The translations under genes were made by a program, and so were the position numbers. A DNA stretch of 64,000 nt from Acidobacteriota bacterium. Its GTDB lineage: Bacteria; Acidobacteriota; Vicinamibacteria; Marinacidobacterales; Marinacidobacteraceae. The stretch is from contig JAJEAO010000033.1 of the NCBI GenBank assembly GCA_022822745.1, positions 16,630 through 80,629 of the forward strand, read 5' to 3'. A model generated the notes under the pieces. It worked only from the letters and a program-made list of their open reading frames with translations, was not told the DNA's origin and did not search any database. Shown one piece after another: positions 1 to 64,000 of the stretch (within the stretch, counting starts at the first letter, position 1; every line of letters begins with the position of its first letter).

Positions 1-635
1 ACGTGGACGCCGCGATGTCGGGCGCGGCGTTTCTGTGCCCGGAATTCCGCCACCTGCAGGAGGGCGCGGAGCTCGCGGATTCCTGGTGTTTCAACCCCCA
101 CAAGTGGATGTTCACGAACTTCGACTGCGACTGTTTCTGGGTTGCGGACCGGAGCGCGCTGATCCGGACGCTGTCGGTGACCCCGGAGTACCTGCGAAAC
201 CGCGCGTCGGAGTCAGGCGAGGTGTTCGATTACCGCGACTGGCAGATTCCGCTGGGGCGGCGCTTTCGGGCGCTCAAGTTGTGGCTGGTGCTGCGCCACT
301 ACGGCGCGGAGGGGCTGCGGCGCCACATCCGGGAGCATGTCGCGCTCGGGCAGGAATTCCTGGCTCTGGTGGAGGCCGAGCCCGACTTCGAGGTCCTGGC
401 GCCGGCGCCGCTGAACCACGTGACCTTCCGGTACCGGCCGAAGGGCGCCGCCGATCCCGATGCGCTCAACATGCGGCTCCTCCACGCGCTGAACGAGTCC
501 GGGGCGCTCTACCTCACCCACACGCGCGTCCCCGCCGGAATCGGGCTGCGCATGGTCGTGGCGCAGACGCAGACGACCCGCGAACACGTGCTCGCGGCCT
601 GGCGGAGGATCCGGGACACGGCCCGATCCGCATGA
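1..635 (+). CDS. Aromatic-L-amino-acid decarboxylase, C-terminal part (5' end outside window)
   Basis: This is the C-terminal ~210 residues of a PLP-dependent group II decarboxylase of the aromatic amino acid (DOPA/tryptophan/tyrosine) type, which removes CO2 from an aromatic amino acid to give an amine. The frame is already open at the left edge, so the start is missing. It begins inside the cofactor site (VDAAMSGAAFLCPEFR, the usual 'VDAAWAG...CPE' block). It contains the Schiff-base lysine in the NPHKWM motif about 30 residues later. The C-terminal domain follows intact to a TGA stop. The substrate cannot be read from this fragment. Family assignment is secure. Confidence 0.9.
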   Translation, partial: VDAAMSGAAFLCPEFRHLQEGAELADSWCFNPHKWMFTNFDCDCFWVADRSALIRTLSVTPEYLRNRASESGEVFDYRDWQIPLGRRFRALKLWLVLRHYGAEGLRRHIREHVALGQEFLALVEAEPDFEVLAPAPLNHVTFRYRPKGAADPDALNMRLLHALNESGALYLTHTRVPAGIGLRMVVAQTQTTREHVLAAWRRIRDTARSA

Positions 636-693
636 GAAGCGACGCCTCGAAGCAGCGCGCCCCCAGCCGTCCCCGTAGCCTGTTTGCCACCGG

Positions 694-1023
694 ATGAGTC
701 GTCGCCGTCACCCGCTCGCGGTAGCCCGTTCGCGATGGGATGACGCCAGGGCCAGCATTCGGTTCATCGTCCCCGAGGCCGAGAAATCCCGATACGCCGC
801 GCAGGCGGCCCGGGAGCGGAAGTCGCTCGGCGAGTGGATGCGGGAAGCCGCCGCGCGCAAGCTGAGGTCGTCCTTCCGGGGAGAGCGCTCCCGGTCGCGG
901 GAGGAGTTCGACCGCATCCTGCGGGAAGCGCGGGAGCGCGCCGGGCCGGGTCGGGAGCCGGACTGGGAGGATACGAAGCAAGGGATCCTGGACGGAAAGA
1001 TGGAGGGCGTGCGGATCGGCTGA
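694..1023 (+). CDS. Small antitoxin-like protein (orphan), function unknown
   Basis: A 109-residue basic protein. Residues about 20-57 read as a short beta strand followed by two helices with an SLGEWMREAA motif. This resembles the ribbon-helix-helix or VapB-type DNA-binding part of type II antitoxins. A charged helix and a DTKQGIL...GVRIG tail follow. No toxin gene lies next to it: upstream is the decarboxylase and downstream is the opposite-strand MscS gene. It would therefore be an orphan if it is an antitoxin. No clear Shine-Dalgarno precedes the ATG. It could also be a stand-alone regulator; the functional call is an inference. Confidence 0.55.
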   Translation: MSRRRHPLAVARSRWDDARASIRFIVPEAEKSRYAAQAARERKSLGEWMREAAARKLRSSFRGERSRSREEFDRILREARERAGPGREPDWEDTKQGILDGKMEGVRIG

Positions 1024-1135
1024 CCTCCTCGGGGAAGGGGGTCGGTGGAACGCTGCGGCTGGACTGACCGGACCGGCCTCAGCCTGCCGCCAGCAACCTG
1101 GCTACGGGTCGGTGAGCCGGCCGCCGGAATCCCGG

Positions 1136-2233
1136 CTACCGGTCGGCGGGTCTCGCCGCGCCGTCGAGGCGGACGACGCGCTGCGGGAACGGGATCGCGA
1201 TGCCCGCCTCCGCGAGCGCCTCGTGGGCTCGGGTATGGAGCGCGTCGAGCGCGCGGCCCCGTTCTTCCGCCTGCGCGATCCAGCCGAGCAGCTCGAACCG
1301 GAGCGCCGACTCCGCGAACTCGCGGAACCGGACCCGCGGCTCGGGTTCGGAGCGGATCAGCGGCTCGCTCCGAGCCACCTCCATGAGCACCTGTCGCACC
1401 CGCTCCACATCGCTCCCGTAGGCGACGCCCACGCTCAGCCGGACCCGCTGGGAGACCGCCGGGCCGCCGCTCTCGTTGATGACGGTCGAGTTCGCGATCG
1501 TCGCGTTCGGGATCGTGATCTCGATCTCGTCGCGGGTGAGGATGCGGGTGCTGCGGAGGCCGATGTGGGTGACCTCGCCCCGGAGGCGGGAGCCGTCGGC
1601 GAGGACGATGTAGTCGCCGATGCGGTAGGGGGCGTCGGCGAGGATCGAGACCCCGGCGAACAGGTTGGCGAGCGTGTCGCGGGCGGCGAAGCCGACGGCG
1701 ATGCCGGCGATCCCCACGGAGGCCGCCCATCCGGCGACGTCGATATTCCACAGCGCCAGCCCGATGTAGGTCGCGACGCCGAGGAGCACCACATGCGAGG
1801 TGATCGAGAAGAGGGGCTGGCTGGCGGGCTGGACCGCGCGGAAGCGATCCGGGTGGGCGCTCATCCACAGGACCAGCCGGCCGGAGAGGGGCACCAGCGC
1901 GACGACCCAGGTGACCAGCGCCAGACTCTGGATCACGTTGATCGCGAGGTGCTCGAACCGAGTCGGCAGACCCACGAGGACCACGGCCAGGTAGAAGCCG
2001 ATCAGGACCGCGCTTCGGGTGAGCGGACGGTGGAGGTGCTCGAGGACGAGGTCGTCCAGCTGCGTCTCGGTCCGGCGGACGACGCGCCGGAACACGGCGG
2101 TCAGGATGCGGTCCACGAGCCGCGCCACGAGCCCGGCGGTCGCCGCGATGAGGAGGGCGGCCCAGTAGCGGAGGCCGGGAATCCGGGCCAGCGCCTCGGA
2201 AAGGGCTTCGATTGCCGCCGAAATCGTGTCCAT
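1136..2233 (-). CDS. MscS-family mechanosensitive ion channel
   Basis: A 365-residue inner-membrane channel protein that should open on membrane tension to release solutes in hypo-osmotic shock. Several hydrophobic segments occupy about the first 170 residues. The pore-lining helix with the family's Gly/Ala pattern (GIAGIAVGFAARDTLANLFAG) follows. Next come the beta domain (RIGDYIVLADG, then TRILTRDEIEITIPNA) and the C-terminal alpha/beta domain. Length is near MscS (about 290) plus extra N-terminal membrane segments. It stands alone, with the antitoxin-like gene ending 112 bp away and the amidohydrolase 90 bp upstream on the same strand. Confident at family level. Confidence 0.93.
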   Translation of the reverse strand: MDTISAAIEALSEALARIPGLRYWAALLIAATAGLVARLVDRILTAVFRRVVRRTETQLDDLVLEHLHRPLTRSAVLIGFYLAVVLVGLPTRFEHLAINVIQSLALVTWVVALVPLSGRLVLWMSAHPDRFRAVQPASQPLFSITSHVVLLGVATYIGLALWNIDVAGWAASVGIAGIAVGFAARDTLANLFAGVSILADAPYRIGDYIVLADGSRLRGEVTHIGLRSTRILTRDEIEITIPNATIANSTVINESGGPAVSQRVRLSVGVAYGSDVERVRQVLMEVARSEPLIRSEPEPRVRFREFAESALRFELLGWIAQAEERGRALDALHTRAHEALAEAGIAIPFPQRVVRLDGAARPADR

Positions 2234-2323
2234 TCGAGTGTTTTCCGGCGCGGGGCGCGGAGCGGCGAAAGATACCGCGGCCCCGGGTCGCCGGCGGCCG
2301 ACTGCGACCGGCGGAGGTCGCTG

Positions 2324-3997
2324 CTACGGCGCCCGGTGGGTGATCCGCCCGGCGGTGATCGTGAGCGCCGAGGAAAGATCGGGAATCTCGCGCTCGGCCA
2401 CTCCGAAGTAGTCGCCGGTGAGGACGGTGAGGTCCGCGTCCATGCCGGGCGCGAGCCGTCCCCGCCTCGTCTCGGCGAAGACCAGCCAGGCGTAGCCGTC
2501 CGTCATGTAGCGAAGCGCGTCGCCACGGGAGACGGCGTGCTCGGGCCCCTGGACCCCGGCGGACAGCGTGTCCCGGGTGACGAAGTGGTAGAGCACTTCG
2601 AACGGGTCGTGCGGGACGACCGGCGAGTCGGTGCCGAGCGAGACCGGGATGCCCTCGGCGGCGTAGAGGCCGACCGGCGTCGTGAGCGCGGCGCGCTCGG
2701 ACCCCCAGTAGGCGACGAGGCTGGGGGCCGCCACGTAGAGGTGGTGCTGGGCGGTCACGGCGAGGCCCAGCCGCCGCATCCGCTCGAACTGGTCGGGCGC
2801 GGGGATGAAGCCGTGCTCGATGCTCCATCGGCGTCCGGTGATGGGGCTTTCGGCGTGGGCGGCCTCGTAGGCGTCGAGCACCAGGTCCATCGCGGCGTCG
2901 CCGACCGCGTGCGTGGCGACTCGCCAGCCGAGCGAGTTCAGTGCGCGGACCGTCTGGTGGAACGCGTCCGTCGGCATCGTCTGGAGGCCGGCGTAGCTGC
3001 CTTCGCGCCCCCACGGCTCCTCGTACGGCTCCCGCATCCAGCCGCCCTCGAAGCCTCCGTCCACGCCGAGCTTCACGCCGCCCACGGTGAGCAGTCCGCT
3101 GGAGAAGTCGGAGGCCACGCCCCACGACGCCACGACCGATTCGACGTCCTCCGGGGCCGTCCCGCGCAGCCGGAACAGGAACTCGATGCGCGCCGGGAGC
3201 CGGTCCTGCTCGGCGAGGCGCCGGAACAGCGCGAACTGTTCGGCGGAGCCCCCGGGGATCCGGAGCGCCGTGATCCCGTAGCCGGCCATCGTCCGGAGCT
3301 GCTCGAGGAGCCGGCTCGCGGGGTCGCCTTCCGGCTCGGGGCGGGGGAGACGAACGGGATCCTTGGCGCGGTCCACCAGCTCGCCGTTCAGACGGCCGTC
3401 CGGATAGCGGCCGATGCGGCCTCCGGGCGGGGACTCGGCGGTCTCCCGGATGCCGAAACGGGTCAGGGCGCGGGAGTTGAGGATGAACTCGTGGCCGCCG
3501 CGCACGACGACGACCGGGTGATCGGGGGCGGCCTCGTCGAGATCGTCGCGCAGCGGCAGCCGCGCTTCGGCGAGCTGCCCCTCGTGCCAGTTGCTGTTCG
3601 TGACGACCAGCTCGCCGGACTCGGTGTCGGCGGCCCGGGCGGCGATTGCCTGCTTCAGCTCCGCCAGCGTGCGCACGCCGGAGAGATCCACGCCGGGGCC
3701 GCCGCCGAGAGCGTGGAAGTGGTTGTCGGCGAGGCCGGGAACGACGGTCCGCCCGTCGAGGGCGACGACTTCGGTCTCCGGACCGCGCCGCCGCAGGATC
3801 TCCTCATTGGATCCCACCGCAGCGATCCGGTCCCCGACGACGGCGATCGCCTCGACCACGCCGCGGGCGTCGTCGAGTGTGCGGACGCGGCCGCCGTGGA
3901 GGATCAGGTCGGCCGGGGGCGGCGCGTCGCAGCCCGCGAGGCCGATGAGCGCGAGCCCGGCGACAGCGAGTCCGGCGAGGGGAACGACGGCGCGCAT
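2324..3997 (-). CDS. Amidohydrolase lipoprotein, YtcJ-like (amidohydrolase family 3)
   Basis: A 557-residue exported metal-dependent hydrolase of the amidohydrolase superfamily, YtcJ-like branch, acting on an unknown C-N bond. The start chosen (ATG at 3997) gives a lipoprotein signal peptide with lipobox LAGC (Cys23), so the enzyme should be membrane-anchored outside the cytoplasm. Family marks follow: the N-terminal beta domain (HGGRVRTLDD), the metal-binding HFH in VPGLADNHFH, the NSNWHEGQ segment, and late HAVGD, IEHGF and GTDSPV metal/active-site motifs. Its start lies 8 bp beyond the stop of the ygfZ-like gene, and a GGAGG sits directly against the ATG, so the two are probably co-transcribed. 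Confidence 0.9.
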   Translation of the reverse strand: MRAVVPLAGLAVAGLALIGLAGCDAPPPADLILHGGRVRTLDDARGVVEAIAVVGDRIAAVGSNEEILRRRGPETEVVALDGRTVVPGLADNHFHALGGGPGVDLSGVRTLAELKQAIAARAADTESGELVVTNSNWHEGQLAEARLPLRDDLDEAAPDHPVVVVRGGHEFILNSRALTRFGIRETAESPPGGRIGRYPDGRLNGELVDRAKDPVRLPRPEPEGDPASRLLEQLRTMAGYGITALRIPGGSAEQFALFRRLAEQDRLPARIEFLFRLRGTAPEDVESVVASWGVASDFSSGLLTVGGVKLGVDGGFEGGWMREPYEEPWGREGSYAGLQTMPTDAFHQTVRALNSLGWRVATHAVGDAAMDLVLDAYEAAHAESPITGRRWSIEHGFIPAPDQFERMRRLGLAVTAQHHLYVAAPSLVAYWGSERAALTTPVGLYAAEGIPVSLGTDSPVVPHDPFEVLYHFVTRDTLSAGVQGPEHAVSRGDALRYMTDGYAWLVFAETRRGRLAPGMDADLTVLTGDYFGVAEREIPDLSSALTITAGRITHRAP

Positions 3998-4005
3998 CCT
4001 CCGGG

Positions 4006-5016
4006 TCAGGCGGCCAGCACTCGAGCCCGGAAACCGCGATCTTCGCCCGCCGTCACGATGGCGCCCTCGGGGATCTTCGCGTCGAGGATGGCGAGGCCGA
4101 CGCCCGGGAGGTCGGGGGGAAACGCGCGGGGCCGATCGAAACCGGAAGTGAACCGCCCCGCCGGGCGTCCTTCGAGTCGGAGCCCGGCGGCCGGCGGCGG
4201 AGTCGCCGTTCCGGCCGGGAAGACGAGGCGGCGCAGGAGGCGCGGGATCCGGCCGCGATGCGCCTGGCGGGCGACGTACTCCTGACCGATGTAGCAGCCC
4301 TGACCGAGCCGGGCGTGGGCGGCGAGGCCGCACTCGGCGACTCGGGAGGCCTCGTCGAGCTCGGATCCCCACCGGGGTTCGCCGGCGGCGATGCGGAGGT
4401 AGCCGCGTTCCTCCGGGCGGGCCTCCGGACCGGACCGGCGGCCGAGGGACGCCGCGGCGTCCACGAGCCCGTTCGGAGCGTCGAGGAAACGAAGCCGCCA
4501 CGCCGGCCAGGGCCGGAACAGCCGTCGGATCACGAGCGTGGCGCCGCCGTCGCCGGGGAGATCGGCGCCCGACCCGGGGGGAAGCGCGGAGAGTTCGAGG
4601 CCTTCGGGGATCGGCCACTCCAGGTCGGCGAGGACATCGCCGATCGTCCGGTGCGCCCCGAACCCCTGCAGGAGCAGACTCCCGTTCGGTTCGCCGTCGA
4701 GCGGCGTCAGCTCCACATCGTCCGCGATCCGGTAGCGGTCGAGGCCGGTCAGGAGCGCGTCGCGCCGACGCCAGTCGGTCTCCAGCAAGATCGCATCCGA
4801 CGTCGTGGAAGCCGTGCCCGCCGCGATCAGCGCTCCCTTCGGAGTGAGCAGCGCCGTGCGCGAGACGCCGCCGACCGGCGGAACCTGCCCGGAGAGGATG
4901 CGCCGGAGGAAATCGGCCCGGTCCCGCCCGGTGACGCGGATCGCCTCGCTGCGGCGCGCCCGGCGCCAGCGCGCCGGCAGATCCCGGGGAATGTCGAAAC
5001 CCCGCGGCGCGGCCAT
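4006..5016 (-). CDS. ygfZ: YgfZ/GcvT-domain folate-binding protein (Fe-S cluster repair / tRNA-modification factor)
   Basis: A 336-residue cytoplasmic protein of the YgfZ/CAF17 family, which binds folate and supports assembly or repair of some Fe-S enzymes. The diagnostic motif near residue 240 reads GCYIGQEYVARQAHRGR (family signature KGCYxGQE), with Gln in place of the usual Lys before Gly. The N-terminal GcvT-like fold (RADFLRRILSGQV, then LLTPKGALI) is also intact. It is first in a two-gene minus-strand unit with the amidohydrolase lipoprotein. Only 43 bp separate it from the divergent class V aminotransferase-fold gene. Confidence 0.9.
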   Translation of the reverse strand: MAAPRGFDIPRDLPARWRRARRSEAIRVTGRDRADFLRRILSGQVPPVGGVSRTALLTPKGALIAAGTASTTSDAILLETDWRRRDALLTGLDRYRIADDVELTPLDGEPNGSLLLQGFGAHRTIGDVLADLEWPIPEGLELSALPPGSGADLPGDGGATLVIRRLFRPWPAWRLRFLDAPNGLVDAAASLGRRSGPEARPEERGYLRIAAGEPRWGSELDEASRVAECGLAAHARLGQGCYIGQEYVARQAHRGRIPRLLRRLVFPAGTATPPPAAGLRLEGRPAGRFTSGFDRPRAFPPDLPGVGLAILDAKIPEGAIVTAGEDRGFRARVLAA

Positions 5017-5059
5017 GAGGGCTCTATGCTACCGGCCCGCCGCTGCGGCGAACCGACCC

Positions 5060-6199
5060 ATGAGAGCTTTCGTCCCCCTGGTTCGCGAGGCCTTCGGCGA
5101 GGCCGTCGAGGCCCCGCGGCTCGACTTCGACCCGGCGGCCGGGCCCCGCTCGCTGCTCCCGCGTCCGGCGGCGGCGGACGCCGCGGCGCTGGACGACCTG
5201 CGCGAGTCGCTGGCGTGGTTCTGGAACACGAACGCCGACTGGGCGGGGAGGCAGGTGGCGGTCGGGGCTTCCTACGGAGCGCTGGTGGCCGCGCTCGTCG
5301 AGGTCTTCGGGCTGCGGCGCGGCGAGGCGGTCGTGCTGCCCCTGTCGGAGCCGGATGACCGCCTGGAGGCCTGGCGGGAAGCTCTCCCGGAGGGCGTGCG
5401 GATTCGGGAGTGGCGGCCGGATCGGCGGGGAAATCTCCCCGTCGCGAACCTCGACGCCCTGGTGGACGGGAACACCCGGATCGTGGTGCAGACGAAGGCG
5501 TGTCCAGTGACCGGGGCGCTGAACGAGACGATCCCGGTAGCGCAGAAGTTCGCGGGGACTCCGGTTCGGGTCGTGGCCGAGGCGAGCCATTTCCTCTCCC
5601 ACGGCTCGCTCGACATCCGCAACCTCCGTTGCGACGCGCTGATCGCGGCGGCGGACGGTCTGTTCGGCGCGCAGGGCGCGGCGCTCTGGCTGCGGGATCC
5701 GCCGGCCCGTCGCGAGCGGGGGGCCGTTGGCCCGGCGACCGTCGCGGCATGGGGCCGCTCGCTCGCCTACGTGGAGCGACTGGGGTCGTCGGAAGACGCA
5801 CCGGTCGCGCCTCCGTCGGAGAAGTTCGGCCGGCGGGAGGCGATGCGGCGGGGAATGCAGGCCATCCGGCAGGAGGAGCGGATCCTCGCGCGTCGGATGC
5901 TGCGGATCCTGGGGCGTTTCCGGCGCGTCCGGATCCTCGGGGAGTCGGACGAGGTTCGGGCCGCCGCCCGAGTGCCCACCTTCACCTTCGTGGTGAGGGG
6001 GAGAGAAGCGGAGGCCGTCGGCGACGCCCTTCGGCGGTCGGGCGTCGAGGTCGGGACCGGCTCGCTCGGGTCCGCCGCCACCCTGAAGGCCCTGGGGGTG
6101 GACCCCGGGGCGGGAGCGGTGCGGGTCGCGGTGGCGCACTACCACACCGCCGATGATGTGCGCCGCTTCGGCGACTGTCTCGGCGCCGCGCTGGGCTGA
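5060..6199 (+). CDS. Class V aminotransferase-fold protein lacking the PLP lysine (probable pseudoenzyme)
   Basis: A 379-residue protein with the fold of cysteine-desulfurase-like class V aminotransferases. The large-domain landmarks are recognisable: the ASYGALVAAL cofactor loop, the EASHFLSHGSLDIRNLRCDAL segment (normally 'VDAVHYAPH...CDF'), and a C-terminal small domain ending in VAHYHTADDVRRF. Where the family has the Schiff-base lysine (typically CSAYKFFGPH), this protein reads AAADGLFGAQ, so the lysine is Gly200. The PLP-ring aspartate is also replaced by Glu. It is therefore unlikely to act as a normal PLP enzyme. The frame is open further upstream; ATG 5060 was chosen because translation before it overlaps ygfZ. 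Confidence 0.82.
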   Translation: MRAFVPLVREAFGEAVEAPRLDFDPAAGPRSLLPRPAAADAAALDDLRESLAWFWNTNADWAGRQVAVGASYGALVAALVEVFGLRRGEAVVLPLSEPDDRLEAWREALPEGVRIREWRPDRRGNLPVANLDALVDGNTRIVVQTKACPVTGALNETIPVAQKFAGTPVRVVAEASHFLSHGSLDIRNLRCDALIAAADGLFGAQGAALWLRDPPARRERGAVGPATVAAWGRSLAYVERLGSSEDAPVAPPSEKFGRREAMRRGMQAIRQEERILARRMLRILGRFRRVRILGESDEVRAAARVPTFTFVVRGREAEAVGDALRRSGVEVGTGSLGSAATLKALGVDPGAGAVRVAVAHYHTADDVRRFGDCLGAALG

Positions 6200-6314
6200 G
6201 CGCGCGGCGGCGCGCCTCCGGGAAGCCGGCGAGGTCGCCGGAGGACCACGGGGCCGGGGGGAACGGAGCCGGGGGGCGGGGGGGTAGGATCGTCCGAAAG
6301 GGAGGAGCCTGTTC

Positions 6315-7985
6315 GTGAAGTCCCGTTTCGTCGCATCCGTCGTTGTTCTGTTGGGGGTTTCGGCTCTCCTGGCCTGCCAGCCCTCGGGAGAGGCTCCGCC
6401 GCCGGCGCCTGCCGGCGAGCCGGGGACGCACGCCGATCTGGTGGCGCTGTTTCACGAGTGGCGCGAGTTCGAGCGGCCGGATTTCGTGGACGGAGTGCCC
6501 GACTACACCGAGCCGGCGATGGCGAGGCAGCGCGCCGAGTTGCCGGCGTGGCGGGCGCGACTGGATGCGATGGCGCCGGAGAGCTGGCCGGTCCCGGAGC
6601 AGGTGGACTGGCATCTCGTGCGGGCGGAGATGAACGGACTCGACTTCGACCACCGGGTCCGGCGGCCGTGGGCGCGGGATCCGGCGTTCTACGTGACGAT
6701 CTTCGCGGCCGAAAGCGACGTGCCGGCCCACGAGGGGCCGGTGATCCATGGCTGGGTGGATCTGTGGACCTACGACTACCCGCTCTCGGAGGCGGACGCC
6801 GCCGAGCTGGCGGAGAGGGTCGGCGCGATTCCGGCGCTCCTCGACCAGGCCCGGAGCAACCTCGCGGCGTCGAACGCCCGGGATCTGTGGCTCGGCGGGT
6901 TGCGGGCGTTCCGGAACCAGGCGGCCGATCTCGCCGCCTTCGGCGAACGGGTCGCCGGGACGAGCGCTGATCTCGACACCGCGGTCGCCGAGGCGATCGC
7001 CGCCAGCGACCGCTTCCGCGAGTTCCTCGACGCGGAGTCGGATTCGAAGACGGGGCCTTCGGGCGTGGGAGCGGAGAACTACACCTGGGCCATGCAGCAC
7101 GTGCATCTCCTCCCCTACACCTGGGAACAGCAGGTGGCGCTGCTTCGGCGGGAGCTGGCGCGCTCGCACTCCTCCATGCTCCTCGAGGAGAACCGGAATC
7201 GCGGGCTTCCCGAACTCGAGCGCATCGCCTCGGCGGAGGAGTTCGACCGGCGGCTGAACGAATCGGTGGATCGCTACATGGCGTTCCTCGACCGGGAGGA
7301 GGTGCAGACGGTCGAGCCGTGGATGGACCCGGCGCTTCGGGCGGTGAACGGGACGTTCGCTCCGCTGGAGAACCCGGACGATCTGCGGAACTTCTTCAGC
7401 GAAGTGAACTACCGCGATCCGGACGCCTTCCGGCCCCACATGCACCACTGGATCGAACTGGCGGCGATGCGGGAGACCCCGCACCCGAGTCCGATCCGGG
7501 CGGTCCCGTCGCTGTTCAACATCTTCCAGGCCCGCTCCGAGGGACTCGCCACCGGCGTGGAGGAGATGTTCATGCATCTCGGGCTGCTCGAGGGGTCGCC
7601 GAGGTCGCGCGAGCTGACCTGGATCATGCTCGCGCAGCGGGCCGCTCGGGCGATCAGCGGGCTGAACCTCCACGGCGGCGAGTTCGACATGGAGGAGGCG
7701 GTGGGGTACGCCATGGAGTGGACGCCGCGGGGCTGGCTCACCGAGGGCGCGCTGGTGCGGGGCGAGCAGAGCCTCTATCTGCGCCAGCCTGGGTACGGGA
7801 CCAGTTACGTCGTCGGGAAACTGCAGATCGAGGAGCTGCTCGCCGAGGTGGCGATCCAGGACGGGGACGACTTCAGCGTGAAGGACTTCTTCGACCGGTT
7901 CTACGCATCGGGCGTCATCCCGATCACGCTGGTCCGGTGGGAGATGACGGGAGAGAAGGATCCGGTTCTGGATCTCCGCCCGTAG
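6315..7985 (+). CDS. DUF885 family lipoprotein (probable metallopeptidase-like hydrolase)
   Basis: A 556-residue DUF885 protein. The GTG start at 6315 is preceded by a GGAGG Shine-Dalgarno at 6301-6305. It yields a lipoprotein signal peptide with lipobox LLAC (Cys21). DUF885 marks are present: an N-terminal helical part, EGLATGVEEMFMH (family EGWAxYxE, the putative metal-binding helix) and the terminal QPGYGTSYVVGKLQIEEL block. The tryptophan of EGW is changed to Leu. Members are thought to be zinc-type peptidases or esterases, but this protein's substrate is unknown. It stands alone, followed by the inverted-repeat element at 8001-8133. Confidence 0.88.
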   Translation: MKSRFVASVVVLLGVSALLACQPSGEAPPPAPAGEPGTHADLVALFHEWREFERPDFVDGVPDYTEPAMARQRAELPAWRARLDAMAPESWPVPEQVDWHLVRAEMNGLDFDHRVRRPWARDPAFYVTIFAAESDVPAHEGPVIHGWVDLWTYDYPLSEADAAELAERVGAIPALLDQARSNLAASNARDLWLGGLRAFRNQAADLAAFGERVAGTSADLDTAVAEAIAASDRFREFLDAESDSKTGPSGVGAENYTWAMQHVHLLPYTWEQQVALLRRELARSHSSMLLEENRNRGLPELERIASAEEFDRRLNESVDRYMAFLDREEVQTVEPWMDPALRAVNGTFAPLENPDDLRNFFSEVNYRDPDAFRPHMHHWIELAAMRETPHPSPIRAVPSLFNIFQARSEGLATGVEEMFMHLGLLEGSPRSRELTWIMLAQRAARAISGLNLHGGEFDMEEAVGYAMEWTPRGWLTEGALVRGEQSLYLRQPGYGTSYVVGKLQIEELLAEVAIQDGDDFSVKDFFDRFYASGVIPITLVRWEMTGEKDPVLDLRP

Positions 7986-8000
7986 TCCGCCGCTCGCGGG

Positions 8001-8133
8001 CCAGCCCCGAAGTTTCATGCTCCGGCCTCGAGGCGAAGGGCAAGTCGGTGCAAGTCACTGTCATGAATGGTTTCGGCCGCTGCAGACGGCCGAGTCACGA
8101 CTCCTCGCTCGCACCGTGAAACTTCGGGGCTGG
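8001..8133. mobile_element. 133-bp element with perfect 17-bp terminal inverted repeats (MITE-like, possibly IS1380-derived)
   Basis: The ends CCAGCCCCGAAGTTTCA (8001-8017) and TGAAACTTCGGGGCTGG (8117-8133) are perfect inverted repeats of 17 bp, extended by one G/C pair outside. They enclose about 99 bp with no gene. The interior has a CGGCCG...CGGCCG hairpin. On the minus strand there is an ATG (8064) followed by a short frame reading MTVTCTDLPFAS, which resembles the N-terminus of IS1380-family transposases as I remember them. This looks like an internal-deletion derivative: left end, first codons and right end of an IS. No target duplication is visible at the flanks. It lies just upstream of the 8150 gene and may carry its promoter. 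Confidence 0.6.
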
Positions 8134-8149
8134 CTAGACTGCCGGAGCG

Positions 8150-8866
8150 ATGAGCAGCACACGACCGCGAGAGGAGTTCGACTGGCGGGCGGCCCACGAC
8201 CGGGTCTGGGCGACGCTCGACTGGCTGGCGGAGCAGAACCGCGAGCACGAGCGGTTGCTCAAGCTGCGCGCCAGGGAGGCGGAGCAGCGCGCCAGGGAGC
8301 AGGACCGACGCAACGAGGAAGCCGACCGGCGCGCCAAGGAAGCCGACCGGCGCGCCAAGGAGCGCGCCAAGGAGCAGGACCGGCGCGCCGAGGAGGCGGA
8401 CCGGCGCGGGAAGGAGCACGACCGGCGGCTCCGGAAGCTGGACAACCTGTTCAACTCGCAGTGGGGCAAGCTCATCGAGGCGCTCGTGGACGGCGATCTG
8501 GTCCCGCTGCTCCGGGCGCGCGACATCAAGGTGACCCACACCTCGACGAACATGAAGCTGGAGTTCGAGGGCTACCGGCGCGAAGTGGACATCGTCGCGG
8601 TGGACGGCAGCGTGGTCGTGGCGGTCGAGGTCAAGACGACCCTGAAAGTCGCGGACGTGGACTATTTCCTCGAGATGCTGCCGCACTTCCAGGACCTGGC
8701 GCCGGAGTACCGGCACCACACGGTGTACGGGGCGGTGGCCTACCTGAAGGCGGACCAGTCCTCGGACGCGTACGCGCAGAAGAAGGGGCTGTTCGTGATT
8801 CGCGCGACCGGGAGCAGCGCGAGCATCACGAACCGCGCGGAGTTCCGCCCTCGGGCGTTCGGCTGA
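8150..8866 (+). CDS. Coiled-coil protein with PD-(D/E)XK nuclease-like domain (DUF3782-like)
   Basis: A 238-residue protein. Residues about 25-100 form a highly charged coiled coil rich in RAKEADRRAKE-type repeats. The C-terminal half has the restriction-endonuclease-like core: YRREVDIVAVDG followed by VVAVEVKTTL, which supplies the D...ExK catalytic pattern. Such DUF3782-type proteins are common in genomes with many mobile elements, and their target is not known. The coiled coil contains a 21-bp DNA duplication (8318-8338 and 8339-8359), so its length may vary between strains. It starts 17 bp after the inverted-repeat element. Confidence 0.8.
   Translation: MSSTRPREEFDWRAAHDRVWATLDWLAEQNREHERLLKLRAREAEQRAREQDRRNEEADRRAKEADRRAKERAKEQDRRAEEADRRGKEHDRRLRKLDNLFNSQWGKLIEALVDGDLVPLLRARDIKVTHTSTNMKLEFEGYRREVDIVAVDGSVVVAVEVKTTLKVADVDYFLEMLPHFQDLAPEYRHHTVYGAVAYLKADQSSDAYAQKKGLFVIRATGSSASITNRAEFRPRAFG
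8318..8359 (+). repeat. Two tandem 21-bp repeats inside the coiled-coil coding region
   Basis: The 21-bp block at 8318-8338 is repeated exactly at 8339-8359, each copy encoding EADRRAK. A third, diverged copy follows after 8380. Because the unit is in frame, gain or loss of copies would lengthen or shorten the coiled coil without breaking the gene. Confidence 0.8.
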
Positions 8867-9007
8867 GCGCTCGGAACCTCGTGCGCTGACCCGCCCCGAG
8901 GCGGCTCCGGCGGGCTCGGTACGGGCTTTGCTTGCCGCTCCCGCGTACGCCCCGCACGGTCGGAGACAGGATCGGGAGGGGTACGGATTCGGAAGGGAGG
9001 ACACATC

Positions 9008-9661
9008 ATGACAACTCGGGGAATGCTCCAACGTACGCCTCAGGTCGCCCTCGTCGCCGCGCTGGGATGGTCCGCCGTCTCCTGTGTCCACGCCGTCGCG
9101 ATCCGGCCGGCACCGTCCTACGAGGCCTACGCCTTCGATGCGGCGTTGCCGCTCGACGCCGCGCTCCATGTGGACGCCGACCGGCTCGTCCAGGATGCGC
9201 GGTTCCTGCCTTCCGCGGACTGCAGCGGGAACCGCTATCCGGTGGATGCGCGGGAGGCCCTCCGCGAATCGGTCATCGGAACTCTCGAACGGCTCGTGGA
9301 GCATGTGGAGCCGACGCCCGAGCCGATCGATCGCGCCGCCATGGAAGCGCGGGAACTCGACGCCGTCATCCTGGTCCGGGCGGACAGTTTCGGGATCGGA
9401 CTGGACGGAGACACGTTGGCGGGCCTCGATGCGGTGGCCGAGCTGACGCTTGTCGTCTCGGTGTTCACCGGGGATGGGCTGCAGTTGCGGGACTCCGTGT
9501 ACGGGAGCGGCGTCGGGACCGAGGGGGGCGGCCTTGTCGGGTGCGGTGAGGGGGCCGTTGCCGCGGGCGAGGCCGTGGAAACGGCGATCCACGCCGCCAT
9601 GACCGAGCTGGGCGAACTCCTCGTCAACCATCCCACGCTGCGGACCGTCTCGACGCCGTAG
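9008..9661 (+). CDS. Exported protein of unknown function (possible lipoprotein)
   Basis: A 217-residue protein with a strong Shine-Dalgarno (AAGGGAGG at 8993-9000) seven bases before the ATG. The N-terminus is a signal peptide ending near SAVSC (Cys26), a weak lipobox, so it may be a lipoprotein. The body has an alternating strand/helix pattern (LDAVILVRADSFGIGLDGD, then LTLVVSVFTGDGLQLRDSVYG). A Gly/Val-rich stretch and a C-terminal helix follow. This resembles small periplasmic lipoproteins of outer-membrane assembly or DUF4136-like type, but I cannot name a family. Both neighbours are on the same strand but well separated. Confidence 0.7.
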   Translation: MTTRGMLQRTPQVALVAALGWSAVSCVHAVAIRPAPSYEAYAFDAALPLDAALHVDADRLVQDARFLPSADCSGNRYPVDAREALRESVIGTLERLVEHVEPTPEPIDRAAMEARELDAVILVRADSFGIGLDGDTLAGLDAVAELTLVVSVFTGDGLQLRDSVYGSGVGTEGGGLVGCGEGAVAAGEAVETAIHAAMTELGELLVNHPTLRTVSTP

Positions 9662-9840
9662 CCTCGCGGCGGTCGCGGTCCGCGACCTCCGTCCGGCGGC
9701 CCGGTCGGAAGCACGGCGGTTCGCCGGACACGGCCCGTCGCGTCCGGAACCCGCTGCGGGCGTCGGCGCCCGGTCCGGAGATGCGGTGGAGGCCTCGGGG
9801 CCCGGCGCGAGTCCCGACGCTCTCCCCGGCCCCGGAATGA

Positions 9841-13677
<3,837 letters not shown>

Positions 13678-13684
13678 GCCGGAC

Positions 13685-13702
13685 CGGCGGGACTACCCGC
13701 CG
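13685..13702. terminator. Bidirectional terminator-like hairpin between convergent genes
   Basis: A perfect 7-bp stem CGGCGGG/CCCGCCG with an ACTA loop lies in the 15-bp gap between the beta-galactosidase stop and the DUF819 stop. The loop contains the DUF819 stop codon. Its place between convergent genes suits termination on both strands, though there is no U tract. Confidence 0.45.
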
Positions 13703-14835
13703 AGGAGGCCGCGGGCGATCGTTCCCACGCCGAAGCCGAGGTAGTTGCCCACCGCGTAACCGGCGAGAGCCACCGCGATTCCGGGCAGCAGCTTGTCCCC
13801 GTAGCCGCGCGCCGAGGCGATCGCCACTGCGGAGGCGGCGCCTCCGATGTTCGCCTGCGACGCCACCGCGAGGGTGCCGAAGTCGAAGCGGAGCAGCCGC
13901 CCCACGCCGAAGATGACGAGGCCGTGGACGCCCACGGTGGTCAGGGCGTAGAGGAAGAGCGCCGGTCCGGCGGCGAGCATCTCGGAGACGAGCGATTGGG
14001 CGCCGTTCCCGGCGAGGAACAGGAGGATCAGCGCGTTGCCGAGGACCGGGGCGCCGCGGAGGCCGCGCACCCAGGGCGTGTGGCCGAGGATCAGGGCGAT
14101 CGTGGTGAGCCAGAGGACGGACGGGATCGCCGGGACGAGCCCGCCGAGGAACTGCGCCGCGACCATGACGCCCAGCGTGATCGAGGCGAGGCCGAAGAAA
14201 TCCATGACCCGCAGGCTCTCGCCGCTCTCCTTGAGGCGTCGCTCCAGCGTCATCGGCTGCTCGCCCGCGAGAGGCGTCGCGCCGACTGCATCACCGGGCT
14301 TCTTCGACAGGATGGCCGGGAGCGTGAGGCAGGCGGCCAGCCAGGCGACGGTCACGATCACGTCGGCGGCCACCGCGCCGGACATGACCGCCGGGTCGGT
14401 CGAGAACGCGCTGCCGAGGGCGTAGAAGTTGGCGCCGCCGCCGATGTAGGTGCCGGTGAACTGCCCCGAGAGCTTCCAGGCCTCGGGGCCCACCGCGCCG
14501 GACCAGAGGAGTGTGGCGGCGGCCACGCCGGTCATCGTCCCGATCGCTCCGATGCCGAACGCGCCGAGCATCCTGGAGCCCGCCTGCCGGATCGTCTTCA
14601 GATCCACTGCGAGGAGGATCAGCACGATGGCGGCGTTGACCCAGATCGTGCCGAGCTGGTTGTAGGCCTCCGCGTCGCCCGGCAGGATGCCGGAGTTCGA
14701 GAGCAGCATCCCGAACGTCAGGCAGAGCAGCCCGGCGCTCGCGGTCCGGAAGAAGCGGTAGCGGGACTCCAGCCAGACGGCGGAGAAGACGACCCCGGCG
14801 AGCGCGAGGAAGACGGCGAAGGGGTCGGTGATCAC
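13693..14835 (-). CDS. DUF819 family integral membrane protein (putative transporter)
   Basis: A 380-residue polytopic membrane protein of the DUF819 (YjcL-like) family, with about ten hydrophobic segments and conserved patches GGGANFYALG, GAVAADVIVTVAWLA and SQANIGGAASAVAIA. The family is related to sodium-coupled carboxylate/amino acid carriers and is presumed to be a transporter of unknown substrate. The start is GTG at 14835, overlapping the TGA stop of the upstream FAH-like gene as GTGA, so the two are translationally coupled. The frame runs upstream into the neighbour but only this start gives a sensible N-terminal membrane segment (ITDPFAVFLALAGVVF). Confidence 0.88.
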   Translation of the reverse strand: MITDPFAVFLALAGVVFSAVWLESRYRFFRTASAGLLCLTFGMLLSNSGILPGDAEAYNQLGTIWVNAAIVLILLAVDLKTIRQAGSRMLGAFGIGAIGTMTGVAAATLLWSGAVGPEAWKLSGQFTGTYIGGGANFYALGSAFSTDPAVMSGAVAADVIVTVAWLAACLTLPAILSKKPGDAVGATPLAGEQPMTLERRLKESGESLRVMDFFGLASITLGVMVAAQFLGGLVPAIPSVLWLTTIALILGHTPWVRGLRGAPVLGNALILLFLAGNGAQSLVSEMLAAGPALFLYALTTVGVHGLVIFGVGRLLRFDFGTLAVASQANIGGAASAVAIASARGYGDKLLPGIAVALAGYAVGNYLGFGVGTIARGLLGG

Positions 14836-15980
14836 GGTCGGTTCAGGGTGGGCTCCTCGTCCCAGTTGCGCACCGGGTTCTCGAGGGTCCCGACGCCCTC
14901 GGCCCAGCAGGCGGCGGTGTCGCCCGGCTTCATGAAGATGGGCGGGGTGCGGGCGTAGCCGACGCCGTCGGGGGTGCCGGTCGCGATCACATCGCCGGGG
15001 CGGAGGATCAGGTTGTGGGAGGCGAACTGGATGAGCTCGTGGACCGTGTGCTCCATGAGGCTCGTGTTCGCGTCCTGCATGATCTCGCCCGAGAGGGTGA
15101 ACCGGATGTCGAGGTCGTGCGGATCGCTGATGAACTCGGCAGGGGTGATGAAGGGACCGAGCGGAGCGAAGGTCTCGGTGCTCTTCCACACCAGCCAGTC
15201 CGACCCGTAGCGGTCATCCCCGCGTCCTTCCCGGTCGCCGACGTCGTTCATCATGGTGAAGCCGAAGACGTGGGCGCCGGCGTCGTCCCCGGAGACATCG
15301 CTCGCGGGGGCGCCGATCACGACCGCCAGTTCGCACTCCCAGTCCACCATCTCGCGGTCCGGCTTGATCAGGATCGGTTCGCCGTGGCCGATGGCGATGC
15401 TGCCCGGCTTCATGAACAGGTAGGGGTTCTGGCGGCGGTCGTCGGGCTCGCGCTGCCAGAAGTGGTCCATGGACGTCTGCGTGTCGTCCAGCGCGGAGGC
15501 GTCCGACATCGCCGCGGGGGCGCCGGTCGTCATCTCGACGCCGTGGGCGGGGTAGTTCAGCGCGGCGGCGAGGATCTTGCCGGGCCGGACCGGGGGGAAG
15601 AAGCGCAGTTCTTCCAGCGGGTGGATCCAGACCGGGCGCTCGGACTCGGGGAGGTCCAGGAGCGGCTCCACCTGTTCCGCGATGGCGTGGGCGCGGTCGC
15701 GCATTCCGAGCGACCAGCGGCCGGCGAGCTCGTTCATGTCCGCCGGCATCGGGAGCGTGACCCAGAGCCGGTTGCGGCGTTCGAGGGCGGCGTTCGCCCG
15801 GTTCAGCTCGACGGCGAAGGCGTCCCGCAGGACGATGCCGAGGAAGGCCTCGCCGCGGCGCTCGAACGAACCGAGCCGGAAGGGCGCGGCCGCGGAGGCC
15901 GTGTCCGGGAGCGCGAGCGGCGCGAGGAGGGCGAGCGCGAGGGCGGAGAGGGCAGCTTTCACGGCAGCGGAGTATTCCAC
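14832..15980 (-). CDS. Fumarylacetoacetate-hydrolase-family protein with a signal peptide
   Basis: A FAH-superfamily protein (382 residues from the first GTG). Family motifs are clear: LNYPAHGVEM, FMKPGSIAIGHGEPI, the metal-binding acidic set DWECELAVVIG with downstream FTMMNDVGDR, TFAPLGPFITP, and GDVIATGTPDGVGYAR. These enzymes hydrolyse or decarboxylate acylpyruvate-type diketo acids, normally in the cytoplasm. Here the N-terminus is a clean Sec signal peptide, best seen from an alternative GTG at 15962 (KAALSALALALLAPL, then DTASA), so the protein should be periplasmic. Coupled by a GTGA overlap to the DUF819 permease, which may import its product. Which GTG is used is uncertain. Confidence 0.88.
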   Translation of the reverse strand: MEYSAAVKAALSALALALLAPLALPDTASAAAPFRLGSFERRGEAFLGIVLRDAFAVELNRANAALERRNRLWVTLPMPADMNELAGRWSLGMRDRAHAIAEQVEPLLDLPESERPVWIHPLEELRFFPPVRPGKILAAALNYPAHGVEMTTGAPAAMSDASALDDTQTSMDHFWQREPDDRRQNPYLFMKPGSIAIGHGEPILIKPDREMVDWECELAVVIGAPASDVSGDDAGAHVFGFTMMNDVGDREGRGDDRYGSDWLVWKSTETFAPLGPFITPAEFISDPHDLDIRFTLSGEIMQDANTSLMEHTVHELIQFASHNLILRPGDVIATGTPDGVGYARTPPIFMKPGDTAACWAEGVGTLENPVRNWDEEPTLNRP

Positions 15981-16047
15981 CTCGCCGGCAAGCGGAGGCG
16001 CCCCTGCCGGGGCGCCGGCCCGTCGTCGCGCGGAGCGGATCGCAGGA

Positions 16048-18456
16048 CTACGGCCTGAGCACCACGCGACTCCCGGTCACGGACTCCACCCGGGCGCGGG
16101 TGTACGCCAGCGGGAAGTACTGGTGCCGCACCCAGAGCTCGAAGAGATCGCGGTAGTGGGGGCTCATCGGATCGCCCGACTGCCCCGGCGTGCTCGTGGC
16201 CACCGAGTTGTCCCAGTTCGATGGATCGAGGATGACCCGGAAACTGCCGCCGGAGGTCTGGTTCTCCCCGCCGCCGGTGTTGTTCACGGTGGACTCGTAA
16301 CCCCCGCGGGGCCAGGGACCGACCTCCAGCAGGGCGCGGGTCTCGTCATCCACGGCGTCCGCCAGGTAGTGCGTGATGTGGACATGCTTCATGGCGTCCT
16401 GGCCGTAGCGCCAGTTCGCGGGATCGGCGCCGAGCCGCGCCACGACATCGTCCACGCCGTTCGCGAACGCCTGGAGCAGCAGCTCGTCACGCCCCTCGAT
16501 GGGGTCCTCGCCGAACCGGCCGTCCGGGGCGAGCAGGTGGTCCAGCATCCGCTTCTTGTTGACCCGTCGCAGGAGGTTCCGGGCCGCCTCCGGGATCAGC
16601 AGCTCGCCCATGGCGGCGGACACCCGGCGCTCGAAGTGCCAGTACACCGTGGCCGCCGCGGATTCCCTGTCGAGGACGAAGTCCCACTCGGCCAGGAGCC
16701 GGATCTCCGGGCTGTCCTCCGGCTCGGCGAGGAACAGCAGGGGCACCAGGTTCCTCGCGACGACGCTCAGCTCGTCGTGCTGCTGGGCCATCATGTCCTG
16801 GACGGTGAAGCGGACGCCGCTGCGCATCAGCTCGTCCACCCGCAGGCCGCGCATCTCGTCGCCCCAGGTGAAGTGGAGCGCCTCCGGGTGGGGGTAGTCG
16901 GAAGCCACCGCCGGGGCCATCAGGTTGTTCGCGGTCCCCCAGAAGCCCTTTTCCGGGTTCTTCACCGAAGGCAGCGCCTTGATCGGGAGGTAGCCGCTCC
17001 ACTCGTAGCGCCCGTCCCCCGGCACCGGCACCAGGCCGCTCCAGTTCGCGTTCCGGATCGGGGAGACGCCGACCGCCTGGTAGCCGATGTTCCCGTGCAC
17101 ATCGCCCCAGATCATGTTCTCGGCCGGGATGCCGCTGTAGTTGCACGCCTCGACGAACTCCTCCCAGGTCTGCGCCTGGTTCATCCGCAGGCTGGCGAGG
17201 TAGGGCGAGTTCCCGATCTCGAGCCAGGCGGCGCGAAGCGCGTAGGCCTTGTGGTTCTCGTGGTCCTCGTGGAGCACGGGTCCGTGGCGGGTGTACTTGA
17301 GCGTCGCGGTGTGGTCGGGCTGCCCCCTGACCGGGATCGTCTCGGTCCGGGTCGTCATGGACTCCCACTCCCCGAGGTAGCGGTACTGGTTCGGGTCGTC
17401 GGGGTTCGTGTCGTAAACCATCAGGTCTTCGTTGTCCTGGCCGAACACGGTGAGCCCCCACCCGCCGGTTCCGTTGTGGCCGATCGAGATGCCGGGGAGC
17501 ACCGGTTCCCCGCCCCCGATGACCGACCAGCCAGGCCCTTCGAGGTGCGCGAAGTAGCGCAGCGACGGGGCCACGATCGTCCGGTGGGGGTCGTTCACGA
17601 TGAGCGGAAGCCCGGTCCAGGTGCGCTCGCCACCGACGACCCAGTTGTTCGAGCCGATGTGCTCGCCGGCGTCCACGAGCTGGAGCTCGCTCGGAAAGTC
17701 GTCCAGCAGGGCCAGCCGCTCGGCGTCGCGGTTCCGGTGTTCGGCGACGACATGCTCGGGTCGGAACCGGACCGGTCCCCGAAACGCGCGGTAGTAGTGG
17801 AGGATCTCGGGCCCGAGCAGCGAGCCGTCCACCGCCGGGTCGAGATCCAGCGCCGGCTGGCCCGGCCGGTACCAGTCGGTGTCCCGCAGGACCTCCGCGC
17901 CGACGGCGGCCACCGCCATCCCGAGGTTCAGCTCCTGGGTGACGTTCGACAGGAGTCCCTGGTGGCGGGAAATCACGACCTCCTCGGTCCACGGCTCGGG
18001 AAGGATGCCGAGCAGGCGGAACTCGAGGGGCAGGTTGTCCGGATCCTGGCGGGCCTCCGCGATCCGGGCGTTGATGCCCCGGACGAACGCCGGGATGATC
18101 GAGTCGCCTCGCGGGTGGTAGTGCCGCATCTCCTGCCCCATGTCCTTGCGGAACCGGTGGAGACGGACCCCGATGTCGCGGTCCAGTTCGGCGGGTCCGA
18201 GGATCTCCGCCAGGGTTCCGGTCGCCTGCCGTCGCCACATCTCGAACTGGAACAGCCGGGACTCCGCGGCCCGGTAGCCCTGGGCGAAGAAGAGGTCCTC
18301 CTCGGAGTCGGCGTAGATGTGATCGATGCCCCAGCGGTCCTGCAGGACTTCCACCGGCGCGGTCAGACCGCCGACCCGGCGGGTCTCGTCCTGGGCGGCG
18401 GCGGATGGCGCGAGGGCCGCGGCGGCGATGAGGAGGGCAAGGGACGGGGCGCGCAC
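16048..18456 (-). CDS. Penicillin acylase family protein (exported Ntn-hydrolase)
   Basis: An 802-residue Ntn-hydrolase of the penicillin G acylase/acylhomoserine lactone acylase family, made as a precursor and self-cleaved into two chains. The GTG start at 18456 follows a strong GGAAGGAG and begins a Sec signal peptide (ALLIAAAALAPSAAAQ). The alpha chain has VEVLQDRWGIDHIYADSEEDLFFAQGY. The beta-chain nucleophile is Ser269 in HIGSNNWVVGG, followed by NDPHR and GISIGHNGTGGWGLT. The C-terminus has NTGGGENQTSGGSFR and STPGQSGDPMSPHY, typical of the family. Substrate is unknown; roles range from peptide amide use to quorum-signal degradation. It is monocistronic. Confidence 0.93.
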   Translation of the reverse strand: MRAPSLALLIAAAALAPSAAAQDETRRVGGLTAPVEVLQDRWGIDHIYADSEEDLFFAQGYRAAESRLFQFEMWRRQATGTLAEILGPAELDRDIGVRLHRFRKDMGQEMRHYHPRGDSIIPAFVRGINARIAEARQDPDNLPLEFRLLGILPEPWTEEVVISRHQGLLSNVTQELNLGMAVAAVGAEVLRDTDWYRPGQPALDLDPAVDGSLLGPEILHYYRAFRGPVRFRPEHVVAEHRNRDAERLALLDDFPSELQLVDAGEHIGSNNWVVGGERTWTGLPLIVNDPHRTIVAPSLRYFAHLEGPGWSVIGGGEPVLPGISIGHNGTGGWGLTVFGQDNEDLMVYDTNPDDPNQYRYLGEWESMTTRTETIPVRGQPDHTATLKYTRHGPVLHEDHENHKAYALRAAWLEIGNSPYLASLRMNQAQTWEEFVEACNYSGIPAENMIWGDVHGNIGYQAVGVSPIRNANWSGLVPVPGDGRYEWSGYLPIKALPSVKNPEKGFWGTANNLMAPAVASDYPHPEALHFTWGDEMRGLRVDELMRSGVRFTVQDMMAQQHDELSVVARNLVPLLFLAEPEDSPEIRLLAEWDFVLDRESAAATVYWHFERRVSAAMGELLIPEAARNLLRRVNKKRMLDHLLAPDGRFGEDPIEGRDELLLQAFANGVDDVVARLGADPANWRYGQDAMKHVHITHYLADAVDDETRALLEVGPWPRGGYESTVNNTGGGENQTSGGSFRVILDPSNWDNSVATSTPGQSGDPMSPHYRDLFELWVRHQYFPLAYTRARVESVTGSRVVLRP

Positions 18457-18541
18457 GGGGTTCTCCTTCCACCGCGGGTGGCGGCGCGGTGTCGTTCCGA
18501 TGGTACCCGGGACAGGTCGCCCGAATCCGGGCGGGGAGAGG

Positions 18542-18650
18542 GACAGGGCGCTCCGGCCGGTCCCGGGCCTTGACAGGGCGCGCCGGCTGGCCCCGAAGCC
18601 TTGACAGGGCGCGCCGGAGCGCCCCGCGGCCTTGACAGCGCCCGGCCGAT
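18542..18650. repeat. Four degenerate tandem repeats, ~31 bp period, each opening with TTGACAGGGCGC-like sequence
   Basis: GACAG(G/C)GCG motifs start at 18542, 18572, 18603 and 18634, spacings of 30, 31 and 31 bp. Copies two to four carry TTGACAGGGCGCGCCGG or a variant, followed by a GCCCCG-type block. They lie in the 510-bp gap between the divergent penicillin acylase and DAACS symporter genes (18457-18966). The rest of that gap shows no other structure that I can support. The TTGACA words have no -10 box at the right distance, so the array is not obviously a promoter set. Confidence 0.7.
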
Positions 18651-18966
18651 CCGTTGAAGGGGAGGGCAGATCGGATGAACCTCGATGCGCGCTCCCGGCT
18701 GCTCTCTCGTGAGATTCAGGCGGTCGCTTCCTGATCCGCGGGCCGGGGAGCGGCGCACCGCCTCCGCCGGATCGCGGATCCGGGTCGGCGCCGAAATCGC
18801 TCCTCCACCGCCTCGACGGCGATCCGCGACCCGAGGGCCGTTTCCCGGCGGGCGCCGGCGGCCCTGATACGGTGGCGGCGTCTCCGGGGTCGGCGACGCC
18901 GAAGCGGCTTCCCTCCCGGAGTTCGGGCTCCGACGGCGCGACGCGGCGGCGCCGACGACGACGACT

Positions 18967-20187
18967 TTGCCTTCCTCGCCCCGCAGCCTCCCGTCGCTCG
19001 GGACGCTCATGCTGGTCGGCATGGGCGCCGGCGCGATCGCGGGCGCATTCGTCGGGGAGGCGGCGACTTCGGTCGCGTTCGTGGGGGAGATCTTCATCCG
19101 GCTCCTGGTTCTGGCTGCGGTGCCCCTCATGTTCGCGAATCTGGTCGGGGCGCTCGCCGGATCCTCGCCTGCTGGCGGCGCTGGCCGTCTGCTGGCGGGC
19201 ATCGGGGCCTTCTTCCTGCTCACGACGGTGGCGGCGCAGGTCGTATCGCTCGGCGCTGTGGGGATCCTTCGGCCCGGGGACGGCATGGCGGCGGCGCTCG
19301 CCTCGGCGGGCGAGCCGGTGGCGCTCCCGTCCAGCGGCGATTTCCTCGATGCGCTCATCCCGGACAGCGTCCTCGGAGTGTTCGTGGACGGGCGGGTCAC
19401 CGGGATCGTCGTCCTCGGGCTCATGCTCGGGGCTGCGGCCCGGCGCCTCGAGCGCGCGCACCGGGAGGCCGTCGTCTCGGCCTTCGACGCCCTGACCGCG
19501 TGGCTGCGCATGCTGGTCCGGGGGATTCTCTGGACGGGCCCGGTCGGGGTCGCGGCGCTCGCGGCCGCCGCAGTCGGAGAGCACGGGGAGGCCGTCTTCG
19601 GGCCGCTCGGTCTCTACATCGGCGCCGTGTGGGCGGCGGATCTGGCGATGTTCGGCCTCTATCTCGGGGCGCTGCGGATCTTCGCCTCCGTTCCGGCGAC
19701 CGGGTTCCTCCGCCGAACCGCAACCGTGTGGACCACGACGATCTCCACCTGCAGCAGTCTCGCGAGCCTGAGCGCCTCGCTGAACACTGCCGAGCGCATC
19801 GGGATTCCGCGCCGGGTCTATGCGCTGACGCTCCCCCTCGGCGCCCAGCTCAACAAGGACGGCAGCGCTGTGCTCCTCGCCGGCGCCGTGCTCTTCACCG
19901 CGCAGGCCGCCGGCGCTCCGCTAGGATGGGCTGACCTCGCCGCCGTCGTCCTGTTCGGCGCCCTGCTCTCCGCAGCGGCGCCGGGCGTTCCGAACGGCGG
20001 CATCGTCAACCAGCTCCTCCTCCTCACGATGTTCGGTCTGCCTCTCGAGCTCGGCGTGCTGGTGGCGGGCGTGTACCGACTCGTGGACATGCCGACGACG
20101 ACCCTGAACATCATGGGGGATCTCGTGGGAACCCTCATCGTCGCCCGCGGCCACCGGGAGGTCGATTCGGCGGCCGCCGCCGGCTGA
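18967..20187 (+). CDS. Dicarboxylate/amino acid:cation symporter (DAACS family)
   Basis: A 406-residue member of the GltP/DctA family, which couples uptake of glutamate, aspartate or C4-dicarboxylates to Na+ or H+. About eight transmembrane segments and the two re-entrant loops are visible: the Ser-rich TTISTCSSLASLSASL (family TSSSxATLP), ALTLPLGAQLNKDGSAV and the GVPNGGIVNQ stretch before PTTTLNIMGDLVGT. The start TTG at 18967 is tentative; ATG 19009 would remove 14 residues. The next gene begins 3 bp after this stop, so the symporter and the class V aminotransferase form an operon, which suggests the transported compound is an amino acid. Confidence 0.9.
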   Translation: MPSSPRSLPSLGTLMLVGMGAGAIAGAFVGEAATSVAFVGEIFIRLLVLAAVPLMFANLVGALAGSSPAGGAGRLLAGIGAFFLLTTVAAQVVSLGAVGILRPGDGMAAALASAGEPVALPSSGDFLDALIPDSVLGVFVDGRVTGIVVLGLMLGAAARRLERAHREAVVSAFDALTAWLRMLVRGILWTGPVGVAALAAAAVGEHGEAVFGPLGLYIGAVWAADLAMFGLYLGALRIFASVPATGFLRRTATVWTTTISTCSSLASLSASLNTAERIGIPRRVYALTLPLGAQLNKDGSAVLLAGAVLFTAQAAGAPLGWADLAAVVLFGALLSAAAPGVPNGGIVNQLLLLTMFGLPLELGVLVAGVYRLVDMPTTTLNIMGDLVGTLIVARGHREVDSAAAAG

Positions 20188-20190
20188 GCC

Positions 20191-21414
20191 GTGCCCGGTC
20201 TGGCGCCGGGGCCGTCCGTCTCGGAAGCGCGGGAGCTCTTCCCCGGCGCCTCCCTTCGGCCCTATCTGAACGTCGGGCAGCGCAGCCTCCTCGCGGCGCC
20301 GGTGCGCGCGGCCGTCCGGGGGTTTCTCGACCGCTGGGAGCGCGGAGAGCCCGACAAGGAGAGCCTGTTCCAGGCGCTTGAGCGGGCGCGGGTCCGGTTC
20401 GCCCGGCTCATCGGGGCGCACCCGGACGAGGTGGCCTGGATCAAGAACGTCACCGAGGGGTTCAACCTCTTCCTGAGCTCGCTCGAATGGCGTCCGGGTG
20501 ACGAAGTCGTCCATTGCCCCGACCTCGAGCATCCGGCCAACCTGCTTCCCTGGCAGAACCTGGCCGCCCGGAGGGGCGTGAGGCTCGTGCCGGCGCCGGC
20601 GGACCGCGGCCGGCTCCCCTCCGGGCGGGTCGCCGAGGCGGTCGGGCCGCGCACCCGGGTCGTGACGGTCTCGACCGTCACCTTCGCTCCCGGGTTCGAG
20701 ACGGATCTCGGGCCCCTGCGGGAGGCGTGTCGCGAACACGGCGCGCTCCTCCTGCTCGACGCGGCGCAGAGCGTGGGGACGCTGCGCGCCGACGTGAGGC
20801 GCATGGGGTGCGACATGCTCGCGGTGGCCACCCAGAAGGGGCTTCTCGCCACCTACGGGGCGGGGTTCCTGTTCGTCCGCCGGGAGCTGGCGGAGTCGTT
20901 GGTCCCCGCGGCGCTCGGGCGGTTCGGCGTGGTCGGCGAGGGGTCCGAGGAACAGGTTCCCGAGACCCACCTGCCGCACGGAGGCATCGCCTACGCGGCC
21001 GGCGCGCGCCGCTTCGAGCTGGGGAACTTCAACTACCTCGGCGCGGTGGCGGCGGAAGCCGGGCTGGAGATCCTGGAGCGCTTCGGGGCGGAGCCCGTGG
21101 ACCGCCACAACCGGGCTCTGGCGGCGCGGCTGGCGGGAGGATTCCTCGAGCTGGGCCTTCCGGTTGCCGGGGGACCGCCGGGGCCGCACCTGGGCCACAT
21201 CGTCTCCGTCGGCGAGGTGGGCGCCGGCGCCCACGACACGGTGGAGGATCCCCGGATGGAGTCCCTCCACCGGCGCCTGGCCGGCGCGCGCATCGAGCAC
21301 AGCGTGCGGCGGGGGATCCTCCGGTTCGCCGTCCACCTCTACAACGACGAGTCCGATGTGGATCGGACGCTGGAGGAGACCGGGCGCTGGCTCCGGAGCC
21401 GCCCCGCCGGCTGA
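20191..21414 (+). CDS. Class V aminotransferase / cysteine desulfurase-like PLP enzyme
   Basis: A 407-residue PLP enzyme of aminotransferase class V. Landmarks: VTEGFNLFLSSL (cofactor phosphate loop), CPDLEHPANLLPWQ, STVTFAPGFETDL, LLLDAAQSVG (PLP-ring Asp) and Schiff-base Lys216 in VATQKGLLATYG. The C-terminal small domain ends near LRFAVHLYNDESDVDRTLE. Unlike the 5060 gene, all catalytic positions are present. Members include cysteine desulfurases, isopenicillin-N epimerase-like proteins and aminotransferases of unclear substrate; I cannot choose among them. GTG start 3 bp after the DAACS symporter stop implies co-transcription. Confidence 0.88.
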   Translation: MPGLAPGPSVSEARELFPGASLRPYLNVGQRSLLAAPVRAAVRGFLDRWERGEPDKESLFQALERARVRFARLIGAHPDEVAWIKNVTEGFNLFLSSLEWRPGDEVVHCPDLEHPANLLPWQNLAARRGVRLVPAPADRGRLPSGRVAEAVGPRTRVVTVSTVTFAPGFETDLGPLREACREHGALLLLDAAQSVGTLRADVRRMGCDMLAVATQKGLLATYGAGFLFVRRELAESLVPAALGRFGVVGEGSEEQVPETHLPHGGIAYAAGARRFELGNFNYLGAVAAEAGLEILERFGAEPVDRHNRALAARLAGGFLELGLPVAGGPPGPHLGHIVSVGEVGAGAHDTVEDPRMESLHRRLAGARIEHSVRRGILRFAVHLYNDESDVDRTLEETGRWLRSRPAG

Positions 21415-21527
21415 CGGAAGCTCGGACGGAAGCCCTGACGGAAGGGGAGTCTCCTACAATCCGGCGAAAGTCTCGACCCCCGCTCCCGTGCCGGGGTTCC
21501 CGCCCAGCGCCAACAGGAGGAACTGCC

Positions 21528-22025
21528 ATGCGCCGGACCGCTCTTGCGACTCTCGCCTGTCTCGTCGTGGCCACGCTCGCCGTCGGTCACCCCCACTTCA
21601 ACAAGACCGTCAGCACCACGATCGGCGAGGTCGACGTCAGCGTGGCCTACAACTCGACCGACGCGAACATGGAGCATGTCGCCGCGGTGGAGCCGGGGAC
21701 GTTCGTGAGCCCGCGCGGGCCGCGCCTGAACCTCTCCGCGGACGTGATGGCCGGGGACGTCAGCATCGCCGCCGGCGAGTACACGATCGGCGTGATCCAG
21801 GGCGATGACGGCTCGTGGACGATGGCTCTCCACGAGGGGCGGATCCCCAGGGGCGAGATGCCGGACATGGCCAAGGTCATGAAACTCGACTCGCGCTACT
21901 CGGAGGACATGGGGACCGCGGATCACATGCTGATCGACATCACGGCGGGCTCCGGCGATTTCGCCGGAAAGCCGGTTCTGACGATCCACTTCGGCGGGAT
22001 GCACCTCCAGGCGGCTCTGGGATAG
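21528..22025 (+). CDS. DUF2911-like exported protein
   Basis: A 165-residue protein with AGGAGG (21515-21520) seven bases before the ATG and a signal peptide ending near LAVGH. The central part (LSADVMAGDVSIAAGEYTIG, then GSWTMALHEG) matches the beta-sandwich pattern of DUF2911 proteins, which typically read 'GGKxLPAGTYSLFTIP...W'. The N-terminal active-looking part of classic DUF2911 is shortened. The C-terminus (GKPVLTIHFGGMHLQAALG) is a beta strand. It may be periplasmic or surface-exposed; function is unknown. A TACAAT hexamer at 21455-21460 could serve as its -10 element. Confidence 0.75.
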   Translation: MRRTALATLACLVVATLAVGHPHFNKTVSTTIGEVDVSVAYNSTDANMEHVAAVEPGTFVSPRGPRLNLSADVMAGDVSIAAGEYTIGVIQGDDGSWTMALHEGRIPRGEMPDMAKVMKLDSRYSEDMGTADHMLIDITAGSGDFAGKPVLTIHFGGMHLQAALG

Positions 22026-22320
22026 ATCGAGGGCCCTGGCGCGCCGGGCCGGCTCTCTCCGCGTAGAAGCTCCGGTCCGGCGGGCGCGCTCCACGCAGGA
22101 GCTCCGGTCCTGCCGGGGCGCCGTGGCGAAACTCGCGCCGACGCCCCGGTCGCGGGTTTCTCGTCCCCGGCTTCCCTTCTGCGTCCGAGTGGTCGCAGTC
22201 GGCCGCAGCCGGTTCCGGGCGTCCGCATCGCCGGAGCGCCCATCCGCCGTTCAGCGACTTCCGGCGAACCGAAGCCGTCCGGAGGAATCCGGGCTCCCGG
22301 AGCGCTCCATCGGGAAGCCG

Positions 22321-22399
22321 GTCAGCGGGAGCAGAGCGCGCCGGCGGGGAGCGGGTCAGCAGAAGCAGAGCGCGCCGGCGGGGAGCGGGTCAGCAGGAG
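22321..22399. repeat. 34-bp tandem repeat, two full copies and a partial third
   Basis: GTCAGC(G/A)GGAGCAGAGCGC-type units start at 22321, 22355 and 22389 (period 34 bp). The first two are nearly identical over the GCGCGCCGGCGGGGAGCGG part. The array fills part of the 364-bp gap 22026-22389, which also shows an older, diverged ~33-bp duplication (about 22060-22126) and nothing else. The third, partial copy runs into the stop of the small Cys-rich ORF on the minus strand. Confidence 0.75.
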
Positions 22400-22563
22400 T
22401 AGAGGACGCAGGCGCCGACCAGCAGGCACAGGCCGAGAAAGCACCCGCAACCGAGGAACGAATTCCCCGCGCTGCGCGGCGTCGTCCGTCGCCGGCCGGT
22501 CCGCCAGGCGCCGCCGGTCTTGGAGACCGGCCCGCCGCGCTCCCGACCGGTCGCGAGGGCCAC
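22390..22563 (-). CDS. Possible 57-residue Cys-rich membrane mini-protein
   Basis: A short frame opening with GTG at 22563, 16 bp downstream of the selenoprotein stop on the same strand. The first ~33 residues are basic (WRTGRRRTTPRS). The last ~24 are a hydrophobic segment with five cysteines (FLGCGCFLGLC, then VGACVLYSC) ending at TGA 22390. The hydrophobic character and C/G third positions look like coding sequence rather than chance. No clear Shine-Dalgarno is present; weak GGCGG lies upstream. If real, it would be a tail-anchored partner of the PCYCGC selenoprotein. The call is tentative. Confidence 0.4.
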   Translation of the reverse strand: MALATGRERGGPVSKTGGAWRTGRRRTTPRSAGNSFLGCGCFLGLCLLVGACVLYSC

Positions 22564-22579
22564 GGCGTCCGCCGGGCGC

Positions 22580-23176
22580 TCAGCGCAGGGCGATTCCGGT
22601 GAACTCGTGCTGGCTGATGGCCTCGCGGATCTCTTCGGGGGTGGCGCCTTCGTCCGTCATCTGCTCAGCCAGGAGGACCTCCTGGAGACAGGTGCTTCAA
22701 GTCGCGGCGTGGTCGTCCACATAGCAGTCGAGCAGGCTCCCGTGGTCCGTCTGGACGCCGTGGCAGCCGCACAGACAGGGAAGCTGCACCAGGATCTCGG
22801 GAATCTCCTTCGCGATCTGGTAGGCCTTCTGCAGCGTCTCGTTCGAGTAGGTGCTCGGCGGGAGCGTCACCGGGAACGGCCGGGCCTCTTCCGCCGAGTC
22901 GTAGTAGGGGAAGGGCTTCGCCGGCGCGGAAGGGGACTGGGCGGCGGCGACAGCGGCCGAGGCGGCGCTCTCCACGGTGTTGTCCCCGGAAACCGCCATG
23001 AAGAAGACGACGGCCCCCACGGCGAGAACTCCGATCGCGACGAACGGCAGCCACCCGAGCCGTCCGCCTCGCTCGAGGCCGGAAGGGCTGGCCGGTTCGG
23101 GCGGCGGGGGCGCGACGGGGCGGCGGGGCAGCTTGGATCGGGCGGAGGAGCGACGCTTCGGCATGATGAACCCCAT
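22580..23176 (-). CDS. Membrane-anchored PCYCGC-motif selenoprotein (in-frame UGA at 22697-22699)
   Basis: A 198-residue protein read through one UGA. A basic Pro-rich N-terminus and a single membrane helix (about residues 42-62) place the rest outside the cytoplasm. The conserved domain has CLCGC (Cys134, 136, 138) plus His139, Cys151 in LLDCYVDDHAAT, then the UGA as residue 160, followed by Ser-Thr-Cys163. Family relatives have CxxC at this spot, so UGA replaces the first Cys to give UxxC, a typical redox motif. The frame continues 38 conserved-looking codons (LQEVLLAEQM, then TPEEIREAI) to a second TGA at 22580. A SECIS-like hairpin follows the UGA. ATG 23164 is an alternative start. Function: probable redox or metal-handling protein. 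Confidence 0.85.
22669..22699 (-). promoter_or_regulatory. Bacterial SECIS-like element after the UGA of the PCYCGC selenoprotein
   Basis: On the minus strand the UGA is followed by 11 nt, then the perfect 6-bp stem CCAGGA/UCCUGG closing a GGUCC loop (22675-22679). The apical GGUC and the 17-nt distance from UGA match the E. coli fdhF SECIS (GGUCU loop about 18 nt after UGA), the site bound by SelB. Confidence 0.8.
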
Positions 23177-23198
23177 ATCCTAGCCAACCTCACACCCG

Positions 23199-25274
23199 AT
23201 GGAAGAGAACCCGCCTCCCGGACCGGATCGGTCCCCCGTCGCCGGCTGGCTCGCCGGCGCCGCCGTGTTCCTCGGCGCCCTCCTGGTCTTCGTGGTCCAG
23301 CCGATGGTCGCGAAGCCGCTCCTCGCCTGGTACGGCGGCGCCCCCATGGTGTGGGCGGTGGCGCTGTTCTTCTTCCAGACCGCGCTGCTGCTCGGGTATC
23401 TGGGGGCTCATCTCCTCGTCACCCGGCTGCGGCCGGGAGCCCAGCGGATCGCGCACGCCGGGATCCTGCTCCTCGCGCTCGTCAGCCTGCCGCCTCTCGC
23501 CGACGCGGCGTGGGCGCCGGCGGGAGGCGAGGCGCCGGCGGGCCGGATCCTCCTGACGCTGCTGGCCTCGGTCGGCCTCCCCTTCGTCGTGGCGGCGGCG
23601 ACGACGCCGCTCGTGTCGGCGTGGGTGGCGGCGTCCCGGCGCGCCGAGGGCGATCCCGGGGTCTATCGCCTCTACGCGCTCTCGAACGCCGGATCGCTGC
23701 TCGGCCTCGCGCTCTATCCGCTCGTGCTGGAGCCCTTTTCCGGCCTGGCGCAGCAGGGGCGGCTGTGGAGCGGGGTCTTCGTCCTGTGGCTGATCGCGTC
23801 GGTCGCCGCCGGGTGGTTCACGCTGGCGGGCGCCGATCGGTCGGCGACGCCCGCGCGCCGCGCGGGGAGCGGGTTCCACGGCGTCCCGGCGGGCCTCGCC
23901 GCGATGGGGTCTCTCGTGCTCGTCGCGGTCACGACCCACCTGACCCGGGACGTGGCCGCCTCGCCGTTTCTGTGGACGGTTCCGCTCGCCGTCTATCTGC
24001 TGACCTTCATCCTCGCGTTCCGGGGCGGCGTCCCCTACCCGCGGCGGCTCCTTCCGCCACTCGTCGTGGCCTCCTCGCTCGCGTGTCTGGCTGTCTGGTT
24101 CCAGGACATCACCTACGGCCTCGACCGGGCGCCGTTCGCTCACGCAGCGGCCGGCATGCTGTTCCTGTTCACCGCCGGCTGGGCGCTCCACGGCGAGATC
24201 GCCCGTCGGAAACCGGCGCCGTCGGGGCTCACCGGGTTCTATCTCTCGGTCACCGCCGGCGGCGCGGCGGGAGGGCTCGTGGCGTCCCTCGCGAGCCCGC
24301 TCGTGTTCCCGAACCTCTGGGAGTACCCGCTCGCGCTGGCTCTGGCGCCGGCGGCGGTCGCGTTCGCCCGGGGGCGGCCGCAGTTCGTGGCCCGGATCGT
24401 TCTCAGCGGAACGACGGGCCTCGCGATCGCGGTCACGGCCCTCGAGCACCAGCGGCCGCTCGTCTCCGGGCGCAACTTCTTCGGCGTCGTGCGGGTCATG
24501 GAGGCCTATCCCGACACGCCGGAGTGGCGGCGGGACATCTGGCACGGGGGCATCGGCCACGGAACCCAGTACCTCGCTCCGACCCGCCGCCGGGAACCCA
24601 CGCTCTACTACTACGACGGCACCGGCATCGCGGCCGCCGTGACCCGACATCCGAAGCGCGCCGGCGGCTTTCCGATGCGGGTCGCCGTCGTGGGACTGGG
24701 GGCCGGATCCCTCGCCGTGTACGGCGAACGGGGCGACCTGTTCCGCTTCTACGAGATCGACCCCCAGGTGGAGGACCGCGCGCGCGACTACTTCACCTAC
24801 CTGGAGGACACCCCGGCGAACGTCGAGGTCGTCCTCGGGGACGGCCGGCTGAGTCTCTCCCGCGAGGCGGAGCGGGAGGAGCCCGGATGGGACCTGCTCG
24901 TGCTCGACGCCTTCTCCGGCGACGCCATCCCGGTCCACCTGCTCACGGCGGAGGCGTTCGACCTCTACCGGCGGCGGCTGGCGCCCGGGGGCGTCCTCGC
25001 GGTCCACATCTCGAACCGTCATGTGGACCTCGCCCCGGTGGTGCGGGCCCACGCCCGCCGCCTCGATCTCATGTCGCTGCTGACCGTGAGCGAGCCGGAT
25101 CAGGACCGTCTTCGCTACACCGCGACCTGGATCCTCCTGAGCGCGAACAGCGACTTCATCACGGACCCGGCCGTCCTCGGCCGCGCCGAGCCGTGGACGG
25201 GGGAGGCGGTGGAGCCCGGCCCCCGCCACCAGTGGACCGACGACTACTCGAATCTCCTCGGCGTTCTGCGCTGA
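23199..25274 (+). CDS. Membrane-fused spermidine synthase-like protein
   Basis: A 691-residue fusion. The first ~420 residues have about ten to twelve transmembrane helices, opening with FLGALLVFVVQPMVAKPLL, common to this family. The rest is a Rossmann-type spermidine synthase/methyltransferase-like domain: RVAVVGLGAGSLA (nucleotide-binding), FYEIDPQVEDRARDYF, VVLGDGRLSL and LLVLDAFSGDAIPVHLLT. Such fused proteins are often annotated as spermidine synthases, but real polyamine activity is rarely shown. It ends SNLLGVLR, the usual DDYSNLL tail. It is transcribed away from the selenoprotein gene, with 22 bp between the start codons. Confidence 0.88.
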   Translation: MEENPPPGPDRSPVAGWLAGAAVFLGALLVFVVQPMVAKPLLAWYGGAPMVWAVALFFFQTALLLGYLGAHLLVTRLRPGAQRIAHAGILLLALVSLPPLADAAWAPAGGEAPAGRILLTLLASVGLPFVVAAATTPLVSAWVAASRRAEGDPGVYRLYALSNAGSLLGLALYPLVLEPFSGLAQQGRLWSGVFVLWLIASVAAGWFTLAGADRSATPARRAGSGFHGVPAGLAAMGSLVLVAVTTHLTRDVAASPFLWTVPLAVYLLTFILAFRGGVPYPRRLLPPLVVASSLACLAVWFQDITYGLDRAPFAHAAAGMLFLFTAGWALHGEIARRKPAPSGLTGFYLSVTAGGAAGGLVASLASPLVFPNLWEYPLALALAPAAVAFARGRPQFVARIVLSGTTGLAIAVTALEHQRPLVSGRNFFGVVRVMEAYPDTPEWRRDIWHGGIGHGTQYLAPTRRREPTLYYYDGTGIAAAVTRHPKRAGGFPMRVAVVGLGAGSLAVYGERGDLFRFYEIDPQVEDRARDYFTYLEDTPANVEVVLGDGRLSLSREAEREEPGWDLLVLDAFSGDAIPVHLLTAEAFDLYRRRLAPGGVLAVHISNRHVDLAPVVRAHARRLDLMSLLTVSEPDQDRLRYTATWILLSANSDFITDPAVLGRAEPWTGEAVEPGPRHQWTDDYSNLLGVLR

Positions 25275-25361
25275 TCGGGCGTGGATCCGGCCGGCGAGCG
25301 CGCCGGGACGCGGAAACCCCTTACAATTGAGCGGCTTCGAGTTCTACCTGGAGGGATCCCC

Positions 25362-27389
25362 GTGAAAACAAGAGTTGCCGTCACCCTGCTTCTCGCGTCG
25401 CTCCTCGCGACCGTCGCGATCGCCCAGAACCGCGACCAGCCCGAGGGACAGTGGCGCTACCAGAGCGGGGACGCGTGGGGCACGCGCTACTCCCCGCTCG
25501 CCGATGTGAACGCCGGGAACTTCGAGGATCTCCAGGTGGCGTGGATCTGGCGGGGCGACAATTTCGGCCCCAAGGTCAGCTATCTCTCGAAGTCCACCCC
25601 CAGCTACATCGACGGGAAGCTGTTCACCGTCGTGGGCTATCGCCGCGCCGTGGTCGCCATGGATCCCGCGACCGGGGAGACGCTGTGGACCTACAGCGAG
25701 CCGCACACCAGGCGGTTCGAGGAATCCATGCGCTCCAGCTACGGCAAGGGCGTCGGCTACGCCCACCTGGACGGCCGGCTGGTGATCTACGTGATCAGCC
25801 CCGGGTTCTTCCTCCACGCGCTCGACGGGGAGACCGGTCGGCACATCGAGGGCTTCGGCAGCAAGGTGGACATCCCCGGTTTCCCCGAGACCGGCGTCGT
25901 GGACCTCCTGGCGGACATGGGGCACAACTACGACCCCTACGAGGGGCTGCCCCCGACGGTGGGCTACATCACGAGTTCCTCCCCGCCGATCGTCGTGAAC
26001 GGAACCGTCGTGATCGGGAACTCCCACGCGCAGGGCTACCACCAGACCCGGATCGAGAACGTCCCCGGCGACATCCTCGCCTACGACGCCCGGACCGGCC
26101 AGCACAAGTGGAAGTTCCACGTGATCCCGCAGTCCGAGGACGAGTTCGGCATGGACACGTGGGAGAACGACGCCTGGCGGTGGACCGGTGATGTCTCCTC
26201 GTGGGCCCCGCTCTCGGCGGATCTCGACCGCGGCATCGTCTATATCCCGACGAACGCCCCGACGATCGACTTCTACGGCGGTTTCCGCCCGGGCGACAAC
26301 CTGTTCGGGACCAGCGTGATCGCGCTGGATGCGGATACCGGCGAGCGCGTCTGGCACTTCCAGACCACGCACCACCCGATCTGGAACTACGACCTGCCGA
26401 ACATTCCGATCCTCGCCGACGTGACCGTGAACGGCGAGAAAGTCCCGATGGCGATCCAGACCACGAAGCAGGGGCTCACCTTCGCCTTCAACCGGGAGAC
26501 CGGCGAACCGGTGTGGCCCATCGAGGAGCGACCGGTCCCGGCTTCGATCGTGCCGGGCGAGAAGCTCGCCGAGACGCAGCCGTTCCCGACGGTGCCGCTG
26601 CCCACCGAGCCGCTCGACCTGAGCGACGAGCACCTGAACAACCTCACGCCGGAGATCCACGAGAAGGCGAAGGCCATCGTGAGCGAGTACCGGGTGGGCG
26701 GTCCCTACATGCCGCCGATCCCGAAGGGCTACGACGAGAACAGGGGCTGGATCGCCTGCGGCAGCACCTCCGGAGTGAACATCACCCACCCGGCCGCCAT
26801 GGACCCCGAGACGGGCATCCTCTACCAGTCCTCCGGACCGAACTGCTCCGGTCGGATCGTCCAGCCGGGCGTGGACGCGGACCGGCCGGTCCACGAATGC
26901 ACCTCGCCCACCGGCAAGTGCACCACGATCGGGGAGACGGTGTCGGACTGGGTGAACTACCGCACGATCGGCGTGCCGGGTCCCGACGGACTCCCGATCT
27001 ACCGGCCGCCGTGGAGCCGCGTCACCGCGATCGACATGAACACCGGGGAGCACCTCTGGTGGGTGCCGGTCGGCGAGGCGAACGATCGCATCAGGAACAA
27101 CCCGGCCCTCGCGGGCGTGGACCTCTCGATGACCGGCGGGCAGGGGCGCGCGATTCTCATGGTGAGCGGGGATCTCCTGCTCACGACGGAGGGCATGCGG
27201 GGAGCGCCCATCCTGAACGCCCACGACAAGCGGACCGGCGAGAAGGTCGGGAGCGTCGAGCTGCCTGCGCCGGGGATGTACGGGATGATGACCTACCGGC
27301 ACGAGGGCCGGCAGTACATCCTCGTCCAGACCGGCGAACGCGGCGCCCTCCCCGAGTCCTACACCGCGCTCGCCCTCCCGAGCAACTAG
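25362..27389 (+). CDS. PQQ-dependent quinoprotein dehydrogenase (membrane/periplasmic)
   Basis: A 675-residue quinoprotein with an eight-bladed PQQ propeller. GTG 25362 follows GGAGGG (25350-25355) and gives a signal peptide ending ATVAIAQN. Propeller signatures: QWRYQSGDAWGTRYSPL, then NFEDLQVAWIW, WTYSEPH, then GYAHLDGRLVIY, FHVIPQSEDEFGMDTW, WHFQTTHHPIWNYDLPN and VTAIDMNTGEHLWWVPVGE. It resembles glucose/quinate or alcohol dehydrogenases that pass electrons from PQQ to the respiratory chain; no heme c motif (CxxCH) is present. Substrate is unknown. A TACAAT sequence at 25322-25327 is a candidate -10 box. Confidence 0.92.
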   Translation: MKTRVAVTLLLASLLATVAIAQNRDQPEGQWRYQSGDAWGTRYSPLADVNAGNFEDLQVAWIWRGDNFGPKVSYLSKSTPSYIDGKLFTVVGYRRAVVAMDPATGETLWTYSEPHTRRFEESMRSSYGKGVGYAHLDGRLVIYVISPGFFLHALDGETGRHIEGFGSKVDIPGFPETGVVDLLADMGHNYDPYEGLPPTVGYITSSSPPIVVNGTVVIGNSHAQGYHQTRIENVPGDILAYDARTGQHKWKFHVIPQSEDEFGMDTWENDAWRWTGDVSSWAPLSADLDRGIVYIPTNAPTIDFYGGFRPGDNLFGTSVIALDADTGERVWHFQTTHHPIWNYDLPNIPILADVTVNGEKVPMAIQTTKQGLTFAFNRETGEPVWPIEERPVPASIVPGEKLAETQPFPTVPLPTEPLDLSDEHLNNLTPEIHEKAKAIVSEYRVGGPYMPPIPKGYDENRGWIACGSTSGVNITHPAAMDPETGILYQSSGPNCSGRIVQPGVDADRPVHECTSPTGKCTTIGETVSDWVNYRTIGVPGPDGLPIYRPPWSRVTAIDMNTGEHLWWVPVGEANDRIRNNPALAGVDLSMTGGQGRAILMVSGDLLLTTEGMRGAPILNAHDKRTGEKVGSVELPAPGMYGMMTYRHEGRQYILVQTGERGALPESYTALALPSN

Positions 27390-27575
27390 CTGGAGCGGAT
27401 TCCTCGCGCCCGGTTCGGGCGGTGATCCAGACCAGTGATGGATCGTCCGCTCGCCGCGCTCCGGGAGGCCGTCCCGAGACCAACGGGCTGACCGGATCTC
27501 TCGCTCCGGCGCGCCGCCCCGAACGGCGCGCCGGGGGGGCCCGGGCTCGGTCGCTGGGGTCCAGCGGATAAGCCG

Positions 27576-27635
27576 TCCGTCGTGACGGATGGACTTCTTT
27601 CGCACACATTATGGGATTACAGATAATCCCTGTGC
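27576..27635. promoter_or_regulatory. Strong inverted repeats in an AT-richer stretch before the broken ATPase gene
   Basis: Two palindromic structures lie side by side: TCCGTC-GT-GACGGA (27576-27589), and GGGATTA-CAGA-TAATCCC (27613-27630) flanked by GCACA (27602-27606) and TGTGC (27631-27635), which are also complementary. The region is much less GC-rich than its surroundings. It could be an operator, a processed RNA hairpin or the end of an acquired segment. Confidence 0.5.
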
Positions 27636-27652
27636 GCATGATGTGAGAGTCC

Positions 27653-29064
27653 ATGCTCTTCCTGACCTGAATCGCGTCGCCGAGTTGCGTCGTCTCGATG
27701 CCGCGCTCCAGCGCCCCGACGGGTTCGCCGCGATCTGGGGCCGCCGACGGGTCGGCAAGTCCCGGCTTCTCCTCGAGTGGTGCGCCTCCCGCGAAGGCCT
27801 CTACACCGTGGCGGATGGCTCCGCGGCGCCCGTCCAGCGCCGCTACCTCGCCGGCGAAGTGGCCCGGCGGTTTCCCGGGTTTTCGAGCGTGGAGTACCCG
27901 GACTGGAGCAGTCTTCTGGATCGTTTCCGCGCCGAAGCGGTGGCCTCCGGCTGGCGCGGCCCCTGGGTCGTGGACGAACTCCCGTACCTGATCGCGAGCG
28001 ACCGTTCTCTTCCGAGCGCACTGTAGCGCTGGCTGGATGCCCCCGGACCGCGTCCCTGCCTGGTCGTGTGCGGCTGGAGCCTCCGCATGATGCAAGGAGC
28101 CGTCCTCGATGCCGCGGCGCCGCTCTACGGCCGGGCTTCCCAGGCGTTCGGCGTTCGCCCGCTGGCCCCCGGCCACATCCGGGATGTGCTGCCGGGAGCG
28201 TCACCATGGGACCGGGTCGCCTTCTACGCCGCCTGGGGCGGCATGCCGCGGTACTGGGAGCTCGCCGAGTCCCACGGCGTCCGCATCGAAGCCGCGGTGG
28301 ACGATCTCGTCCTCGATCCGTCGGGACCGCTTCATCGCGAGCCGAATCGCCTTCTGCGGCAGGAAATCCCTCCCGCCACATCGCTGCGACCCGTCCTCGA
28401 CGTCATCGGCGCCGGCGCCCATCGCCTGAGCGAGATCGCCGGGCGTCTGGGCCGGCCTGCCACCAGCCTCACCGGGCCCGTGGCCGCTCTCCAGGAGATG
28501 GAGATGGTGCGACGAGACACGCCGTTCGGCAGTCCGCCGCGCTCCGGGAAACGCAGCCTCTACTGCCTGGCCGATCCGTTCCTGAGGTTGTGGTTCCGGG
28601 TCGTCGCCCCCCGCCAGGCGGCGCTCGCCGCATCTCCGGCGGATACCCGCATCAGGTGGTGGCGTCGGGCCCGGCGGTCCCTCGAGGCCACGGCGTGGGA
28701 GGAACTGTGCCGGATGGCGGTTCCGCGGCTCCACCGCGCCTCGAGCCCGCTGGGCGAACTCGGCCCCTGGCGCCCTGCAGCGCGCTACTGGCGCGGCGCC
28801 GAATCCGGGCTGGACATCGTGGCGCTCTCGGTGCACGGTGAGCGACTGCTGATCGGGGAGGCGAAGTGGAGGCGCGGCCAGCGGCTTCGGTTTCATCCCC
28901 TCCCGGGGAGGGGACTGCCTCCGGGGCTCCAGGCGTGGATGCGAGCCCGGTCCCGACCGCCCGACCTGGTGCTCGCGCGGTTCGCGCCCGAGGAGACCGC
29001 CTCCTCCGAGGCGGACGGCGTCCTCACCGTGGGAGCGAAGACGGTGCTCGAGGCGCTGGCCTGA
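27653..29064 (+). pseudogene. Broken AAA-type ATPase with DUF234-like C-terminal domain
   Basis: The sequence encodes a NRVAELRRLDAAL...GRRRVGKSRLLLEWC ATPase (Walker A), Walker B in GPWVVDELPYL, then a DUF234-type part (SEIAGRLGRP, YCLADPFLRLWFRV) ending with a nuclease-like DIVALSVHGER...IGEAKW. It is interrupted by an in-frame TAG at 28024-28026, where relatives would read Gln (LPSAL-Q-RWLD), so a single CAG-to-TAG change explains it. The natural-looking start ATG 27653 (MLF...) is one base out of frame with GACCTGAATCGC at 27664, suggesting a one-base loss too. A Trp replaces Ser at the sensor site (VCGWSLRMMQG). A sequencing error cannot be excluded. Confidence 0.75.
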
Positions 29065-29082
29065 CCGCGAGCCACCCCCCGG

Positions 29083-30297
29083 TCATGCGGGGCTCGCCGC
29101 CGGCAGGATCCGCGCCGGTCCCGAGGGGACCGCGGGGAAGGCGACCGCGTAGTCCCGCCGCAGGGAGTCGAGGAGGGCGGCGGCCCGGTCCGGGGTGGTG
29201 AGGACGACGGCCGATCCGCCGAGGCCGGCGCCAGTGAGGCGCGCTCCGAGCGCGCCTCGGTCGCGCGCCGTCCGGACCAGCCGATCGAGGGCTTCGGTGC
29301 TGACCTCGTAGTCGCGGCGAAGGGACTCGTGGGAGTCGTCGAGGAGCCCTCCCAGCGCTTCCGCGTCGCCCCGCCGAAGCGCCGAGGCCGCGCGCCCGAC
29401 CCGCCGGGCCTCTTCGAGGATGTGGGTGGCGCGCCGGGCGAGCGGGGGAGGCAGCGAGCGAACCGCCCGGCGCAGCGCGGCGGCGGGATGGCGGGCGAGC
29501 AGTCCCGGGTAGCCGCCGGAGGGGCCGATCTCCCGCTCCAGACCCGCGAGCGCCTGCCGAGCCTCCTCGACGCGTCGGTCGAAGATGCGGCCGGCGGCGC
29601 CCCCCTTGTCGGCGGGAGACCCGGTGAACACCGCGAGAAAGGCGAACCGGTTCGGGTCCACCGGAACCGCCGTCCACGCCGGCGGGTCGAAGGCGAGCTG
29701 GAGCGCGCACCCGGCGCGCCCCCCGAGGGCGATGGACTGGTCCATGGCGCCGCCCTGGATGGCGACGCCGCGCTCGGCAACGGCGAGGTCGAGCGCGAGA
29801 CGGCGCAGATCCTCCTCGTTGCGCTCGATGTCCCGGTTCACGGCCAGCAGCGCGCGGGCCGCCGCGACCACGAGCGCCGACGAGGACGAGAGCCCGCTGG
29901 CGGCGGGCAGGGTCGCCTCGAGGAAACCATCGAAGCCGTCGAAGCCGCGCCTCGGCCCCCTGCCGAGCCACCCTCCCGCGGCCAGGCCGGCGCCGGCGGC
30001 GTGGATGTAGCGTCCGAATCCCGGGGGCGGGTCTTCCGCAAGGCGGAAATCCGCGACTCCGGCCCCGGGAAGCGTGGTGAGGCACCGGACCCGGTCGTCG
30101 GATCGGGGCCGGAAGGCGAGGTAGAGGCCCTGTCGCAGCGCGAACGGGAGAACGGGCAGCCCGCAGTAGTCGAGGTGTTCGCCGATGATGTTGACCCGCC
30201 CCGGCGCGAACGAGACCCCGACGGGTCTCCGGGCGAACCGCTCCCGGAAGCGGCGGACGGCGGCTTCAGCCGGCACGGGCTGCGCGGGGGCGCGCAA
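29083..30297 (-). CDS. galK: Galactokinase (GHMP kinase family)
   Basis: A ~404-residue cytoplasmic kinase that phosphorylates galactose at O1. All three GHMP motifs are present: APGRVNIIGEHLDYCG (substrate, motif I), LPAASGLSSSSALVVAA (ATP loop, motif II) and LTGAGLGGSAVV (motif III). GGAMDQSIALGGRAG supplies the catalytic Asp region. The first start is TTG at 30297, with GTG at 30276 as an alternative. Both overlap the 3' end of the helicase gene (stop at 30266). This tight overlap suggests co-transcription with lhr. The galactokinase could use galactose released by the exported beta-galactosidase encoded elsewhere in the window. Confidence 0.92.
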   Translation of the reverse strand: MRAPAQPVPAEAAVRRFRERFARRPVGVSFAPGRVNIIGEHLDYCGLPVLPFALRQGLYLAFRPRSDDRVRCLTTLPGAGVADFRLAEDPPPGFGRYIHAAGAGLAAGGWLGRGPRRGFDGFDGFLEATLPAASGLSSSSALVVAAARALLAVNRDIERNEEDLRRLALDLAVAERGVAIQGGAMDQSIALGGRAGCALQLAFDPPAWTAVPVDPNRFAFLAVFTGSPADKGGAAGRIFDRRVEEARQALAGLEREIGPSGGYPGLLARHPAAALRRAVRSLPPPLARRATHILEEARRVGRAASALRRGDAEALGGLLDDSHESLRRDYEVSTEALDRLVRTARDRGALGARLTGAGLGGSAVVLTTPDRAAALLDSLRRDYAVAFPAVPSGPARILPAASPA

Positions 30298-33200
30298 CCG
30301 GCGTGAACACCCCGTCGCGGAGCCGCAGGGCGCCCTTCGCGTTCACCGGCGTCCGGGGCCCCGGGACGAGGATGCCCGAGAGGTTCAGCGGGTCGGCGGG
30401 GCTGAGGAGGACTTCGGTCGGCGCCGCTTCCCGTCGGCGGAGGCGGCGCAGCGCCTCGACGGCGGCGGGGAGGGCGAACTGCTCCCCGGCGAAGGTCGAG
30501 ACGAATCGGCCGCCGAGGACCTCGCCCCGCATCTCGAGGCGCCGCAGGACGAGCTGCAGGCGGCGCCACCGCCCCTGGAGGCGCTCCCGCTTCACCAGGT
30601 CGCGGAAGACGACGCCCCACCGCTCGAGGAGCTGGCGAGCCACGGCTTCGTCGCCGGCGTCCGGTTCGGGGGCGTCGGGGGCTGCGAGAAGCGCCCAGCG
30701 ACCGGCGCCGTAGCGGGCGCGGGCCCGGCGGTAGCGTCCCGCCGCCGAGCGACGGCGCGGATTCATGAGCGCGCGGAGGTTGTCGAAGCCGTCGCTCGTC
30801 ACCCGCCCGGCCGCGGCGAGCTCCCAGAGCGCCTCCTCGAGGGCCGAAGGCAGCAGCCGGGTCGCGCGCTGCAGCTCGAAGAAGAACTGCGCCCCGCCGG
30901 CCTCGAGTGCGGCGAGCGCGCCTCGGGCCGCGGACGAGAGCCCCGGGCCAGCCGAGGCGCCGGCATCGTTCGGTGGCTGCTCCAGCCAGACCCGGAGATC
31001 CCGTCGGAGGAGGAGGCTCACCGGGGCGACCCGGGTGAGACGCGCGCTCCCGGCGACCCCGGGGATCGGAGCGGAAACCCGGCCCCAGACGACCTCGCCG
31101 GCAAGGCAGTTCCGGTCGAGCCACTCGCGCCGGTAGCCCCGCACCCGGAGCGGGAGGATCGACTCTTCCCAGGCGGCGGCGGGAGCTTCGAGGCCCTGGA
31201 GCTGAGCGACGATGCCGAGGACGCCGCGGGGGCCGTGGAGCGCGGCTCCGGGCGCCGCGTGCTGCCACGCGGCCAGGAAGTCGAGGAAGCGGGCGGCGCT
31301 CACCGGCTCGGATCGGCGGCGGAGGCCGGCCAGGGTGAGCCGGTGGATCCGGGCGAGCACCCGGCGATGACACCACTCCGGCGCCTCTGCCCCGGGTCGG
31401 AACCGGCCCTGGAGCACCGTTCCTTCCGTCTCCAGTGCGGCGAGAGCTCCCTCGACGCGGGCCGTCGGGAGTCGGAGGCGCTCGGCGAGCGCGGAGGCGG
31501 TCCACGGGCCCGAGTGGTCGAGCAGCCCGCGCACGACCTCGCGAGTCGCGGCGGCCGGATCCGCCGGCGGAGGATGGGCGGACGGCGGAACCGCCCGATC
31601 GGGCCATCCGGCATCCGGCCACACGAGTCGGACGAGGGGGAGACGCTCCACGGCCGCGAGGAAGCGGACGCCGTCCACGCGGGCGGCCACCGCCCGACCG
31701 GCGCGCTCGAGTTCCGCGAACCGGTCGGCCCACTCCGGCCGCTGGGGCGCGGCGCCGAGGGTGAGCAGGCCGTCGTGCAGTTCGTCCGCATCCCGAACGA
31801 CCGGCGCCGCCTCTTCCGTGGCGCGGGCGATTGCCGCCGGGTCGAGGACGGCCTGCGCGTCGAGCGACGGAGGCAGGGCGCTCCGCATCCGGACGGCGCG
31901 GGCGCGGCGCTCTTCCAGGGGAGCGGGGTCGAGGAACGCGAACGGGTTGGCGTTCAGGATCTCGGCGGCGAACGGGGAGGCTTCGGCCGTGTCCCGGGCG
32001 ATGGTCCGGATCGCTCCAGCGCCGAGGCGGTCCAGGACGCGCTTCAGCCCCTCGAGGTCCAGCGCGTCGTGGAGGGCGTCCCGAAGCGCCTCTTCGACGA
32101 GCGGATGCTCCGGGATCCGGACCTCGCCGGCGAGGTTCTCGGCGCAGGCCGCCTGGTCGGGGAAGACGGCGGCGAGGAGGTCGTCGGAGAGCATCCGCTG
32201 GATCGGGGGCGGCACCCTCCGGCCTCCCCGCCGGCGGGGCACGGCAAGCGCGCGGGATGCGGTCCAGCGCCAACGGACGCCGAACAGCGGGACGCCGAGC
32301 ACGGCCTGGCGGAGGACGGATTCGAGGCTCGGCGACTTCAGGAACCGAAAGACGGACTCGAGCGGGAAGGAATGGAGGTCGGTGAGCGAGATGACGATCC
32401 CGTCGTCGGTGGCGGCGGCCTGGAGTTCCACGTTGAACGCGCGGCAGAAGCGCTTTCGCAGCGCGAGTCCCCAGGCGCGGTTGATGCGGCTCCCGAACGG
32501 CGCGTGGAGGACGAGCTGCTGCCCGCCGGACTCGTCGAAGAAGCGCTCCGCGACGACCGTCGTCCGGGACGGCATGGCCCCGAGCGCCGCCCGTCCGGCG
32601 GCGAGATAGGAGACGAGCTGCTGCGCGCCGGACGAGTCCACCCCGATGGCTTCGAGCTCGCGGCGGGCTCCCGTCGGAGCCGCCCGGTCCACCGTCTCCC
32701 GGAGATCGGCGACCGCGGCGCTCAGTTCGTCCGTTCGTCCGGGCGCCTCGCCGCGCCAGAACGGGATCGTGGGCGGCGCCCCGCCGGCGTCCTCGACCCG
32801 CACCTGGCCCTGGGCGATGCGGCGGATCCTCCACGAGGTCGTGCCGAGCAGGAACACATCGCCACGCATGCTCTCGACCGCGAAGTCCTCGTCGAGCTGG
32901 CCCACGACGCGATCGTCGGGCTCGGCCACGACCTGGTACTGCGCGGTTTCCGGGATCGCTCCGCCGTTCGCGATGGCGGCGAGGCGCGCTCCCCGGCGGG
33001 GTCGGACGGTCTTCGCGATCGCGTCGAGATGGAGGTGGGCGCCGCGCCGGCCGCGGCTGGTCGCCACGCCCTCGGCGAGAGTCCGGATCACGTCGTCGAA
33101 GGCGCTCCGCGACAGGCGGCGGTAGGGGAACGCCCGGCGGGCGAAGCCGTGGAGCGCGTCGAGAGCGATGGGGGCTTCGTCATCGGCCGCCGCTTCGGCG

Positions 33201-34441
33201 ACGAGCTGCTGGGCGAGGATGTCGAGAGGCGATTCCGGGATCCGCACGGCGTCGAGTTCGCCCGCACGCACGGATCGGACGAGCGCCGCGCACTCGACGA
33301 GGTCGTCCCGCGTCGTCGGGAACAGCCGGCCCTTCGGGGTCGCGCCGAGCCAGTGGCCGGAGCGGCCCACGCGCTGGAGGAGAACGGCGATGGACCGGGG
33401 CGTGCCGAGCTGGCACACGAGGTCCACCGATCCGATATCGAGCCCGAGTTCGAGCGATGCGGTCGCGACGACGGCGCGGAGCTCGCCGGCGGCGAGACGT
33501 CGCTCGGCGTCGAGACGGATCTCCTTCGCGACGCTGCCGTGGTGGGTCGCGAGGTCCTCCTTCGGGAGGCGTTCGGACAGCGCGTGGGTGAGCCGCTCCG
33601 CCATCCGCCGGGTGTTCACGAAGACGAGAGACGTCCGGTGTTCCCGGATGAGCGCGGCGATGCGGTCCTGGATGTCCTCCATTACCTCGTGCGTGGCCAC
33701 GGCGCCCAGCTCGGTTCCGGGCGTCTCGACGGCGAGATCGAGGCGTCGGTCTGGATCCACTCGGAGGATCTCGGGCTCGGAGCGGGCGGCGCCGACGAGA
33801 AAGCGGGCGAGACGGGGCAGGGGGCGCGCCGTCGCCGAGAGGCCGATGCGCTGCAGGCGACGGCCCGCGGCCCGGTCGAGGCGCTCGAGGGAGAGAGCGA
33901 GGTGGCTGCCGCGCTTGTCCCGCGCGAGGGCGTGGATCTCGTCCACGATGACGGTGTCCGCGGTGGACAGCATCTCGCGGCCGAGTCGCGCGGTGAGCAG
34001 GAGGTAGAGCGACTCGGGCGTCGTGACCAGGATGTGCGGGGGTCGCCGGTGAGTCCGGGCGCGGACGTTCGGCGGGGTGTCGCCGTGCCGGAGGGCGGCG
34101 CGCACTTCGGAGATGGCGGGATCGTCCTTCCGCGCCGCGGTGAGGATGCCGGCGAGCGGCGCCTCCAGGTTGCGGTGGATGTCGGACGAGAGCGCCTTCA
34201 GCGGGGAGACGTAAACGACCCGGGTCCGATCTTCCAGCGTTCCGCCGCGCGCCTCCGCGAACAGGCGGTCGAGGGCGGCGAGGAAGGCTGCGAGCGTCTT
34301 GCCGGACCCGGTGGGCGCGGTCAGCAGAACGTCCCGGCCGGCGGCGATCGCCGGCCACGCCCGCTCCTGCGGCTCGGTGGGGGCCTCGAACCGCGAGGCG
34401 AACCAGGTCGAGATGGCGGGATCGAAGCGGGAAAGGGACAC
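30266..34441 (-). CDS. lhr: Lhr-type large DEAD/DEAH helicase
   Basis: A 1391-residue ATP-dependent helicase of the Lhr family, implicated in DNA repair. Order: helicase core with Walker A TGSGKT (residues 44-49), SPLKALSSDIHRNL, LVTTPESLYLLLT, DEIH box (VIVDEIHALARDKRG), SAT motif (IGLSATA) and motif VI LLQRVGRSGH. The Lhr winged-helix and C-terminal modules (about residues 430-1390) follow, including QLVLHAPFGSRINRAWGLALRKRF. The full length fits bacterial Lhr (about 1500). The gene is the upstream member of a unit with galK. The ATG at 34441 gives a plausible N-terminus. Confidence 0.93.
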   Translation of the reverse strand: MSLSRFDPAISTWFASRFEAPTEPQERAWPAIAAGRDVLLTAPTGSGKTLAAFLAALDRLFAEARGGTLEDRTRVVYVSPLKALSSDIHRNLEAPLAGILTAARKDDPAISEVRAALRHGDTPPNVRARTHRRPPHILVTTPESLYLLLTARLGREMLSTADTVIVDEIHALARDKRGSHLALSLERLDRAAGRRLQRIGLSATARPLPRLARFLVGAARSEPEILRVDPDRRLDLAVETPGTELGAVATHEVMEDIQDRIAALIREHRTSLVFVNTRRMAERLTHALSERLPKEDLATHHGSVAKEIRLDAERRLAAGELRAVVATASLELGLDIGSVDLVCQLGTPRSIAVLLQRVGRSGHWLGATPKGRLFPTTRDDLVECAALVRSVRAGELDAVRIPESPLDILAQQLVAEAAADDEAPIALDALHGFARRAFPYRRLSRSAFDDVIRTLAEGVATSRGRRGAHLHLDAIAKTVRPRRGARLAAIANGGAIPETAQYQVVAEPDDRVVGQLDEDFAVESMRGDVFLLGTTSWRIRRIAQGQVRVEDAGGAPPTIPFWRGEAPGRTDELSAAVADLRETVDRAAPTGARRELEAIGVDSSGAQQLVSYLAAGRAALGAMPSRTTVVAERFFDESGGQQLVLHAPFGSRINRAWGLALRKRFCRAFNVELQAAATDDGIVISLTDLHSFPLESVFRFLKSPSLESVLRQAVLGVPLFGVRWRWTASRALAVPRRRGGRRVPPPIQRMLSDDLLAAVFPDQAACAENLAGEVRIPEHPLVEEALRDALHDALDLEGLKRVLDRLGAGAIRTIARDTAEASPFAAEILNANPFAFLDPAPLEERRARAVRMRSALPPSLDAQAVLDPAAIARATEEAAPVVRDADELHDGLLTLGAAPQRPEWADRFAELERAGRAVAARVDGVRFLAAVERLPLVRLVWPDAGWPDRAVPPSAHPPPADPAAATREVVRGLLDHSGPWTASALAERLRLPTARVEGALAALETEGTVLQGRFRPGAEAPEWCHRRVLARIHRLTLAGLRRRSEPVSAARFLDFLAAWQHAAPGAALHGPRGVLGIVAQLQGLEAPAAAWEESILPLRVRGYRREWLDRNCLAGEVVWGRVSAPIPGVAGSARLTRVAPVSLLLRRDLRVWLEQPPNDAGASAGPGLSSAARGALAALEAGGAQFFFELQRATRLLPSALEEALWELAAAGRVTSDGFDNLRALMNPRRRSAAGRYRRARARYGAGRWALLAAPDAPEPDAGDEAVARQLLERWGVVFRDLVKRERLQGRWRRLQLVLRRLEMRGEVLGGRFVSTFAGEQFALPAAVEALRRLRRREAAPTEVLLSPADPLNLSGILVPGPRTPVNAKGALRLRDGVFTPVARPRAARAG

Positions 34442-34623
34442 GGGCAGGTCTGAGCCGGGAGAGCGAAGACTATGGCGGCCGGCCTCTGGACCGGTTCGCG
34501 GCGCGGCGGGAGGATGGGCGGCGAGAAGGGCTGCCTGACCGGGAGGAAGGGCGGCGCGGCAGGGAGAATGTGGGCGCGGGCGAACTCCGGCGGCGGAGAG
34601 AGCGCCGGTCCGGTCGCGGCGGG

Positions 34624-35874
34624 TCAGGTCACTGCGGCCCGTCGTCGGTGGCGCTCCTCGCGGAACTCCCCGCTCGCGAGCACATCCCGGAGCGCCTCCA
34701 CCGCGTCCCAGAGGTCCACGTAGCGCACCGTGAGCGGCGCGAATCCGAACCGGAGCAGGTCAGGCTCGCGGAAATCCCCGATCACGCCGCGGGCGATCAG
34801 GGCCTGCATCACCGCGAACCCGTCCCCGTGCCGCAGCGACACCTGGCTGCCCCGCGCGGCGGCGCGTCGCGGACTCGCCACCGAGACGCCGAAACCGGAG
34901 AGCCTCTGGTCCACCAGCCGGATGAAGAGGTCGCCGAGCGCCTCCCCCTTCCTCCGGAGAGCCCCGAGATCCAGGCTCTCGAAGACCCGCAGACCCTCCT
35001 CGAGCGCCGCCATCGAGAGCACCGGCGGTGTCCCGGTCACGAACCGCCGCATCCCGGCGCCGGGTCGGTAGCCGGTCTCGAACCGGAACGGCTCGGCGTG
35101 GCCCATCCATCCGGCGAGCCCGGGCCGGAGCTCCTCCTGCCGTTCGCGAACCACGGCGAGGAACCCGGGCGCCCCCGGTCCGCCGTTCAGGTACTTGTAG
35201 CCGCAGCCGACGGCGAACTCCACGCCGTCGGCTCGCAGGTCGAGCGCGAAGGCGCCGGCGCTGTGGCTGAGATCCCACACGACCGGGACGCCGTGATCCC
35301 GCGCCGCCCGCGTCACCCGCCGCAGATCGCGCTTCCGTCCGGTCCGGAAGTCCACCTGCGTGAGCGTCGCCACCGCCACATCGGGTCCGAGGGATCCGAG
35401 GAACTCCTCCGCCCCGACGAGCCGCAGCTCGGGCCCCTCCCCGGAGGCGAGGTCGCGGAGCATCCCGACGAGCCCCTCGGCGATGTAGAGGTCGGTCGGG
35501 AAGTTGGAGCGCTCGGCGAGCACGACCCGTCGGTCCGCCGCCCTTCGGAGGAGCGCCGAGAGGAGCTTGAACAGGTTCAGCGAGACCGAGTCGGCCGCCA
35601 CGACTTCGTCGGACGCGAGCCCCAGCAGCGGCGCGATGCGAGCCCCCACGCGCTCGGGGAGTCGGAACCAGCCGCGGCGGTTCCAGGCGCGGATGAGGTC
35701 GCCGCCCCATTCCACCGCGACGACCTCGCCGATCCGGCCGGACATCGCCTTCGATGCGGGACCCAGCGAATTGCCATCGAGATAGAGGACGCCTTCGGGG
35801 AGCGCGAACCGCTCCCGGACCGCAGCGAGCGGATCCTGCCGGTCCAGCTCGTGGAGCCGCGGTCGCGTCAGCAT
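34624..35874 (-). CDS. kynU: Kynureninase
   Basis: A 416-residue PLP enzyme that cleaves kynurenine to anthranilate and alanine in tryptophan breakdown. The start ATG 35874 was chosen over an upstream GTG (35913) because kynureninases begin shortly before LYLDGNSLGPAS. Motifs: YLDGNSLG, VVAADSVSLNLFKLL, RSNFPTDLYIAEGL, VVWDLSHSAGAFALDL (PLP-ring Asp) and Schiff-base Lys227 in GCGYKYLNGGPGAPGF. The VTGTPPVLSMAAL segment is also typical. No tryptophan dioxygenase or formamidase gene is adjacent. The nearest upstream gene is a DUF507 protein. Confidence 0.93.
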   Translation of the reverse strand: MLTRPRLHELDRQDPLAAVRERFALPEGVLYLDGNSLGPASKAMSGRIGEVVAVEWGGDLIRAWNRRGWFRLPERVGARIAPLLGLASDEVVAADSVSLNLFKLLSALLRRAADRRVVLAERSNFPTDLYIAEGLVGMLRDLASGEGPELRLVGAEEFLGSLGPDVAVATLTQVDFRTGRKRDLRRVTRAARDHGVPVVWDLSHSAGAFALDLRADGVEFAVGCGYKYLNGGPGAPGFLAVVRERQEELRPGLAGWMGHAEPFRFETGYRPGAGMRRFVTGTPPVLSMAALEEGLRVFESLDLGALRRKGEALGDLFIRLVDQRLSGFGVSVASPRRAAARGSQVSLRHGDGFAVMQALIARGVIGDFREPDLLRFGFAPLTVRYVDLWDAVEALRDVLASGEFREERHRRRAAVT

Positions 35875-35958
35875 CGCCGCCGTCCCGCGCTCCTCGGGAC
35901 GGGCCAGCGACACGAATGGGACAGGGGCCGCCCGGGCGCCGGGCCCGCGGTGGAGCCC

Positions 35959-36261
35959 CTACTCCTGGCGCTCGTAGCCGGGGATGGCGCGCCGGTGCTT
36001 CATCATCTCCTCGTCGTAGTACCGGCGATAGAGGAGGTCCCAGGCTTCGGTTCCCTGCTGGATGGTCCGGCTCTGGGAGTCGATCTTGCGCCGCACGACC
36101 TGGTCGATGCGCTCGTCGTCCTCGAGCTCGGAGTGGATGATGCGGACGACCTTGCGCCGGATGTCCACATCGTCGGCGAAGAACTCGACCGTATCGTCCC
36201 CCTGCAGGAGGCGGAGAACCCGGGTGGCGAGATCGTTGATCTTGGCGTTGGTCAGTCGCAT
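35959..36261 (-). CDS. DUF507 family protein (second of two)
   Basis: A 100-residue cytoplasmic protein of DUF507. It starts MRLTNAKINDLATRVLRLL, shared with the adjacent paralogue, and is mostly helical and very charged (VRIIHSELEDDERIDQVV, then YRRYYDEEMMKH). It begins 5 bp after the stop of the other DUF507 gene, so both are on one message. Function is unknown; the pair is a conserved neighbour arrangement in several deep-branching bacteria. Confidence 0.85.
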   Translation of the reverse strand: MRLTNAKINDLATRVLRLLQGDDTVEFFADDVDIRRKVVRIIHSELEDDERIDQVVRRKIDSQSRTIQQGTEAWDLLYRRYYDEEMMKHRRAIPGYERQE

Positions 36262-36266
36262 GGGGG

Positions 36267-36545
36267 CTACAGGACCAGGTTCCGCTCGCGGGCCATCCGC
36301 TTCTTGACCAGCTTGAACGCCTCCCGGTACTCGATGCCGTCGGTGCGGATCTTCTCGCTGTACTGATCGAGGATCTGTCGGACCTCCTCGTTCAGCTCGT
36401 CCTCCTTCTGCAGCTCCATGGTGATGAGGTCCACGATCCGGTCCATGAGATCGTTGGGATCGTCCGGATCGATGAAACCGGAGACTTGGAGGTCATCGGT
36501 GATCCGGTAGCCGAGGAACTGAATCTGGCTCTTGGTGAGTCGCAT
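36267..36545 (-). CDS. DUF507 family protein (first of two)
   Basis: A 92-residue DUF507 protein, first in a two-gene unit. The opening MRLTKSQIQFLGYRITDDL aligns with the downstream paralogue. The remainder is helical and acidic/basic (LITMELQKEDELNEEVRQIL). Around 100-150 bp of intergenic DNA separate it from the tRNA-Asp gene, so it has its own promoter in the 36546-36693 gap. Function unknown. Confidence 0.85.
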   Translation of the reverse strand: MRLTKSQIQFLGYRITDDLQVSGFIDPDDPNDLMDRIVDLITMELQKEDELNEEVRQILDQYSEKIRTDGIEYREAFKLVKKRMARERNLVL

Positions 36546-36666
36546 TACGGGCGACCCGTGACCTTACCACATCAGGCCCCCCAGGCGCCACCGCGATTCC
36601 CGTCGCGACTCCCCGCCCTTCGTGGTCCGGCGGAAGCCCCGGAGCGCGGCCGCCGGCGCGGACTGA

Positions 36667-36672
36667 TAGAAT
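36667..36672 (+). promoter_or_regulatory. Candidate -10 element of tRNA-Asp
   Basis: TAGAAT lies 21 bp before the tRNA 5' end, a reasonable -10 distance. No recognisable -35 hexamer precedes it. Confidence 0.35.
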
Positions 36673-36693
36673 CCGCTCCCGCTGCGGAACAAC

Positions 36694-36771
36694 GGGGTCG
36701 TAGTTCAGTCGGTCCAGAACGCCGGCCTGTCACGCCGGAGGTCGCGGGTTCGAGTCCCGTCGGCCCCGCCA
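36694..36771 (+). tRNA. tRNA-Asp (anticodon GTC)
   Basis: The cloverleaf can be drawn by hand: a 7-bp acceptor stem (one T-G pair), D stem GTTC/GAAC, anticodon stem CCGGC/GCCGG with loop CTGTCAC giving anticodon GTC, T arm with TTCGAGT loop, discriminator G and an encoded CCA at 36769-36771. It sits 98 bp before the SelW-like gene on the same strand, and the two may share a transcript. Confidence 0.95.
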
Positions 36772-36869
36772 GAGCCGCAGCGACCCAAGGCTCCGCGCCC
36801 GCTGCGTGGAGCGACCCCGGAGCGATCGAAGAATCCTTCCGGTCCCTGCCGATGCCTGCGAGGAGTGTC

Positions 36870-37094
36870 ATGAACATCACGATCACCTACTGCGTGGTTT
36901 GAAACTACCTGCCGAAGGCTGCCGGTCTGGCAGCCGCCATTCGCGAGGATCGCGGCGTAGAAGCCGTGTTGATCGAGGGTGACAAGGGCGTGTTCGACGT
37001 CGTGGTGGATGGCGACCTGATCTGGTCGAAGCACGAGACCGGGCGCTTCCCCGAGCTGGACGAGATCCTGAGCCGCCTCCCGGTCCACGCCTGA
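36870..37094 (+). CDS. SelW-like (Rdx family) selenoprotein with in-frame UGA at 36900-36902
   Basis: A 74-residue protein of the SelT/SelW/SelH thioredoxin-like (Rdx) family. The redox motif at residues 8-11 reads Cys-Val-Val-Sec: TGC GTG GTT TGA. Selenocysteine is therefore encoded by the UGA and a Cys-only version would read CVVC. After the UGA the frame gives NYLPKAAGLAAAI, then EAVLIEGDKGVFDVVVDG, then WSKHETGRFPELDEI, which matches SelW-like proteins throughout to a second TGA at 37092-37094. GAGGAG lies before the ATG. A SECIS-like hairpin follows the UGA. Role: cytoplasmic thiol/selenol redox protein, precise partner unknown. An ordinary ORF caller stops after 10 codons. Confidence 0.93.
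36900..36943 (+). promoter_or_regulatory. Bacterial SECIS element of the SelW-like gene
   Basis: Fourteen nt after the UGA (36900-36902) a perfect 7-bp stem GGCTGCC/GGCAGCC (36917-36923 with 36929-36935) closes a GGUCU loop (36924-36928). That loop is identical to E. coli fdhF. A lower pairing CGAA (36913-36916) with UUCG (36940-36943) extends it across a small bulge. This is the expected SelB-binding signal. Confidence 0.9.
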
Positions 37095-37115
37095 GCGAGG
37101 TCGCCGCCTCCGCTC

Positions 37116-37182
37116 TCGTCCCGCCCTCTCGGGACGACGGTCCCGCCGCCCCGGGCGGCGCCCCGCAGCCACTCCTGCGGGG
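37116..37182 (+). terminator. Two terminator-like hairpins after the SelW-like gene
   Basis: TCGTCCCG-CCCTCT-CGGGACGA (37116-37137, 8-bp stem) and CCCCGCAG-CCACTC-CTGCGGGG (37161-37182, 8-bp stem) lie just downstream of the stop. They may end the selenoprotein (and tRNA) transcript. The remaining gap to 37625 has only a 17-bp-spaced GCTGGCGTACGT duplication (37305, 37322) and no gene that I can support. Confidence 0.45.
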
Positions 37183-37625
37183 GTGAGGCTCCGACCGCGG
37201 GACCGCCGACGGGTCGGATTCCACCGGTTTCCGGCGCCTCTTCGAGCCGGTCGCCGGCCCGGATTCCTGCTGCTCCGGATTCGGCGCGCCATTGTTCGCG
37301 CGGGGCTGGCGTACGTGCGGAGCTGGCGTACGTCTGGGGCCTGGGTGGACGCGCGGAGCCGGGACAGGAGAGTGCGCTCCATCCGACCCCGGTCCGGGCC
37401 GCCGTGCCGGCCCGATCCCGATCCGAGTCCGGACATCCCGGCGCAGCGAGGCGCTCCCCGGCGCGCCGGCTCACTGATGGAGCCAGCGCCGGGTCATGGG
37501 GGAGAGGAGTTCACGGCGCCGGCGGCTGTCACCGCCGGCCCGGAACGGACCCGTTCGTGCCGCGCGGTGCGGCGGCTGCGACCAGCCAGCTCGTGGCAGT
37601 CGGCCGCCGGGCCGCGCTCCCGGCT

Positions 37626-40514
37626 CTACGGGGTCACGCTCCCTCCCCAACTGTAGTTGAGGCGCGTGTAGTAGTAGGCGCCGTTGAATCCGAACGGGGA
37701 GAACTGCCCGTACTGGTTGCCCACCGTGAACGCCCCGAAGCGATTGACTTCCGGATAGGCGTTCAGGACGTTCTCACCGCCGACGGCCACCGAAATGCCG
37801 CCGGGAAGGGGGATGCCGAGCTCCACATCCACCAGGGCCTTTCCGGAGTACGCCGGATACAGCCAGGGGGCGGCCACTTCGTCCAGGTCAGCCGCGTTGC
37901 GCCCGTCCTCGCTGTCCCAGTACTCGCCGAAGTAGCTCAGGCGGCCCATCACATTCCACCGCCCGGCGTCGTGCGTGGCGCTCACGGCCGCGCGGCTGTT
38001 GGGCAGGCCGCGCTCCAGAGTCGTGATTCGGAACTCGTCGATGACCGAAGTATCGAGATCCCGGAGCTGGGTGTCGGTGTAGTTGTAGATGGCGTGGAGC
38101 GTTGTCTCGCCGAGCTCGAGGGTCGCGATCAGGTCCACGCCGCGCGTCAACGTGGAGAAGTCGTTCAGGAAGAACCGGAAGACCGGGAAGTTCCGGGCCT
38201 CGGGGATTCCCTCCGCGAGCAGGGTCAGGATCTCCGCCTCGGACAGGCTGATCTCCTGGGAGAGAGCGAGCCGGTCGGTCACGAGAATGTGGAAGTAGTC
38301 GGCGGTGAGGCTGAACGGTCCCTCGGCGAACACGGCTCCGGCGCTGAAGTTCCGGGACTTTTCCGGTTGGAGCTGCCCGCCTCCCCGAGCCTGAGCCACG
38401 GCGGAAGTCGCCGGCACCACGCCGTTGTTCGTCAGCTCTCCTCCGATGAACGCGGTTGTCACGTTGAAGGTGTGCTGTTGTCCGGGAGTCGGCGCCCGGA
38501 ATCCGGTGCTCGCGGCGCCGCGCAACGACAGCGAGTCGGTCAGGGAGAAGCGCCCCGAAATCTTTCCGTTCGTCGTCGTTCCAAAGTCCTCGTAGTCCTC
38601 CACGCGGACGGCCGCACCGAAGTTCCATTGACCGCCGGGGTCGTCGAACTCGACATCTCCGTATGCCGCGATGTTGCTTCGGCTCCATTCGCCTGCGGTC
38701 GTATCGGCGCGGTAGCCATTGAAACCGTTGGAGCCCGAACTGAAGCCCTGGACGGCGTAAGGGCCGATCCTCCACGAGGCGTCGTCACCGGCGCCGATCG
38801 TGAACTGTTCCCTGCGCCATTCCGTGCCCGCCGCCAGATTCACGACATCCGTGAGCGGGTACGAGACGTCGAGGTTGAGGTTGACGTCGTCCTGCCGATA
38901 GCTGCCGGGATTGAAGGAAGTGGGCGTGTCGAAGCCGAGGGATGCGTTGACCGTGTCGAAAATGAACTGGTCCACGTCACTCGTGCCGATGTTGACGCTC
39001 GCGTCCCAGACGAACCCGTTGCTCGCGAAGCCGCGAAGCCCGGTCACGACCGAGTAGTCCACGAGGTCGCCCCCGAACTGCGGTGTGAAGCCGCCCGGAA
39101 ACCTGCTGTAGAGAGTGAAGCAGTTCGGGTTGGCCTCGACGGCCGCCAGTGCGGCGGGGTCGGGCTGGTCGCCCACGACCGGAATCACCGGACACTGCCC
39201 CGCGCCTTCGATGCCGGTCTCGGCCCAGACCCGATCGCCGACGAGCAGCGTGGGGAGCCCGTCCACCTCGGGGCCTCGGAAGACGCCGCCCCGGGTGTGC
39301 GGATTCCGGAAATAGAATCCGCCGGTCACCTTGCGCTGGGCGTAGTTGGAATGGCCGTAGAGCTGGAGCCCGTTTCCGAAGAGATAACCATAGTTCCCGA
39401 AGAGCTTCAGATCGCCCTCGATCAGGGGGGAGCCCCATACCTGCGCGGGGTTGCGGATGTTGGAGTTCCCGGCGTTGATGATGGCCTGCGCATCCTCGCG
39501 CTGGATGCTCCGGTTCGTCGGGTTGGCGTTTCCGAACTCGCCGCTGACGTTGAGGAATCCGTTCGAGCCGAGAGGCAGTCCGATGTTCCCGGCGACCGAG
39601 ACGGCCTCTCCACGGCCGCCGATTCCGTTGCAGGAGTGCTGGATGTCGCCGACGACGGACGATCCGCATGTGGATGGGTCACCCGGGTTGGCCTCACCGA
39701 AGGCCCCGAACCGGACTTCGAGGCTGCCGCCATCACGGGCGTCCTTCAGCTCGAAATTCATGACCCCCGCGATGGCGTCCGAAGCGTACTGGGCGGCGGC
39801 GCCGTCCCGCAGGACTTCGGCCTGCCGAATCGCGATCGAGGGGATGACGGAGACATCCGGTCCCTGCGATCCGTCCGCGATCCCGTTGCCGAGCCAGGTG
39901 ATGACCGCTGCCCGGTGCCGGCGCTTGCCGTTCACCAGGATCAGGGTGTGGTCGGGGGCCAGGTTCCGCAGGTTCGCCGGGCGCACGATCGTGGCGGCGT
40001 CGCTGATGGGCTGGATGTTGATGTTGAACGACGGAACGACGCTCCGCAACTGGTTGGCGAGGTCGGCGCTCCCCTGGCTGACGAAGTCGTCGGCCCGGAT
40101 GACGTCCACTGGCACCGCCGACTCGGTCACCGATCGCGGTTGGGCGCGCGATCCGACGACGACCACTCGCTCCTCGAGCGAGAGCGTCAATGTGACATCC
40201 ACCGCCGTGGCCTCGTCCGCTCTGACCTCGACCGACTGGATGTCGGTGAGGAAACCGGGCAGGCTGAACGTCAGCTCCCAGGATCCCGGAGCCAATCCGT
40301 CGAGGTTGAACAGCCCCGTTCCACCCGAGAACGCCACCTGGACGATCCCGTCCTGGTCGCGCGCCTCGACGGTCACGCCGGGAAGGACCAGTCCCGTGGC
40401 GTCGCGCACGGTGCCCGAGACGCTTCCGGTTTCCTGGGCCTGCGCTGCAAAGGACAGCGACAGGCTCACGGCGAGGGCGGCCGGGACGGCCGCCAATCCT
40501 CCGAGATGATGCAT
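37626..40514 (-). CDS. TonB-dependent outer-membrane receptor
   Basis: A 962-residue outer-membrane receptor for active uptake powered by TonB. ATG 40514 follows GGAGGAGG and a signal peptide ending AAQAQE. Residues about 28-105 are a carboxypeptidase-regulatory-like/SusC-type extension (GSVSGTVRDATGLVLPGVTVEA). The plug (LANQLRSVVPSFNINIQP, then LVNGKRRHRAAV) and a barrel with many alternating strands follow, as in sugar or siderophore receptors. The ligand is unknown. It is transcribed with the DUF5916 gene 252 bp upstream on the same strand. Confidence 0.92.
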   Translation of the reverse strand: MHHLGGLAAVPAALAVSLSLSFAAQAQETGSVSGTVRDATGLVLPGVTVEARDQDGIVQVAFSGGTGLFNLDGLAPGSWELTFSLPGFLTDIQSVEVRADEATAVDVTLTLSLEERVVVVGSRAQPRSVTESAVPVDVIRADDFVSQGSADLANQLRSVVPSFNINIQPISDAATIVRPANLRNLAPDHTLILVNGKRRHRAAVITWLGNGIADGSQGPDVSVIPSIAIRQAEVLRDGAAAQYASDAIAGVMNFELKDARDGGSLEVRFGAFGEANPGDPSTCGSSVVGDIQHSCNGIGGRGEAVSVAGNIGLPLGSNGFLNVSGEFGNANPTNRSIQREDAQAIINAGNSNIRNPAQVWGSPLIEGDLKLFGNYGYLFGNGLQLYGHSNYAQRKVTGGFYFRNPHTRGGVFRGPEVDGLPTLLVGDRVWAETGIEGAGQCPVIPVVGDQPDPAALAAVEANPNCFTLYSRFPGGFTPQFGGDLVDYSVVTGLRGFASNGFVWDASVNIGTSDVDQFIFDTVNASLGFDTPTSFNPGSYRQDDVNLNLDVSYPLTDVVNLAAGTEWRREQFTIGAGDDASWRIGPYAVQGFSSGSNGFNGYRADTTAGEWSRSNIAAYGDVEFDDPGGQWNFGAAVRVEDYEDFGTTTNGKISGRFSLTDSLSLRGAASTGFRAPTPGQQHTFNVTTAFIGGELTNNGVVPATSAVAQARGGGQLQPEKSRNFSAGAVFAEGPFSLTADYFHILVTDRLALSQEISLSEAEILTLLAEGIPEARNFPVFRFFLNDFSTLTRGVDLIATLELGETTLHAIYNYTDTQLRDLDTSVIDEFRITTLERGLPNSRAAVSATHDAGRWNVMGRLSYFGEYWDSEDGRNAADLDEVAAPWLYPAYSGKALVDVELGIPLPGGISVAVGGENVLNAYPEVNRFGAFTVGNQYGQFSPFGFNGAYYYTRLNYSWGGSVTP

Positions 40515-40766
40515 GAGAACCTCCTCCATCATGGACTGCGCCAGCGGCGTGGCTCGACCGCATCTGCGGACAACCACGTCCGCTGACGCTCATCCGGTAC
40601 CCGGAAACCTGCTGCGCCGCCGGCGCGCGATCAAGGGCGTGTACGGGCTCGTGTCGGATGAACGGGAGGGGGCGCGGGACGCGGAGACCGGGTTTCGGCG
40701 GAGGTCGCGGTGATCGAGTCGGCGGACGCCTGCTCGTCCACCGACCCGACGTCTCGGGTCAGGTGC

Positions 40767-43097
40767 TCAGAAGTCGAAGAGGCGGGTGTACTTGACGACG
40801 AACGAGCGCCCCATGACCGTCGGCACCAGCATGTCGGTCGCGTCGTCGAACCGGTCGAAGTTCGCCGTGTTCCGAAGGTCGTTGTACACGAGGAACAGCC
40901 CGGTGCCGCTGCGGTCGAGGAGCACGAGGCGGATGTTCGAAGAGACCGACGAGGTCTGCGAGTTGTACTGGATCAACGCCTCGAGCCGCCGCAGTGGGGT
41001 GAACGAGTAGTTCACCCGGACCGGAACCAGGTCGGTCACGAAGTCGCCACCCGGGAGCTCCACGCTGTTCCGGTTGAATCCGACGCTGGCCTGGAAGCGG
41101 GCGCCCACGCGGCCGTTCAGACTGACGTCGCATCCGCGGCGAGTTCCGTCGTAGAATCCGCCTGCCCGACAATAGATGGTGGGGTAGAGCCGCGCACTCG
41201 CGTTGCCGATGTAGTTTGCGGACCAGAGCGCCCACTCGTATTTCCCCGGCGGGATGATCACGCTCTTTCCGTCCGCACCGGCAAAGACGGTGAAGTCGTC
41301 GAGGGGTGTGTCCCTCTCGATGTCCACCCACCACCCGAACCGTCCGCCGGCATTCGGCTGGAACTCGACCGGGTGGATGTGGGCGCGGCCGGACTGGACC
41401 TCGCCGTCGAAACCGTCGTAGCGGTTCCAGGTGATGTGGGGCGAGAAGCGTCGGACCCAGTCCCTCATCCAGGCCACCTGTGTCGGCTGCCAGTTCAGGT
41501 AGTAGCGCCACTGGTACTTGCGATAACCGACCCGAGGGACGAATCCGACGTCGGCGCGGACATCCTCGCCGACCTGGGTGTAGCCAATGTGGCCCTGGTG
41601 GATCGGGTGGGAGTAGTTCAGGAACGCCCGGCCGGCGACCGCTCCCCCCTCGCCGGTCGCTTCCATCCCGCCGGTCTCGGTCCCGGCGAGGAAGGCGAAG
41701 AAACGGGTGTTGTCGCTGAGCTGGATCGCGGCGTCGGCGCCGAAGGCGCGGTTGTGGTCGTCGTTCCCCGCCCACTCCCCGGTTCCCTGACGGTTCACGA
41801 GCATCCCGCCGAAGTTGGACCGCCCCACCTCCCGCTGGACCCGGGCCACCGTGTAGTTGTTCCCCGCCAGCGCCAGCGCGCCCGTCGCCGGGTTGAACGA
41901 CGCCTCGGTCTGCATGTTCATCACGCCGACGTTGTAGGCGCCCACCTTGCCGCTCAACCGGGCGCCGCCGACGATCCCCACCGGTTGTCCGGCGTGGAGT
42001 CCGATCCGACGGCTGAAGAAGAGATCCACTTCCTGGGGCGCTCCGAACTGGAAGGTGGCGGCGTTTTCGAGGAAGAACGGCCGCTTTTCCGGGAAGAAGA
42101 GCGGGAAGCGGGTCAGGTTGATCTGCTGGTCGTCGGCCTCCACCTGGGCGAAGTCGGTGTTTGCCGTGAAGTCCACCGTCAGATTCGGCGTGACGCCCCA
42201 TTTGACATCGAGCCCGATGTCGAATCCCTGCGTTTCCCGGGAGGATTCGGCGACCGCGAGGGGGTTCCGGTGGGCGTCCCCGAGCGCGAACGGCGTGACC
42301 TTCACATCCCGACGGCCCGGAAGGTCGAGCCCGGAGATCTTGCGCGCCAGCGAGACCCGGTAGATGTTGTAGCCGCGGGGGATGGGCGCGAGGAACGACT
42401 GCTCGTTCTTGCGGCGGACGTTCCGCATCACGTTCAGACCCCAGGTCCGGTTTTCGCCCGGTTCGTAGCGCAGCGTCCGCAGCGGGATGGCGAACTCGCT
42501 CTCCCAGCCGCGGTCGGTCCGCTGCGAGCGCACGGTCCAGTCTCCATCCCAGTTCGCGTTGAACCCGGTCACGCCGCCGCGTTGCGATCCCCGCTGCCCC
42601 GGACGGGGGTTGTAGCCGCCGGTAACGCCCTCGCCCGCCACCTGACCGTCGTACTCGATGCCCTCGGGAGTGGTGCCGAACAGGAATGCATTCTGGCTGT
42701 CGTTGAAAGTGTCGAAGACGATCTGCACCGAATCCGACTCGTTCAGGTCCCCGTCCCGCCGGCTCTCGGACACGAGCACTTCCGCGGGCTCGGAATCGAA
42801 CGCGATGATCCCGACATAGAGCGTCGTGGTCGAAAGCAGCAGCCGGACTTCGGTGCGCTCCGAGGCAGGCTCGCCGTTGTCGGGCTCCTGCTGCGTGAAA
42901 CCGGTGAACGGCTCCACCGAGTCCCACTGTTCATCGGTGACCAGCCCGTCCACGATCGGGCCCTCGTCGCCTTCGAGCGTTCGCACCTCGGCTTCGGGGG
43001 CCGCGGCGGCCGGCGCCGCGAAGCACAGCAGGGAAGAAATGAGAGCGTTTCGGCCTGCCGCGAGCGCAGGGGGGCGGAAGGGGATGTTTCGGCGCAT
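40767..43097 (-). CDS. DUF5916 family outer-membrane protein with CBM9-like N-terminal domain
   Basis: A 776-residue DUF5916 protein. ATG 43097 gives a signal peptide ending AAPAAAAPE. The N-terminal part ([18 protein letters not shown], then [15 protein letters not shown]) is a family-9 carbohydrate-binding-like sandwich. The rest ([26 protein letters not shown] and many amphipathic strands to the terminal Phe) is a beta barrel. It may act in binding or processing of exported or cell-wall-associated compounds, but its role is unproven. Only 25 bp separate its start from the divergent dehydrogenase gene, so their promoters overlap. Confidence 0.88.
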
Positions 43098-43122
43098 GAC
43101 GCTGCGTATCCTACGGCCCGCC

Positions 43123-44604
43123 ATGAGTCTCTCCACTCCTCTGCCCAACTACATCGGAGGCCGGTTCGTCGCCGCCGCCGGCGACGCTTCCGCCGCCGTC
43201 GTGAACCCTGCCACCGGCAGCGAGTTGTCCCGCATCCCGCTCTCGGGCGCCGAGGAGGTCAGCCTCGCGGTCGCGAGCGCGAGCGATGCGTTCCGCGCGT
43301 GGAGGGAGACCCCGCCGACGGACCGCATCCAGCCGCTGTTCCGGCTCAAGGCGCTTCTGGAGCGGGACTTCGAGGAGCTTGCCCGGAGCGTGACCCTCGA
43401 GGCGGGCAAGACCCTGGCCGAGGCGCGAGGCGAAGTCCGCCGCGCGATCGAGAACGTCGAGGTCGCCTGTGGCATCCCTTCGCTGATGCAGGGGCGGGTG
43501 CTCGAGGACATCGCCCGCGGGATCGACGAGTTCATGATCCGCCAGCCGCTCGGCGTCGTGGCCGTGATCGCGCCGTTCAACTTCCCGGCGATGATCCCGT
43601 TCTGGTTTCTGCCGTATGCGCTCGCGTGCGGGAATGCGGTCGTGGTGAAGCCGTCGGACAAGACGCCGCTCACCGTCCACCGGGTCATCGCGCTGCTCGA
43701 GGAAGCGGGTTTCCCGCCAGGCGTCGTCCAGGTCGTCCACGGCGGACGGGACGCCGTCGAGGCGCTCCTCGACCACCCCGATGTTGCGGCGGTCAGCTTT
43801 GTCGGGTCTAGCCCGGTGGCCCGAGCCGTCTATCGGCGAGCAGCCGCGAAAGGGAAGCGGGTCCAGTGCCAGGGAGGCGCCAAGAACCCGGTCGTCGTGC
43901 TGCCCGACGCCGACATGACGGCAGCCGCCGCCACCGTGGCCGAGTCGGCGTTCGGCTGCGCCGGGCAGCGCTGTCTGGCCGCCTCGCTCGCGGTGACGGT
44001 CGGCGGGGCAGGGGACGCCTTCGCCGAGGCGGTGGCGGCGGAAGCGGCGGGCCGGGTCGTGGGGTCGGGACTCGACGAGTCGGTCGAGATGGGTCCGGTG
44101 ATCCGTGACGAGAGCCGGCGGCGGATCGAAGGGCTGATCGCGCAGGCGGTCGAGATCGAGGACGCCCGCCCGGTCGTGGATGGGCGCGGACTCTCGGTTG
44201 CCGGTCATGAGGACGGTTACTTCGTGGGGCCGACGGTGCTGGATCGGCTTCCGGCCGAGGGGGAGATCGCCCGCACCGAGATCTTCGGGCCGGTGCTCGG
44301 GCTCATTCGGGTGGAGACCGTGGAGCATGCGCTCGCCTTCGTGAACTCCGGCGAGTACGGGAACATGGCCTGCATCTTCACGAACGACGGTCCGTCGGCG
44401 CGCCGGTTTCGGCGGGACGCGCTCACCGGCAACATCGGCGTGAACGTGGGAGTGGCCGCCCCGATGGCGTTTTTCCCGTTCAGCGGCTGGCGCGGCAGCT
44501 TCTTCGGCGACCTGCACGCGCAGGGCGCGCACGCGGTGGAGTTCTACACGCAGACCAAGGTGGTCGTGGAGCGTTGGCCGCGCGACGCTTCGCGCCGGTT
44601 CTGA
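43123..44604 (+). CDS. mmsA: Methylmalonate-semialdehyde dehydrogenase (CoA-acylating)-like aldehyde dehydrogenase
   Basis: A 493-residue ALDH-superfamily enzyme of the MmsA type, which converts methylmalonate or malonate semialdehyde to propionyl- or acetyl-CoA in valine, thymine or inositol catabolism. Motifs: [90 protein letters not shown] and catalytic Cys284 in [10 protein letters not shown]. MmsA enzymes lack the usual active-site Glu, and none is obvious here. ATG 43123 fits family length (about 500). The TVP38 gene follows 8 bp after it. Confidence 0.92.
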
Positions 44605-44612
44605 CGGAATCC

Positions 44613-45353
44613 GTGGAGCCGTCGGGCCCGGTCCCGGCGGGACGGGTCGCGAGCCCGTCGTGGCGGCGGCTCCTGCGCCGGGGCTGGCAGCCGCTGCTGT
44701 GGGTCGTCTTCGTTCTGGCGGCCGTCGGGATGCCGGTCCTGCTGGGGGTGGGCGATCCGGCGGGCGCCGAACTGCCCGCCTGGATCCCGCGGGGTCCGTT
44801 CGGGCTGATCGCGGTCCACGCCGGACTCGTCGCGTTCGCGGCGCCGAACACGATCTTCTGCCTCGCGGCGGGGGCGCTCTTCGGCTTCGGATGGGGAGCG
44901 ATCATCGCCTCGGTGGGGACCGGACTCGGTTCGCTGACGGCGTTCCTCGCGGCGCGACTCGTCCTCGGGCGGCTCTCGGCGAAGTTCCTGCGGCGGTTCC
45001 CTCGAACGGAAAGGCTCTTCCGCGTCTTCGGCGGCGGAGGCGTCCGCATCGTGCTGCTCACCCGGCTCTCGCCGCTGATCCCGTTCGCGGCGCAGAACTA
45101 CGGCTGGGCGCTGACCCCGGTCCGGTTTCGGACGTACGCCGCCGGATCGCTGCTCGCCGCGCCGGTCGGAGCGACGCTGTTCGCCCACCTCGGGGCGGCG
45201 GGCTCCGCCGGGGTGGCGCTCGCTTCGGGTCGGTGGTCCGGGACCGCCGCGGTCACGGTCCTGGGCGCGGTCGCGACGTTGCTGCTCGTCCGCTGGATCA
45301 GCCGCGCGGCCAGCGCCGCCCTCGACGGCGAACTCGGGGCGGGCGAACGTTGA
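44613..45353 (+). CDS. TVP38/TMEM64 (VTT-domain) membrane protein
   Basis: A 246-residue inner-membrane protein of the TVP38/TMEM64 or DedA-like group. Landmarks: FAAPNTIFCLAAGALFGFGWGA, a helical core with FLAARLVLGR and the loop VFGGGGVRIVLLTRLSPLIPF with re-entrant topology. Such proteins may move lipids or undecaprenyl phosphate. GTG 44613 begins 8 bp after the dehydrogenase stop; the earlier start at 44574 would overlap it. Co-transcribed with the dehydrogenase. Confidence 0.85.
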   Translation: MEPSGPVPAGRVASPSWRRLLRRGWQPLLWVVFVLAAVGMPVLLGVGDPAGAELPAWIPRGPFGLIAVHAGLVAFAAPNTIFCLAAGALFGFGWGAIIASVGTGLGSLTAFLAARLVLGRLSAKFLRRFPRTERLFRVFGGGGVRIVLLTRLSPLIPFAAQNYGWALTPVRFRTYAAGSLLAAPVGATLFAHLGAAGSAGVALASGRWSGTAAVTVLGAVATLLLVRWISRAASAALDGELGAGER

Positions 45354-45418
45354 GCGTCTTCGGCATCGGCGCTCGTCGCGGGCCTTCCGGCCCGGACGCC
45401 CGCCGCATCGGGGATGCG

Positions 45419-45434
45419 GGGCCGCGTGCGGCCC
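45419..45434. terminator. Terminator-like hairpin between convergent genes
   Basis: GGGCCGC-GT-GCGGCCC (7-bp stem) lies in the 104-bp gap between the convergent TVP38 and beta-barrel genes. No U run follows. Confidence 0.35.
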
Positions 45435-45457
45435 GCACAGTGGATCCGCCGGGTTCC

Positions 45458-46606
45458 TCAGTTCGTGAGCGCCCACGCACGCTGCCAGCCCACCATGAGC
45501 TGCCAGGTACGGGGCATCTGCGGACCGTTGAGATCCTGGTGGAGGGGCACGCCGAGCTCGAAGGCGAGCCGGTGCTCGCGGATCGCGCCGCTCTGCCCGG
45601 CGAGGTTCACGCCGACGAGGCCGGTGACCCGCGTCCCACCGTAGTTCGCGGGATCGGCCGTGGGCACGGGTCCCATGATCATGCCGTCCCGGCCGGAGAT
45701 GGCGCCCATGGAGTCGAACTGGACCCGGGCCGTGAGAGCCACGGCGGGCGCGGGCTGGAGCATGGCCCAGGCGGTGGCGAGCACCTCGTTGCCGAGCGCG
45801 TAGCCCTCGGAGTTTTCTCCGAAGCGCACCTTGCCGCGGACCTGACCGCCGATGCTGGTTCGACCGCGCTTCGTCTGGACCACGAGCCCCGGCTGGAAGT
45901 CGAAGGTTCCGGAGCCGAGCTGCATCGCGTAGGGCAGGCGGATTTCCCGGGTCATGCCGTTCGGGAGCAGGGCTTCGCCGGTCTCGTCGAGCGAACCGGT
46001 CGGGAGACCGACGCCGGCGAGGAGATGGGCGCGCACCGGGCCGTCGGAGAGGCCGATCATCGCCGCCACGCTGCTGTCCGCCAGGCCGGAGGTTCCCGTG
46101 TCGAAGCTCCCGATCGAGGCGCCCATCAGGTTGTGGGTTTCGAGCGTCATGTCCCGGCGCATCAACATGCCCATCGCCATGAGCGTCACCCGGTCGTGGA
46201 CTCCGAGCATGGCGCCGAGCATGTGCATCTGCATCGGCATCTCGCGCGGGAGGATGCGCATCCTGGGGGGCTGGCCGGGGTTGCCGAAGAACGGGTTGTC
46301 CACGGCGAGGGTGTCCACGTCCGAGAGTTCCGTGGAGTTGTCCCGGAGGCCGCTCATCGCCATCGGGGCGAAGCGGTAGGAGAACATGAACTCGCCGCGG
46401 GCGTGCATGTGATCGGCCATGACCCCGATCGGGGCGTGGCCGTCGGCGTCATAGGGGTTTTCCTGGTCGTCGGCGACGGGCTCGGGGCGCCGGGGATCCC
46501 GGGCGCCCGACTCGGCGCCGGCGAGGGGAGCTGCGCCGAGAAGGACGAGGAGGAGCGAGAGGGGAAGGAGGGCGCGTCGGAGGCGCCGGGAGGAGGGGCT
46601 GGACAT
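45458..46606 (-). CDS. Met/His-rich outer-membrane beta-barrel protein (transporter-like)
   Basis: A 382-residue protein with a signal peptide (LPLSLLLVLLGAAPLAGAES). The mature N-terminal part is rich in Met and His (APIGVMADHMHARGEFMFSYR, MRILPREMPMQMHMLGAMLG, LMAMGMLMRRDM). A barrel-like body of alternating strands follows (GVGLPTGSLDETGE, LQPAPAVALTARVQFDSMG). Proteins of this sort are often annotated as transporters and I have seen them near copper genes. The start ATG 46606 was taken because the upstream GTG at 46648 adds a non-signal tail. It follows a Cys-rich mini-protein gene, so the pair may handle a metal such as copper. Confidence 0.75.
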   Translation of the reverse strand: MSSPSSRRLRRALLPLSLLLVLLGAAPLAGAESGARDPRRPEPVADDQENPYDADGHAPIGVMADHMHARGEFMFSYRFAPMAMSGLRDNSTELSDVDTLAVDNPFFGNPGQPPRMRILPREMPMQMHMLGAMLGVHDRVTLMAMGMLMRRDMTLETHNLMGASIGSFDTGTSGLADSSVAAMIGLSDGPVRAHLLAGVGLPTGSLDETGEALLPNGMTREIRLPYAMQLGSGTFDFQPGLVVQTKRGRTSIGGQVRGKVRFGENSEGYALGNEVLATAWAMLQPAPAVALTARVQFDSMGAISGRDGMIMGPVPTADPANYGGTRVTGLVGVNLAGQSGAIREHRLAFELGVPLHQDLNGPQMPRTWQLMVGWQRAWALTN

Positions 46607-46712
46607 GGAGAAGAGATCCTGGACGGAAGGGAGGCGGAGCTGCCGCACCCGGAGGGGGCCGGGGGCAGGACTCCTGAAACGGAACCGAACCCGGACAGCC
46701 GCAGACGGATCG

Positions 46713-46728
46713 GATCCCGCGCGGGATC
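46713..46728. repeat. Perfect 16-bp palindrome between the Cys-rich and barrel genes
   Basis: GATCCCGCGCGGGATC (46713-46728) is a complete inverted repeat with no loop, 107 bp upstream of the barrel-gene start. It may be a dimeric-repressor operator, or a simple hairpin that limits read-through. Confidence 0.45.
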
Positions 46729-46747
46729 GGGTTCGAGAGGTCTCTTC

Positions 46748-47053
46748 TCAGGCGGGCGGGCCGCGGGGGGGAGCGCCCGGACAGACTCGGCACGGGAGGA
46801 TCGGGACCGCCGCAAGCGACGGTCGCGCGCCCACCCGGTCCGGGACACGGGGCGACTCCGTCGAGACGGGAAGTTCGCCGGACGCGGCTGGTCCGCAACA
46901 GCACTCGGTGACGCATTCCGGACAGTCGGCGGCGCAGTCCATCCCCAGCATGTGGGGGGTGGCGAAGACCTGGGCGCCGGAGAATGCAACGAGGATCGCG
47001 AGGACGGCGACGATGCGGAGCGGGATCTTCACGGGTGCGAGTCCGCTTGGCAC
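46748..47053 (-). CDS. Small exported Cys-rich protein
   Basis: A 101-residue protein. Alternative GTG 47032 gives KIPLRIVAVLAILVAFSGAQVFA, a clean signal peptide. The mature part opens with PHMLGMDCAADCPECVTECCCGP: seven cysteines and methionines close together. A proline-rich tail ends in CRVCPGAPPRGPPA. This is suggestive of metal binding. Located 142 bp upstream of the Met-rich barrel on the same strand. No start has a convincing Shine-Dalgarno. Confidence 0.6.
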   Translation of the reverse strand: MPSGLAPVKIPLRIVAVLAILVAFSGAQVFATPHMLGMDCAADCPECVTECCCGPAASGELPVSTESPRVPDRVGARPSLAAVPILPCRVCPGAPPRGPPA

Positions 47054-47473
47054 GGTACCACATCATCCGGGCGCCGCGGATCGTCGGCAGGGGTCGCCGA
47101 GGGCTCCGGCTCGAGGCCTGCGGGCGTCGGCGTTCCTCGACGGGCCGGTCGAGCTGGAGGATCGGGTGAGCCAGCCGGCGCTTCCCGGACCCGGACCCGT
47201 GATTCCGGACCGGCCGGGCCCGATCCGTGCGACCGGTGCGACCGTTGATCCCGGATGCAGGCTTCGGGGCGACCACGGATGCGCCAACGCGACATCACGC
47301 TCTACCGGAGCCCGGCGCGCTCGTCGCCGGAGTCCCGAGGCTCCCCGGCGCGACGATCAGGAGACCGCGTCGCGCAGCGTCGAGGACGCGAAGGCGGGCG
47401 GGATCGGACGCCCGAAGCGCATGGCGGGGTTCCAGGGCTCCTGCTCCCGCTCGGGCGTTCGAGGAACCTCGCC
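47054..47473. other. Gene-free stretch of 420 bp
   Basis: Between the Cys-rich gene start and the PQQ-like gene stop only GC-driven chance frames are seen. I find no tRNA, clear promoter or repeat array here. The upstream regulatory region of the Cys-rich gene should lie in its first ~150 bp. Confidence 0.6.
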
Positions 47474-48718
47474 TCAGCGGCTTGCGATGTCGTACGCCAG
47501 CAGCACGTCCTGATCCCGCAGGTAGAGGAGCCCGTTCGAGACGACCGGGTGGGTCCAGGTGTTGCGCCGCGAACGGTCCTCCCGGGGAAACGCGAAGCGT
47601 CCCCGCTCCTCGTAGCCGCCGCGGGACGGTGCAAGGAGAACGGCTTCGCCGCGCTCGGTGAAGACGTAGATCCGCTCGTCGGCGAACGTGAGCGATCCCT
47701 TGCGGACGCCTCGGTCCCGCCAGAAGAGAGCGCCGGTCTCGATGTCGAGTGCGCTGAAGACGGATCCCGAGAAGCCGTAGAGAACGCCGTCGTGGAGGAT
47801 CGGGCTGGCGTGGTGCGCCCGGAGATTGCGGGTGAACCAGAGCTCGGTCGCCATCACGCCGCCCTCATCGTCGGCCCTCAGCTCGACGAGGGCGCCGCCG
47901 GTGCCGTAGTCCGAGCTCAGGAAGACGCGGGCGGCGCCCGGAGGCGCCGGGACCACGACGGGAGTGGCGATGTTCGCGGTGCGGTTCGAGGCGCCTTCGT
48001 AGCTCCAGAGCAGGGCGCCGTCCGCCGGGCGGACTCCCACGGCGCGCTCCCCGCTGAAGAAGACCACGTGGGAAGCGCCCGGAAGGTCCACGACCACCGG
48101 CGAGGCGTAGCCGGCCTCGTCCCCGGCGGTGGTCCACAGCGGCTCGCCGCTCTCCCGATCGAACGCGGCGAAGCCGGCGCTGCGGCCACCGGGAGAGACG
48201 AGCACCCGGTCTTCGACCACGAGCGGGGACTCGCTGATGCCCCAGGAGATGTTTCGCCCGCCGAGCTCGCCGATCAGATCCACGGTCCACGCCGTCTGCC
48301 CGGTCCCGGCGTCGAGCGAAGAGAGACGGCCGCTGGCGCCGAGGACGACGACCTGCCCGTCCACGACGGTGGGCGCCGACCGCGGGCCATCGCCTCGTCC
48401 GTCCCGGTACCCGGCGCCGTGCGGCGTGGACCAGCGCAGGGCGCCGGATCGCGCGTCGAGGGCGAAGACCCACTCCCGGCCCGAGACCATGCCGAGCGTG
48501 AACGCCCGGCCCTCCGTGATGGACACCGTGGAGTAGCCGGCGCCGAGTCCGTCGGCGCGAAACGCGAGATCGGGACCCTCGTCCGGCCACGCGGAGAGCA
48601 GGCCGGTCTCGAGCGAGACCCCGTCGCGATTCGGACCGCGCCACTGCGGCCAGTCCTCGGCGCCCGAGGCGCCGGCCGTGATCGAGAGGAGGGTGGCCGC
48701 GAGGACAGGACGATTCAT
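47474..48718 (-). CDS. PQQ-like beta-propeller protein (exported)
   Basis: A 414-residue exported protein with a signal peptide ending GASGAEDW and repeating propeller strands: WPQWRGPNRDGVS, VFALDARSGALRWSTPHG, LSSLDAGTGQTAWTVDL, FAAFDRESGEPLWTT, FSALDIETGALFWRDRG. It resembles BamB-like or 'PQQ-like domain' proteins that bind partners, with no sign of PQQ cofactor residues. Its ATG overlaps the TGA of the serine-hydrolase gene (ATGA), so the two are translationally coupled and probably act in the same envelope process. Confidence 0.88.
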   Translation of the reverse strand: MNRPVLAATLLSITAGASGAEDWPQWRGPNRDGVSLETGLLSAWPDEGPDLAFRADGLGAGYSTVSITEGRAFTLGMVSGREWVFALDARSGALRWSTPHGAGYRDGRGDGPRSAPTVVDGQVVVLGASGRLSSLDAGTGQTAWTVDLIGELGGRNISWGISESPLVVEDRVLVSPGGRSAGFAAFDRESGEPLWTTAGDEAGYASPVVVDLPGASHVVFFSGERAVGVRPADGALLWSYEGASNRTANIATPVVVPAPPGAARVFLSSDYGTGGALVELRADDEGGVMATELWFTRNLRAHHASPILHDGVLYGFSGSVFSALDIETGALFWRDRGVRKGSLTFADERIYVFTERGEAVLLAPSRGGYEERGRFAFPREDRSRRNTWTHPVVSNGLLYLRDQDVLLAYDIASR

Positions 48719-49707
48719 CGGTTCCCCTCCGCGAGCGCCCGGCGCGCCGGAGGCAGCGCGGCGTCCCGCAGGGCGCCCACGAGCTCCGCCAGGCGCTCGC
48801 CGGCGGCGGCGCGATCGAGATTCCCGGGCGCGATGCGGTCCGGCCCCGGAATCTCCACCATGAAGACGTACACCAGGGCATCGCCGGAAGGCGTTCCCGC
48901 GGGCTGGTAGTAGCCCGACAGGACGCGGGTCAGCGGATCGGAGTTCAGCGAGCCGCCCTTGAAGTGGTGGGCGCCGTGCTCGGTTTCCTCGAGGAACAGG
49001 ACGTCGCGAATCTCCTCGTGGAGCGAGGGCGAGATCCCGGGCAGATCGCCCCGGGCGATGGCGGCGAGGACGGCGGCCAGCGAGGCGGCGGTCGCCGTGT
49101 TGTCGCCGGTCACGTCGCGGGCGGCCAGCATGTAGCGGCGGGAATGGATGCCGCCGAAGCCCGGGTGGCGGGCGTGGATCTTCGCCGTCAGCCCTTCCGG
49201 GCCGCCGAGGGACGCGGTCGTCAGGTTCGCGGCGGCGTTGTACACCGCGTTCGAGACGCCGGTCCCGCGAATCATGTGGAACCCGACGGTCCGGGTCGGG
49301 GCCGTGGTCAGCGCCGCCTCGATCTCGGCCCGGGTCTCGGCGTCGAAGTGGGCGATCGCGGGGTGGCTCGGGTTGCCGACCACGGCGGCCGCGTCCGGCG
49401 TGGCTTCGTCGAGCGCGTCGCTGCGGGCAGCGAAGAGTTCCACCAGGTACGAGGTCTTGATCGAACTCGCGGCGGGGCGGGGAACGTCAGCGGCTTCGGC
49501 GTGGAGCGGAACGCCGTCGCTCTCCGAGAGGTCGGCGGGACCGATCCAGGCGCTGAAGCCGAGCCCGTCGAAGTCGGTCGTCGAAACCGAGGCGAGAGCG
49601 GACGGGATGTCGAAGCCCGCTGTCGTCGGGGCCTCCGCCGGACCCGAACCCGAGCCGCAGCCGAAGAGGAGCGACGCGGCCCCGGTGAGGAGAAGTCGTC
49701 CAGGCAT
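48715..49707 (-). CDS. Serine hydrolase lipoprotein (class A beta-lactamase-like fold)
   Basis: A 330-residue protein. ATG 49707 gives a lipoprotein signal with lipobox LLFGC. The beta-lactamase/transpeptidase Ser-x-x-Lys motif is SSIK in PAASSIKTSYLVELFAA. A later KGG-type motif is seen in HHFKGGSLNSDP. The general pattern matches class A beta-lactamase-like or penicillin-binding-protein-like hydrolases, so it may act on peptidoglycan or a beta-lactam. Coupled through ATGA to the PQQ-like propeller gene. The four small coiled-coil genes end 54 bp upstream on the same strand. Confidence 0.82.
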   Translation of the reverse strand: MPGRLLLTGAASLLFGCGSGSGPAEAPTTAGFDIPSALASVSTTDFDGLGFSAWIGPADLSESDGVPLHAEAADVPRPAASSIKTSYLVELFAARSDALDEATPDAAAVVGNPSHPAIAHFDAETRAEIEAALTTAPTRTVGFHMIRGTGVSNAVYNAAANLTTASLGGPEGLTAKIHARHPGFGGIHSRRYMLAARDVTGDNTATAASLAAVLAAIARGDLPGISPSLHEEIRDVLFLEETEHGAHHFKGGSLNSDPLTRVLSGYYQPAGTPSGDALVYVFMVEIPGPDRIAPGNLDRAAAGERLAELVGALRDAALPPARRALAEGNR

Positions 49708-49760
49708 GGGCCGGAGTTTACGAACTCGCGGCCCTCCGGGTCCTCGGTTCGCGACCGGCG

Positions 49761-49985
49761 TCAGGCCTCGCGTCCGTCGTTCGGGTCGAGAGCGCCGGAG
49801 TCGCGAGCCCGGACGAGCGCCGTGGTGATGCGATCGAAGGCGCTTTCGAGGCCCCGGAGGCGCCGCCGCAGATCGGCGACATCGCGGAGGAGGTTCCCGA
49901 TTGCGCGCCGCAGGCACACGTGGGAGGCGAGGATCACGAGAAGGATGGCGAGCGTCGGAATCAGGATATCGAGGACTGGTGTCAT
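49761..49985 (-). CDS. Small membrane coiled-coil protein, paralogue 4 (most diverged)
   Basis: A 74-residue protein with an N-terminal membrane helix (ILIPTLAILLVILASHVCLRR) and a charged helix (LLRDVADLRRRLRGLESAF). It is the most diverged of four tandem paralogues. Orientation is probably N-terminus outside, C-terminus in the cytoplasm. Function unknown. No clear Shine-Dalgarno precedes its ATG. Confidence 0.8.
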   Translation of the reverse strand: MTPVLDILIPTLAILLVILASHVCLRRAIGNLLRDVADLRRRLRGLESAFDRITTALVRARDSGALDPNDGREA

Positions 49986-50018
49986 CGTCGCGGCGCTGGC
50001 GGGAGGCAGGGGTTCGGG

Positions 50019-50243
50019 TCAGTCGTTGCGGCCGCGCGCCCGATTCGGTGCGGGCGAGCTCGCGGCGGGGACGAGCGCCTCCAGGAACCCCTCGACGCGC
50101 GCCATCCGCTCGCGCAACCCGGCGATATCGCGGTGGATGCCGGCGATGTCTCGCCGCATGTTTCGCCGCAGGAACACATGGGAGGCGAGGATGGCGAGGA
50201 CGATCGAGACCGTCGGAATCAGGACTTCGAGCGGCGGAGTCAT
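50019..50243 (-). CDS. Small membrane coiled-coil protein, paralogue 3
   Basis: A 74-residue protein: membrane helix (PPLEVLIPTVSIVLAILASH), then RRNMRRDIAGIHRDIAGLRE, a heptad-like helix with RMARVEGFLEAL, and a short Pro/Arg tail. GGAG sits three bases before ATG 50243. It is 46-48 bp from its neighbours, on the same strand. Function unknown. Confidence 0.82.
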   Translation of the reverse strand: MTPPLEVLIPTVSIVLAILASHVFLRRNMRRDIAGIHRDIAGLRERMARVEGFLEALVPAASSPAPNRARGRND

Positions 50244-50289
50244 GGGCTCCATCCTGGCGCGCCGGGGACGGCCTTCGCCTTCGGTTGCC

Positions 50290-50523
50290 TCAGTCGCGCT
50301 GTCCGGGGCTCCGGTTCGGCGTGGAGGGGACGAGAGCCTCGAGGAAGCCCTCGACGCGCGCCATCCGCTCGCGCAGTCCGGCGATGTCGCGATGGATGCC
50401 CGCGATGTCGCGATGGAGGCCGGCGACATCTCGTCGCATGTCCCGCCGCAGGGACACATGGGAGGCGATGATCGCGAGGACGATGGAGATCGTCGGGATC
50501 AGGACTTCGAGCGGCGGAGTCAT
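50290..50523 (-). CDS. Small membrane coiled-coil protein, paralogue 2
   Basis: A 77-residue protein with the same layout as its neighbours and one extra RDIAGIH repeat, so the helix is one turn-set longer. The membrane part is nearly identical to paralogues 1 and 3 (LIPTISIVLAIIASHVSLRR). GGAG precedes ATG 50523. The tail NRSPGQRD matches paralogue 1. Confidence 0.82.
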   Translation of the reverse strand: MTPPLEVLIPTISIVLAIIASHVSLRRDMRRDVAGLHRDIAGIHRDIAGLRERMARVEGFLEALVPSTPNRSPGQRD

Positions 50524-50571
50524 GGGCTCCAGTCTAGTGCGCGCCACGGACGGCCGCCGCCCCGGGCCGCC

Positions 50572-50784
50572 TCAGTCGCGCTGTCCGGAGCTCCGGTTCG
50601 GCGTGGAGGGGACGAGAGCCCTCAGGAAACCCTCGACGCGCGCCATCCGTTCGCGCAGCCCGGCGATGTCGCGATGGAGGCCGGCGACGTTTCGCCGCAT
50701 GTTTCGCCGCAGGGACACATGGGAGGCGAGGATCGCGAGGACGATGGAGGTCGTCGGGATCAGGACTTCGAGCGGCGGAGCCAT
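50572..50784 (-). CDS. Small membrane coiled-coil protein, paralogue 1 (groEL-proximal)
   Basis: A 70-residue protein: membrane helix (LIPTTSIVLAILASHVSLRR), NMRRNVAGLHRDIAGLRERM, then FLRALVPSTPNRSSGQRD. It is the first copy downstream of groEL, 94 bp after its stop and after the terminator-like hairpin. Copies 1-3 are also similar at DNA level, including sequence just before each ATG, so the set arose by recent tandem duplication. Confidence 0.82.
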   Translation of the reverse strand: MAPPLEVLIPTTSIVLAILASHVSLRRNMRRNVAGLHRDIAGLRERMARVEGFLRALVPSTPNRSSGQRD

Positions 50785-50829
50785 GGTTTCCGCGCCAGCG
50801 CGCCGGTCCGAGGCCGCCGGGAATGCGAA

Positions 50830-50859
50830 GGGCGCCGGCGCCCGAGAGCGCCGGCGCCC
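50830..50859 (-). terminator. Hairpin downstream of groEL
   Basis: A perfect 12-bp stem GGGCGCCGGCGC/GCGCCGGCGCCC with a CCGAGA loop lies just past the groEL stop. It is stable but lacks a U run on the minus strand, so it may be a partial terminator or an mRNA 3'-end stabiliser. Confidence 0.55.
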
Positions 50860-50878
50860 GAACGGGGGCGGAACGGGA

Positions 50879-52841
<1,963 letters not shown>

Positions 52842-52960
52842 CAGGACCTGTCTCCTCTGGGGTTCGCGCGCCCGCCAGGCGGCCACGCGGGGGGTAGGTG
52901 GGCGGCCCGGAAACCGGGCCGGTCCGGTCCCGCGCGCGGCGGCTGCCCCGGACGATGGGA

Positions 52961-52989
52961 AAGATAGGCGCGGAGTGCCCGTTTGTCAA
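52961..52989 (-). promoter_or_regulatory. groESL promoter (sigma70-type)
   Basis: On the minus strand TTGACA (52989-52984), a 17-bp spacer and TATCTT (52966-52961) form an almost consensus promoter, 120 bp before groES ATG. A 12-bp palindrome (CAGAT-AA-ATCTG) sits at 53012-53023, upstream of the -35. No CIRCE (TTAGCACTC-N9-GAGTGCTAA) is present. Confidence 0.85.
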
Positions 52990-53011
52990 GGGCTCTTTAG
53001 CCGTTCGATAC

Positions 53012-53023
53012 CAGATAAATCTG
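53012..53023. promoter_or_regulatory. Perfect 12-bp palindrome upstream of the groESL promoter
   Basis: CAGATAAATCTG lies 22 bp before the -35 box. Its place and symmetry suit binding by a dimeric regulator. Which regulator uses it is unknown. Confidence 0.4.
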
Positions 53024-53110
53024 AGTGCGTTTCTGTCTGATTCCAGATCCGGCGCGGACAGTGGACGGTGTCCCCCGACCCGGGTGAGCGCGGCGGGCCG
53101 GGCGACGAGG

Positions 53111-55246
<2,136 letters not shown>

Positions 55247-55439
55247 GGCTGTCTCCAGAAACGGCGGGCGATGCTGACGAAGCATGTCCGATGCTCCGCC
55301 TGGCGCCTCTGCCGGGTTCGGAGAGGCGCGCTCCGGCGGCGCCCGCGCCGGAGCGGGGCTGCCGACCCCGTCGGTGCGGAAGTCATCCGGTTCGCGGCTC
55401 GTCCCGTTGGGCCATCTTTCCCGTCGAAGCGGACCAGAA

Positions 55440-55456
55440 TAGTCCACAATGGACTA
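55440..55456. promoter_or_regulatory. Palindromic operator before the toxin-antitoxin pair
   Basis: TAGTCCA-CAA-TGGACTA is a perfect 7-bp-arm palindrome ending 10 bp before the antitoxin ATG. Toxin-antitoxin complexes of this class usually repress their own promoter through such a site. Confidence 0.6.
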
Positions 55457-55466
55457 GAGTTGTCTG

Positions 55467-55790
55467 ATGCGCACGCCGAGAGCCCGCTCGACGGATTCCA
55501 CATCCTACGACTTCACCCGGTGCGAGACCTCGTGGACGGTTGCCGAAGCCAAGGCTCGCCTGTCCGAAGTGTTGCGTCGCGCCAGCGAGGAGGGGCCCCA
55601 GCAGATCGGCAAGCAGCGACCGGTCGTTGTTGTTCCGATGGAGGAATGGAGGGCGCGAGCCGCGCGGGAGATGGGTCTCGGCGCGTGGCTGGTGGCCAAC
55701 GCTCCGCGGTGCTGCGACGACTTCGAGCTGCCGAGTCGGGTTGATGGAGGACGGGAGATTCCCTTCGCCGATTCGCTGGAGGAAGAGTGA
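55467..55790 (+). CDS. Phd/YefM-type antitoxin
   Basis: A 107-residue type II antitoxin. The core WTVAEAKARLSEVLRRASEEGPQQIGKQRPVVVVPMEEW is the Phd/YefM fold, which binds DNA as a dimer. The C-terminal FELPSRVDGGREIPF part would wrap the toxin. It overlaps the toxin start (GTG 55787) by 4 bp as GTGA. The palindrome at 55440-55456 is its likely operator. It starts with a 20-residue extension not typical of the family. Confidence 0.88.
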   Translation: MRTPRARSTDSTSYDFTRCETSWTVAEAKARLSEVLRRASEEGPQQIGKQRPVVVVPMEEWRARAAREMGLGAWLVANAPRCCDDFELPSRVDGGREIPFADSLEEE

Positions 55791-56233
55791 CCGCGTCGCG
55801 GTCCTCGAGTGTCCTCCTGGACACGAACGTCGTTTCCGAGATGGCGCGACCGGCGCCGGATCCTGGCGTTCGCGCGTTCCTGGAAGCCGTGTCGCGTGAG
55901 ACATGCCTGCCGGTCGTTGTGCTTCATGAGCTCGACTACGGCATCCGCCGGTTGCCTCCGGGCGGCCGGCGCGACCGGCTGACCCGGTTCGTTCGGGAAA
56001 CCGAGGCGTACTTTCAGGATCGAATCCTGGATCTCACGGCGCGGAGGGCGCGGGAAGCCGCAAGGATTCGAGTCGAAGCCGAGCGGGCGGGCCGTACGCT
56101 CCCGCTGGCGGACGCGCTGATCGCCGGGACGGCTCGCGCGGAAGAAATCCCGCTCGCCACCCGGAACGTCCGCCACTTCGCTGGATTCGGGATCGAGCTG
56201 ATCGACCCCTGGATGGCTTCCGGGCCGATGTGA
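55787..56233 (+). CDS. PIN-domain (VapC-type) toxin
   Basis: A 148-residue RNase toxin of the VapC/PIN family. The four acidic residues are in place: Asp in VLLDTNVVSE, Glu in VVVLHELDYGI, Asp in LPLADALIAGTA and acidic/aromatic residues after LATRNVRHFAGFGIEL. It is coupled to the Phd-like antitoxin by a GTGA overlap, a common mixed Phd-PIN arrangement. Confidence 0.9.
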   Translation: MTASRSSSVLLDTNVVSEMARPAPDPGVRAFLEAVSRETCLPVVVLHELDYGIRRLPPGGRRDRLTRFVRETEAYFQDRILDLTARRAREAARIRVEAERAGRTLPLADALIAGTARAEEIPLATRNVRHFAGFGIELIDPWMASGPM

Positions 56234-56423
56234 ACGGTACGGCCGAAGCGCGCCGCGACCGGCTGGATTCCTCCTGGTGACTCCTGGCGCGCCGGAGACG
56301 CGGAACCGACGCCGGACCCACGGTCGTCGGTCATGGTCCCGGCGACTCCCTCGCCTCAGCCGGATGCCACGGGGCCGATGACGCGGCCCCGGACCCGGAC
56401 TGCCCGGGGATGGGGAATTCGGG

Positions 56424-59400
56424 CTACCGTCCCGGCAGGGACGACGGCGGGTCGTCGCCGTCCCAGAAACGCTCGGGAGCGGGGCGCTCCACCGGCCAGA
56501 TCTGCGACATGTCGGAGGCGTCGTAGAGGTTGCCTCCGAGCATCACGTAGCGGACCGTGTTCGTGTTGCGGATGTCCGCGAGCGGGTCGGCGTCGAGGAT
56601 CTGGAGGTCGGCGAGCTTCCCGGCGGTGAGCGTTCCCAGATCCTCGGCGAGGCCGATCGCTTCCGCTCCATAGAGCGTGGCCGCGATGAGCGCTTCGTGC
56701 TCAGTGAGCCCGCCGGACTGGAGCGCCCACAGCTCCCAGTGGGCGCCGAGTCCCTGGAGCTGGCCGTGGCTCCCCAGCGCGCAGCGGCCTCCCGCCCGGA
56801 TCACCCGGGTGCAGCCCTCGGCGATTCCCTCGTGAACGTACTCCTCGGGCAGGAACCACTGCCCGCGCCGCCGGACCATGTTGTCCAGGATGGCGGCCGG
56901 GATGAACCGGGCCAGCTTCTCGTCGGAGACGACGTCGGTGTTCTGGAAGAAGTAGTTCTCGCTCCACGGACCGCCGTAGGCGACCAGGATCGTGGGCGTG
57001 TAGTAGGTGTCGGTGCGGGCCACGTACTGCGCCACATCGTCGTGGATCGGGATGATGGGGAGGCTGTGTTCGTGGCCGGAGTAGCCATCGGCCATCTGGG
57101 TCAGGTTCAGCTTGAGATCGAGCGCGCCCTCGGTCGTCGGGGTCAGCTCGTGCTTCGCCGACGCCATCGCCACCCACTGCCGCACGATGCGGTCGCCGAC
57201 GATGTACTGCTTGATCGTCATCGCGTCGTAGCCGGTCCGGCCGTAGCGCTTCAGGAAGAGGTCGGCGGCTTCCTCGTCGTACACGCCCGAGCGCGAGAAG
57301 ATCCCCGGGCCGGTGGCGTAGATCCGGGGGGCGAGGATCCGGCCGGTCTCCTGCAGATCGCGGTAGGCGAAGACATCGGCGGTGGAGGTCTGCGGATCCC
57401 GGGTCGTCGTGACTCCGTAGGCGAGGTTCGCGAGGTGCTGGAACACCTGCCGCTGGTGAACCCCTCGAGGCGCCCACATGTGGGCGTGGGCGTCCACGTA
57501 GCCGGGCATCACCGTCCTGCCCGAGACATCCATCACCCGGGCGCCCTCGGGCGCCTCGAGGCCGACTCCGACGGCGGCGATCCGGTGCCCCTCGACGAGG
57601 ACATCGCCTCCCCGGAGGATCTCCTCGCCGTCCATGGTGAGGATCTGCGCGGCGTTCCGGAGCAGGATGGAGCCTTCGGGCAGCGCCCGCGGTTCGGTCA
57701 CGACCGCCTCGAACACTGCGGGCTCGCCGGCGTCCTCGTCGCCGGCGGAAGTGGCGTCCTTCCGGTACACCCGGTTGCCGAGCGACCAGACGAGGCCCGA
57801 GCCGTCCGACGTCCAGCTCAGGAAGTCCCCGCCCTCCGGGGCCACCTCGCGCACCGGGACCGGCGTGTCGCCACCGCCCACGCGGACCTCGAGGGTTCGG
57901 TTGCCCGCACGCGGCACGGGAACGACGAAGTGCCGGTTCTGCAGCTCGAACAGGGCGCTTCCCCCGTCGGGGGAGAGCACGATCTGGCTGGCGGGGGGCG
58001 GGTTCCGTCCGGCGCCGCGGCCGGTGATCTTCAGGTGGCTCCGCCGGTCCGCGCCGTCGAGCCGGAAGGAGACGAGCCCCTCGCTCCCCACCGTCAGGAA
58101 CACCCGCTCCGGATCGTCGGTGAAGTGCGGGAAGCGGCCGTTCTCCGATGGCCCGATCACTTCCGCGTCCCCGCCGGCCGCGGGGACGAGCAGGAGCTCG
58201 CTCAGTTCGGCGGGGCGCATCCCGCCGATCTCGCCGCGGGGGGCGTCCGGGCCGTAGAGGTCGGAGGCCCCCTCCATCTCCCGCAGGAACGAGTAGAGGT
58301 GTTCCCTGACCGGAGCCCGACGGAGCGCGATGCGGTCTCCCGACGGATGCCAGGCGGGCTCGGCGTAGAACGCGGGTTCCGTCGTGAGCGTGGTCCCGGT
58401 CCCGCCGCCCGCGGCGACCGACTTCAGATGGCCGCCGGCGCTCGACCAGGTCACGTACGCGATCCTCGATCCGTCCGGCGACCACGCCGGCATGAACTCG
58501 TCCTCGTCGGAATCGGTGAGTCGGCGCGGCGTCCCGCCGGGGAGGTCCATCCGGTAGAGACGGCTGAACGCCGAGAAGACCAGGGCGCTCCCGTCCGGGG
58601 AGATCCGGGGCCAGCGGATGATGCGCGCGGTGACCTCCGGGCCGTCATCCACCCGGCGGGGGTAGTAGAGCCGGGGCGCGACCTCGGCTTCGATCTGCGC
58701 CTCGAACGGGATTTCGGTCATCGCCCCGGTATCGAAGGCGATGCTGCGGATGCCCCCGTCCACGGTGGCGATGAGGGCGCTGCCGTCGGGGACGAAGGCG
58801 TAGCCCGGCATCGTGTCGCGGCTGGCGCGCGATTCCTGGTCGTCCCGAGTGACGCCGGTGGCGAGCCAGCGCTCCTCGCCGGTGGTCAGGTCACGCGCCC
58901 GGAGCGCCGTCCCGGTCCGGTGCCGGGTGGCGTACACGAGATGGCGTCCGTCAGGACTCAGCAGCGGACGCATGGCGCTTCCCGGAGCGCTCGTGATCGT
59001 GGTTTCCTCGCCGGACTCGCGATCGAAGCGCACGATCTGCCAGATCGGGAACTGCGCGTTGTAGTTGAAGGTCCCGCGGCGCTCGGAGAAGTAGATGTGG
59101 CGGCCGTCGGGGGAGGCGACCGCGCCGAGCCGGTTCGGCGGCTGCGGCCCGCCGGGGGCCGCTTCCGGGGGCGGCTCGCCGAGCCGCACGCCGGAGCCGC
59201 CGTCGCGGTGGACGAGGAACACGCCCGCCGTCCGGTCGGGCGGGCGCGACCGGGAGACGAGGACGTACTCGCCGTCCGGGGTCCAGCTCGGGGAGACCAT
59301 GAGCTGCGGGCGATCCCGGGTCGGTCCGTCCTTCGTGAGCGCCCGCGGTTCGCTGCCGTCCGCGTTCGCGACCCAGAGGTTCTCGACGCCGCTGCGGTCG

Positions 59401-59723
59401 CTCAGGAAGGCGATCCCGGCGCCGTCCGGCGACCACACCGGCTGGCTCTCGAACGAGATGCCGCCGACGATGCGGGTTGCGGTCCCGCCTTCGATGGGCA
59501 GGGTGTAGAGGTCGCCCAGCAGATCGAAGACCAGGGTCCGACCGTCCGGTGACACGTCGAGGGACATCCAGGTTCCTTCGGTGACCGCGAAGGACAGGGT
59601 CTCGGAGGGCTGGAGCGGCAGCCCCTCCTCCTCGTTTCCGGCCGCGTCCTCGGCGTCCTGGGCGAGCGTCCCGTGGGCGAGCGGAACCGAGATCCCCAGC
59701 ATGAGCAGCAGGCGAAATGTCAT
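56424..59723 (-). CDS. TolB-like propeller fused to amidohydrolase (exported)
   Basis: A 1099-residue fusion. ATG 59723 follows GGGAGG and a signal peptide ending AHGTLAQD. Residues to about 680 are TolB/WD-like propeller repeats (SPDGRTLVFDL, WSPDGAGIAFLSDRSG, SPDGRHIYFSE, WSPDGSRIAYVTW). The rest is an amidohydrolase: HGGD-like turn (RGGDVLVEGHRI), metal HAH in GYVDAHAHMWAPRG, SGHEHSLP, and the late LGSHGQLQGLGAHWELWALQ, then LTEHEALIAATLYGAEAIGL. Homologues are common in Gemmatimonadota and Acidobacteria and their substrate is unknown. Confidence 0.9.
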   Translation of the reverse strand: MTFRLLLMLGISVPLAHGTLAQDAEDAAGNEEEGLPLQPSETLSFAVTEGTWMSLDVSPDGRTLVFDLLGDLYTLPIEGGTATRIVGGISFESQPVWSPDGAGIAFLSDRSGVENLWVANADGSEPRALTKDGPTRDRPQLMVSPSWTPDGEYVLVSRSRPPDRTAGVFLVHRDGGSGVRLGEPPPEAAPGGPQPPNRLGAVASPDGRHIYFSERRGTFNYNAQFPIWQIVRFDRESGEETTITSAPGSAMRPLLSPDGRHLVYATRHRTGTALRARDLTTGEERWLATGVTRDDQESRASRDTMPGYAFVPDGSALIATVDGGIRSIAFDTGAMTEIPFEAQIEAEVAPRLYYPRRVDDGPEVTARIIRWPRISPDGSALVFSAFSRLYRMDLPGGTPRRLTDSDEDEFMPAWSPDGSRIAYVTWSSAGGHLKSVAAGGGTGTTLTTEPAFYAEPAWHPSGDRIALRRAPVREHLYSFLREMEGASDLYGPDAPRGEIGGMRPAELSELLLVPAAGGDAEVIGPSENGRFPHFTDDPERVFLTVGSEGLVSFRLDGADRRSHLKITGRGAGRNPPPASQIVLSPDGGSALFELQNRHFVVPVPRAGNRTLEVRVGGGDTPVPVREVAPEGGDFLSWTSDGSGLVWSLGNRVYRKDATSAGDEDAGEPAVFEAVVTEPRALPEGSILLRNAAQILTMDGEEILRGGDVLVEGHRIAAVGVGLEAPEGARVMDVSGRTVMPGYVDAHAHMWAPRGVHQRQVFQHLANLAYGVTTTRDPQTSTADVFAYRDLQETGRILAPRIYATGPGIFSRSGVYDEEAADLFLKRYGRTGYDAMTIKQYIVGDRIVRQWVAMASAKHELTPTTEGALDLKLNLTQMADGYSGHEHSLPIIPIHDDVAQYVARTDTYYTPTILVAYGGPWSENYFFQNTDVVSDEKLARFIPAAILDNMVRRRGQWFLPEEYVHEGIAEGCTRVIRAGGRCALGSHGQLQGLGAHWELWALQSGGLTEHEALIAATLYGAEAIGLAEDLGTLTAGKLADLQILDADPLADIRNTNTVRYVMLGGNLYDASDMSQIWPVERPAPERFWDGDDPPSSLPGR

Positions 59724-59799
59724 GGGCGCCTCCCCGGAAGCACGGAAACCGAAGCGGCGATTGTAGGAGGCCGGAGCCAGTCCTCCGGACCGGTCGTCG

Positions 59800-60750
59800 T
59801 CAGGCGATCTTCGAGGATCGCCCCGCGCGGAGCGAGCGGAGACGCCAGATGCCTGCGAGCGCGCTCCCGACCAGCGAGTGCATCAGGCTGGACAGCGCGC
59901 TCGGAACCGCGACGAGCGGGCTGGAGAAGTTCTGCCGGGCAAGGACGACGCCCAGCCCCGAGTTCTGCATCCCGACCTCGATCGCCACTGTGCGCGCCGT
60001 CCGCTCGCCGCGACCGAAGAGGCGGCTCAGCGCGTAACCGAGGCCGAACCCGCCGGCGTGGAGCCAGAACACGGCGAGCAGCAGCGCGCCCCCCGACTCG
60101 AGGATCGCGCTCCGGCTGGCCCCGATGATCGAGGCCACGATGAGCGTGATCAGGGCCACGGACACGAACGGCCCGAACGGCTCGACCGCGTTCGTGAGGC
60201 GGCGGAACGAGCGCTTCAGGAACAGCCCGGCGAGGATCGGGAACACGACGACCTGGAAGGTGCTCAGGAGCAGCCCCGCCGCCGGAACCTCGATGCGGCT
60301 CCCGGCGAGCCAGGCGGTGAGCAGCGGCGTCATCGCGACCGAGACCGCCGTGGACACCGCGGTCATGGAGACGGACGCCGGGACGTCCGCGAGCGAGAGA
60401 TACGAGATCACGTTGGAGGCCACACCGCCGGGGCAGCACGAGACCAGGATGAGCCCCACCGCGAACTCGGTCGGGAGCCCCATCGCCGCGGCCACCGCGT
60501 ATCCGGTCGCGGGCATCACCCCGAACTGGAGCACGACCCCGAGTCCGATCGGCAGCGGGCGGCGGAGCACCCGGCGGAAGTCCTCGACCTCGAGCGTCAG
60601 CCCCATCCCCAGCATGATGACTCCGAGGCCGATCGGGATGAGCGGGCCGCTGAACCAGGTGAACCACCCGGGCCGGGCCAGGGCGAGAACGCTGGCTGCG
60701 AGCACCCACGCCGGGAATCCCAGCGTCCCGCCGTTCAGGAACCGATGCAC
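59800..60750 (-). CDS. Bile acid:sodium symporter family protein
   Basis: A 316-residue membrane protein of the BASS family with about nine to ten transmembrane segments. Conserved patches: LGVIMLGMGLTLEVEDFRRV, GLILVSCCPGGVASNVISYL and TVAIEVGMQNSGLGVVLA. It carries small acids or related molecules with Na+. The GTG at 60750 follows GGAGG. 31 bp separate it from the LVIVD gene upstream, so they may form one transcript. Confidence 0.9.
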   Translation of the reverse strand: MHRFLNGGTLGFPAWVLAASVLALARPGWFTWFSGPLIPIGLGVIMLGMGLTLEVEDFRRVLRRPLPIGLGVVLQFGVMPATGYAVAAAMGLPTEFAVGLILVSCCPGGVASNVISYLSLADVPASVSMTAVSTAVSVAMTPLLTAWLAGSRIEVPAAGLLLSTFQVVVFPILAGLFLKRSFRRLTNAVEPFGPFVSVALITLIVASIIGASRSAILESGGALLLAVFWLHAGGFGLGYALSRLFGRGERTARTVAIEVGMQNSGLGVVLARQNFSSPLVAVPSALSSLMHSLVGSALAGIWRLRSLRAGRSSKIA

Positions 60751-60781
60751 GATCCTCCGGGGGCCGGCGGGGGGCGCCCGC

Positions 60782-62950
60782 TCACCGGTCCGCCGAGGGG
60801 GAACGGTCCTCCCGCGGGACGAGCCTCACGGCCCACAGGCCGCTGTTGAAGTCGGAGAAGAAGATGACGCCCTTGTGCGGTTGCGGCCCCCAGACGAAGG
60901 GGGCGTTCGGGATGAAGCCCTGGGGGTCATCGGAGTAGAACTTCGCCACTTCCCGGCCCTGCCGGTAGAGATCGCCGACCAGCTCCCCGGAAACGTCCAC
61001 GACCCGGAGCCCGCCGTTGAAGTAGGCGACGTACATGAGGTCCTCGTCGTAGTCGATCCAGAGGTTGTGCGGCCCGGCCTCGGGGACGCGGTACCGGGCG
61101 ATCTCGACCGGCCGCTCCGGGTCGTCGAACTCGTTGATGTGGATGAATCCCATGGCGCGGGAAGGCATCCGCTCCTCCCACGAGATGATCGGCCCCGGGA
61201 TCCGCGGGTTCACCGGGTGGGACTCGTCGCCGGTGACCACGTAGAACCGGTCCGCGGAACGGCTCCGGAACGGCCACACCGCGTGGTTCCAGCCGGTGAG
61301 CTGGTAGAGCCGTCCCATCTCCACCGGGTTCCGGGGCGAGCCACCCATCCCGCCGCCCCCGACATCCACCACGACGAGGCCGTCGGTGTTCCCGGCCTGG
61401 AATGCGATGCCGTCGTGAACCCACACATCGTGAACGCTGCGCCCGGGGCGGGGATCCTCGAAGCGGGCGACCCGGAACGGGTTCGCGGGATCCTCGGCGT
61501 TCACGACATCCCAGCGGCTGCCGTTGTTGATCGCGTAGATGTGCCCCTCGTGGAAGAACACGTTGTGGACGCCCCCGGTCATCTCGTCATCGAAACGGGA
61601 CAGGATCTCCGGATTCCGCGGATCGGAGACGTCGAGAATCACGAAGCCGTTTCGCCGGTTCGAGGCGCCTTCGCGGGTGATGACCGCCGTCCGTCCGTCC
61701 GCCGACACCTTGACGTCGTTCACGGTGCGGGCGTCCACCTGGACCTCGGCGATCCGCCGCATGTCGGTCGGGTCGGTCACGTCGAAGAAGAGGGCGTGGC
61801 CGTCCGCGTTCCAGGTGCCGAGCGCGGCGTAGTCGCGGCCATCCACCCCTTCCCAGATCCAGAGATCCGAGGTGGCGCGGTCACGGACCGGGGCGTGCCC
61901 CACGAACTCGATGGCCATCCCCACGTCGCGCGGAACCACGGTGAGCGCCATCTCCGCGCGCGACGGCCCCGACGCCGCCGAGACCACATACAGACCGGGC
62001 TGCTCGGCGACGAAACGCCCGTCGGAGAGGATCTGCGCCGGCGCGCCGGCCCCCACCGTGTCGAATCGGCTGGGGTCCGGGTGGGATTCGAGGGAGAAGC
62101 GCACCGGGGCGTCCGCGACGGCCCCGCCGGAGGCGTCGGCCGCGGCGGGGGAGAAGCGAACCACGTCCCCGGTGCGCACCGGTCCGGAGAGCGGTGCTCC
62201 GGCGAGAGTGGCGGCGAGCTCGAGCGATCGCACCGGGTTGTCCGTGATTTCGACCTGCGCTTCGGTGACGAGTTCCCCGAGGCGGGCCGTGAGCGTGACG
62301 GCGCCCGGGGCGAGCGCGCGCAGGACCCCCGCGGCCTCGGCGAGGTAGGTGGGCGGCCGCGGCCGGTCGTAGAACGGGTGGGCGTGGTACGTCCCCTCGA
62401 ACAGCGGTCCGAACCCGGTCACTGCCGCGCTTCCCGGCGGCGAGATCGCGAGCTCCGGACGGACGTCGCGCGGTTCGGCCCCGGTGTCCTCGGCGAGGAC
62501 GCGGATCGGGACGCTCGCGCCGACCCGGATCCGGTCCGGAAGGCCCTCGAAGCGGAGCGACGCGAGCTCCGAGGGCAGGACGCGCACCGGGATCTCCACC
62601 CGGAGGCCGGGGTCGTCGGCCCGGGTGAATCCGGGGGTCGTTCCCGCCGTGGGCGCGAGCGCCACCAGCGTGTGGTCCCCCGCCCGGTGCGCGGTCACGA
62701 TCCCGGTATGGGAAACGCTCACGTCCGTCGGATCGAGCGAGAAGAAGAGCACCCGGGATCCCGAGTCCCCTCCGCTCAGGGTGGCGGCGATCGTCGCCGT
62801 CTGCCCCACGCGCATCTCCAGCGACTCGGGCGCCACCGTCAGCTCGCGCTCCTGCCCGGCGCCCGGGAGCGGCGCCACGAGCCCGACGAGGGACAGTGCG
62901 GCGCCAGCAGAGATGAGACGATGCAGACGAGAACCGGAGCGCGAGGACAT
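60782..62950 (-). CDS. LVIVD-repeat surface protein with Ig-like domains
   Basis: A 722-residue exported protein. A signal peptide (VGLVAPLPGAGQE) leads to Big_2-like Ig folds (VAPESLEMRVGQTATIAA, then SHTGIVTAHRAGDHTLVAL). After about residue 350 LVIVD-type propeller blades appear (WIWEGVDGRDYAALGTWN, GFVILDVSDPRNPEILSRF, VHNVFFHEGHIYAINNG, VHDVWVHDGIAFQAGN). Probably cell-surface or periplasmic; role unknown. It ends with a propeller closing strand (GVIFFSDFNSGLWAVRLVP). Confidence 0.85.
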   Translation of the reverse strand: MSSRSGSRLHRLISAGAALSLVGLVAPLPGAGQERELTVAPESLEMRVGQTATIAATLSGGDSGSRVLFFSLDPTDVSVSHTGIVTAHRAGDHTLVALAPTAGTTPGFTRADDPGLRVEIPVRVLPSELASLRFEGLPDRIRVGASVPIRVLAEDTGAEPRDVRPELAISPPGSAAVTGFGPLFEGTYHAHPFYDRPRPPTYLAEAAGVLRALAPGAVTLTARLGELVTEAQVEITDNPVRSLELAATLAGAPLSGPVRTGDVVRFSPAAADASGGAVADAPVRFSLESHPDPSRFDTVGAGAPAQILSDGRFVAEQPGLYVVSAASGPSRAEMALTVVPRDVGMAIEFVGHAPVRDRATSDLWIWEGVDGRDYAALGTWNADGHALFFDVTDPTDMRRIAEVQVDARTVNDVKVSADGRTAVITREGASNRRNGFVILDVSDPRNPEILSRFDDEMTGGVHNVFFHEGHIYAINNGSRWDVVNAEDPANPFRVARFEDPRPGRSVHDVWVHDGIAFQAGNTDGLVVVDVGGGGMGGSPRNPVEMGRLYQLTGWNHAVWPFRSRSADRFYVVTGDESHPVNPRIPGPIISWEERMPSRAMGFIHINEFDDPERPVEIARYRVPEAGPHNLWIDYDEDLMYVAYFNGGLRVVDVSGELVGDLYRQGREVAKFYSDDPQGFIPNAPFVWGPQPHKGVIFFSDFNSGLWAVRLVPREDRSPSADR

Positions 62951-63010
62951 GCCCCTATCTCATCACAACCGGCGGCCGCGGCTCGTTCCCCGGACGCCGG
63001 TCCCGCCTCC

Positions 63011-63100
63011 GGCCACGGGAACGCCCAGTCGGCCCTCCCGGGCCACGGGAGCGCCCAGTCGGCCCTCCCCGGCCAGGAGAACGCGCCGCCGGCCCTCCCC
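63011..63100. repeat. Three 30-bp tandem repeats in the gap before the SLH gene
   Basis: GGCCACGGGAACGCCCAGTC-type units start at 63011, 63041 and 63071 (30-bp period, first two nearly identical, the third diverged). They sit between the LVIVD start and the SLH-like gene stop. No promoter or terminator consensus is evident within them. Confidence 0.75.
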
Positions 63101-63166
63101 GGCGGGGCCTGCCCCCCGAGGGAGGCCGGGTGGAGCGCGAACCCGCGGCGAGTTCAGCCCGATGCT

Positions 63167-64000
63167 TCAGCCCGATGCCGCGATCCGTTCCTTGAGCGTT
63201 CGCACCGCGCGCAGGATGTCGGCGCCCGAGGCGAAATCCCGGGGGCGGAACCGGCTGTCCGATTCGGAGAGCAGGTCCAGTTCCACCGCGACCGCGATCG
63301 GATCCCGCTGCCGGTGTCCCGCGGGGACATCTTCGAGCTCCACCGCCCGCGCCCCCGCGAGAGCAGCCCGGTGACGCGCGGGGTGGAGCGCCGCCAGCGC
63401 CGCGGCGAGCGATTCGGCGAGCTCCGCCCGGGTCACGTAGTCGCGGGGCTTGAAGGTGTTGTCGGGGAAGATGCGCATGTACCCCGCTCCCACGGCCGCG
63501 AGGATCTGATCCGCCGCCCAGCTTCGCTCCAGGTCCACCGCGATCACGATCCCGGGATCGCCGTTCGCTCCCGCCGCGCCGCCGGCCTCCGGGATCCCGA
63601 GCTCGAGCGCGAGAACGGCGGCGAGCTGCTCGCGGGTGCCCCGCTCGGTCTCCCGGATGCGATCGAACCGCTCGGTGAGGCGGACGTAGGCGAGCCGGTC
63701 GGCGAACTCCAGCGCGCTCGCCGCCAGGTCCGGATGTTCCGGCAGCGCCGGGTGCTCCCGGACCTGGTCCAGCCGGACCAGGCTGTCGGCGAGGCGTCCG
63801 GAGTCGGCGAGGAGTCGGGCGGCGGCGATCGAGGCGGCGAGGGCGTCGCGCGCCGCCGCGCCCGGGTCGTCGGACACGTCCTCGAACCAGTCGAGCGCCT
63901 GCTCGCGGTTCCCGGCCGCGGCCGCCGCTTCGGCGGCCTCGAACACCAGGTCGCTGGAACCGGGGAGGACCTCGAGCGCCGCGCGGTAGCGGGCGACCAC
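63167..64000 (-). CDS. TPR/SLH-like protein, C-terminal part (5' end outside window)
   Basis: The last 277 residues of a protein whose frame is open at the right edge. The visible part starts with TPR-like helices (EAAEAAAAAGNREQALDWFEDV). Two S-layer-homology-like units follow: GYMRIFPDNTFKPRDYVTRA, then AELAESLAAAL, and DPIAVAVELDLLSESDSRFR. SLH domains bind cell-wall or outer-envelope polymers, so the protein is probably an envelope component. Its N-terminus, including any signal peptide, is beyond position 64000. Confidence 0.75.
   Translation of the reverse strand: MVARYRAALEVLPGSSDLVFEAAEAAAAAGNREQALDWFEDVSDDPGAAARDALAASIAAARLLADSGRLADSLVRLDQVREHPALPEHPDLAASALEFADRLAYVRLTERFDRIRETERGTREQLAAVLALELGIPEAGGAAGANGDPGIVIAVDLERSWAADQILAAVGAGYMRIFPDNTFKPRDYVTRAELAESLAAALAALHPARHRAALAGARAVELEDVPAGHRQRDPIAVAVELDLLSESDSRFRPRDFASGADILRAVRTLKERIAASG

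Follow-up and report, generated by a model that had tools for sequence, protein, structure and literature searches.

A lysine-less class V aminotransferase-fold protein encoded divergently from ygfZ in one order of Acidobacteriota

In the structure of DndA, the PLP contacts named as strictly conserved are Thr70, His99, Asp175, Ser197, His199, and Lys200, and the carboxylate site consists of Asn150, Gln178, and Arg353 (PMC3343029). FGM3 catalyzes a PLP-dependent retro-aldol reaction (PMC10367076), and Rv3778c of M. tuberculosis (PDB 3cai), which lacks the PLP lysine, has been described as related to cysteine desulfurases but noncatalytic (PMC12910592). Lysine-less proteins of the class V fold are therefore already known as a kind. 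In E. coli, [4Fe-4S] enzymes such as MiaB and RimO require YgfZ to be normally active, and exactly what YgfZ does is unsettled (PMC10002905). Here, we describe a lysine-less clade that spans one order of Acidobacteriota, its pairing with ygfZ, and an invariant lysine, Lys146, all of which are new as far as the sources that we searched show. We found no published account of a YgfZ-aminotransferase pairing in the literature searched.

We analyzed a 64,000-nucleotide stretch of an Acidobacteriota genome (here, the window) that encodes a 379-aa protein divergently from a ygfZ homologue (Table 1). The start sites of orthologues line up with the ATG of the 5060-6199 frame, and we consider an alternative in-frame ATG upstream, at 5015, a less likely start. 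We found that the protein matches Pfam Aminotran_5 at 5.4e-20 (72 bits, above the cut-off of 21.5). The top NCBIfam model was TIGR01976 (am_tr_V_VC1184, "cysteine desulfurase-like"), at 1.3e-40 and 140 bits, which is below the cut-off of 352 and places the protein outside that family; a copy from the sister family scored 238 bits against the same cut-off. The top sequence relatives in the PDB were FGM3, Rv3778c, and SufS. An AlphaFold2 model built from 25 diverse rows had a pLDDT of 89.3 and a pTM of 0.90 and was used throughout, as ten close orthologues gave a pLDDT of 51. With Foldseek, the predicted model superposed on SufS at a TM of ~0.79, and Rv3778c ranked 8. Because the profile matches, the PDB relatives, AlphaFold2, and Foldseek all point the same way, we regard the fold assignment as sound, and by profile and predicted architecture the protein belongs to the class V aminotransferase superfamily (fold type I).

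Table 1. Positions in the window of the lysine-less gene, its diagnostic codons, and its neighbors
Feature	Positions	Strand	Evidence or distribution
YgfZ homologue, 336 aa, GCYIGQE motif	4006..5016	-	TIGR03317 45 bits (cut-off 49); divergent partner in 14/14 genomes
43-bp intergenic stretch common to the two divergent genes	5017..5059	.	Sequence
Lysine-less class V aminotransferase/SufS-fold protein, 379 aa	5060..6199	+	ORF, Pfam/NCBIfam profiles, AlphaFold2, Foldseek
Codon 146 (Lys), new invariant lysine of the clade	5495..5497	+	K in 13/13 clade members, 0/44 relatives
Codon 174 (Glu), place of the PLP-ring Asp	5579..5581	+	D in 44/44 relatives; E/D/N in clade
Codon 200 (Gly), place of the lost PLP Schiff-base lysine	5657..5659	+	K in 44/44 relatives, 0 in 13 full-length clade members
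Codons 253-274, clade motif S..(F/Y).RR..MR.GMQ.IR..ER	5816..5881	+	Invariant residues; kept in both families
DUF885 protein	6315-7985	+	Downstream of the pair in 10/10 family genomes, ~83% identity in those compared

An earlier note, made from the sequence of the window, had described the rest of the fold as intact and under coding constraint. The first part holds roughly, except that shortening or deletion affects both the N-terminal NxH segment and the hairpin that follows the lysine strand. The second part is borne out by a median pairwise dN/dS of 0.18 among eight congeneric orthologues, which indicates purifying selection, and by GC contents of 0.79/0.55/0.89 at the three codon positions of the gene. 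Between-genus dN/dS values (0.4 to 0.6) were close to saturation and were left unused.

To compare the cofactor site, we placed 44 dereplicated lysine-bearing relatives by profile alignment. As the earlier note had claimed, Gly200 stands at the place of the Schiff-base lysine and Glu174 at that of the PLP-ring Asp; all of the relatives have the lysine and the Asp. Gly at position 200 is unique to the window protein; the other members of its family have Glu, and the sister family has Pro, Leu, or Thr. At position 174, some orthologues have Asp and the sister family has Asn. We found that the losses extend across the pocket. The stacking His, the substrate-site Asn, and the phosphate-cup Thr, each present in 44/44 relatives, are replaced by Pro98, Pro149, and Gly73; the phosphate Ser (40/44 relatives) is Ala197; Asp199 occupies the phosphate His position; and the substrate-site Gln is likewise lost in the alignment. 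The catalytic Cys of SufS and IscS is also absent, and the C-terminal loop reads GSLGSA at 333-338. A Cys occurs at 338 in some orthologues and is not conserved.

By alignment, the Arg of the carboxylate site is the sole DndA-listed PLP or carboxylate residue that the window protein retains (Arg355). It is retained in the window's family and lost in the sister family, and its persistence in the window's family counts against a PLP-free reading. Nonetheless, no orthologue has a lysine at the conserved place, and the ring, stacking, and phosphate residues are replaced, which is not the pattern of a PLP-dependent class V enzyme. We conclude that the window protein is very probably not a PLP Schiff-base enzyme and, judging from the residues lost, we infer that it would not bind PLP.

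We also asked how widely the loss is shared. An orthologue is present in 10/10 genomes of the window's family, the other nine being 50 to 57% identical to the window protein, and in 4/4 genomes of the sister family at ~30 to 34% identity. The lysine is absent from every one of these, so close orthologues that keep it were not found in either family. One sister-family copy is clipped by a contig end and was omitted from the tree, in which the remaining 13 lysine-less rows formed one group with a support of 100/99. A search of 193 genomes of the class at 1e-30 added three matches, all of them lysine-bearing proteins of one further family. These three (L063, L064, and L065) are the best-scoring lysine-bearing relatives in the class, and L063, the one that was scanned, clearly belongs to TIGR01976 (479 bits). 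FGM3-like chemistry is possible for them, and they may be lyases instead of desulfurases. Across 396 sampled genomes of the phylum, the best 19 other relatives all have the lysine, and none of these is flanked by ygfZ. A contig search with the single window protein as the query returned no relatives, and one with the orthologue alignment returned nine loci, which their records place in Acidobacteriota MAGs; one scan of viral contigs found no relatives.

Because the lysine is absent from all orthologues and kept in the 44 relatives, we take the protein to be an old, lineage-wide pseudoenzyme and not a recently broken copy. The distribution of the loss is compatible with a single origin in one order. 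The proposal that this is a pseudoenzyme is thus strongly supported by a clade-wide loss, by the replacement of almost all of the PLP and substrate site, and by purifying selection.

The earlier note had also remarked on the divergent position of the gene relative to ygfZ, and the genomes examined make this stronger than the window could reveal. The arrangement recurs in all 14 genomes of the two families, which have no other tested neighbor in common. Eight other neighbors in the window were tested, and none is present in the four sister-family loci. All ten genomes of the window's family have the order ygfZ, lysine-less gene, DUF885; the DUF885 gene is absent from the sister-family loci. We examined eight ygfZ loci in other families of this class, and in none does an aminotransferase-fold gene adjoin ygfZ. 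The window genome has one ygfZ that we found, and the gene is single copy in 13/14 genomes of the order. The exception, G001, has two, the second being a YgfZ-like gene (L094; contig C204:6526-6849) with no aminotransferase-fold neighbor, which may be a paralogue or a contaminant.

Most orthologues of the window YgfZ at the same locus exceed the TIGR03317 cut-off, and the YgfZ proteins of the sister family are 31 to 34% identical to that of the window. The window YgfZ reads QGCYIGQE, with Gln replacing the Lys of KGCYxGQE; other members of its family have Arg or Lys, and the sister family has Lys. Two further observations concern gene content around these loci. In other families of the class, a glycosylase gene of the HhH-GPD (MutY/endonuclease III) type lies near ygfZ in L086 and L090, the two loci in which this neighbor was scanned with Pfam, and glycosylase-like proteins were seen by eye near ygfZ in L087, L092, L093, and L098. 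In the window, 8150-8866 (+) encodes a protein of 238 aa whose long N-terminal half is repetitive and rich in arginine and glutamate, and which gives a weak, subthreshold nuclease-like (Hjc) match.

Elsewhere in the window genome, contig C68 carries a canonical SufS (552 bits) and two SufB/SufD-core genes. These separate genes indicate that the window protein does not stand in for a desulfurase that the cell lacks. Taken with the pairing in 14/14 genomes and the loss of the PLP residues, this suggests a model in which a class V aminotransferase-fold protein gave up PLP chemistry and would have been retained as a nonenzymatic pseudoenzyme, paired genetically with YgfZ. It would most likely serve as a protein partner or regulator in the step of [4Fe-4S] protein maturation that depends on YgfZ, and its former PLP pocket would have been remodeled, with the new invariant Lys146 nearby. 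We consider this model as a whole, a PLP-free pseudoenzyme acting in YgfZ-dependent Fe-S protein maturation, to have about an even chance of being correct. That the protein works with YgfZ, a claim based on gene linkage, we put at slightly short of even. The earlier note had raised a role in binding or regulation as well as direct involvement in Fe-S metabolism, and we treat both as inferred. A more specific version, which we think unlikely, is that in one order the protein serves the YgfZ/IBA57 branch of Fe-S protein maturation as an additional, dedicated component, whose rebuilt pocket and new lysine bind another ligand or YgfZ itself.

The main rival to the partnership model is a pseudoenzyme that merely shares the intergenic region with ygfZ and has a function unrelated to Fe-S, for example, the binding of anionic metabolites. 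The adjacency would then be inherited synteny or a consequence of the shared promoter region, which alone can preserve a divergent arrangement. The intergenic stretch is short in the window, and DUF885 is also kept adjacent in the window's family. Moreover, a single order accounts for all 14 genomes, and the pairing may thus have arisen once and been inherited since. We found no sigma-70 consensus around the start or in the intergenic stretch, an absence that carries little weight in this phylum. The many arginines conserved in the clade (R258, R259, R263, R270, R274, and R304) would suit an anionic ligand. In contrast, the other tested neighbors were reshuffled between the two families and the ygfZ pair was not. 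We regard the unrelated function as possible and lean against it.

The residues gained by the clade bear on a bolder alternative, in which the lysine migrated and Lys146 makes a Schiff base in a protein that binds PLP or another carbonyl ligand. Every clade member compared has Lys146 (13/13), and none of the 44 relatives does. It follows a predicted strand (139-145) and lies three residues ahead of the position of the lost Asn, which by sequence position places it near the pocket. It is also the sole conserved lysine of the four in the window protein; K163, K255, and K343 were considered as alternatives and rejected, as none is conserved. As for another lysine having taken over the PLP site, the position of Lys146 is not homologous to that of the catalytic lysine. 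Because the remainder of the cofactor site has been lost (the phosphate cup, the stacking His, and partly the ring Asp), we consider a migrated lysine improbable.

Finally, the assemblies are fragmented and of the metagenome type, and the pair diverges faster than its neighbor (~57% identity to the sister genus for the window protein and ~44% for YgfZ versus ~83% for DUF885), but we reject a decaying gene or an assembly artifact as highly improbable, given frames free of internal stops, a dN/dS of 0.18, the loss of identical residues in 14 genomes, and new motifs conserved across families.

This clade offers a clean natural case in which the cofactor site of a PLP-fold protein has been lost; the loss fits one origin, extends across the pocket, and came with new invariant residues. 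The constant back-to-back placement with ygfZ in one order suggests that an old enzyme has been reused as a nonenzymatic partner. The chemistry of YgfZ in Fe-S assembly is unsettled, and a desulfurase-fold neighbor in every sampled genome of the order provides a concrete handle on it. These findings also call for caution in annotation, and such genes should not be named aminotransferases or cysteine desulfurases.

Among known systems, the closest lysine-bearing relatives by profile and sequence are the TIGR01976 proteins and FGM3 (PDB 9x4u), which, unlike the window protein, retain the lysine and the PLP site. SufS has the fold in common with the window protein, as seen in the superposition of the predicted model (TM ~0.79), but the window protein lacks both the PLP lysine and the catalytic Cys, and the hairpin region past the lysine strand is deleted. 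The most similar case is Rv3778c, which has the same fold and no PLP lysine and is 23% identical to the window protein over the structural alignment. Rv3778c differs in that it retains the ring Asp; its residue is Trp where the lysine would be and Ser where the clade has Lys146. It branches outside the clade, and a joint clade was rejected with a p-AU of 0.026, which disfavors a shared origin and is moderate evidence because Rv3778c has a long branch and a partial sequence. The loss of the lysine in Rv3778c thus looks independent of the loss in the clade described here.
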